Shown piece by piece: positions 1-64,000 of a DNA stretch of 64,000 bases. Source of the stretch: a virus; the IMG/VR virus record IMGVR_UViG_3300042430_003505, positions 1 to 64,000 of that record. One strand, given 5' to 3'. The notes under the pieces are model-generated. The model worked only from the letters and a program-made list of their open reading frames with translations. It made no database searches and was not told the origin of the DNA. Position 1 is the stretch's first letter. Each line of letters starts with the position of its first letter. Made by a program: the position numbers and the translations under genes.

Positions 1-2
1 CG

Positions 3-287
3 TTAGCAGCCATTAAATGACCGCCACAATTCGACAAACTCTTCCCTTTTCATTTGTCTTAATTCTCTATTGTCGGCATATTTTCTTTCGTGGTAAATTT
101 CAATTTCGCTCCCACCAGTGAAGTAAACGGAATATCTTAACCAAGAGCTATCGCCACCAACTTTACCAACTCTTTCAATTTTTCGTAAATCAATCGTATC
201 GCCTCCAATATCAACCAAAGGATTAACGGCTGCTAACACATTATTTGCGTCAGTGGGGGTTTCGTGCTTTTTAGAATCTGTCTGCAT
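3..287 (-). CDS. hypothetical protein, 94 aa
   Basis: Complete small ORF ending at the left window edge. I recognise no family. The N-terminal 25 residues are polar and probably disordered; the rest (from about VDIGGDTIDL) has alternating hydrophobic and charged residues suggesting a small beta-rich domain, ending in a basic/acidic helix (RELRQMKREEFVELW). It leads a run of minus-strand small genes. No promoter is obvious upstream. Confidence 0.55.
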   Translation of the reverse strand: MQTDSKKHETPTDANNVLAAVNPLVDIGGDTIDLRKIERVGKVGGDSSWLRYSVYFTGGSEIEIYHERKYADNRELRQMKREEFVELWRSFNGC

Positions 288-373
288 ATTTTAAAGTTTT
301 GTGCTGTTAATAATCTTTAGTGGTGTAATGCCCCACCGAACGCAAATAATCGGAACGTTATAAGTAATAAAAA

Positions 374-592
374 TTAAATACCAAGTGTATCTTTTAAATG
401 TTCATTTCCACCAGAAAGTAAATCATTTTTAATCACATAACATAATTGATATTTATGAATTCTACCTATATAATTTCCAGTCAAGCGATTTGAAAACACC
501 AAGAATTCATCACCCTGTGACCAAGGTTCATCATAAATATCAATTTCAAAATTATGATATATTACCTTACAAACATTTAAAAGATTTTCCAT
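374..592 (-). CDS. hypothetical protein, 72 aa
   Basis: Small ORF with a plausible ATG (MENLLNVCKVIYHNF). No recognised domain. The pattern of short beta-like stretches (FEIDIYDE, DEFLVFSNRL, YIGRIHKYQLCYVI) suggests a small globular beta protein. It stands alone between two AT-rich spacers on the minus strand, as many early phage genes do. Confidence 0.5.
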   Translation of the reverse strand: MENLLNVCKVIYHNFEIDIYDEPWSQGDEFLVFSNRLTGNYIGRIHKYQLCYVIKNDLLSGGNEHLKDTLGI

Positions 593-652
593 ATTTTTTT
601 ATTTAATTTTTACATACTTATAACAACAAATAAATCACATTAACACAATGGT

Positions 653-1036
653 TTACTTGCAACTGTTACATGTTTTTTTCCACTCAAAGTGATCAACGTT
701 CACTGGCCTACAAGGATCCTGCCCTTCAGATATCTTCATGAGTTCATCAACGTCATCATCAAGATGAAAGGCAAATCCTTGACTCTTTATCCAATGGATC
801 TTAGCAGCACCATTTGTAAACACGATCCTTTCCTTAGGGATACCGCACTCTTCTGCGACGCTAAACACTGTCAGATTCTGTTGCTCTATCCAGGGCCAAC
901 CCTTTTCCATACCGGCTTCCGCAGAGTATCTAGAGGTGATTATCCAGACTTCATGGCCAGATTCAACTAGGGACTTTGAATATTCCTGCACGTCGATGCG
1001 ATTTAGCGTACCATCAAAATCAAATGATACTTTCAT
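653..1036 (-). CDS. HAD-superfamily phosphatase-like protein, 127 aa
   Basis: Begins MKVSFDFDGTLN, the HAD motif I (DxDGT; nucleophile Asp6, acid/base Asp8), followed by motif II-like WIITSR around residues 31-36 and a late acidic motif HLDDDVDEL around residues 91-99 matching motif IV. At 127 aa it is a minimal HAD core without a large cap, like phage 5'-nucleotidase or polynucleotide-phosphatase-like proteins. The substrate cannot be told from sequence. It directly abuts the upstream gene (1037-1405), so the two are probably cotranscribed. Three other HAD genes occur in this window. Confidence 0.75.
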   Translation of the reverse strand: MKVSFDFDGTLNRIDVQEYSKSLVESGHEVWIITSRYSAEAGMEKGWPWIEQQNLTVFSVAEECGIPKERIVFTNGAAKIHWIKSQGFAFHLDDDVDELMKISEGQDPCRPVNVDHFEWKKTCNSCK

Positions 1037-1405
1037 CTATTTTTTAGTTAGGTCTTCGTGAGAATAGTATGTGCTTTCTATCTGGCCGAGCTCGTAGTTA
1101 CCAGTTGGCTCCACTCGAACAACGTAAGCTTCCACTCTAGGTTTCTTGTCGTATTCAAATCGAGCATCCATTTCTCGCAAGACACGTATCTCCTGCCCAA
1201 TGGCTTCAGCAAGTTCCTTTAGCTTATCTAGACTTAAGGTAAGGTCAATATCACCATACCAGATCTTGGTAGGAGTCGGTTCCATCACAATAAGATTAGA
1301 GTTAAACACGGCTAGGTTCTTGGGATTACGATTACAGTATCCAGACTTAGAACCGGAAATCATTATACCAGCGAAACCAAGTAATTCAATAGCTTTTTCT
1401 TCCAT
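1037..1405 (-). CDS. conserved-type phage hypothetical protein, 122 aa
   Basis: Unrecognised. A glycine-rich N-terminus (GFAGIMISGSKSGYC) is followed by NLIVMEPTPTKIWYGDIDLT and a helix (DKLKELAEAIGQEIRVLRE). The GDIDLTLSLDKL segment loosely recalls a nucleotidyltransferase DxD pattern but has no upstream GS motif, so I do not assign that function. It is the first gene of an operon with the HAD gene downstream and has an early-type TATAAT promoter just upstream (1417-1430). Confidence 0.6.
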   Translation of the reverse strand: MEEKAIELLGFAGIMISGSKSGYCNRNPKNLAVFNSNLIVMEPTPTKIWYGDIDLTLSLDKLKELAEAIGQEIRVLREMDARFEYDKKPRVEAYVVRVEPTGNYELGQIESTYYSHEDLTKK

Positions 1406-1416
1406 TTTATCTTTTT

Positions 1417-1430
1417 GATATTATACTAAG
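1417..1430 (-). promoter_or_regulatory. early-type promoter (-10 TATAAT)
   Basis: On the minus strand the sequence reads CTTAGTATAATATC, one of a set of near-identical AGTATAATA boxes preceding minus-strand genes in this window. It lies about 15 nt from the ATG of the 122-aa gene. No convincing -35 box is visible. Confidence 0.45.
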
Positions 1431-1477
1431 AAAAATGTAAAAGTTAAAACTTTGCGACCTGTTTGAGTTAAATATAA

Positions 1478-2351
1478 TTAGAGCCTGACACTCTAGTCGG
1501 CGTCGAGTTTATAACTCTTGAGCGGTGCATGCCGCAAAGGCGTCTGCTTAATAAAAATAACAGGTAAACTATGTACTTTACACACACAGCGGGCACAATT
1601 AGCCCAACTGCAAACATTGCAGTAAACAGAAATCGCCTAAAACACTACGGCGAAACAGTCTATCTAAAGAGCGGAACTCATTTTGAGATCGAACTCTTTA
1701 ATCCCAAAACAACAAAGGTCCTTGCTAAGATCTACCTCGATGGAGTCTCAATCTCCGAATCAGGAATAGTGATCAAGCCAGGACAGAGAGTCTTCCTAGA
1801 GAGATGGATTGACGAACCTAAAAAGTTCTTATTTGAGACCTATGAAGTCGATAAACAATTTAGACTAGTCGCGGAAGCAATTAAACACAATGGCAGAGTA
1901 CGAGTCGAATTTTACGATCAAGTGATCTTATCCCCATCTAACATGGCGATTTTCCCAAGTACCTCAACGTGGACGTATGATCCTACGAGTCAGCCAGTTT
2001 ATGGTGGAACAACTCAAAACCAGATCTATTTCACGTCTTCTTTTGCTGGATCAAACGATGTGATCGGAACCCGCACATTGGGTAATTCAGAGCTAACCAT
2101 GAACTTCATGGAGACGGGTCGTGCAGAAAAAGGAGAAGCATCAGATCAAGCATTCACAAGTGATAATTCTTCTTACAATTCGTGGACATGTAATACGATT
2201 CATCTACAGATCCTACCTGAATCTCAAAAACCGGTAGAAGTGAAAGAGATTAGAAACTATTGCACAAATTGTGGAACTCGCCACAAAAAATCGAGTTGGA
2301 AATTCTGCCCTAATTGCGGAACAAAAATCTAAATTTAAAGTCAGGCTCTAA
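1478..2351. repeat. 12-bp perfect inverted repeat flanking one gene
   Basis: TTAGAGCCTGAC at 1478-1489 is the exact reverse complement of GTCAGGCTCTAA at 2340-2351. The two arms flank the zinc-ribbon gene 1571-2332. The left arm is followed by a GC-richer, hairpin-prone stretch (1490-1550) that includes GAGTT/AACTC and GCGG/CCGC stems, and the right arm abuts a terminator. It could be a long-range RNA stem, a recombination or insertion footprint, or chance. Confidence 0.5.
1571..2332 (+). CDS. phage protein with C-terminal double-CxxC zinc ribbon, 253 aa
   Basis: The body is beta-rich (repeated short strands such as VYLKSGTHFEIELF and KIYLDGVSI). The last 25 residues form a zinc ribbon, CTNCGTRHKK...FCPNCGTKI, with two CxxC knuckles. 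The function is unknown. Proteins of this layout in my recollection of tailed-phage genomes are unassigned. The gene is isolated: an untranslated, structured leader precedes it, the 12-bp inverted repeat flanks it, and a terminator follows. A weak late-promoter-like AATAAAAATAAC lies about 20 nt upstream. Confidence 0.65.
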   Translation: MYFTHTAGTISPTANIAVNRNRLKHYGETVYLKSGTHFEIELFNPKTTKVLAKIYLDGVSISESGIVIKPGQRVFLERWIDEPKKFLFETYEVDKQFRLVAEAIKHNGRVRVEFYDQVILSPSNMAIFPSTSTWTYDPTSQPVYGGTTQNQIYFTSSFAGSNDVIGTRTLGNSELTMNFMETGRAEKGEASDQAFTSDNSSYNSWTCNTIHLQILPESQKPVEVKEIRNYCTNCGTRHKKSSWKFCPNCGTKI

Positions 2352-2353
2352 TG

Positions 2354-2380
2354 AAGGATCTTGAAAGGGATCCTTTTTTT
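2354..2380 (+). terminator. rho-independent terminator
   Basis: Stem AAGGATC/GATCCTT with an 8-nt loop, followed by a run of T. It ends the zinc-ribbon gene transcript before the late promoter at 2390. Confidence 0.75.
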
Positions 2381-2389
2381 GTTTTATAA

Positions 2390-2405
2390 GATAAATAATA
2401 AAAAA
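2390..2405 (+). promoter_or_regulatory. T4-like late promoter
   Basis: GATAAATAATAAAAAA, 25 nt before the ATG at 2415. The spacing matches the other late boxes. It supports starting the downstream gene at 2415, because the upstream in-frame ATG at 2361 lies inside the preceding terminator. Confidence 0.7.
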
Positions 2406-2414
2406 ATTATTATA

Positions 2415-2741
2415 ATGTCAACATTTAATACTATTCACCTTTTTGGATTCGGTGATGCTCAAATCATCGGAAAAGAAAACAATGGTACTGTCGCATCAGA
2501 GGCTCTAACTAACCTTACTGCGTTTGTAGATCACATCAAGACATTTAAACCAGATGAAGTCACTCTTACTGATTATCATGTTATTCATATATTTAACGAA
2601 ACAGACGTTCGTTATTTGGGTAAAGGCACTGAAGTTAAAACAGATAAGACTAATTTTACTGTAAAAATTTCAGAAGTTGACCCTACTATTTTGGGTAACT
2701 TAGTTGATGAACTAGCGGCGGCCGTTATACCTAATACTTAA
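2415..2741 (+). CDS. late-expressed hypothetical protein, 108 aa
   Basis: Start chosen at MSTFNTIHLFGFGD because the longer in-frame start at 2361 overlaps a terminator and the late promoter. The protein is small and beta-rich, with a C-terminal amphipathic helix (LGNLVDELAAAVIP). No domain recognised. It is the first gene of a late block ahead of two MSFINWG proteins, so a small virion or virion-assembly protein is possible; this is inference from position only. Confidence 0.65.
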   Translation: MSTFNTIHLFGFGDAQIIGKENNGTVASEALTNLTAFVDHIKTFKPDEVTLTDYHVIHIFNETDVRYLGKGTEVKTDKTNFTVKISEVDPTILGNLVDELAAAVIPNT

Positions 2742-2776
2742 AAATAAACCAAAAATATGTCATTTATCAATTGGGG
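2740..2776 (+). repeat. 37-bp direct repeat, copy 1 (start of MSFINWG gene)
   Basis: The 37 bases spanning the untranslated leader and first six to seven codons of the gene at 2757 are identical to 3331-3367 at the start of the gene at 3348. It indicates duplication or ongoing gene conversion of the shared 5' end. Confidence 0.85.
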
Positions 2777-3329
2777 ACATGAAAGTCCCGAGCAACGTAA
2801 AGCTCGTCAAGAGTGGGAAGATCAAATAATGTTTGAACAGATGTCCTACAGTGCCGCAGTTGTTGCTGCAGCTGCCACTGGTTCAGGTGGACTAAAAAAA
2901 CCTAGTGAATTTGTAGGAGAGGTCGACTGGTTAGTCGTTGCATCAACTGTGTTTACTCCTCCTGGAACCGACAACTATGAGGACTTCGACAACTGGGTCA
3001 CTGACACTTTTACACCTCTACTTGGTGTAAAGAGACTTGTGATAGTTGCTGATTCTGCGAATGCTCACACTCACGAAGAGCCATTTACCGATCTTACGAT
3101 CCAATTATTTAATAGTGTGACCTCTACCTGGACAACAGTATGGTCTTATAACCTCGTAAATCAAAACTATCCAGGCGGTGAAGGCGATGACTACTTTTTT
3201 AATGGTATCGACGTTACCTTTCCAGAGGTTGCATCGGTGACCAAGATCCGACTTACCTCTGATCCTGGCATAGGTCAGACATATCACGATTGGGGTCAGG
3301 ACTCTACACTGTTTAAATTCTATAAATAA
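2757..3329 (+). CDS. MSFINWG-family modular protein, beta-sandwich-like C-terminus, 190 aa
   Basis: Residues 1-45 form the shared module: MSFINWGHESPEQ, a charged helix, MFEQMSYSAA, then an Ala/Gly-rich linker. The rest (about 50-190) is unrelated to the other family members and rich in aromatic strands (VDWLVVASTVFTPPG, LTIQLFNSV, TTVWSYNLV, VTKIRLTSD), suggesting a carbohydrate-binding or jelly-roll-like beta sandwich. Four such proteins occur here, two in tandem and one after the capsid genes. I infer a common virion-docking N-terminus with an exchangeable, perhaps ligand-binding, C-terminus. Confidence 0.7.
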   Translation: MSFINWGHESPEQRKARQEWEDQIMFEQMSYSAAVVAAAATGSGGLKKPSEFVGEVDWLVVASTVFTPPGTDNYEDFDNWVTDTFTPLLGVKRLVIVADSANAHTHEEPFTDLTIQLFNSVTSTWTTVWSYNLVNQNYPGGEGDDYFFNGIDVTFPEVASVTKIRLTSDPGIGQTYHDWGQDSTLFKFYK

Positions 3330-3336
3330 TAAAAAT
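3321..3336 (+). promoter_or_regulatory. T4-like late promoter
   Basis: TATAAATAATAAAAAT, containing the exact T4 late octamer TATAAATA, 27 nt before the ATG at 3348. It overlaps the last codons of the upstream gene. Confidence 0.7.
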
Positions 3337-3367
3337 AAACCAAAAATATGTCATTTATCAATTGGGG
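3331..3367 (+). repeat. 37-bp direct repeat, copy 2 (start of MSFINWG gene)
   Basis: Identical to 2740-2776. See that entry. Confidence 0.85.
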
Positions 3368-4256
3368 TAGTGAGAGCCCAGAACAATTAAAAGCTCGTCG
3401 AGAGATGGAAGAACGTATGATGTTTGAACAGATGTCATATAGTGCAGCAATAGCTGCGGCAGCCTCCGCTGGCGGAAGCCTAGATCCTTTACGAGGTTTA
3501 TTTGGAGTAGGAGCAGACGGTCTTATCTATAACCTAGGTAGAGGTGAGGCAAATTGGCCGTTTGATTCTGAGTCATTTCCTAGCTCGACAGTAATCACTC
3601 TAAACACGGATGATGATTGCTTATATGCGGCAGTCGATTTCGATGGGGAAGTATTTTTTATAAAGATCGACAAGACGACTAGGAAATGTTTGTTTTTTGA
3701 AAATGACATCAGCGATTATGTAACAAAGGGATCAAGCTCTCTGTATTATGAAGGTGATGGACGTTTTATCTACTTAGATAACTTTATCAAGAAGAGCGAT
3801 GTTTCTAGTATTATTCGAGTGACGCTAACCGAGTCGACAGCTGACGCTACTGAGGTTTCCGAAGTAGACTCGGTTGAAAAAGGATACTTGCTTAGAAACC
3901 TCTTCATATATGATGGAACTCCTTGGGCGATCGCGTACTCTGGACCAACCGTAATAATCGGGCCATTCGATATTGATGAGGGTGACTTTGTTTATTCTAA
4001 CCTTCTTCTTCCTTCTCCTAGCGATACTAGAGTGGAGGAAATACTTGCAGTATTCAGCACAGTCGAATATAATGGCACAGTATACTCAGCGATTGTTTTT
4101 GCAGATTCTGAACTGAGCGGTGATCCAAATATTGGACTCTTTAAAGTTGATACTGAGACTGGTGGTGCACTTGCTCCATACTATGTCTCATTCATCAAGG
4201 ATCTAAACCTTGCAGGTCATGGAGAAGTGCCAGTATTATCAATATTTAGTTACTAA
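3348..4256 (+). CDS. MSFINWG-family modular protein, propeller-like C-terminus, 302 aa
   Basis: Residues 1-45 repeat the family module (MSFINWGSESPEQ, MFEQMSYSAA, Ala-rich linker). The C-terminal 250 residues contain recurring units of the type D.DCLYAAVDFDGEVFFIKIDK, GDGRFIYLDNF, GTPWAIAYSG and GTVYSAIVFAD, which look like beta-propeller blades reading out repeated strand-turn-strand segments. The function is unknown. A sugar- or protein-binding virion decoration is my inference. It directly follows its paralog at 2757 and has its own late promoter. Confidence 0.7.
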   Translation: MSFINWGSESPEQLKARREMEERMMFEQMSYSAAIAAAASAGGSLDPLRGLFGVGADGLIYNLGRGEANWPFDSESFPSSTVITLNTDDDCLYAAVDFDGEVFFIKIDKTTRKCLFFENDISDYVTKGSSSLYYEGDGRFIYLDNFIKKSDVSSIIRVTLTESTADATEVSEVDSVEKGYLLRNLFIYDGTPWAIAYSGPTVIIGPFDIDEGDFVYSNLLLPSPSDTRVEEILAVFSTVEYNGTVYSAIVFADSELSGDPNIGLFKVDTETGGALAPYYVSFIKDLNLAGHGEVPVLSIFSY

Positions 4257-4271
4257 AAAAATATAAAGTAT

Positions 4272-4601
4272 ATGAGACTATGCATACTATGTGAAAACGA
4301 AAATGTTGTTGATGCTAGACAAAGAGCAGCGATTGCCTTGCCTAAACATGAAGCCTTAATTGAAGCCATTGAATTAAAGAAGAAATTTAATCCTGATTTT
4401 TCAATAGATCACTTGACTATTCCTTTGTCTGAAACTGGTGAGCTTCCAGCAACACACTGGTTCTGCTTTATTAAGACTGATGAAGAGACTTATCAGAGGA
4501 TGCTTGCATCACAGATGTATACCATCATTGAAGAAGCAGTGCCTTCTGAATTTTTAGAAAAACATGGCCTAAAGAAGATAAAAAGTTTCGGGCCTAAATA
4601 G
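4272..4601 (+). CDS. hypothetical protein, 109 aa
   Basis: Starts MRLCILCENENV. Beta-alpha composition with a long helix (RQRAAIALPKHEALIEAIELKKKF) and a strand ATHWFCFIKTDEE. No family recognised. It is 15 nt after the MSFINWG gene and 13 nt before the oxygenase-like gene, so it is probably in the same transcript. Confidence 0.6.
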   Translation: MRLCILCENENVVDARQRAAIALPKHEALIEAIELKKKFNPDFSIDHLTIPLSETGELPATHWFCFIKTDEETYQRMLASQMYTIIEEAVPSEFLEKHGLKKIKSFGPK

Positions 4602-4614
4602 GATACATTTAGAG

Positions 4615-5244
4615 ATGGAATCTTCTAATCATAAAGTAGTAAGGGGTTTCTTATCCCAATCAGAGAGAACACAAATACTTGATTTTGTGAATGAGATTAA
4701 CGCTCAAGTACTTCTTAACGATCATCATTTAAAATATTTAATTGGGAAGATTAATGGAAACTCTTACATGTACGATATATCTAGGACTGACCTTACTGGA
4801 AAGATAACTAGGTACCAATCTGGCGGAACGGTTATGGATCAGAAGCTTCCGGTGATTTTTGATAACTTAATCGATCGAATAGGTCAAACTATTAATATTC
4901 CGAAGGATCACTGTTTTTTACAGATTGTTGATATGGATAAGGGAGGAGTGATCGATAGACACTACGATACGGCTACTCAAGGTTTTATAAACTATAAGTG
5001 TAACGTGAGCGTGCTCTCAGAAAACTATGATTTTTGTGTAGACGGGGAGACAGTCAATGTCAATGAGGGAGACCTGTATTGTTTTGAGGCATCCTTATAT
5101 AAGCACTGGACTCCAAACCCGTTCCATTCAAGAAGAATACTTCTTAGCTTTGGTTTCATGATACCTTACGATAAACTCGGCAGAAAAGAGGACGATCCAA
5201 GAATCCGATTAAGTAATAGGATCGAAAGATACTTTCAGAGATAA
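4615..5244 (+). CDS. 2OG-Fe(II) oxygenase-like protein, 209 aa
   Basis: Shows the facial triad of the double-stranded beta-helix dioxygenases: His116-Tyr-Asp118 (in IDRHYDTA), distal His164 (YKHWTPNP) and an Arg about ten residues later (SRRILLSFGF) that would bind 2-oxoglutarate. The length fits small prolyl-hydroxylase/AlkB-like phage dioxygenases. The substrate (protein, nucleotide or DNA base) is not evident. The gene lies between a small hypothetical gene and the patatin-like gene. Confidence 0.7.
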   Translation: MESSNHKVVRGFLSQSERTQILDFVNEINAQVLLNDHHLKYLIGKINGNSYMYDISRTDLTGKITRYQSGGTVMDQKLPVIFDNLIDRIGQTINIPKDHCFLQIVDMDKGGVIDRHYDTATQGFINYKCNVSVLSENYDFCVDGETVNVNEGDLYCFEASLYKHWTPNPFHSRRILLSFGFMIPYDKLGRKEDDPRIRLSNRIERYFQR

Positions 5245-5255
5245 ATAACTTAAAT
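5240..5255 (+). promoter_or_regulatory. T4-like late promoter
   Basis: GATAAATAACTTAAAT, 27 nt before the ATG of the patatin-like gene and overlapping the end of the preceding gene. Confidence 0.65.
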
Positions 5256-5266
5256 CGATACCCATT

Positions 5267-6226
5267 ATGAGTAAAATTAGAATATTATCACTGGACGGAG
5301 GTGGACTCAGAGGAATCATACCGTTACTGATCCTAAAAGAGATCGAGAGAAACGAGGGTCGCCGAATCCATGAACTATTTGACGTGATTACTGGAACCTC
5401 GACTGGAGGAATAATTGCATGTGGTCTAACTTATACAAAAGACGGCAAGACACCGAGTTTGACGTTGGACCAACTAATCGAACTATATACGACTAGAGGC
5501 CATGAGATATTTCCATACAAGACTAATATTTTTTCAAAGGCGATCAGTGGAATCAATTCAATCTTTAATCCTAAGTTTTCTCCGACTGGACTAGACCGAC
5601 TTCTTGGTCAATACTTTGGTGAATCAACTCTTAGGGACACGTTAAAGCCAACTATCGTCACTTCATACGATATCAAGAATAACGAAGTTGTAATGTTCAA
5701 GAGCAGATTATCAAATGTGTCTAATGAATATAATGCTAGACTTAAGGATGTATGCAGAGGAACATCCGCTGCTCCGACATACTTGCCTTCTTATGAGATG
5801 AACTTTAAAGGTAAAGACCGACTCTTAGTTGACGGTGGAGTGTATATCAATAATCCAGCAATGGCAGCAGTCGCTGACGTATTGAAGAGCCGACCTGAAG
5901 TAGAGGTAAAGGATATCGAATGTCTTTCATTGGGCACCGGCATCTATGCCAAGAGTTTAGGCATAAAGACGACTGGTTGGGGAATGGCTGACTGGGTAAA
6001 ACCTATCACAACCCTAATGATGCAGGCATCAGCAAAGGTAGTTTCATATGAGTGTGATGAGATCTTATCAAATCACTTGAGATTACAGGTGAGTATTGAT
6101 GATGAAAAGAAGAGTGATATGGCAGATGCTCGACCAGAAACGACTAAATACTTAGTTGAACGTGTAAATTCTGAGATCATCAGTAACGATGAGACTATGG
6201 AGAAAATAAAAAACTTTTTTAATTAA
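5267..6226 (+). CDS. patatin-like phospholipase, 319 aa
   Basis: All landmarks of the patatin Ser-Asp dyad hydrolases are present: the oxyanion-hole glycine run DGGGLRG (residues 10-16), nucleophile elbow GTSTGG with Ser45, and the catalytic Asp189 in VDGGVYINNP. Length is typical for bacterial patatins. The family hydrolyses acyl chains from phospholipids. No signal peptide or membrane segment is visible, so it would act in the cytoplasm, at the inner face of the membrane, or from the virion. It has its own late promoter, which favours a role in lysis or in the particle over early takeover. It overlaps the next gene by one base (TAATG). Confidence 0.88.
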   Translation: MSKIRILSLDGGGLRGIIPLLILKEIERNEGRRIHELFDVITGTSTGGIIACGLTYTKDGKTPSLTLDQLIELYTTRGHEIFPYKTNIFSKAISGINSIFNPKFSPTGLDRLLGQYFGESTLRDTLKPTIVTSYDIKNNEVVMFKSRLSNVSNEYNARLKDVCRGTSAAPTYLPSYEMNFKGKDRLLVDGGVYINNPAMAAVADVLKSRPEVEVKDIECLSLGTGIYAKSLGIKTTGWGMADWVKPITTLMMQASAKVVSYECDEILSNHLRLQVSIDDEKKSDMADARPETTKYLVERVNSEIISNDETMEKIKNFFN

Positions 6227-6561
6227 TGAAGACATACGTACAATTATTTGAGAGCTGGCACCGAGAGGAGGAGATTATTCTTACTTCTAGACAGGGACGA
6301 GAGATCGAAATTAAGGTCAAGCACGGTAAGATCGAGGAGATTGAAAATAGAAGCGGTGTGATCTTTCCATTCGTCACAGGCCAACCTCTTCAGATTCCAT
6401 TCATAAAGGGATGGGCATGTCGTAATGGCTTTAAATGGAACGGTGAAGACGCGTGTCAACCAGGCATGAAGCCTGAGAAAAAGATGTTTGGGATAAGACA
6501 TCGAGACATTCCTCAAGGTCACGAGTGGAGACGAATGTTTCCTGGAAAGTTTAGAGACTAG
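6226..6561 (+). CDS. CTS-like protein, 111 aa
   Basis: Begins MKTYVQLFESWHREEE, close to the T4 internal protein CTS (MKTYQEFIAE as I recall). The rest is a compact basic protein with KGWACRNGFKWNGEDACQPG (two Cys) and a basic C-terminus. Translationally coupled to the patatin gene, so the two are made together late. No domain recognised. Packaging into the capsid is inferred from the N-terminus. Confidence 0.6.
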   Translation: MKTYVQLFESWHREEEIILTSRQGREIEIKVKHGKIEEIENRSGVIFPFVTGQPLQIPFIKGWACRNGFKWNGEDACQPGMKPEKKMFGIRHRDIPQGHEWRRMFPGKFRD

Positions 6562-6944
6562 AGAATTCCCGACTCTTCCATCAATTTCCTACACCCTTCC
6601 CAATCTACAAAAGGTCGATCTGATAATTCAGGATCCACTTTTAATGGGATTCCCAAGCAGATATCATCAATGATCAGTTGGCCATATGCTTTAGGCGAGG
6701 TTGTCCATGCTCTTTGTGTAGGATTCTCTTGGATTCCATACAAAGGGATATCGTGTTTCTCAAACCATTTTACGGCATCTTTTAAATAGTTGCCGCTTCG
6801 TGTATCGCTACGCATAGTAAAGAGAATTAGTCTATTTCCAGCCAAGACCAAGTCTCTTAATACTTCAGGTGCACCTATTTCCTTTCCAACATATGGAAAG
6901 TCATGGGTAGTACAGGTCCCATCAAAGTCTACTAATATGTCCAT
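6558..6944 (-). CDS. HAD-superfamily hydrolase-like protein, 128 aa
   Basis: Motif I is DFDGTCTTHDFP at residues 6-17, followed by a motif II-like LFTMRSD around 41-47 and a C-terminal IIDDICLGIP. The length and DFDGT..THD.P arrangement resemble small phage and Bacteroides HADs of unknown substrate. It converges on and overlaps the end of the previous gene by four bases. Confidence 0.75.
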   Translation of the reverse strand: MDILVDFDGTCTTHDFPYVGKEIGAPEVLRDLVLAGNRLILFTMRSDTRSGNYLKDAVKWFEKHDIPLYGIQENPTQRAWTTSPKAYGQLIIDDICLGIPLKVDPELSDRPFVDWEGCRKLMEESGIL

Positions 6945-6954
6945 GTTTTAAAAT

Positions 6955-8367
6955 TTAAGCAAATTGTGCGAGTCCACTAAAGCTAGCATCCTTTGCTCCT
7001 TCTCGTTTTGCGTACTCGTCTGGAAATTTTTCTTGAGAAGGCAGATCTGCATATACTGGAACGAAGTACCTATGAAAATTAAGAATGCCTAAGGTCCATC
7101 CCTTTCCATAAGTAGAGGCATTTTTATAAGAAAGATAGAGCTTAATCTGTTCGTTTAACATGACTTCGACCACTGTCTTATCACCTATTTTCTGAATCGC
7201 ATCATTTAGCCCAGAGTATCCCATATCAGAGAGAGCGGATACAGTATTAGCAATCGTCTTTTCTCCATGTGTTATCGCTCCCCAAAAACCCGTTCCCATA
7301 CAGTGATTCACCATTGGGCTGATTGTTTCTCGTCCCTTGTCCTTGACCATTGGATTATAAAAAGTTAATTCATACACTCTTCTAGCATGCTCATCAGTCA
7401 TCTCAAAGAACCCTTTGGCTACCATTAGAGGATCAGTTATTCCCATTGCAGCAGCGGCAGTCTTCCAAGTAGGCCATATCACTCCTCTAGACGTATGCCA
7501 TCGATTGGAAGAACTTCCGCCATTGATCACACTAACACTATTTTGTAAATGAGGATTTATTTTTAACTGATGGACAGTTCCGTTATAATTTAATTTTCCG
7601 GTCTTTGCATCAAATTCATACGGACATGGATTGGCTGCTGGACCGGTATCTCGAGTATCATCAGCAAGGCCGCCTTCTTTGATGCTATTGAACTTATACA
7701 TGTCTTCTAATATGTTTCCAGTAAGAGCAAGATTATAATCAGTTGAACCTTTAGCTGACCATAATTTTTCATAATAAGGTCTTAATAGACCAGTATCAAT
7801 GTAAACCTTAAGTTCTGGTTTCTTTGCAGCAAGAGCAGCGTCTCTTTCAGATATTAATGCCTTATTAAAGTTCAAGTCAAGCACTTCAGGGCGATTTACC
7901 CAACTTTTAGCAAAAGTATTCATCAATTCCGCATTTGAGAAATCTAATTGATCTAATCCACATAACGTCTTAAGAGCAGTCTCAGTCTCTCCATTAAAAT
8001 AGCAGGTGACTCCGTCTCCTAATGGACCAGCATTAGACTTGAGAACTCCTAATTTCTTTAGGAAGACTTGTAGTTGAGTGTTGCCTTTAAGGTTTATAAC
8101 GTTCTTACCGAGAGTTTTACCACCGGCTGCCTCTTTAAGAATTGAAATTACTCGATTTGCTGTATTCAATTCATCCTGCTTCATTGCATTTTGAATAGTC
8201 TCTTGGCCTTTATCTCGTGCCCAGTTGGTGATTTGAGCCATATCCTTGTCGGCTTGAGTCATTTGATCAGTCGGTTTGGGTACAGCGGGCTGAACTGTCT
8301 CTACTCCAGGATCTGCATCTACTTCGTTCAATCTATTCCATTCATTGAATTTTAAAAGTCTTGACAT
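6955..8367 (-). CDS. CTS protein with possible muramidase-like domain, 470 aa
   Basis: The N-terminus MSRLLKFNEWNRLNE is a CTS-like peptide with a predicted h-x-E cut after residue 15. Residues 20-120 are polar and helical; around 115-135 LGDGVTCYFNGETETALKTL resembles a peptidoglycan-binding repeat (G..G.ET..AL). Residues 280-345 (NGGSSSNRWHTSRGVIWPT..., then FFEMTDEHARRVYELTFYNPM) recall the GH108-type secretion-activator muramidases, but the catalytic Glu is not clearly placed, so the enzyme call is tentative. A late promoter precedes it. A capsid-packaged cell-wall enzyme is the inference. Confidence 0.6.
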   Translation of the reverse strand: MSRLLKFNEWNRLNEVDADPGVETVQPAVPKPTDQMTQADKDMAQITNWARDKGQETIQNAMKQDELNTANRVISILKEAAGGKTLGKNVINLKGNTQLQVFLKKLGVLKSNAGPLGDGVTCYFNGETETALKTLCGLDQLDFSNAELMNTFAKSWVNRPEVLDLNFNKALISERDAALAAKKPELKVYIDTGLLRPYYEKLWSAKGSTDYNLALTGNILEDMYKFNSIKEGGLADDTRDTGPAANPCPYEFDAKTGKLNYNGTVHQLKINPHLQNSVSVINGGSSSNRWHTSRGVIWPTWKTAAAAMGITDPLMVAKGFFEMTDEHARRVYELTFYNPMVKDKGRETISPMVNHCMGTGFWGAITHGEKTIANTVSALSDMGYSGLNDAIQKIGDKTVVEVMLNEQIKLYLSYKNASTYGKGWTLGILNFHRYFVPVYADLPSQEKFPDEYAKREGAKDASFSGLAQFA

Positions 8368-8376
8368 AATATTTCT

Positions 8377-8392
8377 TTTTTTTATTTATTTT
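8377..8392 (-). promoter_or_regulatory. T4-like late promoter
   Basis: On the minus strand AAAATAAATAAAAAAA, 25 nt before the ATG of the 470-aa CTS gene. Sequence is less exact than other boxes, but spacing fits. Confidence 0.5.
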
Positions 8393-8412
8393 GGAGTTTT
8401 TGGTCAATCTGT

Positions 8413-8428
8413 AATAAATAACTAAAAG
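8413..8428 (+). promoter_or_regulatory. T4-like late promoter
   Basis: AATAAATAACTAAAAG, 24 nt before the GTG at 8437. It supports the GTG as the true start. Confidence 0.65.
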
Positions 8429-8436
8429 AAGATTAA

Positions 8437-8871
8437 GTGTTAAAACACGTGCTTGAAAGCGAGGAGTTTTTTAATCAAGAACTCAATTGGAAAGGGATCA
8501 AATTTGTAAGGCTAGAGTCTGAGGGAAACTTAATGAATCTGGGAGTCATCTTACCTGGAGAAAGTGTTCCTAATCCTGGAATAGTCCTAACCCTTCAGGT
8601 GATTCATGATTACTTGTACCAGCCACATATCGCACTGGATGAAGATCTTCGAGGTAAAGACTTGGCAGTCAAGATATATCGTGCACTGGTCGATAGGTTA
8701 GGCCATCTCTATTCAGGAAAGGGTCGTCGTCAGAATCCAATGGTGGACAGAGTATGGGCAAAACTAAAGATGGACCCTACTGTAGATTGTGCAAGTAGCT
8801 CAATTGGAGATGCATGCTGGACACTAGACAATCCTGATGGAGAGGATATCCGAGCATTTATCGAAGGTTAA
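8437..8871 (+). CDS. late hypothetical protein, possibly GNAT-like, 144 aa
   Basis: GTG start set by the late promoter spacing. The N-terminus MLKHVLESEEFFNQEL is a weak CTS-like match. The body has the order strand-strand-helix seen in acetyltransferases: PHIALDEDLRGKDLAVKIYRALVDRLG followed by NPMVDRVWAKL, but no clean acetyl-CoA (Q/RxxGxG/A) signature. The call is weak. It overlaps the convergent gene downstream by 14 bp. Confidence 0.55.
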   Translation: MLKHVLESEEFFNQELNWKGIKFVRLESEGNLMNLGVILPGESVPNPGIVLTLQVIHDYLYQPHIALDEDLRGKDLAVKIYRALVDRLGHLYSGKGRRQNPMVDRVWAKLKMDPTVDCASSSIGDACWTLDNPDGEDIRAFIEG

Positions 8872-10075
8872 ATCGGCTCCATTCTGAAAAACTTAAGACT
8901 TGATTTAAGCTCTCGCTAACCTGTCGAGAATCAACAAATATGTTTGCTGCGTCTTCTCTATTGATGATGAACGATGTGTCCCAGCCGCCAGTTCGTACGT
9001 ATGGAAACTCACTCGCTCTTGAATCAATCGCGATATCTGTCACGGTGCCTATGTTTACGAGCCAATCGCCGCTTCCCATCTCCTTGGCTAAAGTCACTTT
9101 ATCTCCCTTCTTGATCACTCTGTCAATCTGTATCGGAGTATTGAATACTGGCTTTTCCAACCAGTGCAACCATTTCTTACCGAGCTTGATCGCGATCTCG
9201 TTGCCAGTAGCTCCCTTTATTTGTCGTGATTGAACAATTGGCATGGCGCCCCAAGTATTAAACTTTTCGTTTCTTTCAAGCAACCAAACCTTGTCTGGAG
9301 TGACGTTCATCTGTCTTGGCACCGTCTCAAGACTAAATGAAGACTCTCGATTTGGATCAGGAATCAATTGAAAGGTCTCCTGTTGAGAGACTGTTGATTT
9401 ATTAATAAATTCATCCAACTGATCTCTAGAATCTCCTGAACTAATGTTTAGGTGGATAATCGAGATGCCTGCTGGAGTAAGGATTACTGAGTGACGTTTT
9501 TCTAGTTCTTCCTTTGAGTCAAGCTTAATTGAAAAGACTCTAGAGATCTTGGCAAGTTCGGCTTCCCTGTCCGCTAACATGTGTTCGATTGACTTATTGA
9601 TTAGGTATGCCTTTTCAGAAGGCTTATTACCATCCACATCATATAGTTTAATTGTAGAGACTTGTGAGCCTATCGTAAAGATCCAAAAACAGGTACCAGT
9701 ACGAAGCACTTCTTTTCCAGTAGATTTATCGGTCCTTTCGTATACTCTAAAGACTGGCAAAGCTTCTTTACCACTGGTCAGAGTCACCTTAGGTCGACCC
9801 AATCTAATGATACCAATGTAACCCGGCTTGATATCAGTATCGCTAAACACTTGACTCTTATCTGGATCAGCGATATTAGATAGTGCCTCTCTAAAAAACT
9901 GTTGGGTTTGTGAGATGTCAGAGCTAGTAGCTTCTACTTTTTCTCCCTTAGTATTAATAAAACCAATTACCTCCAGCTTAGCGAGCCTAGTGTTAGCTCT
10001 CTCTAAGTAGTGTTCTCCGCCCTCTCTCTTTAGAGTTATTGCCTCGTTTATGAAACTTTGAAAGTCCTTTATCAA
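8858..10075 (-). CDS. CTS protein of unknown function, 405 aa
   Basis: N-terminus MIKDFQSFINE then Ala: an almost ideal CTS with h-x-E cut after residue 11. The body is mixed alpha/beta with several predicted strands (YIGIIRLGRPKVTL, LPVFRVYERT, GTCFWIFTIG) and a stretch WLVNIGTVTDIAI. The extreme C-terminus VLSFSEWSRFN again resembles the CTS core. No enzyme motif recognised. Late promoter 10087-10102 lies upstream, back to back with the one for the next gene. Confidence 0.65.
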   Translation of the reverse strand: MIKDFQSFINEAITLKREGGEHYLERANTRLAKLEVIGFINTKGEKVEATSSDISQTQQFFREALSNIADPDKSQVFSDTDIKPGYIGIIRLGRPKVTLTSGKEALPVFRVYERTDKSTGKEVLRTGTCFWIFTIGSQVSTIKLYDVDGNKPSEKAYLINKSIEHMLADREAELAKISRVFSIKLDSKEELEKRHSVILTPAGISIIHLNISSGDSRDQLDEFINKSTVSQQETFQLIPDPNRESSFSLETVPRQMNVTPDKVWLLERNEKFNTWGAMPIVQSRQIKGATGNEIAIKLGKKWLHWLEKPVFNTPIQIDRVIKKGDKVTLAKEMGSGDWLVNIGTVTDIAIDSRASEFPYVRTGGWDTSFIINREDAANIFVDSRQVSESLNQVLSFSEWSRFNLR

Positions 10076-10086
10076 AATAGAGAATA

Positions 10087-10118
10087 ATTTTAATTATTTA
10101 TCGAATAAATAATAAAAA
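10087..10118. promoter_or_regulatory. back-to-back divergent late promoters
   Basis: Minus-strand box GATAAATAATTAAAAT (10087-10102) abuts plus-strand box GAATAAATAATAAAAA (10103-10118), making a near-palindrome TTATTTATCGAATAAATAA. Start codons of both flanking CTS genes lie 26-27 nt from their boxes. Transcription in both directions from adjoining sites would need the two complexes to exclude each other. Confidence 0.75.
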
Positions 10119-10128
10119 ACTTCATACA

Positions 10129-11508
10129 ATGTCTAATCGAGATGTTTATTGTTCGCCTACATTTGAATCGTTTGCGATATTTGAAGACTCTAATCTAAGT
10201 CAATTAGGTCTTCCTAAAGATATGATCAGAAAGATCCACACTAAAGAGGAGCACTATACCGAAAAGTATCCTCAAATGGGTCATACATATAAGTCAAGGT
10301 CAGCTGTTCCGATGCCATATAAATATTTTATCCCATCTCCAGACATTGAGATTCCAGAACCAATTAAGTTAAGAGGTCGTAAGTCTAATCGCAGTCCATT
10401 CCAGGACAAGGAGGTTAGGAGTGAATATACTGATTTCGCATGGTATCTACAGTCCATTCCTTTTGGAGAGATCAGGATCTTTGTAGTAAATAAAGAGATT
10501 GATTTTTTTATGTTTCTATATCATAAACAAGCAAGTAAAGGTGCTACTGGAGAACAGTATGCAGTAATGGCTTGGGACCCAGAGAGAAAGAAGGTGGTTG
10601 ATTATGGATACTCTGAATTGACAACTAGTGGAGTTGATCGCGAGCAACTAAGAGGGGTTCACGATACTAAAGGAGGAAACACTAACGGTAAGATCCAAGA
10701 GTTTGTTAGAGCTATGACTCGACAAGGAGGAAAAAAATACGCTCCTTCTCTAGAGAAACCTCTATATGTTTATGCTCTACCGGTTTCTCCAAATTACGAA
10801 CCTCGAGTTACTAGAGAAGCTAGAACTGCAGCAAAAGGAGAGACGTTATCTACTGATTTCTTAAGGGTGTTTGCATCAAAATTTGCAAAGTTAGTATCAC
10901 GTGCAAATCCAAACATTCAAGAAAAACTTATAAATCAAATAGATGACATGACCTCTTCATATGGATCGAAGATTGAATTTGGTGAGGTCGCATCAGCATT
11001 AGGATCAAACCCAGGTAGTACTCAAACTTGGTTATATACAAAGTTTAGAGATTTTAGAAAAGAACTTTTTGAAGAGGGCCGAGGCCGAACTCAAGGAGCA
11101 CCTAGTGCATATACCAAGACTTCAGGATTTGAATTAGAAAAAGAATCAACTGAAGCAAACTCGATTGGGGTACCGACATATGGTACTAGATATCAGGTGA
11201 CCAAGAAAAAATTTAGTCCAGACGAAGAGTCAGTGGATGCTGAGACTGGTTACAGAGAGGCTCAGCCTGAAAAATACAAGAGAGAGTTACCAATAGCTGG
11301 TGAATACGCTTCTATTCCGAGTATTATTGCTGCTCACACACTAGACGGAGCGATCGATAAGTTCGCAGCATTCCTAGTGACTGGAAAGATTAAGACTCCA
11401 GAAATAAGCATTGCTGGAGCCCTAGGCATCACTATGGATGATACGGATGATGAGTTCAAAAGGACATCATCGGCTAAAGGAAAAGCTTCAGGAAACTGGT
11501 TATTTTAA
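10129..11508 (+). CDS. late protein with degenerate CTS, 459 aa
   Basis: The N-terminus contains PTFESFAIFED, a degenerate CTS-like segment starting about residue 9. The body is basic and mixed alpha/beta (EIRIFVVNKEIDFFMFLYHK, YAVMAWDPERKKVVDYGYSEL). The C-terminal part has a long helix EYASIPSIIAAHTLDGAIDKFAAFLVTG. No domain recognised. It is followed after 2 nt by a lysozyme-like CTS gene and is expressed from the same late promoter, so both may be packaged together. Confidence 0.6.
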   Translation: MSNRDVYCSPTFESFAIFEDSNLSQLGLPKDMIRKIHTKEEHYTEKYPQMGHTYKSRSAVPMPYKYFIPSPDIEIPEPIKLRGRKSNRSPFQDKEVRSEYTDFAWYLQSIPFGEIRIFVVNKEIDFFMFLYHKQASKGATGEQYAVMAWDPERKKVVDYGYSELTTSGVDREQLRGVHDTKGGNTNGKIQEFVRAMTRQGGKKYAPSLEKPLYVYALPVSPNYEPRVTREARTAAKGETLSTDFLRVFASKFAKLVSRANPNIQEKLINQIDDMTSSYGSKIEFGEVASALGSNPGSTQTWLYTKFRDFRKELFEEGRGRTQGAPSAYTKTSGFELEKESTEANSIGVPTYGTRYQVTKKKFSPDEESVDAETGYREAQPEKYKRELPIAGEYASIPSIIAAHTLDGAIDKFAAFLVTGKIKTPEISIAGALGITMDDTDDEFKRTSSAKGKASGNWLF

Positions 11509-11510
11509 TC

Positions 11511-12128
11511 ATGAAACATATTCTTAACTTACAAAATTGGCGTAAACTTAATGAAGGAGTTGAGTCTACTGAGAGCATGACTGCTGCTGATATCACGGTA
11601 GATGAGCTTAAAAAAGCTAGTTCTGTCGTAAGTGGATTGGTACAGAGAGGATTTGCTAAAAATGAAGCAATTGCATTGGCCGGAAACATGTCAGTAGAAT
11701 CTAGATTTAAGACTGATGCGACTGATGGTCGGGCAGTTGGACTATGTCAATGGCAAGGAGATCGACTAAAGGCTCTAAAAGCATATGCCAAATCTAAAGG
11801 TTTAGATCATACCTCAATGTCAATACAATTAGACTTTATTAAGTATGAGATGAAAGATTACTACTTGCCGTATGTTCAGGGAGTTCCGAAAGATCTAGTA
11901 TACATTAATTCTGGGACAACATCTGCTCCGAAATATATTAAGACTAGAAAGGAACTTACTAAGACTAGTGCTGAATCTAGAAATTTTGAAAATGGAATAA
12001 AAGGAAAGACTACTGTATCTGATTTAACTGGATCATTGTGTGATAAAGTATTTAGACCAACTGCTTCCCTTTCTCATCGAGACAGAAGAATCGCAAATGC
12101 TTTGAAGATAAGTAAGACAGTCGGCTAG
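11511..12128 (+). CDS. CTS protein with phage tail lysozyme-like domain, 205 aa
   Basis: MKHILNLQNWRKLNE is a CTS with an h-x-E cut after residue 15. Residues about 35-130 match the phage tail lysozyme family: VVSGLVQRGFAKNEAIALAGNM then SVESRF (catalytic Glu in the family), GRAVGLCQWQGDR, and QLDFIKYEM. This family cleaves the glycan strands of peptidoglycan and is normally fused to tail tip proteins. Here it is a stand-alone enzyme carrying a capsid-targeting-like peptide. Its stop overlaps the end of the convergent gene. Confidence 0.78.
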   Translation: MKHILNLQNWRKLNEGVESTESMTAADITVDELKKASSVVSGLVQRGFAKNEAIALAGNMSVESRFKTDATDGRAVGLCQWQGDRLKALKAYAKSKGLDHTSMSIQLDFIKYEMKDYYLPYVQGVPKDLVYINSGTTSAPKYIKTRKELTKTSAESRNFENGIKGKTTVSDLTGSLCDKVFRPTASLSHRDRRIANALKISKTVG

Positions 12129-12616
12129 TCAACGTCTTCGATAAAGATTCCGTTTTGAGCTCTATAATCAAGTTCAGCAGAATACATCTTATTTGAAAAG
12201 CTGTCTCCCATGTTTCTCTCGGCATTGTATGTGATACATGCTTTTAACCAGGCATCACTCATCTTAGACATCGGTACCCAAGTCAACGGCTGACGTCCAT
12301 CTTTACCTCGACCTCCTCTGTGAAAATGCTCACGAATCACCTCAAACGGAGCGTCCTCATATACAGTAAGCTCAGTGTAGGCTAATGGATCCTTCCATGT
12401 TTTACCAATCAGTCCTAATAAGAACTTCTTTACTTTTATCATGGGTGACAGTTCAGTTGAGTGAACGTTTCTTCTTAAATACTCGTGACCGCCATCAACC
12501 ATGTATTCAAGACCGTTCTTGTCAACATATGTCACGTAATCGTGACGATGCATTGATTTAAGTATTGTGCCGTCTGGCGTCATGATTCTATTCAAGATTA
12601 TTCTAGGGTCTTCCAT
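12125..12616 (-). CDS. conserved phage protein of unknown function, 163 aa
   Basis: Contains a recurring phage signature: RIMTPDGTILKSMHRHDYVTY followed by KNGLEYMVDGGHEYLRR near the N-terminus. I recall this protein as widespread in T4-like phages without known function. The His/Asp-rich HRHDY segment could bind metal. It is the last of a three-gene minus-strand operon (with 12618 and 12815) driven from about 13311-13327. Confidence 0.65.
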   Translation of the reverse strand: MEDPRIILNRIMTPDGTILKSMHRHDYVTYVDKNGLEYMVDGGHEYLRRNVHSTELSPMIKVKKFLLGLIGKTWKDPLAYTELTVYEDAPFEVIREHFHRGGRGKDGRQPLTWVPMSKMSDAWLKACITYNAERNMGDSFSNKMYSAELDYRAQNGIFIEDVD

Positions 12617-12617
12617 T

Positions 12618-12818
12618 TTAATTTATTTTTATTTTATATCTTATCTCAACATCCTGCTTAGTACCTATCTCCACCTTACCTAGTGAAAACTCATAAGCAT
12701 CTTCATGTAACACCATGTACATGTCTTTAAATCCTGTCTTGATCACGTGGATCAATTCGGGTTCATCGACTAACTGAAAGCACTGAGCTGTGCTCTTGAT
12801 CTCTTTCCAATCCATCAT
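12618..12818 (-). CDS. hypothetical protein, 66 aa
   Basis: Small acidic-basic protein, beta-rich (MYMVLHEDAYEFSLGKVEIG, DVEIRYKIKIN). Not recognised. Its start overlaps the stop of the upstream zinc-ribbon gene by 4 bp, indicating translational coupling. Confidence 0.55.
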   Translation of the reverse strand: MMDWKEIKSTAQCFQLVDEPELIHVIKTGFKDMYMVLHEDAYEFSLGKVEIGTKQDVEIRYKIKIN

Positions 12819-13207
12819 TTTTCTATTATAGTTGCATGTAAAACATATTCTGAATTCTTGGTCTTAAAGTGCACTTTGCGATGACCTTTAGTCTTCTTGT
12901 CCTCCAAGATCTCAACGATCTCAGTGGTCATCCATCGATAACTTGAAACAGATTCCTCCATAGCTTTGATCGTGTGTGGATCTAAGCACAAGCTAAATCC
13001 TACTTGCGGGTCCTGATGAACCGCCTTGCCGAAGCCTTCTTCAGTCCATTCGATCCATACTATCTTATTACCAACATTGCTTCGCCCATCGCCTATCCTC
13101 TTAAGGAATATTGGATAGTTACAAATATCACACTTATTACAGACAGTATCGTGTAACTTTTGGCGATGTTCTGTTACCTTTTCACAAGACGTACAGTATA
13201 TTTTCAT
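12815..13207 (-). CDS. zinc-ribbon protein, 130 aa
   Basis: The N-terminal 30 residues form a probable zinc ribbon (CTSC at 5-8, later CNKCDIC). The remainder is beta-rich with FKTKNSEYVLHATI at the C-terminus. The function is unknown; a nucleic-acid contact is possible. It is the first gene of a small early operon, preceded by a leader of about 100 nt that contains a terminator hairpin of the gene upstream. Confidence 0.6.
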   Translation of the reverse strand: MKIYCTSCEKVTEHRQKLHDTVCNKCDICNYPIFLKRIGDGRSNVGNKIVWIEWTEEGFGKAVHQDPQVGFSLCLDPHTIKAMEESVSSYRWMTTEIVEILEDKKTKGHRKVHFKTKNSEYVLHATIIEK

Positions 13208-13243
13208 AGTTATCAGTTATTAATGTGATCCTCGCTTTGCCCG

Positions 13244-13269
13244 AAAAAGAGCTTGCGATTAACAAGCTC
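13244..13269 (-). terminator. terminator of the minus-strand HAD gene, in the leader of the next operon
   Basis: On the minus strand the stem is GAGCTTG/CAAGCTC with a 7-nt loop, followed by TTTTT. Since the early promoter for 13207 lies upstream of it (13311-13327), transcripts from that promoter must read through it or be attenuated by it. Confidence 0.65.
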
Positions 13270-13310
13270 TCGTCGGTATATTGGCGACTGTCAAGGCAGT
13301 CGGAGGTTGC

Positions 13311-13327
13311 TTAGTTATTATACTATT
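13311..13327 (-). promoter_or_regulatory. early-type promoter (AGTATAATAACTA)
   Basis: Minus-strand AATAGTATAATAACTAA. It would produce a leader of roughly 100 nt ahead of the zinc-ribbon gene, with two hairpins (GACTG/CAGTC and the terminator-like GAGCTTG stem), an arrangement suggestive of attenuation. Confidence 0.5.
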
Positions 13328-13694
13328 ATTCTCTAAAAGATAAAATCTTTTTTGTATATTCTATCAAGTCTGACCAGATTCCTCTGAACGTGACTGCTCG
13401 AACCTTTCGATTATCGATCCAAATATATTCTTCCCCGTCCTTGATCCTGGGCTTGTCCATTACTAGCGAATGATATTGAAAACCTTCACGACGAAGCCAT
13501 AATTCAGTAACTGCACGATCCTTAGACTCTCGAGCAGTAAAGAAGTGAACTTGTGCGCCAGCTTCATACCAAGCATTGCATCTTTCAAGAGCACCTTCAA
13601 TAGGGTTAGCTAAAAAATATAGGTGAGAGTCCTCGTTCTTGATATCTTCGCATATCGTACCATCGATATCAATTAGCAGTATGTACTTCTTCAT
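13326..13694 (-). CDS. HAD-superfamily phosphatase-like protein, 122 aa
   Basis: Motif I DIDGTICED at residues 9-17, motif II-like FFTARES around 51-57, and a C-terminal WIDNRKVRAV in place of motif IV. The order fits the phage 5'(3')-deoxyribonucleotidase-like or polynucleotide-phosphatase-like HADs of minimal size. The stop codon lies at the -10 region of the next operon, and the start overlaps the lipoprotein gene upstream. Confidence 0.75.
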   Translation of the reverse strand: MKKYILLIDIDGTICEDIKNEDSHLYFLANPIEGALERCNAWYEAGAQVHFFTARESKDRAVTELWLRREGFQYHSLVMDKPRIKDGEEYIWIDNRKVRAVTFRGIWSDLIEYTKKILSFRE

Positions 13695-13932
13695 TAGTTA
13701 AGTGTATTGGGCTTTTGCAGTCACCTTTATGGGATCCCCAGCGATTACCTCCAATTCCTACTACTATATACTCACAGCCGTCTAGTGTATAGATCTCATA
13801 TTGTCGAGTATAGTCGTGAGAAGATTTTTCTAGGGTCTTAATAGGCAGGCGTCGGTGAGCATCTTTTTCTTTTTTAGAATCACATGAATGGACTCCAAAA
13901 AGGACTGCACTAAATATGATTATCCTCTTCAT
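13669..13932 (-). CDS. small lipoprotein, 87 aa
   Basis: Start set at the second ATG (MKRIIIFSAVLFGVHSC), which gives a proper type II signal peptide with lipobox VHSC; the upstream ATG would place five extra polar residues before it. After the lipid-bearing Cys comes DSKKEKD, the charged stretch typical of surface-exported Bacteroidota lipoproteins. The rest has YEIYTLDGCEYIVVGIGGN and HKGDCKSPIH with paired Cys, resembling a small Bacteroides-type domain family (DUF4884-like in my recollection). Possibly alters the infected cell surface. Confidence 0.65.
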   Translation of the reverse strand: MKRIIIFSAVLFGVHSCDSKKEKDAHRRLPIKTLEKSSHDYTRQYEIYTLDGCEYIVVGIGGNRWGSHKGDCKSPIHLTNEEVHTAN

Positions 13933-13947
13933 ACTGGTCTTATACAA

Positions 13948-14238
13948 TCAGTTAGAACTAAGGTTTTTATAAAAGTCCTTGCCTGAGCCCTCAATATAGT
14001 GTACTGCCATTCCAGTAGGAGTATGTAGCTCAATAAACATTGGCTTGCCAGTATAGGTACAAAACTCAGTAATGTTGTCAAGATTAGTAAGTTCAATCAA
14101 GAAGTTTCGGTTTTCTCCGAGTATCTTGATTGAGGCATCAGTAAGATCAAGCTCGTCCGATATCGTGATCTTAATGCAGCCGATGTCAGTGACAATCGCC
14201 TTAAAATCATTGAGTTCGGGTTTGGTGTGTTTTTCCAC
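13948..14238 (-). CDS. hypothetical protein, 96 aa
   Basis: GTG start. Beta-rich small protein (FKAIVTDIGCIKITI, FLIELTNLDNITEF, PMFIELHTPTGMAVHYIEG). Not recognised. It is the first gene of the lipoprotein/HAD group on the minus strand. Confidence 0.5.
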   Translation of the reverse strand: MEKHTKPELNDFKAIVTDIGCIKITISDELDLTDASIKILGENRNFLIELTNLDNITEFCTYTGKPMFIELHTPTGMAVHYIEGSGKDFYKNLSSN

Positions 14239-14298
14239 TCTAAGGTAGATTTTTTATTATTTATGCTAAATATACTCTAAAAGTAAAGAGTATTAAAA

Positions 14299-14314
14299 GA
14301 TAAATAACTAAAAA
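14299..14314 (+). promoter_or_regulatory. T4-like late promoter
   Basis: GATAAATAACTAAAAA, 28 nt before the ATG at 14327. Confidence 0.75.
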
Positions 14315-14326
14315 TAACTAAATAGT

Positions 14327-15148
14327 ATGTCGTTTATCAATTGGGGTCATGAAAGCCCAGAACAGAAGAAGATACGCAGGAGGTTTGAGGAAGAACAGGC
14401 GATCTTTGAACAGAGAGCCGCTGCTGTTTCTGCGGCCGCTGCAGCTGCCGCTGGAAGTTCAATTAAACCTGGAATAAGCGTGCCAGCATACTGTGGAGGA
14501 GAAAAAATAGTACTTGACTTTGTAGCTATTGATTTTGATCTCTTAACAAGTAAAAAGTTTAAATTAACTGATTCTGACCTTGATAACTATGATAACTTAC
14601 AAGAGGACTTAGATACTCAGTTTAGGGCGGACCGTAATCAATACCTTAAGCGGCAGAATGCAAATAGATTCTTCCAAGAGGTAGGGCGAGTAAGCTCGAT
14701 CCAGCCAGAACTCCCATTGCCTACTCCAACTATCTATCATAAAGGTTTGACAATGACTTCTCCTTTTACTCGACGTCTTCCGGTGACAGAGTATCCGGAA
14801 TGGACCGAACTCAAAGGGGATCCTGAATCAAGCGCTTCTCAAAAGATGCCCAACGTAGAGTACATAAATTACCTAGAAGAGGTTGAACTGATCTTGGATC
14901 TGCCTTCTAGTGGATCACCGGGTGATGCGGTTTGGTGTATCGAAGATTCGACTTTTTATGCATGGGATCAGGGGGCTGGAGAGTTTTCAGCAGAGTTTCA
15001 TGAGCTGTGGCTCGAGCCGATTCGTCAGGCACAAAACTCTACTCGTGACTCGGCAGCGAAAAGCAAATTTGAGTTGATTCTCGCGTCTCGACCTTTCATG
15101 GCTGCCGCCAAGTATCTATTGGATTATAAACTAAAAAATAAATTTTAA
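14327..15148 (+). CDS. MSFINWG-family modular protein, 273 aa
   Basis: Module residues 1-48: MSFINWGHESPEQ, a charged helix RRRFEEEQAIFEQ, and an Ala-rich run. The C-terminal domain (about 50-273) is alpha/beta and differs from the other three members: VLDFVAIDFDLLTSKKF, later PVTEYPEWTELKGDPESS, and WCIEDSTFYAWDQGAGEFSAEFHELW. No known fold recognised. Third of the four members; it heads an operon with a small helical protein and an HExxH protein. Confidence 0.7.
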   Translation: MSFINWGHESPEQKKIRRRFEEEQAIFEQRAAAVSAAAAAAAGSSIKPGISVPAYCGGEKIVLDFVAIDFDLLTSKKFKLTDSDLDNYDNLQEDLDTQFRADRNQYLKRQNANRFFQEVGRVSSIQPELPLPTPTIYHKGLTMTSPFTRRLPVTEYPEWTELKGDPESSASQKMPNVEYINYLEEVELILDLPSSGSPGDAVWCIEDSTFYAWDQGAGEFSAEFHELWLEPIRQAQNSTRDSAAKSKFELILASRPFMAAAKYLLDYKLKNKF

Positions 15149-15152
15149 ACTT

Positions 15153-15536
15153 ATGTTATTTGACATGCAAGACTACGTTAACTCGGGAATTATCGGACCT
15201 AATCAGACTCCAATGACTTCTCAAGATTGGGAGGACATGATGGTCACAGCCGAAGCGACTCTAGGCGCATTCAATAAGTCAGTTTTTGGTTATATTACGT
15301 ACGCAAATATCGCTAGCTCTCCTTGTAGTGACCAACTAGCTGAATTATTGCAGCAACGACTTGACACATACAATGAATATTACGCACAGTTACAAAGTTT
15401 TAAGCAAGCGCTGATGGACGACACTGCAACAAAGGATCAGTACAAAGCCTATTCTACTGCCTTTGATACTTATGTAGAATCAGTAAGATCGATCGTTGCC
15501 ATTCTAGATGGAGACAAGTTTAAGATCACTAACTAG
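15153..15536 (+). CDS. hypothetical helical protein, 127 aa
   Basis: Mostly helical with long amphipathic stretches (QLAELLQQRLDTYNEYYAQLQSF and KAYSTAFDTYVESVRSIVAIL). Not recognised. It sits 4 nt after the MSFINWG gene, and its end overlaps the next gene by 29 bp in another frame, so the three are probably translationally coupled. It could be an oligomeric partner of the MSFINWG protein. Confidence 0.6.
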   Translation: MLFDMQDYVNSGIIGPNQTPMTSQDWEDMMVTAEATLGAFNKSVFGYITYANIASSPCSDQLAELLQQRLDTYNEYYAQLQSFKQALMDDTATKDQYKAYSTAFDTYVESVRSIVAILDGDKFKITN

Positions 15537-16077
15537 ACAGACTGACCTGAGCCAGTTTAGAAGTCTCATACGATCAGTTAGACCAGATATCTCAGAAAGC
15601 GTCTTAATTAGCCTTGAAAAAATCATTGACTCGTCAGACTGTAAGAACATTAGGTTTGAGAAGATGTCTAGTCGTGCGGCAGGAATCTCCAAGACTGATG
15701 AATGTGTGATCAGCACCAACGTATTGACTCTACCTATAGAGTATCTAGTCTACATCATCCTACATGAAGTATCACACCAACATCAGTATCATAAGTACGG
15801 AAAGGATTATGTGCTAGATGTATACGATGGGACCCTATCACTAGACGAGGCTACTCTTAAGCTTTTACGTGTTGAACAGATCGCAGATAGATTAGCTATC
15901 TGGAGAATGAGAGGAATGGGACTAAATAGAGTAAAACCTCGATATTTGGGATTGACTGATACTAATCAGATTAAGAATCATCTAAGTAAAATTAGAAAAG
16001 ATGTTATGATGATGGGTCTCACATCTATAGAAGAGATAAACGATCACATTCATCGATCAATCAACAGAGAAACTTAG
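15508..16077 (+). CDS. HExxH zinc metallopeptidase-like protein, 189 aa
   Basis: Contains LHEVSHQHQYH, an HExxH motif at residues 86-90 preceded by a hydrophobic helix (IEYLVYIIL), and a candidate third ligand Glu123 in VEQIADRLA, about 33 residues later, as in gluzincin-type and phage SprT/ImmA-like peptidases. The enzyme would cleave a protein; target unknown. No signal peptide. It overlaps the preceding gene by 29 bp, so it belongs to the late MSFINWG operon. Confidence 0.68.
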   Translation: METSLRSLTRQTDLSQFRSLIRSVRPDISESVLISLEKIIDSSDCKNIRFEKMSSRAAGISKTDECVISTNVLTLPIEYLVYIILHEVSHQHQYHKYGKDYVLDVYDGTLSLDEATLKLLRVEQIADRLAIWRMRGMGLNRVKPRYLGLTDTNQIKNHLSKIRKDVMMMGLTSIEEINDHIHRSINRET

Positions 16078-16095
16078 ATTTTTTTACTAAATTTA

Positions 16096-16111
16096 GATAA
16101 ATAACTAAAAA
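16096..16111 (+). promoter_or_regulatory. T4-like late promoter
   Basis: GATAAATAACTAAAAA, 26 nt before the ATG at 16122. This box, the leader and the first 30 coding bases recur at 17279. Confidence 0.75.
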
Positions 16112-16121
16112 GAAAAAGATT

Positions 16122-16709
16122 ATGTCAAATATTTTAAATTTTAAGAATTGGCTTAATGAGTCTAGGCTGATTAATGAAGCAACTGACGATGCTACTACTG
16201 AGATCAATGGATGGTTTAGAAAAGTAGTAAAAGATGAATATGGAGGATTAGATATTTATCCAACATTAGCTTTCTGTTCATATGTGTCTGACGGACAAGC
16301 AAAAATTAACGCAGGATACTATGCTAATTGGATAAAGGCTGGAGCCACTGAAAAAGCAGCAGAACCATATGATATCTTAGCTATTTTTAGATCAGCTATC
16401 CGAATTTCAAATATTCCAAAATTACAAACTAAAGATGCTAACTCACTGCACGCAGCGATTCAAGGACAAATAGACAAAAAAATAAGTGATATAATTAATT
16501 ATGCACCAATGGGGACAGGCATGCCACTGGGAAAAGATGCACAAGCAATAAAATTATTATCTGGTAAAAAATCTACATATCCATATTACAATTACAAATT
16601 GAAAAAGCAGGTACAGGGAGGAGTTCCATGCACTGATGCTACATATACTGGGCCTGGAAAAGGAACTTTATATCAATTAGCATTAGAAGTAGCAGCTCCT
16701 TATTTTTAA
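16122..16709 (+). CDS. CTS protein, cassette copy 1, 195 aa
   Basis: MSNILNFKNWLNE then SRLINEA gives two consecutive h-x-E sites (after residues 13 and about 19), so processing could occur at either. The body is about 175 residues with aromatic motifs (EINGWFRKVV, GYYANWIKAG, YPYYNYKLKK). The C-terminal half contains GMPLGKDAQAIKLLS, weakly matched by AGPLAKKTPAQVIDHLS in the gene at 17304. Function unknown. It is followed by a terminator and a convergent secreted-protein gene. Confidence 0.7.
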   Translation: MSNILNFKNWLNESRLINEATDDATTEINGWFRKVVKDEYGGLDIYPTLAFCSYVSDGQAKINAGYYANWIKAGATEKAAEPYDILAIFRSAIRISNIPKLQTKDANSLHAAIQGQIDKKISDIINYAPMGTGMPLGKDAQAIKLLSGKKSTYPYYNYKLKKQVQGGVPCTDATYTGPGKGTLYQLALEVAAPYF

Positions 16710-16729
16710 TTAAATCTTAAATCAAATAA

Positions 16730-16758
16730 AAAAGCCCTAATTTCTCAGGGCTTTTTTT
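16730..16758. terminator. bidirectional terminator
   Basis: AGCCCT/AGGGCT stem with flanking A and T runs, between convergent genes 16122-16709 and 16776-17219. Works for both strands. Confidence 0.8.
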
Positions 16759-16775
16759 GCATTATAAATATTTAA

Positions 16776-17219
16776 TTATTTTGAATAATTAATAGCATAA
16801 ATACTATGAATAAAATTAGGTTCAATCTTCGTTTCAATATTAAAAAAGATGATCTTATTAGATTCTGGGTAAATATTACAGAAATTCCAGAAATCTCCAT
16901 CACCTAATGTCAATTTAATCATATCATCTACTCTTTCGATATTCGATATTTTTACATCCTTAATAAAATTAAACTTATTATCTGAAAAGTGAAATTCATT
17001 TACTTGTAAATTATTTTTATCAAGATCAAAGACTAAGTTAACATCCCAAGGAATAATTGCAGGCTCAGATAATTCAGAAGGTTCAACTAATGATGAAGAT
17101 TTAATATCAGCAGGTTCGTCAAATTGGACTTGGTAAAATAAATCTGACTTGATTTCGATCTTTTGTGCATTACCAAAAGTTCCGATCAATAATGCTAAAG
17201 CTAAAACTAATTTTTTCAT
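16776..17219 (-). CDS. secreted protein, cassette copy 1, 147 aa
   Basis: Sec signal peptide MKKLVLALALLIGTFGNAQ with cleavage after AQ, a typical flavobacterial form. The mature part is acidic and beta-rich, with WDVNLVFDLDKNNLQVNEF and KIIFFNIETKI. A diverged paralog at 17878 has the same signal peptide style, VSICFDLNNSVLLIN and KIIFYNI. Made from a minus-strand early-type promoter at 17244-17259. Localisation should be periplasm; function unknown. Protection of the infected cell against packaged or incoming proteins is one idea, not shown. Confidence 0.65.
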   Translation of the reverse strand: MKKLVLALALLIGTFGNAQKIEIKSDLFYQVQFDEPADIKSSSLVEPSELSEPAIIPWDVNLVFDLDKNNLQVNEFHFSDNKFNFIKDVKISNIERVDDMIKLTLGDGDFWNFCNIYPESNKIIFFNIETKIEPNFIHSIYAINYSK

Positions 17220-17243
17220 GACTCTTTATTTTAATTGGTTATA

Positions 17244-17259
17244 TAGCTATTATACTTAA
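17244..17259 (-). promoter_or_regulatory. early-type promoter (AGTATAATAGCTA)
   Basis: Minus-strand TTAAGTATAATAGCTA ahead of the secreted protein gene; the leader after it (TATATAACCAATTAAAATAAAGAGTC) recurs before the paralog at 18297. Confidence 0.5.
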
Positions 17260-17278
17260 AAAAAAAGTAGTTTTAAAA

Positions 17279-17294
17279 GATAAATAACTAAAAA
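17279..17294 (+). promoter_or_regulatory. T4-like late promoter
   Basis: GATAAATAACTAAAAA, 25 nt before the ATG at 17304. Copy of the arrangement at 16096. Confidence 0.75.
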
Positions 17295-17303
17295 TAAAAG
17301 ACT

Positions 17304-17870
17304 ATGTCAAATATTTTAAATTTTAAGAATTGGCTCCGAGTTAATGAGGATACTACTACTACAACAAATACTAAACCGGGAAATGAAGCTCCAAATTATT
17401 GGTTTTCTAAATTAGAAAAAATAGTTAGTTCTAGTGAAATTTGTTTTAAATTTAGTTATGCTGAAAAAGATAAAGTATATAATAGCTTAGAAATGTCCAC
17501 TGGTCAAGCAAATAGAGAAAGGCAACTATTAGAGATTGCAATACCTTTGAAAGGAGTTGATAACTACTATACATTAAATAGATATTTACTTGATGGAACA
17601 TGTGGATATCCTAGGACTGACTTTGATACGACGAAAACTACTGAACAATTAATGAATCCTGTGACCTTTGGGATCAGAAATGGAGCAGGTCCATTAGCTA
17701 AAAAGACACCGGCTCAAGTAATAGATCATCTCTCAAAAATACCAGCTTATGGAAAAACTCAGAGTGGAAAGCCTTGGGGAACACAATATGGAGATGCAAA
17801 ATACGTATGGAACTTAATGTTATATATGATGGTTAAAGCAGGTCTAGGTAAGTCTCCAAGCGAAGCATAA
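17304..17870 (+). CDS. CTS protein, cassette copy 2, 188 aa
   Basis: MSNILNFKNWLRVNE then Asp: CTS with h-x-E cut after residue 15. The first 11 codons are identical at DNA level to those of 16122. A Thr-rich linker follows, and the body diverges strongly from copy 1 except for weak C-terminal similarity. The residue composition is soluble, with two Cys only. Its stop nearly abuts the convergent secreted gene (17878), with no terminator between. Confidence 0.7.
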   Translation: MSNILNFKNWLRVNEDTTTTTNTKPGNEAPNYWFSKLEKIVSSSEICFKFSYAEKDKVYNSLEMSTGQANRERQLLEIAIPLKGVDNYYTLNRYLLDGTCGYPRTDFDTTKTTEQLMNPVTFGIRNGAGPLAKKTPAQVIDHLSKIPAYGKTQSGKPWGTQYGDAKYVWNLMLYMMVKAGLGKSPSEA

Positions 17871-17877
17871 TTAATTT

Positions 17878-18297
17878 TTAATAGAATTTTTTAACATCAT
17901 AACGAGTAATATAAGTTCCTTCTAATTTATTATCAATGATATTATAAAAGATGATCTTTTTAGATTTTTTAAATATTCTACAGTATTTATAGAAAGGAAA
18001 ATCATATGCGATTTCCAAATCAATGTAATTTTTATTTTTAGTAACGTTAGCTATATTACCATGAAACGATGAGTTTATTAATAGAACACTATTATTAAGA
18101 TCAAAACAAATACTCACATTAATCATGTCTAGAGTAGAATCCTCAAAACTAATATCAATCGGCATTAGCTTTTTTTCGATTTGATCCTTATCTAAACTTA
18201 ATGATATTAAATTAGAGTATTGATTATTTGCTACAATCTCTTGACAATTACTAAAAGTCCCGATTAATAACGCGAATGCAAAAACTAATTTTTTCAT
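17878..18297 (-). CDS. secreted protein, cassette copy 2, 139 aa
   Basis: Signal peptide MKKLVFAFALLIGTFSNCQ, nearly the same as in the 16776 gene. The mature part shares the pattern VSICFDLNNSVLLIN..F and ..KKIIFYNI with that paralog, otherwise diverged. The upstream 45 nt are also conserved between the two. Periplasmic or outer membrane facing by inference. Confidence 0.65.
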   Translation of the reverse strand: MKKLVFAFALLIGTFSNCQEIVANNQYSNLISLSLDKDQIEKKLMPIDISFEDSTLDMINVSICFDLNNSVLLINSSFHGNIANVTKNKNYIDLEIAYDFPFYKYCRIFKKSKKIIFYNIIDNKLEGTYITRYDVKKFY

Positions 18298-18321
18298 GAC
18301 TCTTTATTTTAATTGGTTATA

Positions 18322-18335
18322 TAGCTATAATACTA
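18322..18335 (-). promoter_or_regulatory. early-type promoter, variant
   Basis: Minus-strand TAGTATTATAGCTA, a one-base variant of the AGTATAATAGCTA box, with the same downstream leader as the paralog promoter at 17244. Confidence 0.4.
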
Positions 18336-18361
18336 AAAAAAGAGTAGCTTTAAAACAGTCT

Positions 18362-18559
18362 CTATTCTTCTTCCATTTTTAATTTTTGATTACCGTCCGC
18401 GTCACAGTGTGGTGGAGGGTACCCATGTTTGCTAATCGTTCTGTGTCTCCAAAATGAGGCCCAGTTCTTGATAATAATGTTGGCGACTGCTGAGACTAAG
18501 ATCAAGACTCCGATAAAGTGCCAAAATGATCTAAACGTAAATTCTAAAAATGTCATCAT
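18362..18559 (-). CDS. small membrane protein, 65 aa
   Basis: Start set at the internal ATG giving MMTFLEFTFRSFWHF, since the longer ORF overlaps the upstream gene in another frame and adds only a Lys/Arg-rich tail. One transmembrane segment (WHFIGVLILVSAVANIIIKNW) is followed by a short basic cytoplasmic-type tail with PPHCDADG. Function unknown; it follows the 134-aa gene by 1 nt. Confidence 0.55.
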   Translation of the reverse strand: MMTFLEFTFRSFWHFIGVLILVSAVANIIIKNWASFWRHRTISKHGYPPPHCDADGNQKLKMEEE

Positions 18560-18560
18560 G

Positions 18561-18965
18561 TTAAGTTGTTTTATTTTTATTTCTTTCCTCTTTCTTCTGT
18601 TGATGGTGGGCATCACATAGGGTAAAATACCAGCCTAAATCCTTTCGTAGTTCTCCAGGCTCTCCGCAATCCTCACAGATAGTGTAACTTTCATGTTCAG
18701 CCTCAATAATCCTTTTATGAACCTCATCTGAACCTGTATTGATATAGAATCTAAGACCGCCGAACTTTTCCTTGACCTGAATGATCTGCTTATCCCAGCC
18801 AAGTTCAATTAGGTCCTCGATAAGCCTTTGAATTAAGGGATACCATCCCTCATTACAGTCAAAACTGCAAGAGTCCTTTATTTGAGGTCGATCTGGTCGC
18901 CAGCCGTTCTCAAGACCGCCAATCGATTCTAAATAAGCATCTAATTTTTCCTTAGGTGATTCCAT
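18561..18965 (-). CDS. conserved phage Zn-finger-like hypothetical protein, 134 aa
   Basis: Shows a recurring phage pattern: GWYPLIQRLIEDLIELGWD, then QVKEKFGGLRFYI, then IIEAEHESYTICEDCGEPG and a distal C..H pair (TLCDAHH), consistent with a small zinc site. I recall this family as common in large phages, without known function. An early-type promoter precedes it, and the membrane protein gene follows. Confidence 0.68.
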   Translation of the reverse strand: MESPKEKLDAYLESIGGLENGWRPDRPQIKDSCSFDCNEGWYPLIQRLIEDLIELGWDKQIIQVKEKFGGLRFYINTGSDEVHKRIIEAEHESYTICEDCGEPGELRKDLGWYFTLCDAHHQQKKEERNKNKTT

Positions 18966-18978
18966 TGAGTACCTTTTT

Positions 18979-18994
18979 TAGTTATTATACTCAA
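18979..18994 (-). promoter_or_regulatory. early-type promoter (AGTATAATAACTA)
   Basis: Minus-strand TTGAGTATAATAACTA, matching the early-box consensus, about 15 nt from the ATG of the 134-aa gene. Confidence 0.5.
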
Positions 18995-19007
18995 TAATCT
19001 GATTAGG

Positions 19008-19901
19008 TTAAATAAATTTTACGTGCTTCTTTTCAACTAGTGACTCTAGGTCATAGTCTTCCATCTCTGAAACTATTGAACTGACTCCAAAGTCTTCTTC
19101 AAAATCGGTAGTTGCTGAGCCGACTAATTGAATGCTAGTGATTTGAGTCTCAATTGATGTGATCTCAATATCCTCGTCTGGTGGACTGTCGTATGAGCCT
19201 GAATAATACTTTCGAGTAAATTCAATCGCTGACGTAAAGTAGATTGCGATTTCAAATCGGCGAAGCTCTTTTTCTTTAAGTTGTTCATCTAGTTCAGGTC
19301 GACCGACATGGACACATTCAAAGGTTGCGTCCCACTCTACCTCTTCAGTATCGTAACTTTCACCATTGATTGCATCCATTAGCGAGTCATTAGGTATTTT
19401 CCAATCAAGTAGGATAACGTTAGATCCATCTTTAAATATAGCATCCAAGGCATCCTGAACTACTGTGTTCTCAATTGGCTGGTTTAGATCAGCTGATTCA
19501 AATAGGTAATCGTCTCCAAATATGTCCTTTTCAACTGAATTGAGAGCATCTGATATGTTAGTGTGTTTTAGAGTCTTCCAGTGGAATGGAGTCTTATTGT
19601 TGTTACGAACAATACTCAGTTTTCCAGGAGACTTGGAATTGATTGCAGCCTTTAAGGAGTCTTCGTCCTTCCAATTGATCCTTACTCCTTTTAGCTTCTT
19701 ATCGTCCTTGCGAATTCGATAAAAAGTGTCAGATAGAAACATCATCATTGCCCCAGGTCTGACTTCAGCACAACTGTTGACGTGAGCAGCATAGAGCATC
19801 TGCTCTCGACCCTTACCCTTAGGCTTACCCTTGATCAGGACTATTCCATTCTGTTTAACTGATTCGTTGATTGACCCAAAAGGTCTAATGTATTCCTTCA
19901 T
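19008..19901 (-). CDS. CTS protein, 297 aa
   Basis: MKEYIRPFGSINE then Ser: CTS-like with cut after residue 13. The body starts with GIVLIKGKPKGKGREQMLYAAHV and has a middle domain rich in W/K and an acidic C-terminus (TTDFEEDFGVSSIVSEMEDYDLESL). No domain recognised. A GATAAATA-type sequence lies unusually close to the ATG (19901-19916 region), so its promoter is uncertain. Confidence 0.6.
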   Translation of the reverse strand: MKEYIRPFGSINESVKQNGIVLIKGKPKGKGREQMLYAAHVNSCAEVRPGAMMMFLSDTFYRIRKDDKKLKGVRINWKDEDSLKAAINSKSPGKLSIVRNNNKTPFHWKTLKHTNISDALNSVEKDIFGDDYLFESADLNQPIENTVVQDALDAIFKDGSNVILLDWKIPNDSLMDAINGESYDTEEVEWDATFECVHVGRPELDEQLKEKELRRFEIAIYFTSAIEFTRKYYSGSYDSPPDEDIEITSIETQITSIQLVGSATTDFEEDFGVSSIVSEMEDYDLESLVEKKHVKFI

Positions 19902-19948
19902 ATAAATATTTATCTCAGCTCTAATACTAATTTTAAAACCTATTTTAA

Positions 19949-19963
19949 GATAAATAAACTAAA
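19949..19963 (+). promoter_or_regulatory. T4-like late promoter
   Basis: GATAAATAAACTAAA, 30 nt before the TTG at 19979. The one-base-longer spacer differs from other boxes. Confidence 0.6.
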
Positions 19964-19978
19964 TTGTCTAAAATTACA

Positions 19979-20719
19979 TTGAAACATAAAGCGAATACTT
20001 TTAATCGGTGGATTAACGAAAAAGTTCAATATAATCGAGACCTTTGTCCTAAGTTTTGGGAAGAAGGTAAAATGGACCAGGCGATACGAGCAAAATTACT
20101 TGCAATTGCAGAAGATTTTTGGTCTTCATTAAAATTGGAGGTTCCGATCATGGATATTCAATTGACAGGTTCACTTGCTAATTTTAATTGGAACTCAGGA
20201 TCAGACTTAGACGTACACATAATAATTGACTTTTCCCAGATCGATGAAAACCTAGAGCTCGTTAGAAAAGCATTAGATGGCCAACGATTTATGTGGAACA
20301 TGCGTCATCCTGTAATTCTTAGAGGACATGACGTTGAATGTTATGTGCAACATAAGGATGAACAACACGTCGCGTCAGGCCTCTTCTCTATCCTTAGGGA
20401 CAAGTGGATAATCGTTCCTTCGTGGAATGAGCCCAACATTGATCAAAGGGATATCGATGAAAAGATTAGGGTCATTAAGTCTGAAGTTAAGATGATAAAG
20501 AAAAAATCAAAGTTTACTGAGGGCGAATCGGCTGAAGTATTATATGACTATTTAGAGAGATTTAAAAGAAAGATAATGAGCGACCGTCGAGAGGGATTGG
20601 CCAAGGGAGGAGAATTTGCAGTAGAAAACCTAGTCTTTAAAGAGCTACGCCGTGACGGAACGATTGAAGAAATAATTGAATTGCTTTCAGAAATATATTC
20701 TAAGATCTATTCTGAATGA
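19979..20719 (+). CDS. CTS protein with nucleotidyltransferase (Pol beta-type) domain, 246 aa
   Basis: TTG start chosen at 19979 because the earlier TTG (19964) lies only 15 nt from the promoter box, while other genes start 24-28 nt away. The product then begins MKHKANTFNRWINE, a CTS with cut after residue 14. About residue 63 onward: LTGSLANFNWNSGSDLDVHI, the GS...DxD signature of Pol-beta-type nucleotidyltransferases (metal Asps in DLD), with an acidic VECYV strand as the likely third ligand. Such enzymes add NMP to RNA, proteins or small molecules. The C-terminal half is helical. A packaged enzyme modifying host targets is the inference, by analogy with T4 Alt. Confidence 0.75.
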   Translation: MKHKANTFNRWINEKVQYNRDLCPKFWEEGKMDQAIRAKLLAIAEDFWSSLKLEVPIMDIQLTGSLANFNWNSGSDLDVHIIIDFSQIDENLELVRKALDGQRFMWNMRHPVILRGHDVECYVQHKDEQHVASGLFSILRDKWIIVPSWNEPNIDQRDIDEKIRVIKSEVKMIKKKSKFTEGESAEVLYDYLERFKRKIMSDRREGLAKGGEFAVENLVFKELRRDGTIEEIIELLSEIYSKIYSE

Positions 20720-20733
20720 TAAATAATAAAAAA
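20718..20733 (+). promoter_or_regulatory. T4-like late promoter
   Basis: GATAAATAATAAAAAA, 28 nt before the ATG at 20746. Confidence 0.75.
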
Positions 20734-20745
20734 TAAAAAGCGATC

Positions 20746-21516
20746 ATGCATAAGTATTTTAATTTTACAAAAATATTCGAAGCCGAGCAAATGGGCATGC
20801 CCCTTAGCCCAGAAGAAATGGGAACACCGGAAGCACCAATTGGATCTGTGCCTGATGAAAAGATCGAAGACTTTGCTCTATTAGCAAAAGAAAACCTTCT
20901 AGAGATCACAGTTACTAAAGACGACTTTGATAAGTTAAAGATGGGACAGTCTGTCCAAAAAACGGATGCTCAGTGGAAGAACAAAGAGAATGAGACTGAG
21001 ATAAAAGGAGTCAAGTTAGTAATCATAAATACTAAGAACGATACTTCTAAGAATGAACCAGACTCGTTAGTTTTCAATCTAGACGATACTTCTACTACTG
21101 ACATTATAGAAGGAATCAAGCTAGGAAACGTCACACAGGTTCTAAAGGGATTTGGACAGGACGGGACTGAGATTCCAGACATAACCGTTAGGTTTATCAA
21201 ATCAGTAGATATAGACACTTCACCTGACTTGGACACGGTTCCTGCAACACCTGAACAAGTGGAAAGCGGTGCGGTTTTACCAGAACCAGTCGAGGATGAT
21301 ATGCCTAACGAATCTAGAGGAATCATGAGTTTTAATCAATTTGTGAATGAGGGTAAGAAAAACCTAAAAGATGTATTGGATAAGAAGGGCAAGAAAAAAG
21401 AGGACTTAGACAAAACAAAAAAGGCAAAATCTGGTAAAAAATTCCCAGACATGAGCGGAGACGGTAAAGTCACTAAAAAAGACATCCTAATTGCTAAGGG
21501 AGTAATTAAAAAATAA
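20746..21516 (+). CDS. CTS protein with internal second CTS and EF-hand-like C-terminus, 256 aa
   Basis: N-terminus MHKYFNFTKIFEAEQ is CTS-like. At residue 194 comes a second, better CTS starting with Met: MSFNQFVNE then Gly. After it a Lys-rich stretch leads to DMSGDGKVTKKD, a 12-residue calcium-loop pattern (D1, S3, D5, D12) as in dockerin or EF-hand repeats. The middle is acidic and beta-rich. The layout looks like two packaged proteins joined in frame, which gp21-type cleavage after FVNE would separate. An internal start at 21325 would give the 63-aa basic part alone. Confidence 0.65.
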   Translation: MHKYFNFTKIFEAEQMGMPLSPEEMGTPEAPIGSVPDEKIEDFALLAKENLLEITVTKDDFDKLKMGQSVQKTDAQWKNKENETEIKGVKLVIINTKNDTSKNEPDSLVFNLDDTSTTDIIEGIKLGNVTQVLKGFGQDGTEIPDITVRFIKSVDIDTSPDLDTVPATPEQVESGAVLPEPVEDDMPNESRGIMSFNQFVNEGKKNLKDVLDKKGKKKEDLDKTKKAKSGKKFPDMSGDGKVTKKDILIAKGVIKK

Positions 21517-21523
21517 ATTAGAT

Positions 21524-22330
21524 ATGCGAATCAATGAATGTTCTTGTGGATGCGGAGGAAGCTCAGATAGCTGCAATATGAATAATAAAAAGGAATTAAA
21601 TTACATGTTCTTTGGAAACCTAGAGTCGATCAAGAGAATGATTGATGAAATGGTACAAATGGATGCCCATGAAGTAGATGAGATCTTAAATGATGGACAC
21701 GAATGGGCAGTAGATCATATAGCTTCTTCACTAGATGACGTACAGGAAGTATATAGTTTCATAAAGAATCGTGTATCTGTTCCACTAAAAAGAGAACGTG
21801 ATGTATTTTCAGAAGATGAGATATTTGTCAAGACTTTTGAAAGCTATGTAAATGAGGTATCGACTAAAAAATGGAGAGAGATTGAATCTGATGTTCGAGG
21901 AAGAGGATTAGGTGCATTTGCAGACAGAGTAGCGACTCACAGTAAGCAGCACGGAACGAGTCCTATTACTGAGATCAAGATGGTTTGTCGAAAATCTAAG
22001 GAAGAAGAAGTAAATCTTTCAGTAACTGGATTGGAAATTAAAAGCAGTTCAGAAAGTTCACCGCATTCAATTGTTAGTACTAGAAAAGACTTTAAAATGG
22101 TCGGTCGAGATTCTGATTGGGGATCAGTTTCAATTTATGCTTCTATCTATGGTGACGGTTCAATTGAAATGTACGAAAGCGGAAGAATACCTGTTCTTGT
22201 TGCTGATCGAAAAAACGCAAAAGATCTTATTGAGTTTCTAATATACGAGGGAATCATAGAAGACCCAAATAGTTTAGACTGGCGAAAGTTTACCATTGGA
22301 TATACTTCATTTGAAGAAGCATATCGATAA
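21524..22330 (+). CDS. putative internal protein with Cys-rich N-terminus and internal CTS, 268 aa
   Basis: Starts MRINECSCGCGGSSDSC, a cluster of five Cys that could hold metal. After a helical section (residues 25-95) there is an internal CTS-like segment FVKTFESYVNE at about 105-115. The C-terminal 150 residues contain DSDWGSVSIYASIYGDGSIEMYESGRIPV, beta-rich. Follows the preceding CTS gene by 7 nt and shares its late transcript. If cut at VNE, the mature form would be the C-terminal 155 residues. Confidence 0.6.
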   Translation: MRINECSCGCGGSSDSCNMNNKKELNYMFFGNLESIKRMIDEMVQMDAHEVDEILNDGHEWAVDHIASSLDDVQEVYSFIKNRVSVPLKRERDVFSEDEIFVKTFESYVNEVSTKKWREIESDVRGRGLGAFADRVATHSKQHGTSPITEIKMVCRKSKEEEVNLSVTGLEIKSSSESSPHSIVSTRKDFKMVGRDSDWGSVSIYASIYGDGSIEMYESGRIPVLVADRKNAKDLIEFLIYEGIIEDPNSLDWRKFTIGYTSFEEAYR

Positions 22331-22340
22331 TAAAAGATTT

Positions 22341-22368
22341 AAAAGCCGAGTTTAACTCGGCTTTTTTA
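22341..22368. terminator. bidirectional terminator
   Basis: AAGCCGAG/CTCGGCTT stem with a 5-nt loop and flanking A/T runs, between convergent genes 21524-22330 and 22371-22637. Confidence 0.85.
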
Positions 22369-22370
22369 TT

Positions 22371-22637
22371 TTATAGTAAATCAAACTTTGTTCCAAGTCT
22401 TTGCTCAAGCTCCTCAAGTGTGTACTTGTTTATAGCTAAATTCATAAGAGTTAGTTTTTCCTCTCTGATAAAGGATCCATCTAAGCCATTGTCTATTGAG
22501 TTGGGTTCAGATATCGAAACTTCTTCACGAATCTCATCAAGTTCGGATTTAGTAGCATAGTCTGTGATATAGTCCATCACATCTTCAAATTCGATATCGA
22601 CTCCAACCTCTTTATAAACTGTCAGTGATCTTCCCAT
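22371..22637 (-). CDS. hypothetical protein, 88 aa
   Basis: Acidic, helical (FEDVMDYITDYATKSELDEIREEV and KYTLEELEQRLGTKFDLL). Not recognised. Last of three minus-strand small genes (23043, 22641, 22371), separated by 3-12 nt. Confidence 0.55.
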   Translation of the reverse strand: MGRSLTVYKEVGVDIEFEDVMDYITDYATKSELDEIREEVSISEPNSIDNGLDGSFIREEKLTLMNLAINKYTLEELEQRLGTKFDLL

Positions 22638-22640
22638 CCC

Positions 22641-23030
22641 CTAGCTTTTAAATATTTGAGTTAATCGATCGAGTCCTGAAGAAGCAGTGTCTGAGAATCT
22701 TTGAAACTTTATCTTATATACATGAAACTCTTTTCCAGGAATCTTGATTCGCAATCGATCAAAAATATCTCTAAACTCTTCAGTGTGAGATTTTACATAC
22801 TGCCAAAAGATTCGTTCGTTCATTGGTGAAGTAAATTCCCAACGTGCATCGAAATATGTGCCGAGCTCGATAGTGGTCTCAGTCTCAAGATCTTCTAGGG
22901 ATACCCTAACCGCTCTTCGATAAGTACAATTATGATTGGGAATTCGCTTGAAATTAAGCAGTCGCCCATCAGGTAGCTCAATCGAATCCTCATAATAGAT
23001 ATCGATTAGTTTTTCCATTTCATCTGTCAT
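22641..23030 (-). CDS. hypothetical protein, 129 aa
   Basis: Mixed alpha/beta, with RAVRVSLEDLETETTIELG and a C-terminal basic FHVYKIKFQRF. No family recognised. Middle gene of a three-gene early operon. Confidence 0.55.
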   Translation of the reverse strand: MTDEMEKLIDIYYEDSIELPDGRLLNFKRIPNHNCTYRRAVRVSLEDLETETTIELGTYFDARWEFTSPMNERIFWQYVKSHTEEFRDIFDRLRIKIPGKEFHVYKIKFQRFSDTASSGLDRLTQIFKS

Positions 23031-23042
23031 ATTTATGGTGTG

Positions 23043-23252
23043 TTATTGATTACGTTTCCAATATAGTTCACCGTCTACATATATCTCCAAAACTTTGGAG
23101 TTTAAAGTAAGACGGCTACAATAGCCCTTAACATACTTGACCTTATCATAGATCAGTTTCTTACCGTTGTTCATCACCGCCATTACCTCAGATCCTCCAG
23201 GAGTAAGGCTAAGATCGTGTAATCGGTGTTCATCTTTTACTCTAATTGACAT
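23043..23252 (-). CDS. hypothetical protein, 69 aa
   Basis: Small basic beta-rich protein (KLIYDKVKYVKGYCSRLTL, LEIYVDGELYWKR). Probably an early gene; unassigned. Confidence 0.5.
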   Translation of the reverse strand: MSIRVKDEHRLHDLSLTPGGSEVMAVMNNGKKLIYDKVKYVKGYCSRLTLNSKVLEIYVDGELYWKRNQ

Positions 23253-23302
23253 AATTCTAATATTTTTTTAAAACCATTCATCTAAACTGGGGAACAGCTT
23301 AA

Positions 23303-23318
23303 GATAAATAACTAAAAT
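23303..23318 (+). promoter_or_regulatory. T4-like late promoter
   Basis: GATAAATAACTAAAAT, 27 nt before the ATG at 23330. Confidence 0.75.
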
Positions 23319-23329
23319 AATTATACACA

Positions 23330-23920
23330 ATGCCAGGTAGAGTTTTAAATTTTTTAGAATTTTCTGATAAATATTCTAACGCAAGCAGCGAACCGACTAG
23401 CATAGACGACTTAACAGGAGCAGCCGCAAATTTCGAAGAAGGCTTCGATGACGAAACATATGACCAACCACAAATAGGACCGAACAGACCTGTTTCTGGA
23501 AGCTATGAAGCAACTCCGTCTAAACCTGGAGAAGAAGGATCTCCTGCATTCTCAGCAAGCAACACTGAAGAGATGAATGCTCCAAAAGAGGAGGAAGAAG
23601 ATGAGACTGAGGAATCAGAAGAATCTGAAGAAGAAGAATCTGAAGAATCTGAAGAAGTAGAGGAAGGAAATCCTGAAGCTGGTGCAAATCCTAAAAAGAA
23701 AGTTGAAGAAGGATTTTCTTTATTAAAAGGATTTTCAAAGTTTATAAATGAAGAATATGAAGATCATGGTGACTATCCAAGTCTTTTTGATGAATATGCT
23801 GAGGAAGAAGAAGAAGAAGAGGAATACTACGATGAAGAAGAAGATGATGATGCTTGTCCGACATGTGGAGAAGCTCCAATCTCAAACGAGTACGGATACT
23901 CTTGTGGATGCAACATGTAA
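23330..23920 (+). CDS. highly acidic CTS-type protein with C-terminal zinc ribbon, 196 aa
   Basis: N-terminus MPGRVLNFLEFSDKY is CTS-like; LLKGFSKFINE is an internal CTS with cut after INE at about residue 142. Between them lies an unbroken acidic tract of Glu/Ser (EEEEDETEESEESEEEE and more), and after the second CTS another acidic tract ending in CPTCGEAP...YSCGCN, a probable zinc ribbon. Strong Glu/Asp bias recalls scaffold-core or DNA-mimic proteins. It could pack in the prohead core and be degraded or released by the protease; function unknown. Confidence 0.65.
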   Translation: MPGRVLNFLEFSDKYSNASSEPTSIDDLTGAAANFEEGFDDETYDQPQIGPNRPVSGSYEATPSKPGEEGSPAFSASNTEEMNAPKEEEEDETEESEESEEEESEESEEVEEGNPEAGANPKKKVEEGFSLLKGFSKFINEEYEDHGDYPSLFDEYAEEEEEEEEYYDEEEDDDACPTCGEAPISNEYGYSCGCNM

Positions 23921-23940
23921 AAAATCTTTAAGTTTTAGAA

Positions 23941-24543
23941 ATGGAACAGTTTACCCCAATCGTCATTGCTTTCATAACTGGAGTATTAGGCCCGGTCTTG
24001 ATTATACTAATTAAAAATCGACTAGATAAAATAGCTAAACCGGACATGTTAACTGATGCTCTTAAGACTGGTGAACTAGTTACTGCACGTATTGATCACA
24101 TAAGAGAAGATTTTAAAGCTGATCGAGTATGGATCTCTCAGTTCCATAACGGAGGGCACTTTTATCCAACTGGCAAGTCAATCGCTAAATTTAGCGTGAT
24201 TTATGAAACTGTTTCTGCAAATACACAATCAATTCAAAGCAATTTTCAAAACATTCCAGTAAATCTATTTACTAAATCAATGAATAGGTTATTAGAGGAA
24301 GATACGATTGAGATACCTGACTATAAAGATGAGACTATTCCTACATATGGCCTTAAGTATATTGCAGAAGAGTCTAATTGTAAATCTAGTTATCTTTTTT
24401 CGATAAAAACAATAGATGATAAATTTATAGGAGTCTTAGGCGTAGACTTTACTAAAAGAAAGACTAGACTTGATCAAGAAGATATTAATCACCTAATCGT
24501 TCACTCTTCCTCTTTGGGCGGAGCCTTAATGAGCACACACTAA
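23941..24543 (+). CDS. membrane-anchored GAF-like protein, 200 aa
   Basis: One N-terminal transmembrane segment (TPIVIAFITGVLGPVLIILI). The soluble part contains DRVWISQFHNGGHFY...AKFSVIYETVS and FSIKTIDDKFIGVLGVDFT, the strand order of a GAF-like sensor domain. Such TM-GAF proteins occur in phages without known role. It follows the acidic gene and probably shares its late transcript. Confidence 0.6.
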   Translation: MEQFTPIVIAFITGVLGPVLIILIKNRLDKIAKPDMLTDALKTGELVTARIDHIREDFKADRVWISQFHNGGHFYPTGKSIAKFSVIYETVSANTQSIQSNFQNIPVNLFTKSMNRLLEEDTIEIPDYKDETIPTYGLKYIAEESNCKSSYLFSIKTIDDKFIGVLGVDFTKRKTRLDQEDINHLIVHSSSLGGALMSTH

Positions 24544-24546
24544 GAT

Positions 24547-24741
24547 ATGAAGAGACTCGTAGAAAACTTTAGAGAGTTTCTAGATCTAGCTAAGATCAAT
24601 CAAGGACCGGATGGATGGACAATCTATGGAGCCAATCCCAAAAAGAAAAAGCGAAAGCTTAAAACTCGTCGTCCTCATCGTCTAGGTCGAATTGATCTTG
24701 AAAAGAGAGACGAGGATTTATCGGAGAATACTCCCAATTAA
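24547..24741 (+). CDS. small basic protein with CTS-like N-terminus, 64 aa
   Basis: MKRLVENFREFLDLAK matches the CTS pattern loosely; the rest is a Lys/Arg-rich tail (NPKKKKRKLKTRRPHRLGR) that could bind packaged DNA. Its 3' third is antisense to the next minus-strand gene. It starts 3 nt after the previous gene stop. Small basic proteins inside phage heads are known in T4 (internal proteins), which supports but does not prove the guess. Confidence 0.55.
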   Translation: MKRLVENFREFLDLAKINQGPDGWTIYGANPKKKKRKLKTRRPHRLGRIDLEKRDEDLSENTPN

Positions 24742-24916
24742 GTAGAACATCATCTAGTTCTTCATCGATAGAGATTAGAGTTTGAAAATAGGAAGAATCA
24801 TCTGACCCTTTTCCAATAATAATATTTTCTCTAATCATATCTATTTTCTTAATAATAGAATCAGTTAGTTCCTTTTTTAGAGCAGCCGATGCTGCCATAA
24901 CATCTTTTTCTTTCAT
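24659..24916 (-). CDS. hypothetical protein, 85 aa
   Basis: Helical N-terminal half (VMAASAALKKELTDSIIKKIDMIRE) and acidic C-terminus. The last 28 codons overlap the plus-strand 64-aa gene by 83 bp. A TATAATA sequence (24917-24933 region) just before the ATG supports real expression. Function unknown. Confidence 0.5.
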   Translation of the reverse strand: MKEKDVMAASAALKKELTDSIIKKIDMIRENIIIGKGSDDSSYFQTLISIDEELDDVLLNWEYSPINPRLSFQDQFDLDDEDDEF

Positions 24917-24951
24917 GGTTTATTATATCTCAAAACGGTAGATAAGTTTTA

Positions 24952-24967
24952 GAATAAATAACATTAT
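24952..24967 (+). promoter_or_regulatory. late-promoter-like box (weaker)
   Basis: GAATAAATAACATTAT, 34 nt before the ATG at 24986. Good octamer but longer spacing than usual. Confidence 0.45.
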
Positions 24968-24985
24968 AAAATAAACCTTTGAAAT

Positions 24986-25450
24986 ATGCGAATTAAGAGA
25001 CTTTATGAGGCTGATGATATTCAACAGATGCCTATGAACGGACAAGCACCAGCTGCAATGCCTCAAGCTGCACCACAAATGCCAGACATGGCTCCACCAA
25101 CTCCAGTACAATCACCGGCGGAGATGATGCCAGATTTTAGCTTTGAGGAAGAGCCACATGGAAAAAAAGAAGACCCGCAAGAGGCTTTACCTCAGCCTGA
25201 TGTGATGAACTTGACTATTCAAGAACTAATGGATCGTTGCCAAAGCATCAATCCTTTGGTATGCATGGGATTGGAGCAATTTATCAACTCAAATAAGGAT
25301 GCAATCATGAGCCAAACTACAGGAGATTCTCCTGAAGAGGATGTATTAGATACTGAGACTGATCTTAACTTTTCAAAACAAATGGAACCACAAGCTCCTG
25401 AATTTTCACTAGATCAGCCGGCTGCAGAGTTAGACTTTCCACAAGAATAA
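24986..25450 (+). CDS. Pro/Met/Gln-rich protein with short CTS-like start, 154 aa
   Basis: Begins MRIKRLYEADD, with a very short CTS-like peptide (cut possible after YEA). Residues 15-75 are Pro/Ala/Met-rich and disordered; residues 75-110 form a helix with NLTIQELMDRCQSINPLVCMGLEQFINS. No known domain. Followed after 3 nt by the CphA-like gene. Confidence 0.55.
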   Translation: MRIKRLYEADDIQQMPMNGQAPAAMPQAAPQMPDMAPPTPVQSPAEMMPDFSFEEEPHGKKEDPQEALPQPDVMNLTIQELMDRCQSINPLVCMGLEQFINSNKDAIMSQTTGDSPEEDVLDTETDLNFSKQMEPQAPEFSLDQPAAELDFPQE

Positions 25451-25453
25451 TCA

Positions 25454-26191
25454 GTGAAGATAGAATCGATTAAGATAATCGATGGTAAGAATCGATGGAG
25501 TGAGTCTAGGAAAAAGTTAGTTCATATAGTATTGGATTTAGGCAAATATGAAGAATTGCCTTCAAATAAAATACCTGGATTCTATGAAAGACTTAAGAAA
25601 TACATTCCGACTCTACAGAAACATCGATGCTCAGTAGGAAGAGCTGGAGGATTCTTTAAAAGGGTAAAAGAGGGTACATGGATGGGTCATATTATTGAAC
25701 ACATAGCCCTAGAACTTCAGACTCTTGCTGAAATGGAAACTGGATGGGGTAGAACAAGAGGAGTAAAAGGAAAGATTGGGATATACAATGTTGTTTTTGA
25801 ATATGTGGATGCAGACTGCGGAAAGACTGCGGCAAATGAAGCGATTCGGGTGGTTAAGGAAATAATCGCTGATCGTGATCCAAAGATAGATGGAATAGTC
25901 TCAAAATTAAAAAAGATGAAGAAAAAAAGATTAGACGAAGGTTTTGGTGCTATTTCAATGGAACCAGATACGGCAAAACGAATACTTGAACCTGATACCT
26001 CACGTGCAAGCGCTATGATGTTTTATTCGGGATCATCTGGGACCGTTCCAACTCACTGGAATAATTCTCCGTTCCTTGCGGGAAGAAGTGGGGGCAGCGC
26101 ATTCGGATCTAATCCTAGAGCAGACAAAAAGACTAGAGTAATGTCATACCAAGAATTTGTGGAGGCTCATAAGAAGTTTACGAATAAATAA
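25454..26191 (+). CDS. cyanophycin synthetase N-domain-like protein, 245 aa
   Basis: GTG start. Residues 1-135 match the N-terminal domain of cyanophycin synthetase CphA closely: RWSESRKKLVHIVLDLG, LPSNKIPGFYERLKKYIPTL, KHRCSVGRAGGFFKRV, EGTWMGHIIEHIALELQTLA and GWGRTRGVKGKIGIYNVVFEY. The ATP-grasp and Mur-ligase-like catalytic domains of CphA are absent. After a Lys-rich linker there is a low-complexity segment and a C-terminal MSYQEFVEAHKKF, a CTS-like motif at the wrong end. The N-domain normally binds the growing polymer; here it may bind a poly-amino-acid or be repurposed as a virion protein. Function unproven. Confidence 0.75.
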   Translation: MKIESIKIIDGKNRWSESRKKLVHIVLDLGKYEELPSNKIPGFYERLKKYIPTLQKHRCSVGRAGGFFKRVKEGTWMGHIIEHIALELQTLAEMETGWGRTRGVKGKIGIYNVVFEYVDADCGKTAANEAIRVVKEIIADRDPKIDGIVSKLKKMKKKRLDEGFGAISMEPDTAKRILEPDTSRASAMMFYSGSSGTVPTHWNNSPFLAGRSGGSAFGSNPRADKKTRVMSYQEFVEAHKKFTNK

Positions 26192-26197
26192 TAAAAA
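26182..26197 (+). promoter_or_regulatory. T4-like late promoter
   Basis: GAATAAATAATAAAAA, 28 nt before the ATG at 26210, overlapping the end of the preceding gene. Confidence 0.7.
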
Positions 26198-26209
26198 AGA
26201 GAGAATTAA

Positions 26210-26512
26210 ATGGCTTACGTAAAGAGTTTTAAGAGCTTTCAAAATGCTGAAGAAAAGGCATCCAAAGAGGTCGAAGCTGGTGCAAATCCTCAAATGATTA
26301 AGGAGGAGGACGTAATGCTGACCGACCCTACATTAAAGGACTTAAGCGCAAAGATATTACAATACAAGACTCAAATAAACCTTTGGGAAAAAGCAATCGA
26401 GGAACGTAAAAAAGTATTGGGCGATACTCTTGCCAAAAACGCAGCAGCCGCTCAAAACGCAGCTGCAAACCAGCCACAGGCACCAACTCCAACACCAGCA
26501 CCCACTGCATAA
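26210..26512 (+). CDS. CTS-like protein, 100 aa
   Basis: MAYVKSFKSFQNAEEKASKE: CTS-like, with FKSFQNAEE. The middle is a coiled-coil candidate (LKDLSAKILQYKTQINLWEKAIEERKKVL), and the end is Ala/Pro-rich. Stop overlaps the ATG of the next gene by one base. Possibly a scaffold or internal protein. Confidence 0.6.
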   Translation: MAYVKSFKSFQNAEEKASKEVEAGANPQMIKEEDVMLTDPTLKDLSAKILQYKTQINLWEKAIEERKKVLGDTLAKNAAAAQNAAANQPQAPTPTPAPTA

Positions 26513-26955
26513 TGGAAAGAAAGATAAAAACATATCATCAATACATAAATGAATCGACTAAAGAAGTTGTATACCCAACTAATTTTAAAGGCATGGTACA
26601 GGGCGCACTTGGTGGACTATATACTTCGATTATGGCTATAGCTAGGGAGCTAGCAAATGAGAAGGCTGCCCGAAATCCAAGCAGATATGATGGTAATGTT
26701 CAGGAAGTTGACATCACCAGAGCAATGAACATGATCTTTCATAGTGATTGGAAAAAGAAGATGAAATCACAAGCGTTGGATCAAGTAATGAAGAGTTCAA
26801 TGGAAAGAGCCGGCAAGCAGGACACAGTAATAGCGAAAAAGAACCAACGAGCTATGGGTAGAATGATGGGGGACAAAGAATTTAACTTGAATGTTGATAA
26901 ATCGAGCGTTAGATTTAGTGACGAAAAAGGAAATGGTACTGGTAAAAATCAATAA
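26512..26955 (+). CDS. CTS protein, 147 aa
   Basis: MERKIKTYHQYINE then Ser: a clear CTS. The body is mostly basic and helical (VQGALGGLYTSIMAIARELANEKAARNP and MKSQALDQVMKSSMERAGKQD). No domain recognised. Translationally coupled to the preceding gene. Confidence 0.65.
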   Translation: MERKIKTYHQYINESTKEVVYPTNFKGMVQGALGGLYTSIMAIARELANEKAARNPSRYDGNVQEVDITRAMNMIFHSDWKKKMKSQALDQVMKSSMERAGKQDTVIAKKNQRAMGRMMGDKEFNLNVDKSSVRFSDEKGNGTGKNQ

Positions 26956-26961
26956 TATAAG

Positions 26962-27696
26962 ATGACGGAACTACAGTTAATCACCGATATAAATGATGAG
27001 ATCACCTTCTCGGGTGCTTTACCTTACGGTCTTCCAGAAAAGGAAATCAAACGTATCATTGAAAACGATTCAAGATACTTTTGGGATAACTGGAGACATG
27101 CTGTTGAGAGCAGATATCTGCTTCTACCTTTAGAGCTATTTCAAAATGCTACGTTTAAGAAGTTTAGACAAATCCAATTACCTGACTGTGTACAGTTCGT
27201 TGTCGATTTTAAGGAGGCAAAGGGAGGATCCATCTTTGGGACAATTGATAGAGACTTTGCCGAACAGAAATTTATAGGTTCGGAGCTATTTTTAACTCCC
27301 TTCATTGGGGAGAGCATCATGTATAGGACAGTAATGTTCTCGTTTCTAGACATAACTAAAGCAATGGTTCTAGATACGATTGCGTATGATTATAATAAGA
27401 ACAGTAAACTTTTAGGTGTGGTAGGTAGAACTCCTAAAACAAATGCAGTAATTAAAGTATTTAAAAAACTGGACCAGGACAAGTTATTTGAAGACGAGAT
27501 GTTTCAACGATATGTTCGTGCTCATGCAAAGGTAAGACTTGCACATATGCTCCAGTCATTTGACTACACTTTACCTGGAGGAGTCAAGGTAAATTATCAA
27601 AATATCGTTACCGTTGCTGAAAAAGAAATGGAAGACGTTAAGGCGATGATGAAGGGCGAAAATACGCCCGATTGGTTTTATCTTACTAGACAATAA
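26962..27696 (+). CDS. putative virion structural protein, 244 aa
   Basis: No CTS. Mixed alpha/beta, with RIIENDSRYFWDNWRHAVESRY and a C-terminal EKEMEDVKAMMKGENTPDWFYL. It directly precedes the gp25-like baseplate gene in the same transcript, so a tail or neck role is likely; I could not match a specific T4 protein. Confidence 0.6.
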   Translation: MTELQLITDINDEITFSGALPYGLPEKEIKRIIENDSRYFWDNWRHAVESRYLLLPLELFQNATFKKFRQIQLPDCVQFVVDFKEAKGGSIFGTIDRDFAEQKFIGSELFLTPFIGESIMYRTVMFSFLDITKAMVLDTIAYDYNKNSKLLGVVGRTPKTNAVIKVFKKLDQDKLFEDEMFQRYVRAHAKVRLAHMLQSFDYTLPGGVKVNYQNIVTVAEKEMEDVKAMMKGENTPDWFYLTRQ

Positions 27697-27705
27697 TTAT
27701 TTAAT

Positions 27706-28083
27706 ATGGCAAGCCTTAGAGACTTTTATACCCGAACTGATGAGGATCCTAAATACTTAGGCGATCGTTTAGAGATTAGTGATGAATTAGAGTCTGCGAT
27801 ACAGCAAGTAAAGATGACTCTATTTACCCGAAAGGGAGAGGTTCTAGGAGAACCCGACTTTGGAATAGAATTAGATAATTATCTTTTTGAATATTCGATC
27901 GATCCTAGTCGATTGGGTAAAGATGCAACTGGTCAAATCAATAAGTATGTAGCAGAAGCACGAAAAAGAAAGATAACTGTTTCTCCTTCACTATATCCGG
28001 ATGACAAGGCCAATCGTGACATTTTCGTACTTCTTATCGACATACCTGAGACAAAGAACTCCTTTGCTCTATTCTACGACTAA
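27706..28083 (+). CDS. gp25-like baseplate wedge protein, 125 aa
   Basis: Residues about 25-70 (ELESAIQQVKMTLFTRKGEVLGEPDFGIELDNYLFE) show the gp25/W family pattern I..I..lL.T..GE....P.FG..L...lF, with the EPR-like core as GEPDFG. Gp25 initiates sheath assembly on the baseplate wedge. Length fits T4 gp25. Overlaps the convergent gene by 4 bp. Confidence 0.85.
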   Translation: MASLRDFYTRTDEDPKYLGDRLEISDELESAIQQVKMTLFTRKGEVLGEPDFGIELDNYLFEYSIDPSRLGKDATGQINKYVAEARKRKITVSPSLYPDDKANRDIFVLLIDIPETKNSFALFYD

Positions 28084-28460
28084 TCTTCCAATAAATTAAT
28101 CACAGATAGGATAGATCTTATATTTCTCTGTTCGTTTGAGTGGCTCTCAATTGAGATTCTGATAAGATCTAACTTGTGAGAATGTTCAGACTTCTCACTA
28201 TATAAAGCAGATAGTGTTAAGTCATCCTTAGAATCAGTCAAGAAAGCAATTTTCCTAGCTTCATCATTAGAATAGATCTTTTTACCATTTTCATCCAATG
28301 CTGAATTGATCTCAGATTTAATTTCAGATTCTCTCTGAACGATCTTTTCTGAGATGAGTTGGATTCCATCATTAGTAACCAAAGCCTTAAGCTGTAGGTC
28401 TGAGATTTCAACAGGAAGGACAGTTAGCCTGTTGATTAAGTCATTTAATTTTTCTTTCAT
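28080..28460 (-). CDS. hypothetical coiled-coil protein, 126 aa
   Basis: Helical, charged, with several heptad-like runs (LNDLINRLTVLPVEISDLQLKAL and SEKSEHSHKLDLIRISIESHSNEQRNI). Not recognised. Preceded by an early-type promoter (28473-28488), so it belongs with the early small-gene set rather than with the portal gene. Confidence 0.55.
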   Translation of the reverse strand: MKEKLNDLINRLTVLPVEISDLQLKALVTNDGIQLISEKIVQRESEIKSEINSALDENGKKIYSNDEARKIAFLTDSKDDLTLSALYSEKSEHSHKLDLIRISIESHSNEQRNIRSILSVINLLED

Positions 28461-28472
28461 AAGTATAATTTT

Positions 28473-28488
28473 TAACTATTATACTTAA
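28473..28488 (-). promoter_or_regulatory. early-type promoter (AGTATAATAGTTA)
   Basis: Minus-strand TTAAGTATAATAGTTA, ahead of the coiled-coil gene. Confidence 0.5.
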
Positions 28489-28501
28489 TTAAATGGTTAG
28501 A

Positions 28502-30226
28502 TTAAAGTTGACCTTCGCCAGAAGTCTCGCCTCCGTCTTTTACCTCACTACCTCCGCCTTCAGCGGCAGCTGCAGCTGGAGCAGCGGCTGCACCTCCTCC
28601 ACCTGGAGCAGCACCACCTGGAGCAGCACCACCTGGAGGTGGCGGCATCTCTTCAGACTCTTCCGCATCCGGTTTCTGATCGAACCATGCAAGGTTTGAC
28701 TTGATTTCGGAATCTGTCATTTTTAATTCTTCTCTGATCAAGTATTCGGTAGAGAAATATGGAGTACCGTCGTCTTTCATGACTCCTTTTTTGGCTTGGA
28801 ACGAAGCTATTCGTTTGGCTTCTATCTCGTTCTTCTTCATTTCCTCAAACACGTTATCGTTGTAATACTTGATCCCAATAGCGTTATTAAACTTATAGTC
28901 TTCTGCAAGTTCTGGAAAGTCTAGACACATTTGCAAATACCAAGGTTTTACCATCATCTCTGAAAAAGCAGTTCGTAACCTATTAATAAATTTTTGATAA
29001 CGAACTTCCTCCCTAGTGATACCCTCAGCGTTTAGAGTAAATGCACCCATTCCAGATTGGCCTTCCCATCTTGAATAAGGAATCTTGGAGTCCATCTTTA
29101 ATTTTTTATAGAAATAGTTTAGGAGCTCTGATCCTGAAAGGTTTGGACCTGGCGTCTGTAGGGCTTCTATTTTTACCTGCTGATTCTGATCGTTTACTGG
29201 CAGGATGTAGTTTTTATAGAATAAGATATTTGGTTTACCATCAACATTAAGCTCTCCGGAATCTCCGTTAAAGTAGATGTCTTCCTTAAACATGTTTAGG
29301 AATTCACGAACATCTTCTTGACCCTTTTGAAAACTTTTACTTCCAATCGGTACAGTTGTTGTTAATCGAATTGGAGCATTCATAACATGCCAAATAACTT
29401 TACTATGTTCGATTATTCGAAGTAGGTTAAAGGATCTGATTAGACGCTCAACAAAACTTACTCGTTTTGTTCTAAAATGATTGGCATATGAAATATAGAT
29501 TACTTGAGAGTCATTAAGAACCCTGGTTGAACCAGTCTGCTGGTCGTATTGTAACCATTGTAAAAATATCTTGCCCTTAGCATCTTTCTGTAACTGAGGA
29601 GCTATGCTGGCGGGATCCAATTCCTTAAATCCTATTATCTCTTTAGGTTTATCTAAGTTATCATAGATGATCTCAAAAGAAAGGTGGCCTTCGACTAAGA
29701 ATTGGAAAGCATACTGCCAGGCTGATATTCCTTCTCCAAAGCTCCATGCATTATAGATACGTTCAAAGTTATCATGATACTTTTTAAGTACCTTTTCCTG
29801 AAAGTTTAGACGTTCCTCTTTGGTGTCTCCTCGATAGAGAATCTTTCCAGTAAGGTCCTTTGCATACACAAACCTTTGCTCTTCATCATATACGATCATG
29901 TCATCAACAATGGTCTCAAGAATAAACTCAATCTCACCATTTGCCGCAACGTCTCTTAGTCTCTCTCTTTTTACCACATAGTCTAACTGAAAAAATGCAA
30001 TGGCTTTAGTTCTTAATTGTGATGTAGTATCTGAGATTGCCATCGAAAACTTAAGTAGCTCATCGTTTGCATTGAGTCTAGAAGTCCTAGACTGTAGCTG
30101 ACCCTCAATAAAACCAATTGCCTGTGAGTTTCTAAGCAAAAGGTCCTCGTGTCGAGTACCAAACTTACTGAGGCTCGATAAGGTACCGTTTGTTTTTCTT
30201 CCTGATGTGTCTAAGAATCCACTCAT
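28502..30226 (-). CDS. portal vertex protein (gp20-like), 574 aa
   Basis: Shows gp20 landmarks: LVEGHLSFEIIYDN followed by IIGFKELDPASIAPQL, then RVSFVERLIRSFNLLRIIEHSKVIWHVMNAPIRL corresponding to the T4 LKPWNQLRMLEDALVIYRLTRAP stretch, KEDIYFNGDSGEL, and the crown-proximal KVEALQTPGPNL-type sequence followed by KMDSKIPYSRWEG. Length is slightly above T4 gp20 (524 aa as I recall), with a Gly/Ala/Pro-rich C-terminal tail. It forms the dodecameric DNA gate. Sits in a minus-strand operon with 30228 and the gp4-like gene. Confidence 0.9.
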   Translation of the reverse strand: MSGFLDTSGRKTNGTLSSLSKFGTRHEDLLLRNSQAIGFIEGQLQSRTSRLNANDELLKFSMAISDTTSQLRTKAIAFFQLDYVVKRERLRDVAANGEIEFILETIVDDMIVYDEEQRFVYAKDLTGKILYRGDTKEERLNFQEKVLKKYHDNFERIYNAWSFGEGISAWQYAFQFLVEGHLSFEIIYDNLDKPKEIIGFKELDPASIAPQLQKDAKGKIFLQWLQYDQQTGSTRVLNDSQVIYISYANHFRTKRVSFVERLIRSFNLLRIIEHSKVIWHVMNAPIRLTTTVPIGSKSFQKGQEDVREFLNMFKEDIYFNGDSGELNVDGKPNILFYKNYILPVNDQNQQVKIEALQTPGPNLSGSELLNYFYKKLKMDSKIPYSRWEGQSGMGAFTLNAEGITREEVRYQKFINRLRTAFSEMMVKPWYLQMCLDFPELAEDYKFNNAIGIKYYNDNVFEEMKKNEIEAKRIASFQAKKGVMKDDGTPYFSTEYLIREELKMTDSEIKSNLAWFDQKPDAEESEEMPPPPGGAAPGGAAPGGGGAAAAPAAAAAEGGGSEVKDGGETSGEGQL

Positions 30227-30227
30227 A

Positions 30228-30848
30228 TTATGTTAAAGTATTTGTTAAAAAGTCTTCGTAGACCTTTGTCAGATCAATTGGATCTGGATAGAGACCGTCC
30301 ACTGTAAGCGTAGGGTTGACTAGCATACCAAATCGGTCCCAGTCAATCAGCTTTGCCTCTAGCACCTGATCCATATCATATTTATTTATTGCGTAATTTA
30401 GGTTGTTTACTCCAAGTATGGTGCTTAATGCAGTTGGAGTGATTAGGTAGAATCGTTGATCAATCAATCGACGCTCCTCAATAGGTCGTAAGTTTCCGTC
30501 CTTGTCAAAAAGGTTGTTTAGCCCATTGAGCTGTGAAAACTTCCAATATGCCTCAAGGATCTTTGCGCTGGCTCGAGGAGGCATGACTTTTAGATTTAAG
30601 ATAAGAGCAGTCTCCTTCCAGTTATCATGAAAAAGAAGCAAACCGACTGGATTTAGATCTAGGTAGTTCTTACCTGTTAGTGCATGGACATATTCCTCAT
30701 TTAATGAGGGAACCATTACCTGTGTCTTAAAGTAATAAAACCTACCTGGAATAACTTCGCCTCTTTTTTGAGGGATGCCGAAATCTTTAGCTACAACATT
30801 AAGAGGTAGTGTTCCGTTATTCTTAGGTATGTTATTAAAATCCTTCAC
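30228..30848 (-). CDS. unknown protein of the portal operon, 206 aa
   Basis: No motif recognised. Starts MKDFNNIPKNNGT; contains GRFYYFKTQVMVPSLNEEYVHALTG and ILNLKVMPPRASAKILEAYWKFSQ. Position between portal and gp4-like gene (1 nt and 8 nt gaps) argues for head or neck assembly. Confidence 0.6.
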   Translation of the reverse strand: MKDFNNIPKNNGTLPLNVVAKDFGIPQKRGEVIPGRFYYFKTQVMVPSLNEEYVHALTGKNYLDLNPVGLLLFHDNWKETALILNLKVMPPRASAKILEAYWKFSQLNGLNNLFDKDGNLRPIEERRLIDQRFYLITPTALSTILGVNNLNYAINKYDMDQVLEAKLIDWDRFGMLVNPTLTVDGLYPDPIDLTKVYEDFLTNTLT

Positions 30849-30856
30849 CTAATATT

Positions 30857-31357
30857 TTACACCTTATTAAAGAGAAAGTTTTCTGTAATTATACCGAATC
30901 GCATATTATTCTGTTTAGCATAGACCCTAGCTGCTCTAAACTTTGCATCATTGATGATATATGCTTTAGCATGGCGAGCATAATTAAGAGTCGCTTTTTC
31001 AGTAAGTCTAGTTGGAGCCTCAGGTGGAGACAAGTATTTTTGAGGTTTGACTTCAATCAACCACTTAGTGATTTCACCTTCAGGTGATTTAGTGGCCATG
31101 TAACAGTCGACCCAATAAGTAGACTCCTGCTTTAGGATTGGATTCCAATATTTTATGGGCATGGGTTCTGACGCATACTCAACAACGGCTTCGGTGTTAT
31201 CACAGTAACTTAAGAACTTAAGTTCCCAGCTCGAACGATAGATTATCTTAGTAATATCTCCACTGTATTTTTCAGGATTCATTGGAGTAAAATATCCCTG
31301 TTTGACCCTGCCTCGTTGAGGTTTAAGAAAATCATGTATATCCCGTTCTTTTGCCAT
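30857..31357 (-). CDS. head completion protein (gp4-like), 166 aa
   Basis: N-terminal GYFTPMNPEKYSGDITKIIYRSSWELKFLSYCD closely parallels T4 gp4 (RPKNPKKYKGD..NIVYRSSWELK in my recollection), and CDNTEAVVEYASEPMPIKYWNP, YWVDCYM and LIEVKPQKY form the restriction-endonuclease-like core (Glu, Asp, E.K) of the TnsA-like family. Gp4 completes packaged heads before tail joining. A late-box-like GAATAAATAATC lies unusually close to the ATG. Confidence 0.88.
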   Translation of the reverse strand: MAKERDIHDFLKPQRGRVKQGYFTPMNPEKYSGDITKIIYRSSWELKFLSYCDNTEAVVEYASEPMPIKYWNPILKQESTYWVDCYMATKSPEGEITKWLIEVKPQKYLSPPEAPTRLTEKATLNYARHAKAYIINDAKFRAARVYAKQNNMRFGIITENFLFNKV

Positions 31358-31373
31358 ATTGATTATTTATTCC

Positions 31374-31409
31374 AAAAAAAGACCTCACCCTTGAGTAAAA
31401 GGTGAGGTC
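31374..31409 (-). terminator. terminator downstream of the acidic CTS gene
   Basis: Perfect 9-bp stem GACCTCACC/GGTGAGGTC followed on the minus strand by TTTTTTT. It separates the 102-aa acidic gene from the portal operon. Confidence 0.85.
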
Positions 31410-31435
31410 ACTAAATCCAATGGGTTAAGATTAAA

Positions 31436-31744
31436 TTACCCTAAGTATTTTTCAATAAGTCCATCTGCATCATCTGGGCCAAGTTTTCCCTTTTCAACAA
31501 GCTTAACTAGCAGTGCAGCAATTACAAGTTTTTCAGGCATGTCATCATCCATTACCTCAATTTCTCCATTTTCAGCAGCTTCTGCAAGATCCCCATAAGC
31601 ATCCTCAGCAGCCTCTTCAACGTCTTCCTCAGACCCTACTAATTCTATTAGTTCATCAAGTAAGGATTCGTCAATTTCAAATGGCATTTCTGGCTCCTCC
31701 ATCTCGTTTACTCGATACTCTCTTAAATTCATGATTCTTCTCAT
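31436..31744 (-). CDS. acidic CTS protein, 102 aa
   Basis: MRRIMNLREYRVNE then Met: CTS-like. Start kept at 31744 because the late box is 26 nt upstream; the alternative at Met5 would also keep the CTS. The rest is strongly acidic (LVGSEEDVEEAAEDAYGDLAEAAENG), similar in bias to scaffold-core proteins. Single-gene transcript with its own promoter and terminator. Confidence 0.65.
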   Translation of the reverse strand: MRRIMNLREYRVNEMEEPEMPFEIDESLLDELIELVGSEEDVEEAAEDAYGDLAEAAENGEIEVMDDDMPEKLVIAALLVKLVEKGKLGPDDADGLIEKYLG

Positions 31745-31754
31745 GATTATTAAT

Positions 31755-31770
31755 TTTTTTATTATTTATT
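31755..31770 (-). promoter_or_regulatory. T4-like late promoter
   Basis: Minus-strand AATAAATAATAAAAAA, overlapping the stop codon of the primase gene, 26 nt before the ATG at 31744. Confidence 0.7.
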
Positions 31771-32903
31771 TAGACGTAGAGCAAATCTAGCGGAGATTCT
31801 GAAAAGTATTGCAGAACAAACTCATTAAAGGAATCAAAGGTAAGGGATGAATCGTGTTTTGACATAAACGAATAAAGGTCATTGACGTCTTTGATTAATC
31901 GAACATTTCGATAGTCCACATTGTATTTTTTACGAAGATCAGCCATTACCTTATTCCATAGGAACACTCGATAGCCTTTCTTAATTAGATCAATTGACTG
32001 GTTCTTACCTGCCATATCACTATCGAATAGGATTAAGGTATTTGATTTGCTTAATAGGTTTTCTAACAAGAGTTTGCTTTTAGAAATACCAGTAGTTGCA
32101 ATAGAATTATTTAGGAACATTGAATCTATTTGACCTTCAGTCACTAGAATAGGTTTTGAAAAGTCAACATTCAATACATTAAAATAATTATTGATCGAGT
32201 CAATATCAGCAATAATGTCATCTTCGACATTTCGAACAAGTCCGTTCTTTTTTAACTCAGAATAGTTTTTAATTAGATATTTTGGTCCACTGATTCCTTC
32301 TCCAATTCGACGTATTGCAAAGCCTAGGATCTTACCAGTTCGTTGGTCTAGATTAAAAAGATAGATTTTATCCTCTCTTGAATCAAAATAACTGCACCTT
32401 TGAAATGCAGGAAGAGTGTCAAGGGCTCGATTCTTTATGAATAGTCCAAGTTCAGTGTCTGGATCAATCTCACTACATGGAGTCAATGAAAATCGAAGAG
32501 CTACCTCTTCTATTTTTAAGAGATGATCGCTTGCGCTTTTATTGATTAGAAGTTCAATTAACGATCCTCTCTTCTTTTTAGAAGTTTGGGGTGTCCACTT
32601 GACTTGGGCCTTGACATCAGGTAAACCTAATGAATATTTGAGCGCAAACTTAGAGATAAACTTAGGAATATCTGATTTTACTCCACATCCATCATTATAA
32701 CATTTATAGAAACCTCGATCTGGATATATGTTACCTCTCTTTTTTCTGGAATCTGTTTTAGAATCACCACAATATGGGCAGGCAAAATTGATCTTATCGC
32801 CAGATTCATATACCTCCTGTTTAAATCGATCTTCTGGAAATCTTTTCTTTAGGACATCCTTTATAAAGCTATATATGTTATAACCCGTCAATAGATCAAG
32901 CAT
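31770..32903 (-). CDS. DNA primase (CHC2 zinc, TOPRIM), 377 aa
   Basis: Zinc domain ACPYCGDS at residues 41-48 with C42/C45 and later Cys68/Cys73. TOPRIM core: PILVTEGQIDSMF with catalytic Glu256, then LILFDSDMAGK with the DxD metal pair at 294-296. The length is that of a phage primase lacking a helicase-binding domain. It synthesises RNA primers for lagging-strand replication. It overlaps the end of the polymerase fragment by 8 bp, so they are cotranscribed. Confidence 0.92.
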   Translation of the reverse strand: MLDLLTGYNIYSFIKDVLKKRFPEDRFKQEVYESGDKINFACPYCGDSKTDSRKKRGNIYPDRGFYKCYNDGCGVKSDIPKFISKFALKYSLGLPDVKAQVKWTPQTSKKKRGSLIELLINKSASDHLLKIEEVALRFSLTPCSEIDPDTELGLFIKNRALDTLPAFQRCSYFDSREDKIYLFNLDQRTGKILGFAIRRIGEGISGPKYLIKNYSELKKNGLVRNVEDDIIADIDSINNYFNVLNVDFSKPILVTEGQIDSMFLNNSIATTGISKSKLLLENLLSKSNTLILFDSDMAGKNQSIDLIKKGYRVFLWNKVMADLRKKYNVDYRNVRLIKDVNDLYSFMSKHDSSLTFDSFNEFVLQYFSESPLDLLYV

Positions 32904-34332
32904 TTTCCTCCTCTTCTAATTCAAGAACAGGGTTTGCTTTTTCCTTCTTCTTCGTCATTCTTTTCAAATACTTATCGAGTTCAGGTTTTGGAACTATTGT
33001 AGTATTTAGGCCATATCGAGTAATGACTCCCAAGTATTCCTGAAAATCTTCCTCAGCTACATCAACATCAGCATTGCCGATTACCTTCCAGAATTTTTCT
33101 GGAACTTCAATGTATTCTAGTGTTTCTTGATCCACTATGTATAGAGGGTAGATATCAGCATCAGTCAATACTTTTTTACTCTTGACGGTTACTACTTCAA
33201 CTGCACGTTTTAAATTAGTATCAAGCGAGCTCATCTTCATTGCAGTAAGTAATCGATTTATTGGTTCAATTATTAGGGAAAAGAACTGTGAATCGATATC
33301 CATTAATAGAGCGATCTCGTCAGGATAGGTTCCAGGTGAGTATGCAAATACATCATGTCCGCCTTCATTTGTTTCAGGATTACAGTAGTAAAACTTGATC
33401 TTGTCCTTTTCTCTAATCTTAGGATATTTCTCAATAAGTCCAGTCTTAATTAGGATATGATTATAGATGGCGGCAGCTCGAGGAAAGATCGAGATTCCTT
33501 TCTTAAGTTCAAGTCTCTCTTCACTCGTGATATACTTATTATAGACTCGAATATTGAAATTAAATGCTAATTCATCTGGATGAAGAGAACGGGCTTCATT
33601 TTTAAGAACAGTTAGTCGAGGAATAATATCTTTTTCAATATCGAGTCGCTTACCTCGATCCATAATAAAGGAGGTAAGTTCAGTTAGTTTGTCTCGAGCC
33701 CAAATCGGATAAGAACCCTTAACTGGTTCAAGACCTTTGATTATCAAGTATCTCTTTTCTTGTGGTTCTAATTCATAATTTGGATTAGGTTCGTATGCCA
33801 CTCGAATAGCATAGTTTTTCTTTTTAAGCCAAATGCCAGTCTCTGACAAGTTTTCTAATTTAAACTTAAGTCGGTTTTTAGTATTAAATACTTTTCCATA
33901 TTTCTCAAAGCACATATCAAAATAATTGGAAAGTCGATGTCGGTCAATATTGATACAGATATTTAGTGCTTCATCTTTTGAAAAATCTGCACCAATGATT
34001 GAATCTAGGGCAGAGTCAAACTGTACATAGATTGAATCAGTATCGGTGTAAATAGCAGCTTCATCCTCAATCTTATTAATAGTATACCCATCGATTCCTA
34101 ATAATTTATGGAGTTCAGTGTCAAGATGCCACTTTTCTAGAAAATAGTGATTTACTGCCTTAATTGAAAACTTGATTAGATCTTGGCCCTGTAGAGTGAT
34201 TGACTGTGCGATATCTGGATTGTAGAAATAGAACCACTTATTCCCAAATGCTCCATAAATAGAGTTAATTAAGATCTTTATCGCGTTTTGCTTTAGATCA
34301 AGTTTTTTAATATGTTTTTCTTTATCTTCCAT
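32896..34332 (-). CDS. family B DNA polymerase, C-terminal half (split gp43-like), 478 aa
   Basis: Starts only about 18 residues before motif B: K19...NSIYG at 23-27. Motif C YTDTDSIY follows at 95-102, then the thumb. The exonuclease domain and palm motif A (DxxSLYP) are absent and occur nowhere else in this window. A promoter-like TATAAC lies 8-15 nt before its ATG, so this looks like a genuine split gene and not a frameshift. The N-terminal half must be encoded outside the window or the enzyme is non-functional. Confidence 0.9.
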   Translation of the reverse strand: MEDKEKHIKKLDLKQNAIKILINSIYGAFGNKWFYFYNPDIAQSITLQGQDLIKFSIKAVNHYFLEKWHLDTELHKLLGIDGYTINKIEDEAAIYTDTDSIYVQFDSALDSIIGADFSKDEALNICINIDRHRLSNYFDMCFEKYGKVFNTKNRLKFKLENLSETGIWLKKKNYAIRVAYEPNPNYELEPQEKRYLIIKGLEPVKGSYPIWARDKLTELTSFIMDRGKRLDIEKDIIPRLTVLKNEARSLHPDELAFNFNIRVYNKYITSEERLELKKGISIFPRAAAIYNHILIKTGLIEKYPKIREKDKIKFYYCNPETNEGGHDVFAYSPGTYPDEIALLMDIDSQFFSLIIEPINRLLTAMKMSSLDTNLKRAVEVVTVKSKKVLTDADIYPLYIVDQETLEYIEVPEKFWKVIGNADVDVAEEDFQEYLGVITRYGLNTTIVPKPELDKYLKRMTKKKEKANPVLELEEEENA

Positions 34333-34333
34333 G

Positions 34334-34349
34334 TAATGTTATACTTATT
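34334..34349 (-). promoter_or_regulatory. early-type promoter (AGTATAACATTA)
   Basis: Minus-strand AATAAGTATAACATTA immediately before the polymerase fragment ATG. Confidence 0.45.
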
Positions 34350-34420
34350 AGACTCGATACAGTTTCGGAAACTAAAATACTAAACGTTTCATAAACATTA
34401 AATCTTCGAAGGGTTTCTTG

Positions 34421-34436
34421 GAAATAAATAACAAAA
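34421..34436 (+). promoter_or_regulatory. T4-like late promoter
   Basis: GAAATAAATAACAAAA, 28 nt before the ATG at 34449. Confidence 0.55.
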
Positions 34437-34448
34437 AGAAGTTTAGGT

Positions 34449-35075
34449 ATGGATGACCGTGGCCAAGATGGGACAGTTGATAAGACTTCAGAATTAAAGA
34501 CGGTTCTTCCATTCATGACAGAGTTTCCTTTTGGAGATTACGACATATCAATGGTTGAGCGAGGAGACGACCTTATAAAGCTGGGAGTCTCGCCAATTTT
34601 AGTGAAGGAGTTTGGAGATAATGGAACAATACGAAGCCTTAACTTCTACTATATTGAAGATGGATCAGACATTTCAATTTCTCTCTATGCGGGCGACGTT
34701 GAATGGATCGCAGAAGAGGCGATTCATATCAAAAAGATGGATGATTTACGTAAGACACTAGACGATTCACTAGAGAGCGATGACCTTCTATTAAAGACAA
34801 AGACGATCAAGAAGGGCAGAAAGTTCCTAAAGTTGCTAAACTGTGATAACGTTACTGGAATAGACTTCAACGAACTAATCATAGACTTTACTAATATTTA
34901 TGAGACCGCCCTAAATTCAAAGATTAGATTGGGTTTACAAAAATTGAGCGAGGCGACACTAAGATCCACTGAGTTTTCAGAAAAACAATTTAAAGCGGTG
35001 CGAGCCTTCCTTAATTTTCAAATCCATTACATAAAGATCCTACTTGGGATCGTGATTGCAGCTAAAATATACTAA
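34449..35075 (+). CDS. hypothetical protein, 208 aa
   Basis: N-terminal polar segment then MTEFPFGDYDISMVERGDDLI; C-terminal half helical (FKAVRAFLNFQIHYIKILLGIVIAAKIY), perhaps a membrane-seeking helix. Not recognised. Four bases before the PhoH-like gene. Confidence 0.55.
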   Translation: MDDRGQDGTVDKTSELKTVLPFMTEFPFGDYDISMVERGDDLIKLGVSPILVKEFGDNGTIRSLNFYYIEDGSDISISLYAGDVEWIAEEAIHIKKMDDLRKTLDDSLESDDLLLKTKTIKKGRKFLKLLNCDNVTGIDFNELIIDFTNIYETALNSKIRLGLQKLSEATLRSTEFSEKQFKAVRAFLNFQIHYIKILLGIVIAAKIY

Positions 35076-35078
35076 CTT

Positions 35079-35837
35079 ATGGCAAAACGAAGATTAAGCA
35101 AAGACGAATTAGAGGATATTGAAACTTGGCAACGGGAACGTGAAGCACTGACTGCCGCCAAGATGTTCACCAATAAAATAGAGATAAAGTGCAAGTCAAA
35201 GGCTCAAAAGGATGCCCTGACCGCTATTGAGGAGCATGATATCTCAATTATAACTGGACCTCCAGGAACAGGCAAGACTTACTTATCCTGTGCAAGAGCA
35301 TTAAAGTATCTAAAAGAGGATCCTGGTACGTATAAAAAGATTATCTTAATAAAATCAGTTAACGTACCTAAGGATGAGGAGATAGGTTACTTAAAGGGCA
35401 CATTAGAGGAGAAGATGGAGATGTACATGTATCCATTCATCTCTAACTTCCATAAAGTGATTGGTAAACAGGCGACTGAAGCACTAAAAGCATATGGAAA
35501 CATTGAGATACTACCTATCAAGTTTGCATTGGGTGTGACTCTAGATAACGCAGTCATCTTAATTGATGAAGCTCAACAGATAGCTAAGGATCACCTACAT
35601 ACACTATTGACCAGGATCGGTAGTAATTCCAAGATGGTATTCTTGGGAGATATTAAACAAAAATCGGTAAATAAGGGACAAAAGAGTGCTCTTGAGATCT
35701 TGATTGAACATTTTGTAGAGATTGAGGAGATAGGGATTGCTCAGCTTTCCAAAGAGGATATTGTACGTCACCCAATTATTATGAAACTAGAAGAGGTGTT
35801 TGAAAAGATAGAAAATTCTGAAAAACTAAATAAATAA
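35079..35837 (+). CDS. phoH: PhoH-like ATPase, 252 aa
   Basis: Walker A GPPGTGKT at residues 60-67, KIILIKSVNVPKDEEIGYLKGT (PhoH-specific region), Walker B AVILIDEAQQ, and FLGDIKQKS. This is the PhoH core found in very many phages. The family has been linked to RNA metabolism and helicase or nuclease activity; the phage role is not established. Late-promoter gene upstream suggests late or constitutive expression. Confidence 0.92.
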   Translation: MAKRRLSKDELEDIETWQREREALTAAKMFTNKIEIKCKSKAQKDALTAIEEHDISIITGPPGTGKTYLSCARALKYLKEDPGTYKKIILIKSVNVPKDEEIGYLKGTLEEKMEMYMYPFISNFHKVIGKQATEALKAYGNIEILPIKFALGVTLDNAVILIDEAQQIAKDHLHTLLTRIGSNSKMVFLGDIKQKSVNKGQKSALEILIEHFVEIEEIGIAQLSKEDIVRHPIIMKLEEVFEKIENSEKLNK

Positions 35838-35842
35838 AAATA
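35827..35842 (+). promoter_or_regulatory. T4-like late promoter
   Basis: TAAATAAATAAAAATA, 26 nt before the ATG at 35853, overlapping the end of phoH. Confidence 0.55.
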
Positions 35843-35852
35843 AAAGATTAAA

Positions 35853-36176
35853 ATGAAAAATCATGTAAAGAAATTTGGTTCATTTGTCAATGAACATTTT
35901 CACTATCCGAGCACAAAAAAACTTAGGTCTCAATTAGTAGGAGGAAAAGGGCAAAAGGCTCAATATGATGAACTTGGAGGAGGAGATCAAGTTGAGTTGG
36001 AAAGTCAGTTTGCAGAATTAAGCGGCGACCCTGAACTAGCCAAAGCATTTGTTAGAAAGCTATCTAAATATAACTCGATTGAGGATATAAAGGCAGGCTT
36101 AGAACAAATGTTGGATGTTTTAAGAAATCCTAGGACTGAAGATAATGAACCTGATTGGGACATGCGTAACTATTAA
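35853..36176 (+). CDS. CTS protein, 107 aa
   Basis: MKNHVKKFGSFVNE then His: CTS, cut after residue 14. The rest: Gly/Gln-rich middle (GGKGQKAQYDELGGGDQVELE), then two helices. Not recognised. Followed by a second CTS gene with nearly the same leader. Confidence 0.65.
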   Translation: MKNHVKKFGSFVNEHFHYPSTKKLRSQLVGGKGQKAQYDELGGGDQVELESQFAELSGDPELAKAFVRKLSKYNSIEDIKAGLEQMLDVLRNPRTEDNEPDWDMRNY

Positions 36177-36209
36177 TCTTTAACTTTTAAATGATTTGAA
36201 AACTCTGAA

Positions 36210-36225
36210 AAAATAAATAAAAATA
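36210..36225 (+). promoter_or_regulatory. T4-like late promoter
   Basis: AAAATAAATAAAAATA, 26 nt before the ATG at 36236. Confidence 0.55.
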
Positions 36226-36235
36226 AACTAGTATT

Positions 36236-36529
36236 ATGAATACAAATCATATAAAAACGTTTGGTCAATTTGTGAATGAATCTACTGAAGCGGGTTGGGA
36301 TCCAACTACTATTTCTTCTGTACAGGGAAAACTGGCGGTTACTAAAACTGGTAAACTGGACACAGCTACAATTCAAGCCCTTAAGGGTTATCAAGAAGGA
36401 CACTCAATATCAGTAACTGGGAAGATAGATAAAGCAACTCTAGCAAGTATGGGAATAAAAGGAAAATGGGTAGATGCAGGACATACATCGGCTGAACGAA
36501 AAGCAGGAATGAATTCAGCGATTCGATAA
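36236..36529 (+). CDS. CTS protein with peptidoglycan-binding domain, 97 aa
   Basis: MNTNHIKTFGQFVNE then Ser: CTS. Residues about 28-75 fit the PG_binding_1 repeat pattern: VQGKLAVTKTGKLDTATIQALKGYQ followed by VTGKIDKATLASMGI (Q..L....G..D..T..AL..YQ, then TG.ID..TL). Such domains bind bacterial peptidoglycan and are usually fused to amidases or lytic enzymes. Here it is alone behind a CTS. The C-terminus is basic. Confidence 0.7.
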   Translation: MNTNHIKTFGQFVNESTEAGWDPTTISSVQGKLAVTKTGKLDTATIQALKGYQEGHSISVTGKIDKATLASMGIKGKWVDAGHTSAERKAGMNSAIR

Positions 36530-36550
36530 AAATAAAATTTCCTAGATATC

Positions 36551-36580
36551 AAAAAAGCGACTTACTCAGGTCGCTTTTTT
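36551..36580. terminator. bidirectional terminator
   Basis: AAAAAAGCGAC...GTCGCTTTTTT, between the convergent CTS gene and uvsW. Confidence 0.85.
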
Positions 36581-38136
36581 GATAAATCTACTATCTTATC
36601 TGATGTCTCAAATTTTTGTTCTCGATAGATCTCCTTTCTTACTTTTGCATGTCGAATCGAATAGCCATCGAGCTGATCGACTAGGTCCCAAACAAGGACT
36701 TTTGTCTTTTCGGCTAATTTTCTCATCCCTCGACCTATCGCTTGACGTAGGGTGACTTCAGCTTTTATTGATTCTGCTAAGATAATGTGGTGCAGATTCT
36801 TAGAGTCGATTCCAGTAGCAAAAGTACCGAAAGATGCGACCAAGATCACATCATCTTGTGATTCCAATATATCTTTAAATCGATCACGCTCTTTAGAGTC
36901 GACTTCGCCATCTATATAGAAGGTATTAGGGTTCCATTCCAATAATTTAGACTGGATTGCCTTTCCATAACCATTTTTGACGTCTGAAAAGAGGATCAGT
37001 GAGTTTTTTCCAAATTTTCGAGCAAGATCGCTAATAAAATCAAGTCTCTCCTTACTATCAAAGATAATTCCCTTTTCAATGGCTAACATGTCCCTCCCAA
37101 AGTCCTTGGGGTTGTTATACATCTCTTTTCCAGTCTCCTTGAGGTGCCAGTATTTTTGAATCATTGGATCCGATTCGTCATACTTTAGTTTGACAATCTT
37201 AATCTTAATATTTGGTGAATATCCATTATCAATTAGGTGTTTTGCTGAAAGAACCATCACCAATGGGCCAACATTTTCCTGCACTTTAAAGAAATCTGAA
37301 AACTGTTCATCTAGTTTAACGGTACCCGATAAACCAAGACGATATTCCCAATTGACGCAACATAGAAGGATCTCTCGAATGGAATTACCCTTAGACTTGT
37401 GTACCTCATCCACTTGAACTATTGAAAACTGTCGAAAGATTTCAACTGGGAGGTTTATTAGGCTCTGATAGGTTGAGATTACTATTTCAGCCGCATTGAA
37501 CCTCTCTTGAGTGAATTTGTCTTTACCTCCAATCGTACATACGTTCCATTCTTTACCAGGTCGAGCATACATTTCAAACTTTTCAGCGGTCTGGCCTACT
37601 AGTGAAATATTCGGGACTATAATTAGGGACTTCTTTTCTTTAGTAATCTTTCCTCCGTCTCTTAAGAATGAATTATAGATGAAAAAGATAAGGGTCTTAC
37701 CGGCAGAAGTCGCTAATTCTTGAGTACAAAACTTGTATTTAATTGCTCTAAATGCACCTTCTACTTGATAGTCCCTTGGCACGATTGGAAGGCCTCTCTC
37801 ATCAATAATTCCGTCCAGTAATTTCTCTACGTATTTTAGATACTGATCGCGACTTATTTTATTATTAACGAAAGTTTCTGCACCTTCAATCTCACAATCA
37901 TATCCAGACTTATCGGCAAAATTATAGATTTCCTTCCATAATCCAATGGCAATATTACCGTCCTTTGTAATAAATGAATCTAATCCGTCCCATACTCCAC
38001 GATCGACTAGGACATTAAACGCTGCTTTTTTAGATTTGCGCTTAAAAAACCTGAATAGACTAGTCTTTTCACTGTTTAAGGTGGAGTCAACTAGTTTGAT
38101 AAATTTCTTGTCTTGTGATACTTTGAATTTTAGCAC
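36562..38136 (-). CDS. uvsW: UvsW-like SF2 helicase, 524 aa
   Basis: Superfamily 2 motifs: Q-like PRDYQVEGAF, Walker A TSAGKT (143-148), DEVH (243-246), LSGT, and C-terminal IILAESIKAEVTLRQAIGRGMR (motif VI). The N-terminal 100 residues correspond to the UvsW accessory domain. In T4, UvsW unwinds branched DNA at recombination and R-loop sites and controls replication switch-over. It sits 15 nt from the UvsY-like gene as in T4. Confidence 0.9.
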   Translation of the reverse strand: MLKFKVSQDKKFIKLVDSTLNSEKTSLFRFFKRKSKKAAFNVLVDRGVWDGLDSFITKDGNIAIGLWKEIYNFADKSGYDCEIEGAETFVNNKISRDQYLKYVEKLLDGIIDERGLPIVPRDYQVEGAFRAIKYKFCTQELATSAGKTLIFFIYNSFLRDGGKITKEKKSLIIVPNISLVGQTAEKFEMYARPGKEWNVCTIGGKDKFTQERFNAAEIVISTYQSLINLPVEIFRQFSIVQVDEVHKSKGNSIREILLCCVNWEYRLGLSGTVKLDEQFSDFFKVQENVGPLVMVLSAKHLIDNGYSPNIKIKIVKLKYDESDPMIQKYWHLKETGKEMYNNPKDFGRDMLAIEKGIIFDSKERLDFISDLARKFGKNSLILFSDVKNGYGKAIQSKLLEWNPNTFYIDGEVDSKERDRFKDILESQDDVILVASFGTFATGIDSKNLHHIILAESIKAEVTLRQAIGRGMRKLAEKTKVLVWDLVDQLDGYSIRHAKVRKEIYREQKFETSDKIVDLSKKRPE

Positions 38137-38151
38137 GAGAGTGCATTATTT

Positions 38152-38586
38152 TTATAGACCCAGTGTCTTTTCTATATCGAGTCGAGTTTTGATACCAAAG
38201 ATGATATTATCGATGGTCTTGATGGATTCATTGAAAAAGGTGATCTGGTTCTCGAATATCTCTAGAGATTCTTTAGTTGCTGATGTCCTACCCTCGATTA
38301 CCATGTTTTTTTCGTTGGCTTGATATCGGATCTGAAGATTCCTTGAGATATTTTCCATCTCCAAAGAACGCTCATCCCTGTATTTTTTTCTAAGTAGAGT
38401 CACGTGTTCCAATAGAGTATGATTGTCTTCTAACAATCTTTGACGAAGGGAGAGCATGTTTACTTGTGCCTCCTTAAGAGTTTTAAGGTTGGAAAGCTTT
38501 TCAATATTTTCATAGATCTCTTTAGAGACTTCAGCACGTCTGTCCTGAAATTTTTTAGAAATCTTGGATTTTGTCTCCTCGTTCAT
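38152..38586 (-). CDS. uvsY: UvsY-like recombination mediator, 144 aa
   Basis: Mostly helical, length near T4 UvsY (137 aa). The segment RYQANEKNMVIEGRTSATKESLEIF...IDNIIFGIKTRLDIEK parallels T4 RYEKSEMKTVLSADKDVLKV...ALDAIKSRGFAIKHI in order. Adjacent to uvsW as in T4. UvsY loads UvsX on gp32-coated DNA. The call rests on length, gene order and weak sequence similarity. Confidence 0.6.
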   Translation of the reverse strand: MNEETKSKISKKFQDRRAEVSKEIYENIEKLSNLKTLKEAQVNMLSLRQRLLEDNHTLLEHVTLLRKKYRDERSLEMENISRNLQIRYQANEKNMVIEGRTSATKESLEIFENQITFFNESIKTIDNIIFGIKTRLDIEKTLGL

Positions 38587-38600
38587 GCTAGAATAGTTTT

Positions 38601-38615
38601 ACTCTTTATACTCAA
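38601..38615 (-). promoter_or_regulatory. early-type promoter (variant)
   Basis: Minus-strand TTGAGTATAAAGAGT, a variant with -10 TATAAA, ahead of the UvsY-like gene and reading into uvsW. Confidence 0.4.
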
Positions 38616-38629
38616 AAAAGAGGAAGGGT

Positions 38630-39121
38630 TTAACTCACAAAATCGATAAACTTATAATAGGTCGAGCCTATCTTAAAGTGTTCGTCGTTTACCATTTCGT
38701 CCTTACTTATCGATGAGACTACCTCGTTTCCTGCAGGAGAAGTCGAGCCGTCCTCAAAATAGTAATCAACAAATTCTTCACCTTTTTTACCAAGAATTAG
38801 GTTCTTGATCTTATATTTTTCAAAAATTTGTGGTATCTTATCTTTAAATGATACATCATCGTCAAGAACCATAAAGATGGATGGATAATCTATTAACTTA
38901 CCATCTTGACTAATAGCAGCAGACTGTTTTACATAATCGTCCTCAAGAAGATCAGAATCAAGAGCAGAGGTATAGGTCTCTTTGTCCTTGAATGTGATTA
39001 TCACAAAGGGAATCTTTGTTTGGATCGCATCCCTAACTTGGGTCCAAGTATGACTAGTCTCTTCAGTAGTAGACTTTATGTCCTGCTGATAGTCTTCGTA
39101 TAGTTTGATATATTTAGTCAT
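38630..39121 (-). CDS. CTS-like protein, 163 aa
   Basis: MTKYIKLYEDYQQD is CTS-like (no clear NE). The body has strands FVIITFKDKETY and PSIFMVLDDDV separated by helices, a compact alpha/beta domain. Unrecognised. Driven by the late promoter at 39136-39151. Confidence 0.55.
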   Translation of the reverse strand: MTKYIKLYEDYQQDIKSTTEETSHTWTQVRDAIQTKIPFVIITFKDKETYTSALDSDLLEDDYVKQSAAISQDGKLIDYPSIFMVLDDDVSFKDKIPQIFEKYKIKNLILGKKGEEFVDYYFEDGSTSPAGNEVVSSISKDEMVNDEHFKIGSTYYKFIDFVS

Positions 39122-39135
39122 CCTTTAAGATAAAA

Positions 39136-39151
39136 CTTTTTATTATTTATC
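39136..39151 (-). promoter_or_regulatory. T4-like late promoter
   Basis: Minus-strand GATAAATAATAAAAAG, 30 nt before the ATG of the 163-aa gene. Confidence 0.65.
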
Positions 39152-39164
39152 AATAAAATATAAT

Positions 39165-39752
39165 ATGAATGAAATAACTAGAATTTTAGTCTTTGACTTT
39201 GACGAGACACTATTTAGAATGCCCGGATATACTGATAGATTTTCAGTAGAGAGAATCCGACCGGAACTTAACTTTCCAGACCCTTACTCTTTTTACGATC
39301 ACCCAAGCTCAATGGATCCTGAGATACACAATATCCAACTGATAGGCCCAGTGTATGAAGATTGGAAAGCTGCAAGCGAAGATCCTAATGCAAGAGTGAT
39401 CTTAATAACTCATAGGACTGAGGAACTTCGACCTTGTGCCCAAAGACTATTGGACCAGCATAAAATTAAGTTTGACGAAACTTATTTCCTAGGTAGACTG
39501 AGTGAAAAGATCACGATTCTTGATGAGGAATTAAGCTATTTGCCCAATATCAAGGAGATCGCGATCTATGAGGATTCGCTAGAACAGTTAAGAAAGTATC
39601 AGGATTTCTTCTATGAAAAAGTAACTCGACTAAAAACCGTAAAGAGCCTAGATGATATGATAATATTAAACATGCAGTTTGTAGATAAGTCTAAAGTAAT
39701 CTCACTATACGACTTTAGTTCAGGCGAATCAAGAAGAATTGAATTGATATGA
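39165..39752 (+). CDS. HAD-type swiss-army-knife RNA-repair-like phosphatase, 195 aa
   Basis: Motif I VFDFDETLFRMPG (Asp at FDFDE), ILITHRTEELRP in the motif II area, IYEDSLEQLRKY as the acidic motif. The DETLF...P..W-type start and length resemble the HAD_SAK family linked to RNA repair. Overlaps the next gene by 4 bp (ATGA). Confidence 0.7.
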   Translation: MNEITRILVFDFDETLFRMPGYTDRFSVERIRPELNFPDPYSFYDHPSSMDPEIHNIQLIGPVYEDWKAASEDPNARVILITHRTEELRPCAQRLLDQHKIKFDETYFLGRLSEKITILDEELSYLPNIKEIAIYEDSLEQLRKYQDFFYEKVTRLKTVKSLDDMIILNMQFVDKSKVISLYDFSSGESRRIELI

Positions 39753-40345
39753 TAATAATGATAGAAGGTGCTCGGCACTCCGGTAAAACTTTTTTAATTG
39801 ATAAGTTTTTTGAACAAAATACAAATCCTGATGTTCACTACTACAAGTTTCAATTTGCAAAATACATTGATGATCTTGAGATGAGGGACCAAGAAACCGG
39901 TCCAGGTGTACACTATTTTAGTATCGCGAATGTCCTAACTATTCTTGAACTCAATAAGACTCTACTAAAGGATAAGATTCTAGTCTTTGATCGATGTATT
40001 TTTTCAGCATATGTGTGGTCGATCTATCGAGAAAGAATGGGACCATTTAGATTATTAGAAGAGTTTAGAAGAATACTAGTTAGTGATCTCTATCAAGACG
40101 TTAAACTATTGTATGTTGAACGTGATGAAAGCATTGAAATTATAAAGAGGGAAAAGGATTACTTTGGTAATTTTGAAAATTCAAATCGTGAAAGGGAACT
40201 CTTTGAGAGGATCTTCTCTGAATTCAATCCTCGAATAACAAATTCAGCTAGAAATAACGAATTTAGTCGCACAACCAATCATTTTGATGAGGCGAGTTCT
40301 ATTCAATTTAATCGAATGCTAAATGATCTAATAAATAGAGGTTGA
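39749..40345 (+). CDS. P-loop nucleotide kinase-like protein, 198 aa
   Basis: Walker A IEGARHSGKT at residues 5-14. The DRCIFSAYVWS stretch fits the DR(Y/W)..S.yvy LID-approach signature of thymidylate and deoxynucleoside kinases. LLYVERDESIEII is in the position of the base-binding strand. Substrate uncertain, dTMP kinase or polynucleotide kinase. Coupled to the HAD gene upstream, as in T4 Pnk kinase-phosphatase pairs. Confidence 0.65.
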   Translation: MIIMIEGARHSGKTFLIDKFFEQNTNPDVHYYKFQFAKYIDDLEMRDQETGPGVHYFSIANVLTILELNKTLLKDKILVFDRCIFSAYVWSIYRERMGPFRLLEEFRRILVSDLYQDVKLLYVERDESIEIIKREKDYFGNFENSNRERELFERIFSEFNPRITNSARNNEFSRTTNHFDEASSIQFNRMLNDLINRG

Positions 40346-40352
40346 TAGCCAT

Positions 40353-40368
40353 AATAAATAATAAAAAA
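40353..40368 (+). promoter_or_regulatory. T4-like late promoter
   Basis: AATAAATAATAAAAAA, 25 nt before the ATG at 40378. It shows that the longer in-frame start at 40342 is not used. Confidence 0.7.
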
Positions 40369-40377
40369 TATTTTAGG

Positions 40378-40935
40378 ATGGCTAGCAAATACATACCAAG
40401 CTATTTACAATACATTAAGGAAGCAGAAGAAGCGGCTTCTCCTCTAAAAGGTTACCCAGCAGATCAGCTGATTACCCGAATCGGTGAACTAATGGAGGTG
40501 TTATCAGATCAAGTAAGATTTGGAGTACCTTCAGATAACTTAGGTAGAGCAACTACTTATCGGGATGCAAATGGTGCTATTCAAAGAATCAAGGATATTG
40601 TACACTATTATACTAGCAAAAATGAGCAGGTCAGATTCTACTGCTGGTCGTTAAGCTATGGTGGAACCTGGAAAGCAGCTAAAAATCTTAGAAAAAAGAT
40701 AGAGGACGCTGGTGGATTTGGTGAAGAAATGAATAATGTCAACTTAAAAAAAGTAGTTGAGTATTTTGAGAACAACCCAGAGGATTCAGATAACCTTCGT
40801 AGTATCTCAATAAGTATTGACTCAGACAGTATCAGAAAAGCGATGGCTACACCAAAACCGGAAGAGAAACCGGAGGCGTCACCTGCCTCGACTGAAAAAC
40901 AGGCAGAGCAAAAACCAGCTGAACCAGAAATCTAA
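40378..40935 (+). CDS. CTS-like protein, 185 aa
   Basis: Starts MASKYIPSYLQYIKEAEEA at 40378: CTS-like with YIKE cut. The upstream alternative start (40342) reads through the promoter box. The body is mixed, with ATTYRDANGAIQRIKDIV and FYCWSLSYGGTWKAAKNLRK; the last 40 residues are Pro/Glu/Lys-rich. No family recognised. Confidence 0.62.
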   Translation: MASKYIPSYLQYIKEAEEAASPLKGYPADQLITRIGELMEVLSDQVRFGVPSDNLGRATTYRDANGAIQRIKDIVHYYTSKNEQVRFYCWSLSYGGTWKAAKNLRKKIEDAGGFGEEMNNVNLKKVVEYFENNPEDSDNLRSISISIDSDSIRKAMATPKPEEKPEASPASTEKQAEQKPAEPEI

Positions 40936-40946
40936 AAGATAAATCC

Positions 40947-42821
40947 ATGGCAGGAATAAACAATTTAAAGGAAGTCTATGAAAAGAAGGGCGAGTCCTTC
41001 TTAAATGGACTACTTAACCAATACGTCATCATTAATGAAAAAGTAGACGGTGCGTTCTTTGGAGTAAAAAAGACCCAGGACGACACGTTCAAGTATTTCA
41101 AAAAATCGGGTGAGATCACATATGTTGACCAGGTACTAATGAAGTACTACAATCCTGCAATAAAACACTTTCATGATCTCCCTATTGAAAAGAGACAGCG
41201 AATTCCAGCAAATTTCTTTTTTGGGTTTGAATACTTTACTAAGAGTGACAGTAGATCGAGCAAGAGAAAAGAAATGCCTAAAAATAACCTGGTTCTTTCG
41301 TATATCCATCGATTGGATGAGACTGGTAAGATCGCCGAGACCCTACAGTCTAAGGAGCAGCTTACACGATGGGCTAATTACTTGGAAGTAGAGGCACCAC
41401 CAATAGTATTTGAAGGTAAACTAGACGATGAACAAAAGAGCAAGATACTAGAGTTCGTATATACTGAACAACGAGGTCTTGAAGAAAAGTTTAAGACTAC
41501 TTCATTTACTAAATACATCGTTTCAGTACTTTGTCCAGATGAAAAGTCAGAGTTTTCGGACAGGGACCTAGAGACTCTTGTATTTAGGTTCTATGGAGAG
41601 GATTCCGAAAACGAGGCATTTTTAGCAAAACTAGTGGATCCTATTTTTCAACAAAGATCACAGGATGTCCAGCCCAAGCAGTCAAACTCACAGGATTATA
41701 TTTGGTTAATTGTTATTGACCTAATGAATCACTTTGAGATGTATGATATCGACGATCTTCGTAAGATGGTAGCAGATACTGATCAGTATGAACAAAAATA
41801 CATAGGTCTTATCAATTGCATATTTAAGGACTTTATACAGGACTATTCTCAAAAGTATGAAGGTCTTGAATTGGACGTGCCTGAATACTTAAAGAGACCT
41901 GAATTTGAACTTGATGTAAACTTGGTGGGTGATCCAGAAGTGGTGAATATTATTAACCTAAATGCTACTAATCTTGAGATCTATAAAGTTTTACTTAATT
42001 TTTTTAGAAAGGTAAGAAAACGTTCAAGCTCAGGATTCTTTACCCCAGAAATGGTCTCACAGCTTAACCTAATCGTGCAAAAGATCAAGAACATTATTAT
42101 GGGAGACGCCGTGTATGAGGGACTCTTTCCAAGCTTTAGCGAGTTCATAGGATCACCTAGCGATTGGATGACGTTGAGCGAGATTGAGCACGCAAAAACA
42201 ATAGGTGAGACACTAGAGCCACAAAAGATAAACATTTTAATCGGAGGATTTCAACCTGTAACACTGGGTCATATCAAGGCAGCAACTGCAATGAAGGAAA
42301 AGAACGGAAATAAGACAATATTTGTAGCAATAAAGGGCGAGACACCTACTAAAAAGTCTCCGTTTTCCCTTACTACTACCAAGCTTATGCTAAACAAGGT
42401 ACAGCAAGAATATCCAGAAATGATAGCAGACGTCATGATCGTCCCTAGCGGGCAGATCACCGATATTATAAGAGAACTTAGACCTAAATACGAACCCATT
42501 CTATGGGGAACGACTGATCGCCGAGTAAAGGACTATGCTCTACAGTTTGACTATATCAAGAAGAGGGACATACCGTTAAGAATATCTAAGGATTTTAGAC
42601 TTGTTGAGCTTCCTAGCTTTGTAAAGTCAGAAGAGATTATAGAGCTAATTAAGGACTCTAACTTTGAAGGCTTTAAAAAAGAGACACCTGCATCAGTATC
42701 GGCTGAGTTTTTTAACTTACAGAAAGAGATAGGACAAAGAATTAAAGTAAACGAGGCTAGCCAGGACTCACGATTTAGTGAGCCTGATCAAAAGGATGAT
42801 GATTCTGAAGAAATAGTCTAA
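40947..42821 (+). CDS. polynucleotide ligase-like / nucleotidylyltransferase fusion, 624 aa
   Basis: Residues 30-42 EKVDGAFFGVKK: a KxDG motif (Lys32) of covalent nucleotidyltransferases (RNA or DNA ligase-like), with FFFGFEYF as the following strand. Residues about 428-445 NILIGGFQPVTLGHIKAA: the GxFxPxTxGH signature of nucleotidylyltransferases such as NMNAT, and later GTTDRRVK corresponds to its second motif. The C-terminal tail has KVNEAS, a possible cut site. Phage NMNATs and RNA ligases repair tRNA or support NAD; here both are in one chain. The substrate is not evident. Confidence 0.7.
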   Translation: MAGINNLKEVYEKKGESFLNGLLNQYVIINEKVDGAFFGVKKTQDDTFKYFKKSGEITYVDQVLMKYYNPAIKHFHDLPIEKRQRIPANFFFGFEYFTKSDSRSSKRKEMPKNNLVLSYIHRLDETGKIAETLQSKEQLTRWANYLEVEAPPIVFEGKLDDEQKSKILEFVYTEQRGLEEKFKTTSFTKYIVSVLCPDEKSEFSDRDLETLVFRFYGEDSENEAFLAKLVDPIFQQRSQDVQPKQSNSQDYIWLIVIDLMNHFEMYDIDDLRKMVADTDQYEQKYIGLINCIFKDFIQDYSQKYEGLELDVPEYLKRPEFELDVNLVGDPEVVNIINLNATNLEIYKVLLNFFRKVRKRSSSGFFTPEMVSQLNLIVQKIKNIIMGDAVYEGLFPSFSEFIGSPSDWMTLSEIEHAKTIGETLEPQKINILIGGFQPVTLGHIKAATAMKEKNGNKTIFVAIKGETPTKKSPFSLTTTKLMLNKVQQEYPEMIADVMIVPSGQITDIIRELRPKYEPILWGTTDRRVKDYALQFDYIKKRDIPLRISKDFRLVELPSFVKSEEIIELIKDSNFEGFKKETPASVSAEFFNLQKEIGQRIKVNEASQDSRFSEPDQKDDDSEEIV

Positions 42822-42834
42822 AACTTTAGTCTAC

Positions 42835-42852
42835 TTTGCAAATATAATATAC
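42835..42852 (+). promoter_or_regulatory. early-type promoter, plus strand
   Basis: TTTGCAAATATAATATAC, about 16 nt before the ATG at 42868. The only clear TATAAT box on the plus strand with a long gene behind it. Confidence 0.45.
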
Positions 42853-42867
42853 AAAACTTTTCTTAAA

Positions 42868-44427
42868 ATGAAGTTTAATGAACTAGACGAATCTGATAAA
42901 CTTTACATCTGTGAGACATACTACAATCGAGATCTTTCTTGGGACGAACGCATTGCTGGACTCTCTGAAAAATTTGAGTGCTCCACTAGAACGATCGCTA
43001 ATTGGATCACAAAGCTTAACCTTAACGCAAAGACGGTTGAAGAATCCCCACAGTTAAAGCTGGCACAGTCCAGAGAATACAATAAAAAGACCAAGCGATT
43101 TATCATAACTTGGGCACAAAATAACACACCAGTACACACAGACTTTTTAAATAATATTAAGGCATATGCCGAATTTATTAATGCTGACCTACATGTGATC
43201 GCTGGTCGATACAAAAATCCAACTAGTATTTGGTCCACAAGTCAAGAATATGAGGAGGTTTGGGCTGAGGAGGTATTAGGCTATCTTGATGCAAATCGAC
43301 ACGATATCCACAAGTACTTATCTATTATGTCTGACGTAAAGATACAACCGACTGCTGTCAATCCAATGACTGGTATGGAAGGACTAAGCGGAATCAATTC
43401 TTGTGTGTTTGGTTCGCCGAAGGTACAGATGGAGATGATTCCAGTATTAGAAGGCAATGTTCCTAAGATGATGGTCACCACTGGAGCATGTACCACTAAA
43501 AACTATACTGATTCTAAATCGGGTAAAAAGGGAGAGTTTCACCACACTCTGGGTTTTGTGATCGTTGAGATCAAGAACGGAGAGATCTTTTTTATGAGAC
43601 AGGTGACTGCCACTGACAAAGGAAGCTTTACGGATCTATTCTATAGAGTAGATAAGGAGGAGGTGACTAGAATCAATAAAGTCTCTGCAATAGTTTGGGG
43701 AGACCTGCACTATGGCAGCCATGATACTAGAGTGGTCAGTAAGACTCTTGACCTAATGGAAGAACTTAATCCTGACCATGTAATACTACATGATGTTTTT
43801 GATGGAAAGTCTATTAGTCACCATGAGGAAAAGGATCCTTTCCTACAGTATCAAAAGGAGATGGATGGTACAAATTCTCTAAAAAAGGAGATCGAGGATC
43901 TCTTGGAAGGACTTGCCGATTTTGAAGAATATAATACGGTAATCGTTAGGAGCAATCACGATGATTTTGTGGATAGGTGGTTAAAAAACACCGACTGGCG
44001 CAAGAGCGTCACTCCTAAAAACTCTTTAGAGTACATGCAATACTCATCTGCAATACTTAGCGGTGAGGCACCAAATGGTGTGATTCCATGGGTGATAAAT
44101 GACAAGTATCCACACTTTATAACCCTAGGTAGAAGTGACAGCTATATAGTTAATGGATGGGAATTAGGTCAGCACGGAGACATAGGTTCAAATGGCAGTA
44201 GAGGTTCACTACAACAGTTTAGAAGACTTAATAATAAGATTGTAGTAGGCCATTACCACTCTCCAGGAAGAAAGGATGGAGCACTTGCAGTAGGAACATC
44301 AACCCAATTAAGAGTAGGTTACAACATAGGAGCTAGCGCATGGTTACAGTCTCATGTAATCATTCATGAAGATTCAAAAGCACAACACATTAACTTTATA
44401 AACGGAGAATATACTACTTTGAAATAA
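42868..44427 (+). CDS. HTH-metallophosphoesterase protein, 519 aa
   Basis: N-terminal HTH-like segment (DERIAGLSEKFECSTRTIANWITKL, residues about 25-50). Calcineurin-type phosphoesterase motifs: GDLHYGSHD, DVFDGKSISHHE, RSNHDDFVDRW (NHD) and GHYHSP. This combination recalls the T5 A1 DNA-transfer/nuclease protein, but similarity is at motif level only. It would cleave phosphodiesters with two metals, DNA being likely given the HTH. Early-type promoter upstream. Confidence 0.68.
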   Translation: MKFNELDESDKLYICETYYNRDLSWDERIAGLSEKFECSTRTIANWITKLNLNAKTVEESPQLKLAQSREYNKKTKRFIITWAQNNTPVHTDFLNNIKAYAEFINADLHVIAGRYKNPTSIWSTSQEYEEVWAEEVLGYLDANRHDIHKYLSIMSDVKIQPTAVNPMTGMEGLSGINSCVFGSPKVQMEMIPVLEGNVPKMMVTTGACTTKNYTDSKSGKKGEFHHTLGFVIVEIKNGEIFFMRQVTATDKGSFTDLFYRVDKEEVTRINKVSAIVWGDLHYGSHDTRVVSKTLDLMEELNPDHVILHDVFDGKSISHHEEKDPFLQYQKEMDGTNSLKKEIEDLLEGLADFEEYNTVIVRSNHDDFVDRWLKNTDWRKSVTPKNSLEYMQYSSAILSGEAPNGVIPWVINDKYPHFITLGRSDSYIVNGWELGQHGDIGSNGSRGSLQQFRRLNNKIVVGHYHSPGRKDGALAVGTSTQLRVGYNIGASAWLQSHVIIHEDSKAQHINFINGEYTTLK

Positions 44428-44436
44428 ATAACTTAG
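44421..44436 (+). promoter_or_regulatory. T4-like late promoter
   Basis: GAAATAAATAACTTAG, 31 nt before the ATG of the 39-aa ORF at 44452. Confidence 0.5.
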
Positions 44437-44451
44437 AAATAGGTAATTTGC

Positions 44452-44571
44452 ATGAAGTATATTTTAAACCACATTAAGTACATACTTGAAAAGGTAACTA
44501 ATACTCGTATCATATGTGATAAGTGTGGATGGAATTGGGCAATTATAATAATGAGCAAGCCGACGCTTTAA
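44452..44571 (+). CDS. small CTS-like protein with half zinc ribbon, 39 aa
   Basis: Reads MKYILNHIKYILEK, a CTS-like helix, then RIICDKCGWNWAI and stops at TAA. One CxxC only. Related longer phage proteins, as I recall, continue to a second CHKCG knuckle, so this may be a truncated remnant. Late promoter upstream supports expression. Confidence 0.5.
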   Translation: MKYILNHIKYILEKVTNTRIICDKCGWNWAIIIMSKPTL

Positions 44572-44585
44572 AATAATCAATTAGC

Positions 44586-44777
44586 ATGGCCAAGAAAAAC
44601 GACAGTCAGCAAAATTTTGAAGATTACCGAAAAGGTAAAGCCAAATTACAAAATGCAGTTCTTCAGCACCCAGAAGAGAGTAAAGGAGGAAAATCAGTTT
44701 ATGATTTTATGAAAGGCTCAGTCAAACGAAACATGTGGGTGATTCCATATGAGCAGTTTAAAAAGCGAGATAAATAA
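44586..44777 (+). CDS. hypothetical protein, 63 aa
   Basis: Basic, polar small protein (MAKKNDSQQNFEDYRKGKAK). Not recognised. Precedes the next CTS gene in the same transcript region. Confidence 0.5.
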   Translation: MAKKNDSQQNFEDYRKGKAKLQNAVLQHPEESKGGKSVYDFMKGSVKRNMWVIPYEQFKKRDK

Positions 44778-44784
44778 CTAAAAT
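44769..44784 (+). promoter_or_regulatory. T4-like late promoter
   Basis: GATAAATAACTAAAAT, 28 nt before the ATG at 44797, overlapping the end of the 63-aa gene. Confidence 0.7.
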
Positions 44785-44796
44785 CTTACAGGTAAT

Positions 44797-46755
44797 ATGA
44801 GTTTTGAAGCATACCTAAGAAACTGGCTACGTCTTAATGAAGCCAAGGACGACGACACAGCAGAAAAGAAAGAACCTAGTGATCAGCCTTCTGGAATGGA
44901 TGAACTCAGTACCATCATTGAGTCTGGAATAGGCGGCGAGACTAGCGATAAGATTGCTAGGACTACTTCATTTGAATCTATTGAACAGGTATTACAAAAA
45001 CTTGACATATTACTATTAGAAAAAATACAGTCTAATCCAGAACTACAGAAGATCCTAATGGCAATGGTAGTTCCTGGCAAGGTTGAGTGGTTGGGCGAAT
45101 ACTTGACCAAATCAAAAAAGAGCTTGAGTGCGCTATCTACTGATAAAAAGAAGGTGGACCCAAACCAAAACTTTGATGGCTATAAGAGGTTCCTGATTAG
45201 GGAGGCAGACGTAAAGAGTAGGATCTATAAGATGCACCTCATATTTAAGTATGTGACTGAGGCACCTGACCTGGATAAAGACACAAATATCCTACTTGCA
45301 CTAAAACAAATCGGGGCGCCTTTAACTGTATCGACTGAAGAGGGAGCACCGACTGTGAAGATTGGTAAGATTGGGAGAATCGACAATAAAGTAGAATCCA
45401 ATGAGTTTGAAATGATCGGCTCTAACGGAGAGAATAAGATAGTGAAGAAGGAGGAACTTAAGTCCATTCTTGAAAAAAATCCTGAATTGGCTGAACGTGC
45501 AAAATCGATGGCTACCGAGTCTCACAAGAAAAAGCTGAATAAGTTATTACAGAGAACAGAGGAAGCTATTAGAAAGGAGATTATGAACTCCCTAAATGAC
45601 ACTAAAAACATCATCTCAGATCTACCCAATGACGAGACTAGTAGAGAAAAGTTAGAGGTGGATTGGAAGCCTCTGATCGACGCCCTAGGTTATTCAAAGT
45701 TCTTTGCTGCACCAATCAAGGAGAAGGAGAAGGAAATCACCAAGACCGAGAGACCAAGTCTTAGAAAAAAGAACAGAATCAAGGAGAAACTAATGAATGC
45801 TCTTAACTCAGCATTGCTTCCTCCAATGACTAATGGCGAGATCTCTGAACCTGGTGGAGATTACTATAAACTATTTAAAAAGCTAGAGGAGCAAAATGCG
45901 GCCTGGCTTGAAGCTTCCATTAAGGAGTCATTGACTGATGTTGGTCGAATCGCACAGTTTAATACAGCAGCCAGAAATGAGGAGAGCTCGCTAGAAGAAA
46001 ATCAGTTAGCCTACCTATATGCATGTAGCGCATGGATAACTAAATATGTTGAGAGCGAGGTTGACGGAGAACTATCAAAGAGGGACACGGATAATGCATT
46101 AGCAAAGATTAAGTCGATCACCCAAGCCAAAGAGCGCGAGATCAAGAACTATTATCTCTCTAAGGACTTTAATATGAAGAACTTTAAAGGTATACAATTA
46201 AAGCCCGATCTTAGGTTACCTCTTTATCAAAAGGTTAGACTTGCAGTTAGCGAAGCAGACCGAATAGCTGAGAGCCCATTAAAGAACCTACTTAAGGGGC
46301 TAGGTCAAATCATAGTAGGACTCTTTTCAACGGTACCTGACAGAGGAAATGCAGAACTCGCTAGAAAGAATGCTGCCCAAAATCAAGCGATATTCAATGG
46401 AATATTTAGCATCATTAAAGGAGGAGTATACGCAGTAAGCAAGCAGGCTGGGCGAGACCTTGAAAAAGGAGTGAGCAAAGTCACTAATAAGCTAAGACTA
46501 GACGCAGTAGGCTTGACACCTTATGAAAAAGGAGAAGGTCCTAAATTCTATAAGTCAGCTGAAAAGAAGACAAATGAGGATGCTGGGATAGGTACCTCTC
46601 CAGGAACGGCGATGCAAACTCCAGGGAGCCTACCAGACAATACAATGGATACACTATCTCTAGCAGGGCCAGGAAGAAGAAAGAAAAAGAAAACGGGCTC
46701 TCAAATGGTAAAAAGAGTGTCAAGCTTTAAGGATTTCTTGAAAGGAGACGATTAA
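44797..46755 (+). CDS. large CTS protein, 652 aa
   Basis: MSFEAYLRNWLRLNE then Ala: CTS with cut after residue 15. The largest CTS protein here. Long charged helices (EKKEPS, RAKSMATESHKKKLNKLLQRTEEAIRKEI, KEKEKEITKTERPSLRKK) suggest extended structure. The last 35 residues contain a Lys cluster (RRKKKKTG) and VSSFKDFLKGDD, a CTS-like motif. No enzymatic motif. A large internal core protein, loosely analogous to T4 Alt by size and packaging, is possible. Confidence 0.65.
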   Translation: MSFEAYLRNWLRLNEAKDDDTAEKKEPSDQPSGMDELSTIIESGIGGETSDKIARTTSFESIEQVLQKLDILLLEKIQSNPELQKILMAMVVPGKVEWLGEYLTKSKKSLSALSTDKKKVDPNQNFDGYKRFLIREADVKSRIYKMHLIFKYVTEAPDLDKDTNILLALKQIGAPLTVSTEEGAPTVKIGKIGRIDNKVESNEFEMIGSNGENKIVKKEELKSILEKNPELAERAKSMATESHKKKLNKLLQRTEEAIRKEIMNSLNDTKNIISDLPNDETSREKLEVDWKPLIDALGYSKFFAAPIKEKEKEITKTERPSLRKKNRIKEKLMNALNSALLPPMTNGEISEPGGDYYKLFKKLEEQNAAWLEASIKESLTDVGRIAQFNTAARNEESSLEENQLAYLYACSAWITKYVESEVDGELSKRDTDNALAKIKSITQAKEREIKNYYLSKDFNMKNFKGIQLKPDLRLPLYQKVRLAVSEADRIAESPLKNLLKGLGQIIVGLFSTVPDRGNAELARKNAAQNQAIFNGIFSIIKGGVYAVSKQAGRDLEKGVSKVTNKLRLDAVGLTPYEKGEGPKFYKSAEKKTNEDAGIGTSPGTAMQTPGSLPDNTMDTLSLAGPGRRKKKKTGSQMVKRVSSFKDFLKGDD

Positions 46756-46775
46756 TCTCAGACTTAGATAAGCAT

Positions 46776-46790
46776 AATAAATAATAAAAA
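46776..46790 (+). promoter_or_regulatory. T4-like late promoter
   Basis: AATAAATAATAAAAA, 25 nt before the ATG at 46801. It starts the baseplate operon. Confidence 0.7.
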
Positions 46791-46800
46791 CTAAAATACG

Positions 46801-48702
46801 ATGGGATTTATTGATTTAGGACTCAATGGAGTGGCTGGAGACGGCCTTATAAACCTTTCAAGACCTGCCGGCATTAATCAAAACACGACAGGTAGCGGAA
46901 CTGATGAAAAGACAGCAAAGGTCGAAGGTGAATCTGGAAACCAGATACCCTTGATCGGTACAAGCTCTTCGTTTAACCCGTTCTATATCTTTAGATATTC
47001 AAATTTTGCAGCTGGAGCCAGTGCAAATACTACTGGTAATTATGACTTGGCAGGACACCGTTTGCTCTATGATACTGCAAGGTACCTTGGAGACTCGGCT
47101 GCAAGATTAAGAAATGCGGCTAGGGAAGAAGTTCAGGATCCAACTGCAACTAAGATAGTTAAGTGGGCAAACGATCAAGCCGTAAAAGGAGCGAATCATA
47201 AAGGGCCACTGTATCCATATCCGTACTCTCTTTCGGATTTTTATCACTGTAAATGGTACGGTCAGATACCTAACAATCGATTACTGACTCTTAGACGATA
47301 TCCTATCCCGGTTGAGGATAACTTAGCGGTAGCTGCTGAGAAGCTTCCATTGGTACCTATTGCACAAGCTGTTACTTGGTGGGGCGAAGGGACTGGCAAT
47401 ACACTAGGTAAGATCTTGGCAATGACTTGGGGGTTTAACTGGACAACGTATCCAAAAAAGGGAGAGGAGATTCAAGATGTACAGGGAAACGAAATACAGC
47501 TTGAACAAATATTCGATGTGCTTGGTATAAAAACGGAAAATGAGCCGGCTAGACAATTATTAATTACTGCATTTGCTAACCAGTCAGGAACAAATCCATA
47601 TGCCTTATCTGGATTCGATAAAGTCCTACAGGAAAACATAAAAAAACAATATGAGGACGGTGCGTATGCTAATCGAATAAGAGGACCACTTAATGTAATA
47701 ACGGAGACACAACAGAGAGATAGAGGATATACATTTTCTTCAGGTACTGGCGGTATCGTGTTAACTTTTGAATATAAGTTAAGGACTCTTGGAACTCCAA
47801 GACTTAATCCAAAGATAGTGATGTTAGACTTAATTAGTAATTTTCTAAGTTTAACATATAATAGAGCTAGCTTTTGGGGAGGAGGATATCGTTATTTTCA
47901 ACAGACTGGTCCATTATTGCCTGGGTTTAATACAGACAGTATGGAGAAAGGCGATTATGCTAATGCATCTAAGGATCTACTTTCAATGTTGACTCAAATG
48001 GTAGCTGGCGGTGGATCAGATCTTAAAGATTTTATAAATAAAGCGATTTCGGCTGCGGGAAGCAGTGTCACTGATACCCAAGGTATAGAAGACATATTTA
48101 AGACTGCTGTTGAGAGTAGAGTCGGACAAAATTTACTTGCATCTAGACTGGGCGCACTTCACCAGACCCCACTAGTGATGAGGGCACTGGCTGACGGTAG
48201 AGCAGTTGGCGAGTGGCACCTAATGGTAGGAAATCCAATGGATCCAGCTGCCGTGATAGGTAACTTAATCCTAAAGAGTACCTCCATTGATTTTGGAGAA
48301 GAGTTAGGAGCAGATGACTTTCCAACTGAAGTAAAATTTACAGTCACATTGGACCACGGTAGACCTAGAGCAAAGCAAGATATCGAATCAATTTTTAATC
48401 ATGGAGGAGGAGACATGTTCTTTACTGCATTAGAACCGCCAGCAAGTACTAGAAATTCATTTGGAGAATATAATAGTCAGAGGGCACTGGACACTAATGG
48501 AACATTGCCTACTGCAACAAATGGAGCAGCCGCTGCCCAGCGATCACAATCAACTGCTACATTATCAGATAATGGAGCGACAGCTAACGCGGAAAACTTA
48601 GCAAACTATTTTAAAAAAGATGTTGAAAGAAGATACGGAGACGGATTCGCCAAGTCACCTATACTTACAGACTATTTCTTAAAACTATATACAAACGATT
48701 AA
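46801..48702 (+). CDS. putative baseplate or tail-tube-cap structural protein, 633 aa
   Basis: No CTS. The C-terminal region (about 460-560) includes AVGEWHLMVGNPMDPAAVIGNLILKSTSIDFGEELG then FPTEVKFTVTLDHGRPRAKQDI, a tail-tube-like beta fold resembling tube-cap or initiator proteins such as gp48/gp54. First gene of the 46.8-53.4 kb baseplate operon; assignment rests on position and fold pattern. Confidence 0.65.
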   Translation: MGFIDLGLNGVAGDGLINLSRPAGINQNTTGSGTDEKTAKVEGESGNQIPLIGTSSSFNPFYIFRYSNFAAGASANTTGNYDLAGHRLLYDTARYLGDSAARLRNAAREEVQDPTATKIVKWANDQAVKGANHKGPLYPYPYSLSDFYHCKWYGQIPNNRLLTLRRYPIPVEDNLAVAAEKLPLVPIAQAVTWWGEGTGNTLGKILAMTWGFNWTTYPKKGEEIQDVQGNEIQLEQIFDVLGIKTENEPARQLLITAFANQSGTNPYALSGFDKVLQENIKKQYEDGAYANRIRGPLNVITETQQRDRGYTFSSGTGGIVLTFEYKLRTLGTPRLNPKIVMLDLISNFLSLTYNRASFWGGGYRYFQQTGPLLPGFNTDSMEKGDYANASKDLLSMLTQMVAGGGSDLKDFINKAISAAGSSVTDTQGIEDIFKTAVESRVGQNLLASRLGALHQTPLVMRALADGRAVGEWHLMVGNPMDPAAVIGNLILKSTSIDFGEELGADDFPTEVKFTVTLDHGRPRAKQDIESIFNHGGGDMFFTALEPPASTRNSFGEYNSQRALDTNGTLPTATNGAAAAQRSQSTATLSDNGATANAENLANYFKKDVERRYGDGFAKSPILTDYFLKLYTND

Positions 48703-48704
48703 TC

Positions 48705-49289
48705 ATGTTAACTACTAAGCTATTAAGAGTAAAAAAGTTTTTTACAAATGCATTTGGAGAGTCAGTAATAGACTTGACAAGCTCTACATTTAGTTTTGGA
48801 GAGGCAACTGGTCCAGCTGGACCAGTCGTAATTTCAGAATTTGAAAACATGCGACCTGACCTAGTGTCTGATCGTGTTCTTGGATCACAGGAATATTGGG
48901 AAGCGTTACTTAAATTTAATGGAATATCTAATCCGTTTTCGATTGAACAAGGTGAAATAATACTTGTTCCAGGAATCAGTGAGATCTCAAAACTGATAGT
49001 CCCTCCAAAGAGTATTTTAGAAAAGGGGACTGAGCCTACTAAAAAGAACGAAGATGCGGTGATTAGACCCAAGACTGCAAAAGACCAACAAAGATTACAG
49101 TCAATTAGGAGCAAGGTGCCCGAAGTAGTACCGCCTAATGTTAACCTGAGTGGTGTAAAAAACGTTAAGGTCGTAGAAGGAAGAGTAATCTTAGGAGGAG
49201 ACATGACGCAGACCAGTGCAACAAATACTAATCAAGCAGCGGCTAGAAGTAGGATACAGGATCAGTTAAAAAACGGGAATAATTTTTAA
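48705..49289 (+). CDS. gp53/LysM-like baseplate wedge protein, 194 aa
   Basis: Around residues 50-90: RPDLVSDRVLGSQEYWEALLKFNGISNPFSIEQGEIILVP, the pattern of gp53 and LysM-type baseplate proteins (..IA....G...YW..L..FN.I..P..I..G..L.IP). The rest is polar. In T4 gp53 completes the baseplate wedge. Start 2 nt after the previous gene stop. Confidence 0.75.
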   Translation: MLTTKLLRVKKFFTNAFGESVIDLTSSTFSFGEATGPAGPVVISEFENMRPDLVSDRVLGSQEYWEALLKFNGISNPFSIEQGEIILVPGISEISKLIVPPKSILEKGTEPTKKNEDAVIRPKTAKDQQRLQSIRSKVPEVVPPNVNLSGVKNVKVVEGRVILGGDMTQTSATNTNQAAARSRIQDQLKNGNNF

Positions 49290-49291
49290 AG

Positions 49292-50806
49292 ATGGGATTT
49301 AATCAAGTCATAAAGACTCATATTCAGCCGTCAATTAAACTAATAACACTTGACGATTTTGACAATTCTGCTGAGAGTACAACTGGGTCGATCACTAGAA
49401 AAAACAAGGGCAGAGCAGACTTTAGTCAGCTCGCAGGTTCGATTAAACCGTTTGTTAAGTTGGCTGGACAGGTAATCACTGATATTGAGTATTTAACTAT
49501 CGACGAGTCTAGCTTTATTCCAAAGCTTGATCTAACATTTACGGACCCTTCTGGAGAATTTTCAGGTAATTATTTTCCAAAAAGAAATTTGATGGTGAGT
49601 GTATTTATAAACAGTGGAAATGACAAGCTTAAACCAGTAAAATCGGACTACTTAATCACTAAAGTAAAATCTATTCCTATTACTAACAGAGGAACAGGTA
49701 TTAATATTAGTCAGGGAACAATTTACATGATTAGGGCTGAGTTGTTTGTGCCTCGACTCTACAATAATGTCTCCAAAAGCTATCCTAATATAACATCAGT
49801 AGATGCAATAAAAGCGATATGTTCTGAATTAGGACTGGGTTACGCCCAAAACGAATTCACGCCAGCTGACTCTATGACCTGGATAAATTATAATACAAGT
49901 CCACTAAACTTCCTAAGAGAAATAACTAACTATGTGTATCAGGACGATGAGTCATTTTTTACAGGGTTTATCAGCAAGGAACTGATCTTTAACTTAATTA
50001 ACGTAAATGAACAATTGATAAAAAACGAGGTAGATGACACTTTTTCAAGTAATTCTAATCCACTTTCGTTAGGCGTAACCCAAACTCAAAAAAACGATCC
50101 AGCAAATGCAGCATTTGCAGAAGAGGTAGTGGTTAATTTTTTGACTAATCTAAGAAAAAACATTAATAAACCCAATTACATATATGAAGCTAACTTAATA
50201 TCTGATCAAGGTGCAGTACTTAAACAGGACGGATATAAGAAAAAGATTTATTATTACGATCATTTTGAGCCAGTTGAAACGGATGACAATGGACAGCCAA
50301 ATAAGTTTAAACAGTTCTTTGTTGCGCCAAATAATGCACCAGACCTACCCGAATCAACTATGTTGATTCCAGACGATGAGGGAATGGATGAGATCGGTAA
50401 TAAAAAATGGATGAATATTAATTACGGCAACACTCACGAACACTGGAATGCAGCTCGGGTGTTTAACTCACACAACTTAAAGGAACTAGAAAAGATAAAA
50501 CTTAGAGTCTTACTTAAGGGAGTAAACTTTCAGGTGATACGAGGAATGGTTATACCTGTCCTAATGACTCTTTCGCTTGGAGAAAAGATTCGTAAAGAGA
50601 GCGATCCAAATGGAGATACGCCGATCGACCTATCAAGTAATACATTTGAGGGAGAAACACTCGATTCTGAACTTACTGGCTGGTACTATGTAAAAGAGGC
50701 AAAGTACACATTTGATCCGACTGATCCTCACATATTCTATACTGAACTTATTCTAGCTAGAAGAGAATGGGTGCCTAATAAAATAATCTTTACCGCAAAT
50801 GCATAA
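49292..50806 (+). CDS. baseplate hub protein (gp27/gpD-like), 504 aa
   Basis: Contains LFVPRLYNNVSKSYPNITSVDAIKAICSELGLGYAQNEF then MTWINYNTSPLNFLREITNYV, the hub-domain pattern of late control gpD / T4 gp27. Forms the torus above the spike with the gp5-like protein (52091). Overlaps the next gene by 8 bp. Confidence 0.78.
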   Translation: MGFNQVIKTHIQPSIKLITLDDFDNSAESTTGSITRKNKGRADFSQLAGSIKPFVKLAGQVITDIEYLTIDESSFIPKLDLTFTDPSGEFSGNYFPKRNLMVSVFINSGNDKLKPVKSDYLITKVKSIPITNRGTGINISQGTIYMIRAELFVPRLYNNVSKSYPNITSVDAIKAICSELGLGYAQNEFTPADSMTWINYNTSPLNFLREITNYVYQDDESFFTGFISKELIFNLINVNEQLIKNEVDDTFSSNSNPLSLGVTQTQKNDPANAAFAEEVVVNFLTNLRKNINKPNYIYEANLISDQGAVLKQDGYKKKIYYYDHFEPVETDDNGQPNKFKQFFVAPNNAPDLPESTMLIPDDEGMDEIGNKKWMNINYGNTHEHWNAARVFNSHNLKELEKIKLRVLLKGVNFQVIRGMVIPVLMTLSLGEKIRKESDPNGDTPIDLSSNTFEGETLDSELTGWYYVKEAKYTFDPTDPHIFYTELILARREWVPNKIIFTANA

Positions 50807-52079
50807 TTTCTATGGAGTACGAAATAAAGTTGATAACTTTAGAAAAGGTCTATTTTTAGACCCATATGATCAGCCGACCTACTTGACCTTTGCAATAGAT
50901 TTTAAGTTTGAGAGCATCCCTGAAGATGGTATAACTGGAACAAACACGACGATTGACCCATTATGGAAAAGCCCGCTCTTTGAAAAGGGATCAGAAGAAA
51001 ATTATAATAGTGCCCAAACATATTTAGGTTCGATCGGTTATAAGGACCGAGAGGAACGAATCGCAAAATTCAAGTCTATACTTGAGTACCTGACCTTTAA
51101 TGCGCCATGGTATTTTCAGTCAATCTCAGGCCTGGACAAGATGTGGGAGGTAGCGACTAACATGAGCGATGCACGTAAGAGCAAATCGGCAACTATTACT
51201 ATTGATACGATGGAAGCGATTGACTTAAGAATAACACAATTAGCAAATCTATATAGATCATCAATATACGATACTGTATACATGAGAGAGCTAGTACCAG
51301 ACAACTTGAGATGGTTCTGCATGGACGTGTATATAGCAGAGGCCAGAAATATTAGGTATAATCCAGCAGGACAATTTAGTAATGTTGCCAGTGCAATAGG
51401 CATAGACACAAGCGGAATAAATCGATTCTTGACTAATGCTGGTTCTGCTGCTAGTTCACTATTAGGCAATCGTGAGCTGGACCAGAGCAGCCCGTTAAAG
51501 CAGTTTGGTTTCGTAAAGTTTAAGTGTAGGCAGTGCGAGTTTGACTTTTCAGGCAGCTTTCCAGGAGGTCAAAAGCTTGATGTTTCGATGGAGACGACTG
51601 CTAAACCTACCGCAAATAGCTTCAAGATCAATGTCGGTTATTTTGAGGAGGAGAGTGAGTATAATGACTCTACTAAAATAACTGAAGATCCAGCGACTAG
51701 TTCAATTCGTAATCCATGGAACGCTCGAAACACGGCAGCTAATCTTCAGACTAGAATAGAAGGAGCATCTGATTTGCCTTTTGTTGGAGGATTCGTGGAT
51801 AATGCAAGACAGTATTCTCAAGACCGACTTCAAACGATTGGAGGACTTGTGAATCCCGCGCTTCGTGCTGCATTTAACTCATCCGGAATTAGGAGCATTG
51901 GGGATCTATATGCTGGTAACAATCCATTTACTGACGGCGAAGGAAAGACAATCAGCGGCAATTTTCCAAGAAACGACAGTTCAATCGCGAGCAGGGCTCA
52001 AGCATTATTAAATAACTCAATTTACCCAGATAAGTTTCCAAATAATGATGGTGACCGAAACCTGGGCAGAATCTACTAA
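50799..52079 (+). CDS. tail tube- or hub-associated structural protein, 426 aa
   Basis: Central region has tube-like strands: NLRWFCMDVYIAEARNIRYN and FGFVKFKCRQCEFDFSGSFPGGQKLDVSMET. Unusual CRQC pair. Position inside the baseplate operon between the gp27-like and gp5-like genes suggests a hub or tube-adaptor protein. Not assignable to one T4 protein. Confidence 0.65.
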   Translation: MHNFYGVRNKVDNFRKGLFLDPYDQPTYLTFAIDFKFESIPEDGITGTNTTIDPLWKSPLFEKGSEENYNSAQTYLGSIGYKDREERIAKFKSILEYLTFNAPWYFQSISGLDKMWEVATNMSDARKSKSATITIDTMEAIDLRITQLANLYRSSIYDTVYMRELVPDNLRWFCMDVYIAEARNIRYNPAGQFSNVASAIGIDTSGINRFLTNAGSAASSLLGNRELDQSSPLKQFGFVKFKCRQCEFDFSGSFPGGQKLDVSMETTAKPTANSFKINVGYFEEESEYNDSTKITEDPATSSIRNPWNARNTAANLQTRIEGASDLPFVGGFVDNARQYSQDRLQTIGGLVNPALRAAFNSSGIRSIGDLYAGNNPFTDGEGKTISGNFPRNDSSIASRAQALLNNSIYPDKFPNNDGDRNLGRIY

Positions 52080-52090
52080 TATAATACTAT

Positions 52091-52771
52091 ATGATGTTAG
52101 ACCGTAATCACGACATATCAAACAGGGACATAAACGACCTATTGGATAAGCAATTCTTAGGAGTTGTCGAGCTCATAGACGACCCTAGAAAGGAAGGTCG
52201 AGCCAGGGTTAGAGTATATAGCATCCATGACGATCTGCCCGCTGAGGATATACCATGGGCATATCCTAAAAACAAGAGTCTGTTCTTTGGACAAGGAGGC
52301 AAGGCCGGTTCAATCTCTATACCTAAAGTAGGAAGTATTGTTGCCGTTAGATTTGACAATGGTAATCCATACTCACCAGAATATTTTGCAATCCACGAAT
52401 TAGCACAAGATATCAAGGATGAGTTGAATACTGAGTATGATGGAAGCCATATCATTCTATTCGATGGAGACCAGGAGTTAAAGCTGTGGTTTACCGTAGG
52501 CAAAGGGCTAACTATCTCAGTAAAGGGCGCAAGTATTAACTTAGCACCGGATAACCTAATAACAATCAAGACTGATAATAAGGTGGTAGTTGATTCACCT
52601 AATATCGAATTAGGGTCACCAGACATTCCAAGCATATCAGAATATCTATTAAAGGGGGAGACTTTTCTTAACATGTTTAATACTCATGTACACCCATCAT
52701 CTGGCACTCCACCGCTAACTCCGATACTTCCAGACAGTGGAGTAATAAGCGGAACCACAAAAACTAAATAA
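52091..52771 (+). CDS. gp5-like baseplate spike protein without lysozyme domain, 226 aa
   Basis: OB-fold start LLDKQFLGVVELIDDPRKEGRARVRVYSIH, then DIPWAYPKNKSLFFGQGGKAGSISIPKVGSIVAVRFDNGNPYSPEYF, the gp5/VgrG pattern. C-terminal beta-helix-like repeats (ISVKGASINLAPDNLITIKTDNKVVVDSPNIELGSP). The lysozyme domain that T4 gp5 carries between these parts is missing; length is 226 aa against 575 in T4. Trimer at the tail tip. Confidence 0.85.
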   Translation: MMLDRNHDISNRDINDLLDKQFLGVVELIDDPRKEGRARVRVYSIHDDLPAEDIPWAYPKNKSLFFGQGGKAGSISIPKVGSIVAVRFDNGNPYSPEYFAIHELAQDIKDELNTEYDGSHIILFDGDQELKLWFTVGKGLTISVKGASINLAPDNLITIKTDNKVVVDSPNIELGSPDIPSISEYLLKGETFLNMFNTHVHPSSGTPPLTPILPDSGVISGTTKTK

Positions 52772-52773
52772 AG

Positions 52774-53355
52774 ATGGCACTAGAAGATCAAGCAAAAGCA
52801 GTAACTAAATTAGGATCACTAGGAACAGATATTCCTGGATTAGACGCAGATAGCGTGATTGAAAACCTGATCAAAAGGGACGAGAATCTTGGTAAATACT
52901 TAACAATGATTGATAATGCAAAAGCAGAAAAGGTATATCGCGGAATGTCTGAAGAAGAGGCAGAGGTGTCAGCTGAAGAGTCAAAGAAAAAAGTACTTGA
53001 AGAGATAAAAAAGAATCTTAAACCTGCAGTCGAGGAAGATATTATTAAGATGAAACAGGAATACAAGACAGCAAAGGAAGCACTTGACTCGATTCCGACT
53101 GAGACTCAAGCAACTGTCGCGACTGCTGCGTTACCTGCTGCACTTCATCCAGCAGTACCAAATCCAGCATATACTCTAGGCATTGCATTACAGACAAAAA
53201 AGAATCTACTTAAGACTCTTAATATAGTCCTGTCATCTCTAACCACTGTAATAACACTGGCTAATAAATTAAAGTTTGAGTTGCCACCAGTTGTGTTAAC
53301 CCTAGTTAGCACCCTAACGATTGTGACAACAGGCCTCTCACTTATTCCAGGTTAA
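52774..53355 (+). CDS. structural protein with hydrophobic C-terminus, 193 aa
   Basis: Helical N-terminal half (EEAEVSAEESKKKVLEEIKKNLKP), Pro/Ala-rich linker, then two to three hydrophobic segments (LKTLNIVLSSLTTVITLA, LPPVVLTLVSTLTIVTTGLSLIPG). Follows the gp5-like gene by 2 nt. Could be a membrane-active tail component, for example involved in membrane penetration. Overlaps the convergent gene by 14 bp. Confidence 0.6.
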   Translation: MALEDQAKAVTKLGSLGTDIPGLDADSVIENLIKRDENLGKYLTMIDNAKAEKVYRGMSEEEAEVSAEESKKKVLEEIKKNLKPAVEEDIIKMKQEYKTAKEALDSIPTETQATVATAALPAALHPAVPNPAYTLGIALQTKKNLLKTLNIVLSSLTTVITLANKLKFELPPVVLTLVSTLTIVTTGLSLIPG

Positions 53356-53629
53356 TCCCATTATCAAACTTATATTTTTCCCAATCTTGCTTATTCATTA
53401 GGTCAGGAAAGCGCTCTCCTCCATTACAGGATTCTTTGACATATAGCTTGCCTGGTATATCACAGCCGCAATATACACAATATTCTAGCCTTACGCACTC
53501 GTCTTTACAAATCATTGCACGATAGGCGACCTGTTCCTTTTCGTGTTCAGGCAGAAGATACATCTTGTCCCCAAGCATCTTGAGGTTACCTTCAATGTAG
53601 TGCTTAATATTTTTTAGAGTTATTTTCAT
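53342..53629 (-). CDS. Cys-rich phage protein, probable zinc cluster, 95 aa
   Basis: Contains ICKDECVRLEYCVYCGCDIPGKLYVKESCNGGERFPDLM, with six to seven Cys. I recall this as a conserved family in phages (KxxC...CxYCGC..P.K...xxSCN.G.RFPDLM). The role is unknown. The N-terminus KITLKNIKHYIEGN is family-typical, not CTS. Start overlaps the NeuB-like gene by 4 bp. Confidence 0.7.
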   Translation of the reverse strand: MKITLKNIKHYIEGNLKMLGDKMYLLPEHEKEQVAYRAMICKDECVRLEYCVYCGCDIPGKLYVKESCNGGERFPDLMNKQDWEKYKFDNGINLE

Positions 53630-54390
53630 TGTTTCATCATTTTTTTTTCGACTTTAGTTATCTTACGTGCTTCATATCCTCCTCTAGCAGCATTAATTAA
53701 TTTTATGTGATTTACTACATCGATTAGCTGATCAAAGCGCCAAGCATCCTCTAATAGGTGGGTTTCGTTGAATTCATTGATGCTAAAAGTGGACTCTAGA
53801 AAGGTTGCGCCAAGCATCGAAGCACCTAATAAGAGTATGTCCGGCGTCATGAAGGAGTTATTCTTAAAACCTATTGAGTACTTTTTTTCAAATTCGATTG
53901 AGATAGCTTGAAGGTATTTTATGTAGTCAAGTCGAGGTTCCCCAAAAGAGTGATGGACTACCATATCTGGCTGAGATGCCTCGATCGCTCGGTCGATCTC
54001 ACGTTGAGAGTTGCCGCCAGTATAGAGAACAAGATAATCTGAACAGTCCCGAGCATGTGCAAGAAGGGTAAAATCCTTTAATCGAGCTTCAGAAATTCCC
54101 AACATAAAGCCTGTACCTCCGTTTGGAAGCTTAGAATAGTATGGACGAGCTAAGTCTACATCACGAATAGAGGAGACTACTGGAAACCATGAAATTTCTC
54201 GTTCTCTACACTCTAAATCAATTTCATCGTATTCTAAAGGCGAAGTGATGCTGCTCTTAGCCGGATCGAGCGCCAAATAATTGATTATGCCAGGATTAAA
54301 TGATCGGATCACATTTTTTATCCTGATCAAATTATTTGCGGTGTCCTGATTAGTCCAATCTATTGATAAACATATTTTTGCTTTTTCCAT
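53626..54390 (-). CDS. NeuB-like sialic acid synthase-family protein, 254 aa
   Basis: C-terminal half GFKNNSFMTPDILLLGASMLGATFLESTF...NEFNETHLLEDAWRFDQLIDVVNHIKLI matches the NeuB TIM-barrel end (GLSDHT..., A..lGA..iEkHf, pe.l..lv..i). The family condenses PEP with a hexosamine to make sialic or legionaminic acid. The usual SDHT motif has drifted to FKNNSF, and the C-terminal SAF domain is absent, so catalysis is doubtful. Followed by the Cys-rich gene. Confidence 0.55.
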   Translation of the reverse strand: MEKAKICLSIDWTNQDTANNLIRIKNVIRSFNPGIINYLALDPAKSSITSPLEYDEIDLECREREISWFPVVSSIRDVDLARPYYSKLPNGGTGFMLGISEARLKDFTLLAHARDCSDYLVLYTGGNSQREIDRAIEASQPDMVVHHSFGEPRLDYIKYLQAISIEFEKKYSIGFKNNSFMTPDILLLGASMLGATFLESTFSINEFNETHLLEDAWRFDQLIDVVNHIKLINAARGGYEARKITKVEKKMMKQ

Positions 54391-54454
54391 TAGAACCTTT
54401 TCTTTTTTTCTTATACAATATAGATTAGATCTAGTTTAGAAAAAATCCCAATTA

Positions 54455-55462
54455 ATGGATCACTATGCAAATTTAGGAGTTCCCAAGACTGCTACCCAAG
54501 AAGAGATAAAAAAAGCATATCGAAAGCTTGCAGTAAAGTATCACCCAGACAAGACTAATGGTAACAAGGAGTCGGAAGAGCTTTTTAAAAAGATTTCAGA
54601 CTCATATACTGTGCTCTCAGATGAAAGGAAGAGGGAAGAGTATGATAAAAAATCTAGAGTAAATTCTAACTGGTCTTCAGGATATGAGAGCACGGGTTTT
54701 GGATTTGACGATTTTGTGAGAAATTTTGCGGATGCCGACTTTAGAAGAAGATCGAGTGATCGCGCAAGAAAGACACAGGGACGCACTCATCCAACTCCAC
54801 CTAAAACCGAACATCTTAATATTTATGTACACGATAAAATAGATTTAAAGGACGCGATTTTAGGTAAAAAGATCGAGATAAGTTTTAGTAGAGAAAAAAT
54901 AAATTATACTGGCAAGGCAGGTAACACGTTAACCTTTGATAAGATCGATGAGGAGAAAGAGATTAACATTAGTATCGACCTTAGAAAAAAATACATTGCG
55001 ATTAAACGTGATACTGGAGCATACATAATATCTGCTAGGGTACCTGGTCTAGGAAATGAGGATGTAATCACACAGTTAAACATATGGGGAGAGATTGAAC
55101 AGGTTCCTCTGATGGGAGACTTGCATGTGACACTGGAACTAATTATGCCTGAAAACATTAGGATCGAGGATAACTGCGTGATACAAACAGTCGATATATC
55201 TTTATCAAAATTACTCTTTAATGAGACCAAGATCAAGATAGAGACGATTGTCGACAAAAAATACGAAGTTGACTTTAATGGTCCGAAATCTGCATCTAAT
55301 CTTAAGTTTTCAATACCTAATGAAGGACTGGTTGATGGCCAAGGTAAGATCGGAGAATACCTAGTAAAATTTAACGTGACCTTGCCTCAGGTTGAAGAGT
55401 TACCAAATAAGGATTTAGTAAAATTAAAGTCGATATTATTAAATTGCGAAAATAAAACTTAA
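54455..55462 (+). CDS. J-domain (DnaJ/CbpA-type) co-chaperone, 335 aa
   Basis: J-domain residues 2-65 with the HPD motif at 30-32. The C-terminal region has the two beta-rich client-binding repeats of type B J-proteins ([50 protein letters not shown]). No zinc finger. It would recruit host DnaK. The gene sits just ahead of the prohead protease-scaffold and capsid genes, so a part in capsid folding is plausible. Confidence 0.88.
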
Positions 55463-55481
55463 AAAGTTTAAAGAAGCCCTT

Positions 55482-55497
55482 AATAAATAATAAAAAA
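55482..55497 (+). promoter_or_regulatory. T4-like late promoter
   Basis: AATAAATAATAAAAAA, 27 nt before the TTG start at 55509; supports this start for the protease-scaffold. Confidence 0.7.
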
Positions 55498-55508
55498 TAT
55501 TTTGGGCT

Positions 55509-57485
55509 TTGTCAAATCTAAAATCAGCACAAACTAACACTAACGATTGGGTACTAATCGTTGAAAATGTAGGTGAAAAACTTCAAGTAAGGGATTCATC
55601 TACGACTGGCACAGTCCTCGAAGGAGTATGTGCGGTATTCGGTCAGATGAATAACAATCGCCGAGTATACGAAAAAACGGAATACTTACCTCACCTTACC
55701 TATCTTCAAGAAAAGATTAATAAGCGTCAGTTAGTAGGAACGGTTGACCACCCTCAACATTTCGAACCAAAATTAAGCGAAGCTTCACACATTATTGAAG
55801 GCTTAACATATGACGGTGGAGATAAAGTATACATTAAAGTAAGACTCCTAGAAAACACTCCACATGGTAAATTAGCGAAAGCATTACTTGACGGAGGAGT
55901 TCAGTTATCAGTTTCTTCAAGAGCAGCTGGACAGGTAAGTGAGAGTGGTTATGTAAAATTACAGCGAATCTTTACCTATGACTTAGTAGGAGAACCTGGA
56001 TTTACTGATGCAATTCTACGTAAAACAGTTAGTGAATCACTAAAGAATGACTTTTCAATGATTACTGAGAGTTATAACTCGATGAAGGAAAACTCTTTTA
56101 TTCATAAGTCTGGACTAATGGATATTTCAGAAAATTTAAACTTTGCAGATAATTTTAAAGTCTATAAGATAAATAAATTAGAAAATGGTTCAGGAACACA
56201 GTTCCGAGGAACTTTGCAAGAACAAAAAAATAACAACACAATGGCCGAGTTTGTAACAAAAGAACAAATGGACAAATATTCAGAAGTTCTTAAAACACAA
56301 TTCAATGGAATTAAAAAAGAACTTAAAAATCACAAGTCTGTTTTGGAGTCTGCTCAATCAGGTAATGGATCAACTAATTCAGAATTAGTTGGATTCGTAA
56401 ATTATTTAGCAGAATCTCTAGAAGGAGTGATTAATTTCGCTGATTATCTTTCTCACAAACTAAACGAGTCAGTTAAATATACTGAGCACGTTTCTGAGAC
56501 AGTTAACAACTCTATCGATTATTCTTCTTATTTAGGAGAAAAATTGAACCAGTCAGTTAACTATCAAGATTACCTTTCAACTAAGGTGAACGAGTCAATC
56601 AACTACGCAGAGTATATTAAAGAAAATGTAAACAATTCTATTAAGTACCAAAATTATTTGGCTGAAGAACTAGATAAAGGATTACAGTATGTTGAATACG
56701 TTGCTGAAGGAACTAATCGTTCTATTGAGTTCGGAGAATATCTTTCAGAAAATATTAACTTAAACAGAGATTACTCTCAATATGTTGCTGAAAAATTAGG
56801 ACAGTCTATTGGATACTCTGAATATTTAGCTGAATCTCTAGGAGACGGAAACCATGTAGGTACTCGAAATGTTTTAGGTAAAGTTTCTAAATTAAATGAA
56901 TCTAATTCAATTGACAATCTAATCTCTAAGGTTGATCAAGTGATTACTGAAGTAAACGATAAGTCATCTAAAGCAGTTCTTGAGAGCAAGTATCCTTTCT
57001 TAAAGGTTATGGGAGAAGCAAACAAGAAAGTTTTCTTTAACTTACAATCAGACACTAAACAAGCTATCGTTGAAGCTCTTAACGGATCAGTTTGGTTTAA
57101 CGAAAACGACATCGTTGGTATCATGGAAGCTGTTGTAAATCACAAAGAACAAAATATTCCTACCTATATCAGATTCATGCCAGTAGAATACAAAGCTACT
57201 TGGAACGAAATGAATGAAAACGAAAAAAGTAAAGTTCACGCAAAAGCACAGCTTTATACAGTAAACACTCCATACCAAGTTAAAGCATTTTGGGATGATA
57301 TTGATATGAGAGGAATCAATGAAAGAATTGAAACACAAAAATATAACACAAAAATAACGCAACAACTCAACGAGAGCCAAAGTACAGAAGGCTTAATACC
57401 TGTAAATCAGGTTGTTGAGATGCAGAGAGGTTACTCTCAAGGTTACTTAGAAACAATGTTGAGAAACGCTGGTTCTAGATTGTAA
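55509..57485 (+). CDS. prohead protease-scaffold fusion (gp21 plus gp22-like), 658 aa
   Basis: TTG start. Residues 1-190 are a gp21-like serine protease: His81 in GTVDHPQ, Ser136/137 in LSVSSRAAG, and Asp158 in YDLVGEPG as the likely triad. Residues 245-400 hold about ten tandem 14-residue repeats (..Y[LV].E.[LV]N.SI.Y, DNA 56431-56841), then a helical C-terminus. Several KLNES/KVNES sites within the scaffold fit h-x-E self-cleavage. In T4 protease and scaffold are separate proteins. An internal ATG at 56241 may also give the scaffold alone. This enzyme is the likely processor of all CTS proteins in this window. Confidence 0.88.
   Translation: MSNLKSAQTNTNDWVLIVENVGEKLQVRDSSTTGTVLEGVCAVFGQMNNNRRVYEKTEYLPHLTYLQEKINKRQLVGTVDHPQHFEPKLSEASHIIEGLTYDGGDKVYIKVRLLENTPHGKLAKALLDGGVQLSVSSRAAGQVSESGYVKLQRIFTYDLVGEPGFTDAILRKTVSESLKNDFSMITESYNSMKENSFIHKSGLMDISENLNFADNFKVYKINKLENGSGTQFRGTLQEQKNNNTMAEFVTKEQMDKYSEVLKTQFNGIKKELKNHKSVLESAQSGNGSTNSELVGFVNYLAESLEGVINFADYLSHKLNESVKYTEHVSETVNNSIDYSSYLGEKLNQSVNYQDYLSTKVNESINYAEYIKENVNNSIKYQNYLAEELDKGLQYVEYVAEGTNRSIEFGEYLSENINLNRDYSQYVAEKLGQSIGYSEYLAESLGDGNHVGTRNVLGKVSKLNESNSIDNLISKVDQVITEVNDKSSKAVLESKYPFLKVMGEANKKVFFNLQSDTKQAIVEALNGSVWFNENDIVGIMEAVVNHKEQNIPTYIRFMPVEYKATWNEMNENEKSKVHAKAQLYTVNTPYQVKAFWDDIDMRGINERIETQKYNTKITQQLNESQSTEGLIPVNQVVEMQRGYSQGYLETMLRNAGSRL
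56168..56185 (+). promoter_or_regulatory. candidate internal late promoter
   Basis: GATAAATAAATTAGAAAA inside the protease-scaffold gene, 56 nt before an in-frame ATG at 56241. Good match to the late octamer but longer spacing than elsewhere. Confidence 0.4.
56241..57485 (+). CDS. possible nested scaffold protein, 414 aa
   Basis: In-frame internal start MAEFVTKEQMDKYSE at residue 245 of the fusion, right where the protease domain ends and the helical scaffold begins. Downstream of a late-promoter-like box. By analogy with lambda C/Nu3, where scaffold is produced from a start inside the protease gene. No direct evidence. Confidence 0.35.
   Translation: MAEFVTKEQMDKYSEVLKTQFNGIKKELKNHKSVLESAQSGNGSTNSELVGFVNYLAESLEGVINFADYLSHKLNESVKYTEHVSETVNNSIDYSSYLGEKLNQSVNYQDYLSTKVNESINYAEYIKENVNNSIKYQNYLAEELDKGLQYVEYVAEGTNRSIEFGEYLSENINLNRDYSQYVAEKLGQSIGYSEYLAESLGDGNHVGTRNVLGKVSKLNESNSIDNLISKVDQVITEVNDKSSKAVLESKYPFLKVMGEANKKVFFNLQSDTKQAIVEALNGSVWFNENDIVGIMEAVVNHKEQNIPTYIRFMPVEYKATWNEMNENEKSKVHAKAQLYTVNTPYQVKAFWDDIDMRGINERIETQKYNTKITQQLNESQSTEGLIPVNQVVEMQRGYSQGYLETMLRNAGSRL
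56431..56841 (+). repeat. tandem 42-bp coding repeat (14 residues) x about 10
   Basis: Consecutive 14-residue units of the form (S/Q/A)(E/D)YLxEKLNxS(I/V)xY, for example SSYLGEKLNQSVNY, QDYLSTKVNESINY, AEYIKENVNNSIKY, SQYVAEKLGQSIGY. Two heptads per unit with Tyr every 14 residues, giving a long coiled-coil rod in the scaffold. Confidence 0.9.
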
Positions 57486-57513
57486 CAAAAAACTAAAAAA
57501 ATCATTTTAACAA

Positions 57514-59172
57514 ATGGCACGTACTAAAATTTTCAAACGTTCAAGCGACAATCGCTTAGCGAACACATGGCAGCCGATTTTAGAAGGTTACGGTGCTGAT
57601 GTTGCTAAGACTCCATGGTTAGCTGAGTATGCTCACAACCACGCGATCTTTGATAACACTACACCTATCTTCGAGCAAACGACTCCAGGTGTATTTTTCC
57701 AAACTCCAGGTTCTCTTGGTGGTTTTATGGGGAACCCATCAGCTCCAACATCAGCAATGACTCCGTTCACTGCAGGTGCTAAGAATTCTTTCTCAGCTGA
57801 TGCTAACGGTTCAGGTGATAAATTTCCATCACTTTTACCAGTTGCTATTCAAGTAGCAGCAAAAACTATTGGTTTTGACCTAGTTCCAGTTATCCCTATG
57901 GATTCTCCAGTTGGATTCCTTCCTTACTTGGATTATCTATATGCTGGCGGTAGAACTTCTACTGGTAACTTCGATCCTTATTTGGTTAAGTTAGAAGGTT
58001 TAACATCAGATAGCTTCGCTGTTGCTCTTACTCCTGGTGATGCAGTAGCTATTGTTCCTGCTGGTGATTTCACAGCAGAGTTCGTTGGTTATTCACGTGT
58101 AGACGGTACAATAATCATCAAGATCACAGACGACGGTTCAGTTGACGGCGCTACTACTGCTGCTGCAGAGTATGTTGGTGCAGCGATTACTATCGATGGT
58201 AACGCCCTTGTTGTTGGTGCTGCATGTACTGGAGTTTCTCTAGTTTCTGCATTAGAAAACCACATCTCTGGTTTCACTTCAGTATCTGATGCAGATTACG
58301 CAACTACTCCATTCAATGGTTCTTACCTTCCTTCTACAGGATCTGTACCTGGATCAATGAAGAGAGAAGCTGGTGAAAACTCTAAATTCCGTCAAATGGG
58401 ATTAAGAATGTTCACTAAGTTTGTTGAGGCTGAGACTGACCAAGTTTCTATCTCTGCAACTGTTGAGCAGATCCAAGACTTGAACAGAGTTTGGAACTAT
58501 GACGTTATCTCTATGTTAGAGAACGTAGCGGTTAATGACTTGGCTCAATCAATCAACAAAAGATTAGTTGACCGTGTATTACAATTAGCTGATGTTCACT
58601 CTACAGAAGTTAACTTAGTTGAAGGTGGTGGTGGTGTTATTACTGACCTTGACTTGACTGCTGGTGGATTTGATAACACTTCTACATTACAAAGAAGATT
58701 AGTTACTAAAGTTCTTGAAATGGCAAACTTGATTTACCATAGAGGACGTTTCGGAGCTGGTACTTTCTTAGTAACTAATGGACGTGTTGCTTCTGCAATG
58801 GCTGATGTTGCTGGTTACTCAATCGCGCAAGTTCCAACTGATATGGGTGGAGTTGCAGGTAACCTTTACCCAGCTGGTAAAGTTTATGGAGTACAAGTTT
58901 ACGTTGATCCTAACATGGCTTGGGGAGACTCAAGAATCATGATTGGTCGTAAAGGTGCTGACGAAGAGCCAGGTGTTAAATTCATGCCATATATCATGGC
59001 TGAATCTCTTCAGACTATTTCTGAAGGTACATTCTCTCCAAAAATCGGTATGAAATCAAGATACGCGATTACTGAAGCTGGATGGCATCCTGAAACTCAG
59101 TACATTAATATTAATGTTACTGGAGCTGCTCTTGGAGTTCTTACAGGTTCAAATGTACTAGTAGGTATCTAA
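57514..59172 (+). CDS. major capsid protein (gp23-like), 552 aa
   Basis: N-terminal TWQPILEGYG matches T4 gp23 KWKPLLEGEG, and FDLVPVIPMDSPVGFLPYLDYLYAGG matches FDICGVQPMNSPTG...RAVYG. C-terminal features (RFGAGTFLVTNGRVASAM, NLYPAGKVYGVQVYVDPNM) fit the HK97-like fold of gp23. PWLAE at about residues 34-38 is a candidate maturation cut. Expected at over 900 copies per head. It follows the protease-scaffold by 28 nt and is followed by a terminator. Confidence 0.95.
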   Translation: MARTKIFKRSSDNRLANTWQPILEGYGADVAKTPWLAEYAHNHAIFDNTTPIFEQTTPGVFFQTPGSLGGFMGNPSAPTSAMTPFTAGAKNSFSADANGSGDKFPSLLPVAIQVAAKTIGFDLVPVIPMDSPVGFLPYLDYLYAGGRTSTGNFDPYLVKLEGLTSDSFAVALTPGDAVAIVPAGDFTAEFVGYSRVDGTIIIKITDDGSVDGATTAAAEYVGAAITIDGNALVVGAACTGVSLVSALENHISGFTSVSDADYATTPFNGSYLPSTGSVPGSMKREAGENSKFRQMGLRMFTKFVEAETDQVSISATVEQIQDLNRVWNYDVISMLENVAVNDLAQSINKRLVDRVLQLADVHSTEVNLVEGGGGVITDLDLTAGGFDNTSTLQRRLVTKVLEMANLIYHRGRFGAGTFLVTNGRVASAMADVAGYSIAQVPTDMGGVAGNLYPAGKVYGVQVYVDPNMAWGDSRIMIGRKGADEEPGVKFMPYIMAESLQTISEGTFSPKIGMKSRYAITEAGWHPETQYININVTGAALGVLTGSNVLVGI

Positions 59173-59194
59173 TCTTAATAGACAGATATAAATT

Positions 59195-59224
59195 AAAGAG
59201 GATTCGAAAGAGTCCTCTTTTTTG
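59195..59224 (+). terminator. terminator after the capsid gene
   Basis: AAAGAGGA/TCCTCTTT stem with a 10-nt loop and trailing T run, directly downstream of the gp23-like gene. Confidence 0.85.
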
Positions 59225-59232
59225 TTTATGGA

Positions 59233-59248
59233 GATAAATAATAAAAAA
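59233..59248 (+). promoter_or_regulatory. T4-like late promoter
   Basis: GATAAATAATAAAAAA, 28 nt before the ATG at 59261; the ORF's earlier Met at 59222 lies before it and is not the start. Confidence 0.75.
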
Positions 59249-59260
59249 CTTATAGAAATT

Positions 59261-59629
59261 ATGACAAGTTTAATGTCAACATTCTTAGGAATACAATCTC
59301 AATTTAAAGTGTTTCATTGGCAGACACAATCTTATGCTAAACATCAAGCATATGGTGGAATATATGATACACTTAGTGAATTATCTGACGATTTTATGGA
59401 AATATACATGGGAAAATACGGTCGAGTAGCCCTAGAGGGAGATACTGATTCTATCTTATTAGGTAATATTGGAGAAGTAAACATAGAGGAATTCCTGGAC
59501 ACTATTGTAGAATTCTTATTAAGTTTTAATCATAAGCTAGATGGTAACAAGGACAGTGATCTCTTAAATCTTAGAGATGAGATGCTAGCTGCAATTAATA
59601 AGCTTAAATACTTATTAACTCTAAAATAA
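59261..59629 (+). CDS. Dps/ferritin-like (DUF5856-type) protein, 122 aa
   Basis: FKVFHWQTQSYAKHQAYGGIYDTLSELSDDFMEIYMGK fits the Dps pattern HW...G..F..LH..y...y..l.e..D...E, with His and Asp/Glu positions of the ferroxidase-type site. Four-helix bundle expected. Start at 59261 set by the promoter. Such proteins protect DNA and bind iron; in phages, the virion or host-phase role is not known. It lies between the capsid gene and an MSFINWG gene. Confidence 0.68.
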   Translation: MTSLMSTFLGIQSQFKVFHWQTQSYAKHQAYGGIYDTLSELSDDFMEIYMGKYGRVALEGDTDSILLGNIGEVNIEEFLDTIVEFLLSFNHKLDGNKDSDLLNLRDEMLAAINKLKYLLTLK

Positions 59630-59640
59630 TTTTAAGAAAG

Positions 59641-60246
59641 ATGTCATTTATAAATTGGGGACACGAGACACCTGAACAATTACAGGCTCGTAAAAAAATG
59701 GAAGATACTCTTCTTTTTGAACAGGCAGCATATAGTGCGGCAATGGCGGCAGCTGCCGCTGCGGGATCAAGCGCACCACTTAGTACATACATTGTGACTA
59801 TCGATACTGCATGGCTATATCCAATAGCTGATATTGACTATGTTCTTGAAACTACTGAGATTAACTTTGTACAGGAAGGAAATGATCTTATTTTTAATAC
59901 ACTAGGCGATCTTACTGATTTTTACGATGAGGTATTTATTAAAACATCTGAGAGTCAGCCAGTAGGGAATGTTGGATATTCACTTGGAGTAGGTACACTA
60001 TTGTTAGAAAAGAGAAAATCTCTTAATTTAAAACTTAGTACTGGAGAAAAGGTTGTTACGTGGAGATTATTTGAACAATTAACAAATCAAGAGGACGTAC
60101 TTAGTCCAGGAAATTCGCCAGATGGCACCATTGGATATGGTTCTATCTACAACGATTATGATCTAAATGGAATACAAGATCCAACTAATGCAAGCCCGCC
60201 TCCTGCATATTCAGATCCACTCAGAATTATTAAGTATATTGATTAA
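59641..60246 (+). CDS. MSFINWG-family modular protein, 201 aa
   Basis: Module residues 1-45: MSFINWGHETPEQLQARKKMED, LLFEQAAYSAAMAAAAAAGSS. The C-terminal 150 residues are beta-rich (YIVTIDTAWLYPIADIDYVLETTEI and LNLKLSTGEKVVTWRLFEQ) and not shared with the other members. It follows the Dps-like gene by 11 nt in the late capsid-side transcript, so it is likely produced with the virion proteins. Confidence 0.7.
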   Translation: MSFINWGHETPEQLQARKKMEDTLLFEQAAYSAAMAAAAAAGSSAPLSTYIVTIDTAWLYPIADIDYVLETTEINFVQEGNDLIFNTLGDLTDFYDEVFIKTSESQPVGNVGYSLGVGTLLLEKRKSLNLKLSTGEKVVTWRLFEQLTNQEDVLSPGNSPDGTIGYGSIYNDYDLNGIQDPTNASPPPAYSDPLRIIKYID

Positions 60247-60251
60247 ACAAC

Positions 60252-60279
60252 AAAAGAGGACTTATGTGTCCTCTTTTTT
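60252..60279. terminator. terminator after the capsid block
   Basis: AAAAGAGGAC/GTCCTCTTTT stem with loop TTATGT. Between 60280 and 60471 no gene is seen; that stretch holds a CTCTC/GAGAG hairpin and an AAACT..CAAAT/ATTTG..AGTTT hairpin, no tRNA fold. Confidence 0.8.
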
Positions 60280-60471
60280 AGTATGGCGGGCTCTCTTAAC
60301 CGAGAGAATAAACTAGTTCAAATGAAATTTGAGTTTATGATGGCATCCTTTTGAGCTCGTGAATCTTGAATTTTGAATATTCATCGCAATCAAACATCGG
60401 TTCTAGATAGTGTGTAGGGCATTGCTGCTCTTATAAACTTGCATACTCTTGCTCAGGTTAAGATCGCCCAT

Positions 60472-60900
60472 TTAGATCTCAGTAGTATGATTAAATTTAT
60501 CTAGTTTTTCCTGTATCAATTCGATCTTGTTTTCGATCTCATCAATCTTGGCATCTTGCCATAGGATATCAAGCTCAGCATTCATCACAGTTGTGACGTT
60601 TTCGTATCTTTCTCTCCAAGTACCATTAGCAGTACTTACGGATCTTACTCTTTGTACCAGAGCTTTTAATTCAGAAAGCTCAAAAACTAGTGATCTAATT
60701 GGTTCAGAAGCAGTGTGGATTCGGGTCTTTAATTCGACTAAGTTAGCCAATTCGTTCTCAGCTTGTAAATAGAGATCTTTAGTACTATATGGTCTCTCTG
60801 CTCCCTCTTGAACAGAGTTATAACGATGGATCTTTTCCCAAATCTTCTGGATTCCAGCGATCTTTTTATTCTTTTCCTTTAGAGCTTGTGCGATTGTCAT
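60472..60900 (-). CDS. DIP1984-family-like protein, 142 aa
   Basis: Helical protein with the family cues: MTIAQALKEKNKKIAGIQKIWEKIHRYNSVQEGAERPY, LANLVELKTRIHTASEPI, and a late VMNAELDILWQDAKIDEIENKIELIQEKLDKFNH (usually ...YRELD..IQ..NW). This family is common in bacteria and phages, with no known function. Ends the minus-strand cluster 60472-61826. Confidence 0.65.
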   Translation of the reverse strand: MTIAQALKEKNKKIAGIQKIWEKIHRYNSVQEGAERPYSTKDLYLQAENELANLVELKTRIHTASEPIRSLVFELSELKALVQRVRSVSTANGTWRERYENVTTVMNAELDILWQDAKIDEIENKIELIQEKLDKFNHTTEI

Positions 60901-61159
60901 AATTATTATTTTTTTGTTTTTTAGTTACTCGTCGTCGATACTTCCTTAAATCATTAACTAGAATAACTTTAGGTGCAGTACCATTATAGATAGGATCATT
61001 TTGCCAAGTAGTATAGATTAGTCTACCCATTTGATCGTTAATGATATAAATAGTAGAACGATCAGCTGTTGCAACAACATACTCATTAGAAATAGGCTCT
61101 TGTAAAAAGCTTAAGTTAACACAGGCTGTCAGAAAAAGGATTAATATAATTGTTTTCAT
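60866..61159 (-). CDS. small lipoprotein, 97 aa
   Basis: Lipobox in MKTIILILFLTAC. The mature part has VVATADRSTIYIINDQMGRLIYTTW and ends in a Lys/Arg-rich tail (RKYRRRVTKKQKNNN). Ends 35 bp inside the start of the DIP1984-like gene. Early-type promoter at 61161-61176. Confidence 0.6.
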   Translation of the reverse strand: MKTIILILFLTACVNLSFLQEPISNEYVVATADRSTIYIINDQMGRLIYTTWQNDPIYNGTAPKVILVNDLRKYRRRVTKKQKNNNYDNRTSSKGKE

Positions 61160-61160
61160 G

Positions 61161-61176
61161 ATTAATTATACTATTA
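61161..61176 (-). promoter_or_regulatory. early-type promoter (AGTATAATTAAT)
   Basis: Minus-strand TAATAGTATAATTAAT, overlapping the end of the 61166 gene. Confidence 0.4.
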
Positions 61177-61396
61177 CTTCAGGGTAAGGTTTCCATTCTA
61201 CCTCTTCTTCGTTCCTTCTGAAGGCAAGAAGTATCTCGCCAGACTCATCTTTACCGATAGCCACAAATCCATACCCTTCACAGATATGTGGAAGATAGAA
61301 ACCATTTTCAATCTTGGAGGCTATTTCTAAGATATCAAAGTCCCATCCAAACTCAGGATCTTTGTGTTCACAATATTGTTTTGAAAACTCTGCCAT
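61166..61396 (-). CDS. hypothetical protein, 76 aa
   Basis: Acidic soluble protein (MAEFSKQYCEHKDPEFGWDFDILEIASK; GYGFVAIGKDESGEILLAF). Not recognised. Confidence 0.55.
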   Translation of the reverse strand: MAEFSKQYCEHKDPEFGWDFDILEIASKIENGFYLPHICEGYGFVAIGKDESGEILLAFRRNEEEVEWKPYPEVIV

Positions 61397-61420
61397 TCTA
61401 TTTAGATTTAATTAATAATC

Positions 61421-61460
61421 ATTAATAGTTAGTAATAATTATTAATAGTTAGTAATAATT
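61421..61460. repeat. 20-bp tandem repeat x2
   Basis: ATTAATAGTTAGTAATAATT occurs twice in direct tandem. AT-rich, in a spacer at the end of the 42-aa gene. Probably slippage product. Confidence 0.85.
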
Positions 61461-61587
61461 ATTCTTTTGTATCAAGAAATTCCTCAAACCACAAAAAAAG
61501 AAGAATACCAGGTATAGTTAAAATAATTCCTGGAAGTATAAACAAAGCAATTATGGATCTGCCAACCACCGTCAAGTATTTTTTCAT
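61459..61587 (-). CDS. small membrane protein, 42 aa
   Basis: MKKYLTVVGRSIIALFILPG with a second hydrophobic run IILTIPGILLFLWF, then EEFLDTKE. Probably one or two transmembrane segments. Start overlaps the 61584 gene by 4 bp, so coupled. Too short for a reliable role; could be holin-like or an early membrane modifier. Confidence 0.5.
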   Translation of the reverse strand: MKKYLTVVGRSIIALFILPGIILTIPGILLFLWFEEFLDTKE

Positions 61588-61826
61588 TTTATTAGTTTTA
61601 CTCTTGTTACTTCACCCTTTCTATTTACTCGATACTTTATTTTAAACGTATCTACCATTATTGTATACTGTTCATTTAGATGAAGACAATTCCACTCACA
61701 GTTATCGTGGTGATATAGGTGAACGTGTATCTCGTCTAGTTTTTTACACTTTAGATATTGTACTCTTTGATGATTCCAATTAGAACAACTAGTTAGCAAT
61801 AAAAGTAATATTAATAGTCTCTTCAT
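61584..61826 (-). CDS. small lipoprotein, 80 aa
   Basis: MKRLLILLLLLTSC lipobox. The mature part is His/Cys-rich: HVHLYHHDNCEWNCLHL. Minus-strand early-type gene with promoter at 61838-61853. Cys/His content suggests metal or disulfides in the periplasm. Confidence 0.6.
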   Translation of the reverse strand: MKRLLILLLLLTSCSNWNHQRVQYLKCKKLDEIHVHLYHHDNCEWNCLHLNEQYTIMVDTFKIKYRVNRKGEVTRVKLIK

Positions 61827-61836
61827 AATATAGATC

Positions 61837-63204
61837 TTAGCTATTATACTCTTTTTGAAGTGCTTTTTTCAATTCTTGTAAATCTTCTCGATACATGTTC
61901 AGAGGCTCCTTCTTCTTAATCTCTTCAAGTTCCCTCTCTTTTTGAAACTCAGCACTTATTAAGTCTTCATATGTTTCCTTAGTAAGTGAATGAATCGGCA
62001 TCCCTAATAGGTATTGATATGATCCATTTATCTCATCAAAGTTATCTGTCTCCAAGTAGAGAATTATCTCTTTTCTAGGAACATTATTGATCTTTAACTT
62101 ACCCTCAATTATGGCTTTTACGAAACGTGCTCTATTTGAGAGTAGAGCGAGTTCTTGATTTAGAGTATCAATAATAAATTGCTTTCTCTTTTCATAAAAA
62201 GTGAGCCTAAATTGAACGAAATATTCAATAATCTCACTGGCTGAATTAAAGATTTTTAATTTACCGTGTTCGTCCAATACTGTAAAGTTCTCAGTCTGGC
62301 GTTCTTCCATCTTTAGGAGTCTCTTTAATCTTACTGAGTCACCTAACATCTTAAGATCTTCTCGTCTAAACTTAAGAACATAATTGATGTTAGACTTGCA
62401 GTTATTTTCGTAACTTGCAATTCTTCGGGAATCTTCAAGATCGATTAAGTGCTGGTCGAATTTTTCATAAGTAACAGAAGGAGGAAGCTCTGTAATATTC
62501 ACAGTCGTGGTATTTTTTACTTCATACTTTCCACTAAATATCCATGAAAACTTTTCGGGGTCTATTAGTTCGCAACCTCCAATAAACTCTCTGTTCCATG
62601 GAGTAGGTTCAGCATATTTTTTACCCTCTAGAGATTTTAAACAGGCATCGATTAGGCTAATTGGATTGCGATTTAATATATTTGTTGCGAAGCCTACTGC
62701 AATCCCGCTACCGCCATTCAGGAGGACAGTTGGGATAATAGGTAAGAAATATTTAGGTTCGATCTCATTGCCTTCCTCGTATCGAGATTCTAATAATTCA
62801 AAATCTTTATATAGGAGTCTAAAGTTCTTATGTAACTTGGTTGCTATATAACGAGGAGCGGCTGCTTCTGGCGAACGTAAGGATCCAAACTGACCAATAT
62901 CTTCTAATACTGGCATTGAGTTCTTAAACCTTTGTGCCATGCCAATAATTGCTGAATTAAGAGAGCCGTCTCCATGGTGATAAAAAGCGTCTGCCGCCAC
63001 CCGACCGGCTAATTGAAAGATCTTCATTGGTTTTTCTGAACCGTTCTTCCATACTTTATTTGCAACAAAGATTACTTTGCGTTGAGTTGGCTTGAATCCA
63101 TCGATCACTGATGGAATTGCCCGCTCTTCAACGACATATACTGCATACTCCTTATAGTCGTTATCTAAATAGTCGGTTACTGTCTTTATTTCTGGCTTTC
63201 GCAT
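61837..63204 (-). CDS. type II DNA topoisomerase, cleavage subunit (gp52-like), 455 aa
   Basis: GyrA/ParC pattern: VVEERAIPSVIDGFKPTQRKV, AFYHHGDGSLNSAIIGMAQ, FGSLRSPEAAAPRYI with active-site Tyr119 after Arg118, then GIAVGFATNILNRNP. Length matches T4 gp52 (442 aa). Makes the double-strand break during topology control. Lies beside the ATPase subunit gene. Confidence 0.92.
   Translation of the reverse strand: MRKPEIKTVTDYLDNDYKEYAVYVVEERAIPSVIDGFKPTQRKVIFVANKVWKNGSEKPMKIFQLAGRVAADAFYHHGDGSLNSAIIGMAQRFKNSMPVLEDIGQFGSLRSPEAAAPRYIATKLHKNFRLLYKDFELLESRYEEGNEIEPKYFLPIIPTVLLNGGSGIAVGFATNILNRNPISLIDACLKSLEGKKYAEPTPWNREFIGGCELIDPEKFSWIFSGKYEVKNTTTVNITELPPSVTYEKFDQHLIDLEDSRRIASYENNCKSNINYVLKFRREDLKMLGDSVRLKRLLKMEERQTENFTVLDEHGKLKIFNSASEIIEYFVQFRLTFYEKRKQFIIDTLNQELALLSNRARFVKAIIEGKLKINNVPRKEIILYLETDNFDEINGSYQYLLGMPIHSLTKETYEDLISAEFQKERELEEIKKKEPLNMYREDLQELKKALQKEYNS
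61838..61853 (-). promoter_or_regulatory. early-type promoter (AGTATAATAGCTA)
   Basis: Minus-strand AAGAGTATAATAGCTA, overlapping the last codons of the gp52-like gene and driving the small lipoprotein and membrane genes. Confidence 0.5.
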
Positions 63205-63527
63205 TTAAAATAATTGTTTTCTATAAGATACTCATAAAGACCTTCAAGATCTTTACATATTTCCACTTGTTCACCATCATTGATCTTAGAATATGCATTC
63301 ATTTCTGGATTTCCTACACCGTCTTGTAAATAGTTTTTCTCATACATAAACCAATTAAACCAGTCTAATCCTTCAGCTGTTAAGATTTCTCCCCAAAGAT
63401 ACTCGATTACGACATGGTAGCCTTCAGTAAACTCTATTAAATCGACTCCCTGTTCATAGGATTTATCAATCCGTGATGAGTTTTGGACCATCTGGTCAGT
63501 GATAAATTTAAAGTGTTCAAATGTCAT
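63186..63527 (-). CDS. hypothetical protein between topoisomerase genes, 113 aa
   Basis: Aromatic and acidic (FTEGYHVVIEYLWGEILTAEGLDWFNWFMYEKNY). Not recognised. Its end overlaps the topoisomerase start by 19 bp, so the two genes are coupled. Confidence 0.6.
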   Translation of the reverse strand: MTFEHFKFITDQMVQNSSRIDKSYEQGVDLIEFTEGYHVVIEYLWGEILTAEGLDWFNWFMYEKNYLQDGVGNPEMNAYSKINDGEQVEICKDLEGLYEYLIENNYFKCESQK

Positions 63528-63558
63528 AAGTTGGGATTTTCTTATCTTTTACTTGGGC

Positions 63559-63669
63559 CTAAACTAAAGTTTTGATTGCCCATGAAATGAGACCTATTAT
63601 GGATCCCATTATAATCATCCAAATAAAGACAAACTTAGGCCTTCTTTCAAACTCGTTGTAGTATTTCAT
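63559..63669 (-). CDS. small membrane protein, 36 aa
   Basis: MKYYNEFERRPKFVFIWMIIM then GSIIGLISWAIKTLV: one transmembrane helix preceded by a charged N-terminus. Lies 6 nt after the stop of the topoisomerase ATPase-subunit gene. Confidence 0.5.
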   Translation of the reverse strand: MKYYNEFERRPKFVFIWMIIMGSIIGLISWAIKTLV

Positions 63670-63675
63670 TAGTTA

Positions 63676-64000
63676 TTAGTTATTTCCAAGGATTCTGTCC
63701 TTTCGTGGTTGAGAATCCTTACCAAACCATGACTCAAGTGAGTCTCGATAGTCTTTATCGTTCTTGATTTGCACAAGATAAGGATTTTTGATTATTTCTT
63801 CGTATTCGGCGTCCTCGAGGGCTCCCAATCCCTTTTTGTATTCGATTTCCCAAGAAGAGGTCTTATTCTTCCTCAGCCAGGCATCAAACTCTTCATTTGT
63901 GTAAAAATTAAGTGAGTCTTTGCCTTTTTTAGCGACAACTAGTGGAGTCATTACCTTGTATACCCTACCTTGGTCAAAAAGTTCGGGCCAAAAGCGATTA
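63676..64000 (-). CDS. type II DNA topoisomerase, ATPase subunit C-terminus (gp39/gp60-like), partial
   Basis: Reading frame is open to the window end, continuing upstream of the first Met as NRFWPELFDQGRVYKV then MTPLVV. EIEYKKGLGALEDAEY matches the GyrB-type TOPRIM-end YKGLG motif. Only the C-terminal 107 residues are in the window. Partner of the gp52-like subunit. Confidence 0.85.
   Translation of the reverse strand, partial: NRFWPELFDQGRVYKVMTPLVVAKKGKDSLNFYTNEEFDAWLRKNKTSSWEIEYKKGLGALEDAEYEEIIKNPYLVQIKNDKDYRDSLESWFGKDSQPRKDRILGNN

Follow-up and report, generated by a model that had tools for sequence, protein, structure and literature searches.

Why huge tailed phages should carry one piece of a bacterial cyanophycin synthetase (CphA) is the question raised by ORF 25454–26191 (+), which starts with GTG and encodes a 245 amino acid protein. 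The stretch of viral DNA analyzed here (the window, 64,000 nucleotides) is identical, base for base, to positions 1–64,000 of a 176-kb contig (G001). In a preliminary description, the ORF had been read as a captured CphA N-domain without catalytic domains, reused for binding only.

A CphA N-domain joined to an unrelated tail

Profile searches placed the N-domain match far above chance: residues 25–138 match PF18921 (E = 8.5e-44; score of 148.7 bits, cut-off 27), and residues 2–158 match positions 1–154 of TIGR02068. Because only these N-terminal 154 positions are matched, with a score (178 bits) far under the whole-protein cut-off of 850, the protein is not a full CphA1. A phmmer search of the PDB gave SuCphA1 and TeCphA1 as the nearest solved structures, with 7lg5 matched at E = 4e-39 (~51% identity over 138 residues). 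In addition, an AlphaFold2 model built with phage and bacterial relatives as input (mean pLDDT of 93–98 per ten-residue block over residues 1–160) superposes on SuCphA1 (7txv) with Z = 26.5 and an rmsd of 1.1 Å over 159 residues. Both the profile, above the curated PF18921 cut-off, and the fold are those of a CphA N-domain, which confirms the similarity first described:

25454–25912 (+): CphA N-domain, residues 1–153, a predicted zinc endo-cyanophycinase (PF18921, TIGR02068, model against 7txv)

The tail (residues ~163–245) is unrelated to CphA; most of it is disordered, and a helix (RVMSYQEFVEAHKKFTNK) lies at its C-terminal end. Neither of the synthetase domains, G (ATP-grasp) and M (Mur-ligase-like), is present, and a search of PHROGs gave no match for the protein.

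The zinc site is retained in the phage copies

Most CphA1 N-domains harbor a Cx19HxxEH zinc site (C59, H79, and H83, with E82 as the base) and cut cyanophycin internally, chiefly to (beta-Asp-Arg)4; the isolated N-domain is active in trans and confers primer-free synthesis, and primer-dependent TmCphA1 has none of the four motif residues (Sharon et al., 2022, PMC9262961). The activity of the SuCphA1 N-domain was slow as measured, and granules were largely resistant (PMC9262961). "Without catalytic domains" is correct for the G and M domains and incorrect for the N-domain, whose hydrolytic active site has been published.

In an alignment to SuCphA1, the window protein keeps H57, C59, S60, F67, R70, H79, E82, H83, E87, G97, R100, T101, and Y111 (Y110 in SuCphA1). 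Two substrate contacts are changed (Y14 to R14 and E90 to T90), and A96, a backbone contact in SuCphA1, is T96. Two short segments hold the zinc ligands and the general base:

25622–25633 (+): HRCS, comprising H57 (network), C59 (third zinc ligand), and S60 (substrate contact); one-to-one with SuCphA1 and invariant in 12 of 12 phage copies
25688–25702 (+): HxxEH motif H79-I-I-E82-H83, zinc ligands and general base; one-to-one with SuCphA1 H79, E82, and H83 and invariant in 12 of 12 phage copies

Conservation and phylogeny were analyzed on 12 distinct phage domain sequences of 56–99% mutual identity. All 13 catalytic or contact positions selected for the comparison are identical in the 12 sequences, including the full set that identifies an active N-domain (Cx19HxxEH plus H57, F67, R70, E87, and R100), whereas of 32 further positions conserved in bacteria only 19 are kept (Fisher p = 0.005, which is indicative only, as the rows are related sequences and several of the other kept residues also lie near the site). 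With four phage sequences the same test was not significant (p = 0.13); significance was reached with twelve.

To judge from the alignments, the phage retains the one hydrolytic domain of CphA1 and none of its synthetic ones. Since every phage copy keeps the zinc ligands, the general base, and most of the substrate contacts, a predicted cutter accounts for the retained residues better than a binder does, and the earlier argument from a domain without catalysis to a binder is probably wrong. A domain serving only to tether a head protein to cyanophycin, to a granule, or to some other poly-amino acid would agree with the polymer-binding helices of the CphA N-domain (PMC9262961); nevertheless, binding does not require the zinc ligands, the general base, and the second-shell residues to be kept so strictly, and the phage model superposes worse on TmCphA1, the protein in which all four motif residues are absent, than on SuCphA1. 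We consider a pure binder improbable.

Distribution of the domain and the predicted host

The gene recurs in other phages. A broad alignment search of IMG/VR identified the domain on 19 viral contigs, including contigs of 137, 176, 262, and 436 kb; earlier scans with narrow patterns had found it on 5 contigs only. Exactly one N-domain, above the PF18921 cut-off, was found in each of the nine phage records searched, and no ORF carrying the rest of CphA was found in the domain-bearing phage records inspected. In INPHARED, neither the whole protein nor the tagged L140 copy had a match, and the domain alone gave chance-level matches only (E = 4–9). A BFVD/UniProt entry from an uncultured Caudovirales phage (A0A6J5PU94, 245 amino acids) is 80% identical over its full length; its name, "Cyanophycin synthase-like N-terminal domain-containing protein", derives from the domain only, and we saw no functional interpretation of it.

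In the tree, all the phage domains group together with full support (100/100), and the branch that bears them is long (0.74). Their nearest bacterial N-domains are ~50–60% identical, mostly from Bacteroidota, and nearly all of those examined belong to a full-length CphA where the contig allowed this to be seen; the genome scan used phage-derived patterns and kept the best 80 matches, which favors close relatives, and other sources are possible. Between the window and its relative L003, the N-domain has a dN/dS of 0.16, which points to purifying selection. Given intact ORFs and an active site that does not vary among diverse huge phages, it is hardly credible that the domain is a passive, functionless remnant of a captured gene.

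From the relationships of both the phage and its captured domain, we infer a Bacteroidota host. An S51 cyanophycinase gene adjoins cphA at most sampled Bacteroidota cphA loci, with an Asparaginase_2 gene also present at some, and a cyanophycinase was found in 100% of CphA1-bearing Bacteroidota genomes surveyed (PMC10206079). No Peptidase_S51 cyanophycinase was found in the five phage records searched. This family (CphB, PF03575) also degrades cyanophycin, but is an exo-enzyme unrelated to the phage domain. The host enzymes bear on a further possibility, namely that the phage domain cuts chains that prime the host CphA1 and so promotes synthesis of the storage polymer, in line with the primer-free synthesis that the isolated N-domain gives in trans (PMC9262961). 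However, the sampled Bacteroidota CphA1 proteins have an intact N-domain motif, which would make extra priming redundant, and storing polymer in an infected cell brings no obvious benefit; such a role seems very improbable.

Gene neighborhood, fusion point, and head genes

The ORF, placed among packaged-protein genes in the preliminary description, lies in a capsid/baseplate gene region with the following neighbors:

26962–27696: head-tail adaptor-like gene
27706–28083: gp25-like gene
28502–30226: portal-like gene, most similar to portals of huge phages and Lak phages

Relatives L006–L012 have, at the same locus and in the same gene order, a gene encoding a protein of 91–93 amino acids. In the window and in L003, an in-frame fusion places the N-domain upstream of this 91 amino acid protein:

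25928–25942 (+): fusion point and putative prohead-protease site R-L-D-E162/G163, cut after E162 (RLVE/GFG and RLVE/GYG in relatives)
25940–26188 (+): most of the 91 amino acid protein, a separate gene in L006–L009 (74–79% identity to the stand-alone genes, same syntenic place)

The window junction reads KKKRLDE/GFGA and the 91 amino acid protein of L006 starts MRLKRLVE/GFGA, while the capsid proteins of the window phage and two relatives have an N-terminal ...[IV]LE/GYGAD. T4-like prohead proteases cleave after glutamate in a motif of the x-x-E type (PMC5694885). Given this specificity and the similar motifs at the capsid protein N-terminus and the L006 start, we propose the junction as a putative prohead-protease site. 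Both the protease and the capsid protein are encoded in the window:

55509–57485 (+): prohead (head maturation) protease, T4 gp21/S77 type, 658 amino acids (PF03420, E = 1.4e-10; phrog_207, E = 3.9e-34)
57514–59172 (+): major capsid protein, T4 gp23 type, with N-terminal ILE/GYGAD motif (PF07068, E = 3e-35)

The window phage has the S77 prohead protease that goes with internal head proteins of the T4 type. Among domain-bearing records, most of which are fragments, the protease scores above the cut-off in only some; it was absent at that level from six further contigs, with one weak match in the 436-kb contig. The window protease has a long C-terminal part past its S77 domain, possibly a scaffold fusion, and a DUF5856/phrog_858 gene ("starvation-inducible transcriptional regulator", 59222–59629) directly follows the capsid protein gene.

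Terminal tags on the domain and on other proteins

Every domain copy with known ends adjoins a tag resembling the T4 capsid-targeting sequence (CTS); the L133 domain starts at a contig end and was left out of this count. Three architectures were found.

First, in L134–L144 the stand-alone domain carries an N-terminal MKYLxxYxLFE(S/A) or close variants of it, and many neighboring genes in L138–L140 begin with similar sequences.

Second, in L004, L005, and L128/L129, the sequence ESIRRILREE or a close variant comes straight after the domain. This tag is present in nine G002 genes, including the domain gene, and starts other genes in G002 and around L128.

Finally, in the window and L003, RL[DV]E/G[FY]G follows the domain, with an extra C-terminal MSYQEFVEAHKK. 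The window protein ends as follows:

26141–26188 (+): C-terminal CTS-like helix MSYQEFVEAHKKFTNK (helix 232–243 in the model; other window-phage proteins have similar tails)

The MSYQEFVEAHKKFTNK helix resembles a T4 CTS, in agreement with the CTS-like end first described on the unrelated tail, and candidate tag sequences for capsid targeting are MKYLKSYKLFES and the C-terminal MSYQEFVEAHKKFTNK. We know of no T4 precedent for a whole domain upstream of the tag, as seen in the window, L003–L005, and L128.

Of 166 window-phage proteins, 13 have a tag-like motif within their 30 N-terminal residues, against a mean of 3.4 for internal windows (maximum of 8 in 200 draws). The tags recur across proteins, with tag-like motifs enriched at the N-terminus in the window phage; their likeness to the CTS is one of short motifs. 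The slot that holds the tagged domain in L134–L137 and L141–L144 is occupied in the window phage by a different protein with a similar start, MKHLLTYQQLFED. This protein (G001 132646–133320; L111 12646–13320, outside the window) begins (M)KHLLTYQQLFEDATQ and had no Pfam match, and the arrangement suggests that cargo is swapped while a similar tag is kept. Nor did Pfam searches with other tagged cargoes produce a convincing match. Judging by their sequences, the recurrent terminal tags look like a general cargo-tag system.

Further recurrent sequences were observed. In different huge phages (G001, G002, L138–L140, and L128), FxxFxNE, MKYLxxYxLFES, MNLQESIRRILREE, and MKxxIxLTESDLTRIVKRVI occur on many unrelated proteins. 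C-terminal tails that resemble the end of the query protein (LSFSEWSRFNLR, SSFKDFLKGDD, LSFSQFINS, and MNFSDFNR) are found on the products of window genes 8858–10075 (-) and 44797–46755 (+) and of G001 153031–153498 and 165265–167097. Four window genes (2757–3329, 3348–4256, 14327–15148, and 59641–60246) have in common the N-terminus MSFINWG(H/S)E(S/T)PEQ and may form a paralogous or tagged family.

The internal proteins of T4 and other T-even phages are a diverse injected counter-defence set with only the CTS in common, and IPI is injected (PMC3012670). As with the CTS-targeted, gp21-matured T4 proteins (IPI-III and Alt), the phages described here combine terminal tags on unrelated proteins, an S77 protease, a gp23-type capsid protein, and x-x-E junctions; they differ in that the cargo resembles a storage-polymer enzyme, that the tag may follow the domain or be C-terminal, and that packaging is a prediction. 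The parallel supports packaging and falls short of proof.

The T-even proteins also make it conceivable that the metallopeptidase site now acts on a different host or phage peptide, as counter-defence or as some other hydrolase, and the long branch of the phage clade and the changed contacts Y14 and E90 would be consistent with such a shift. By contrast, the conserved cyanophycin contacts S60, R70, G97, T101, and Y111 argue for cyanophycin as the substrate, and we judge a redirected enzyme quite unlikely. An enzyme that is active on cyanophycin and frees Arg and Asp, but is made in the infected cell and left unpackaged, with the tags reflecting another localization or simply the head-gene neighborhood, would have the same invariant active site, and the link between tags and capsid consists of resemblance and the presence of the S77 protease. 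Against this stand the three architectures in which the domain is repeatedly coupled to a terminal tag and the presence, at one locus, of another protein with a similar start, which make an unpackaged enzyme unlikely in our view.

Proposed function and significance

The best explanation, which we favor with slightly less than even confidence, is a head-packaged and injected cyanophycin-cutting enzyme. It draws on the computed homology, fold, complete zinc site, purifying selection, single clade, tag association, and presence of an S77 protease and gp23-type capsid protein. A CphA1-like N-domain would have been captured by huge tailed phages and maintained as virion cargo. Through its capsid-targeting-like tag (in the window, a 91 amino acid fusion partner with a C-terminal tag), it would probably co-assemble into the prohead, where the phage S77 protease may release the domain after E162 (RLDE/GFG). 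Injected with the DNA, the domain would use its zinc site (C59/H79/H83, base E82) to make internal cuts in host cyanophycin, (beta-Asp-Arg)n, leaving short fragments. These cuts would create new ends for the host exo-cyanophycinase, which together with dipeptidases could supply Arg and Asp for phage synthesis. Somewhat more tentatively, we extend this to a widespread family of huge phages that packages and injects a stand-alone endo-cyanophycinase by means of interchangeable terminal tags serving as general cargo slots.

The interpretation of the locus shifts from a binding domain without catalysis to a stand-alone cyanophycin-cutting domain that is probably virion cargo. The closest known system is the CphA1 N-domain itself (PF18921; 7txv, 7lg5, and 7wae), described as a "cryptic third active site": the phage domain is 46% identical to it in the structure alignment and has in common with it the Cx19HxxEH zinc site and most substrate contacts, whereas it has R14/T90 in place of Y14/E90, and phage-specific segments or tags are attached where CphA1 continues into its G and M domains. 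No phage-encoded cyanophycin enzyme was found in the open-access literature searched (subscription journals and preprints were outside this scope).

If the proposed explanation is true, the CphA N-domain exists naturally as a stand-alone hydrolase, which would be useful for cyanophycin processing, and the arrangement of tag and cargo would provide a sequence rule to predict injected proteins of huge phages. It would also mean that phages mine the nitrogen stores of their hosts directly and perhaps begin to do so within minutes of infection.
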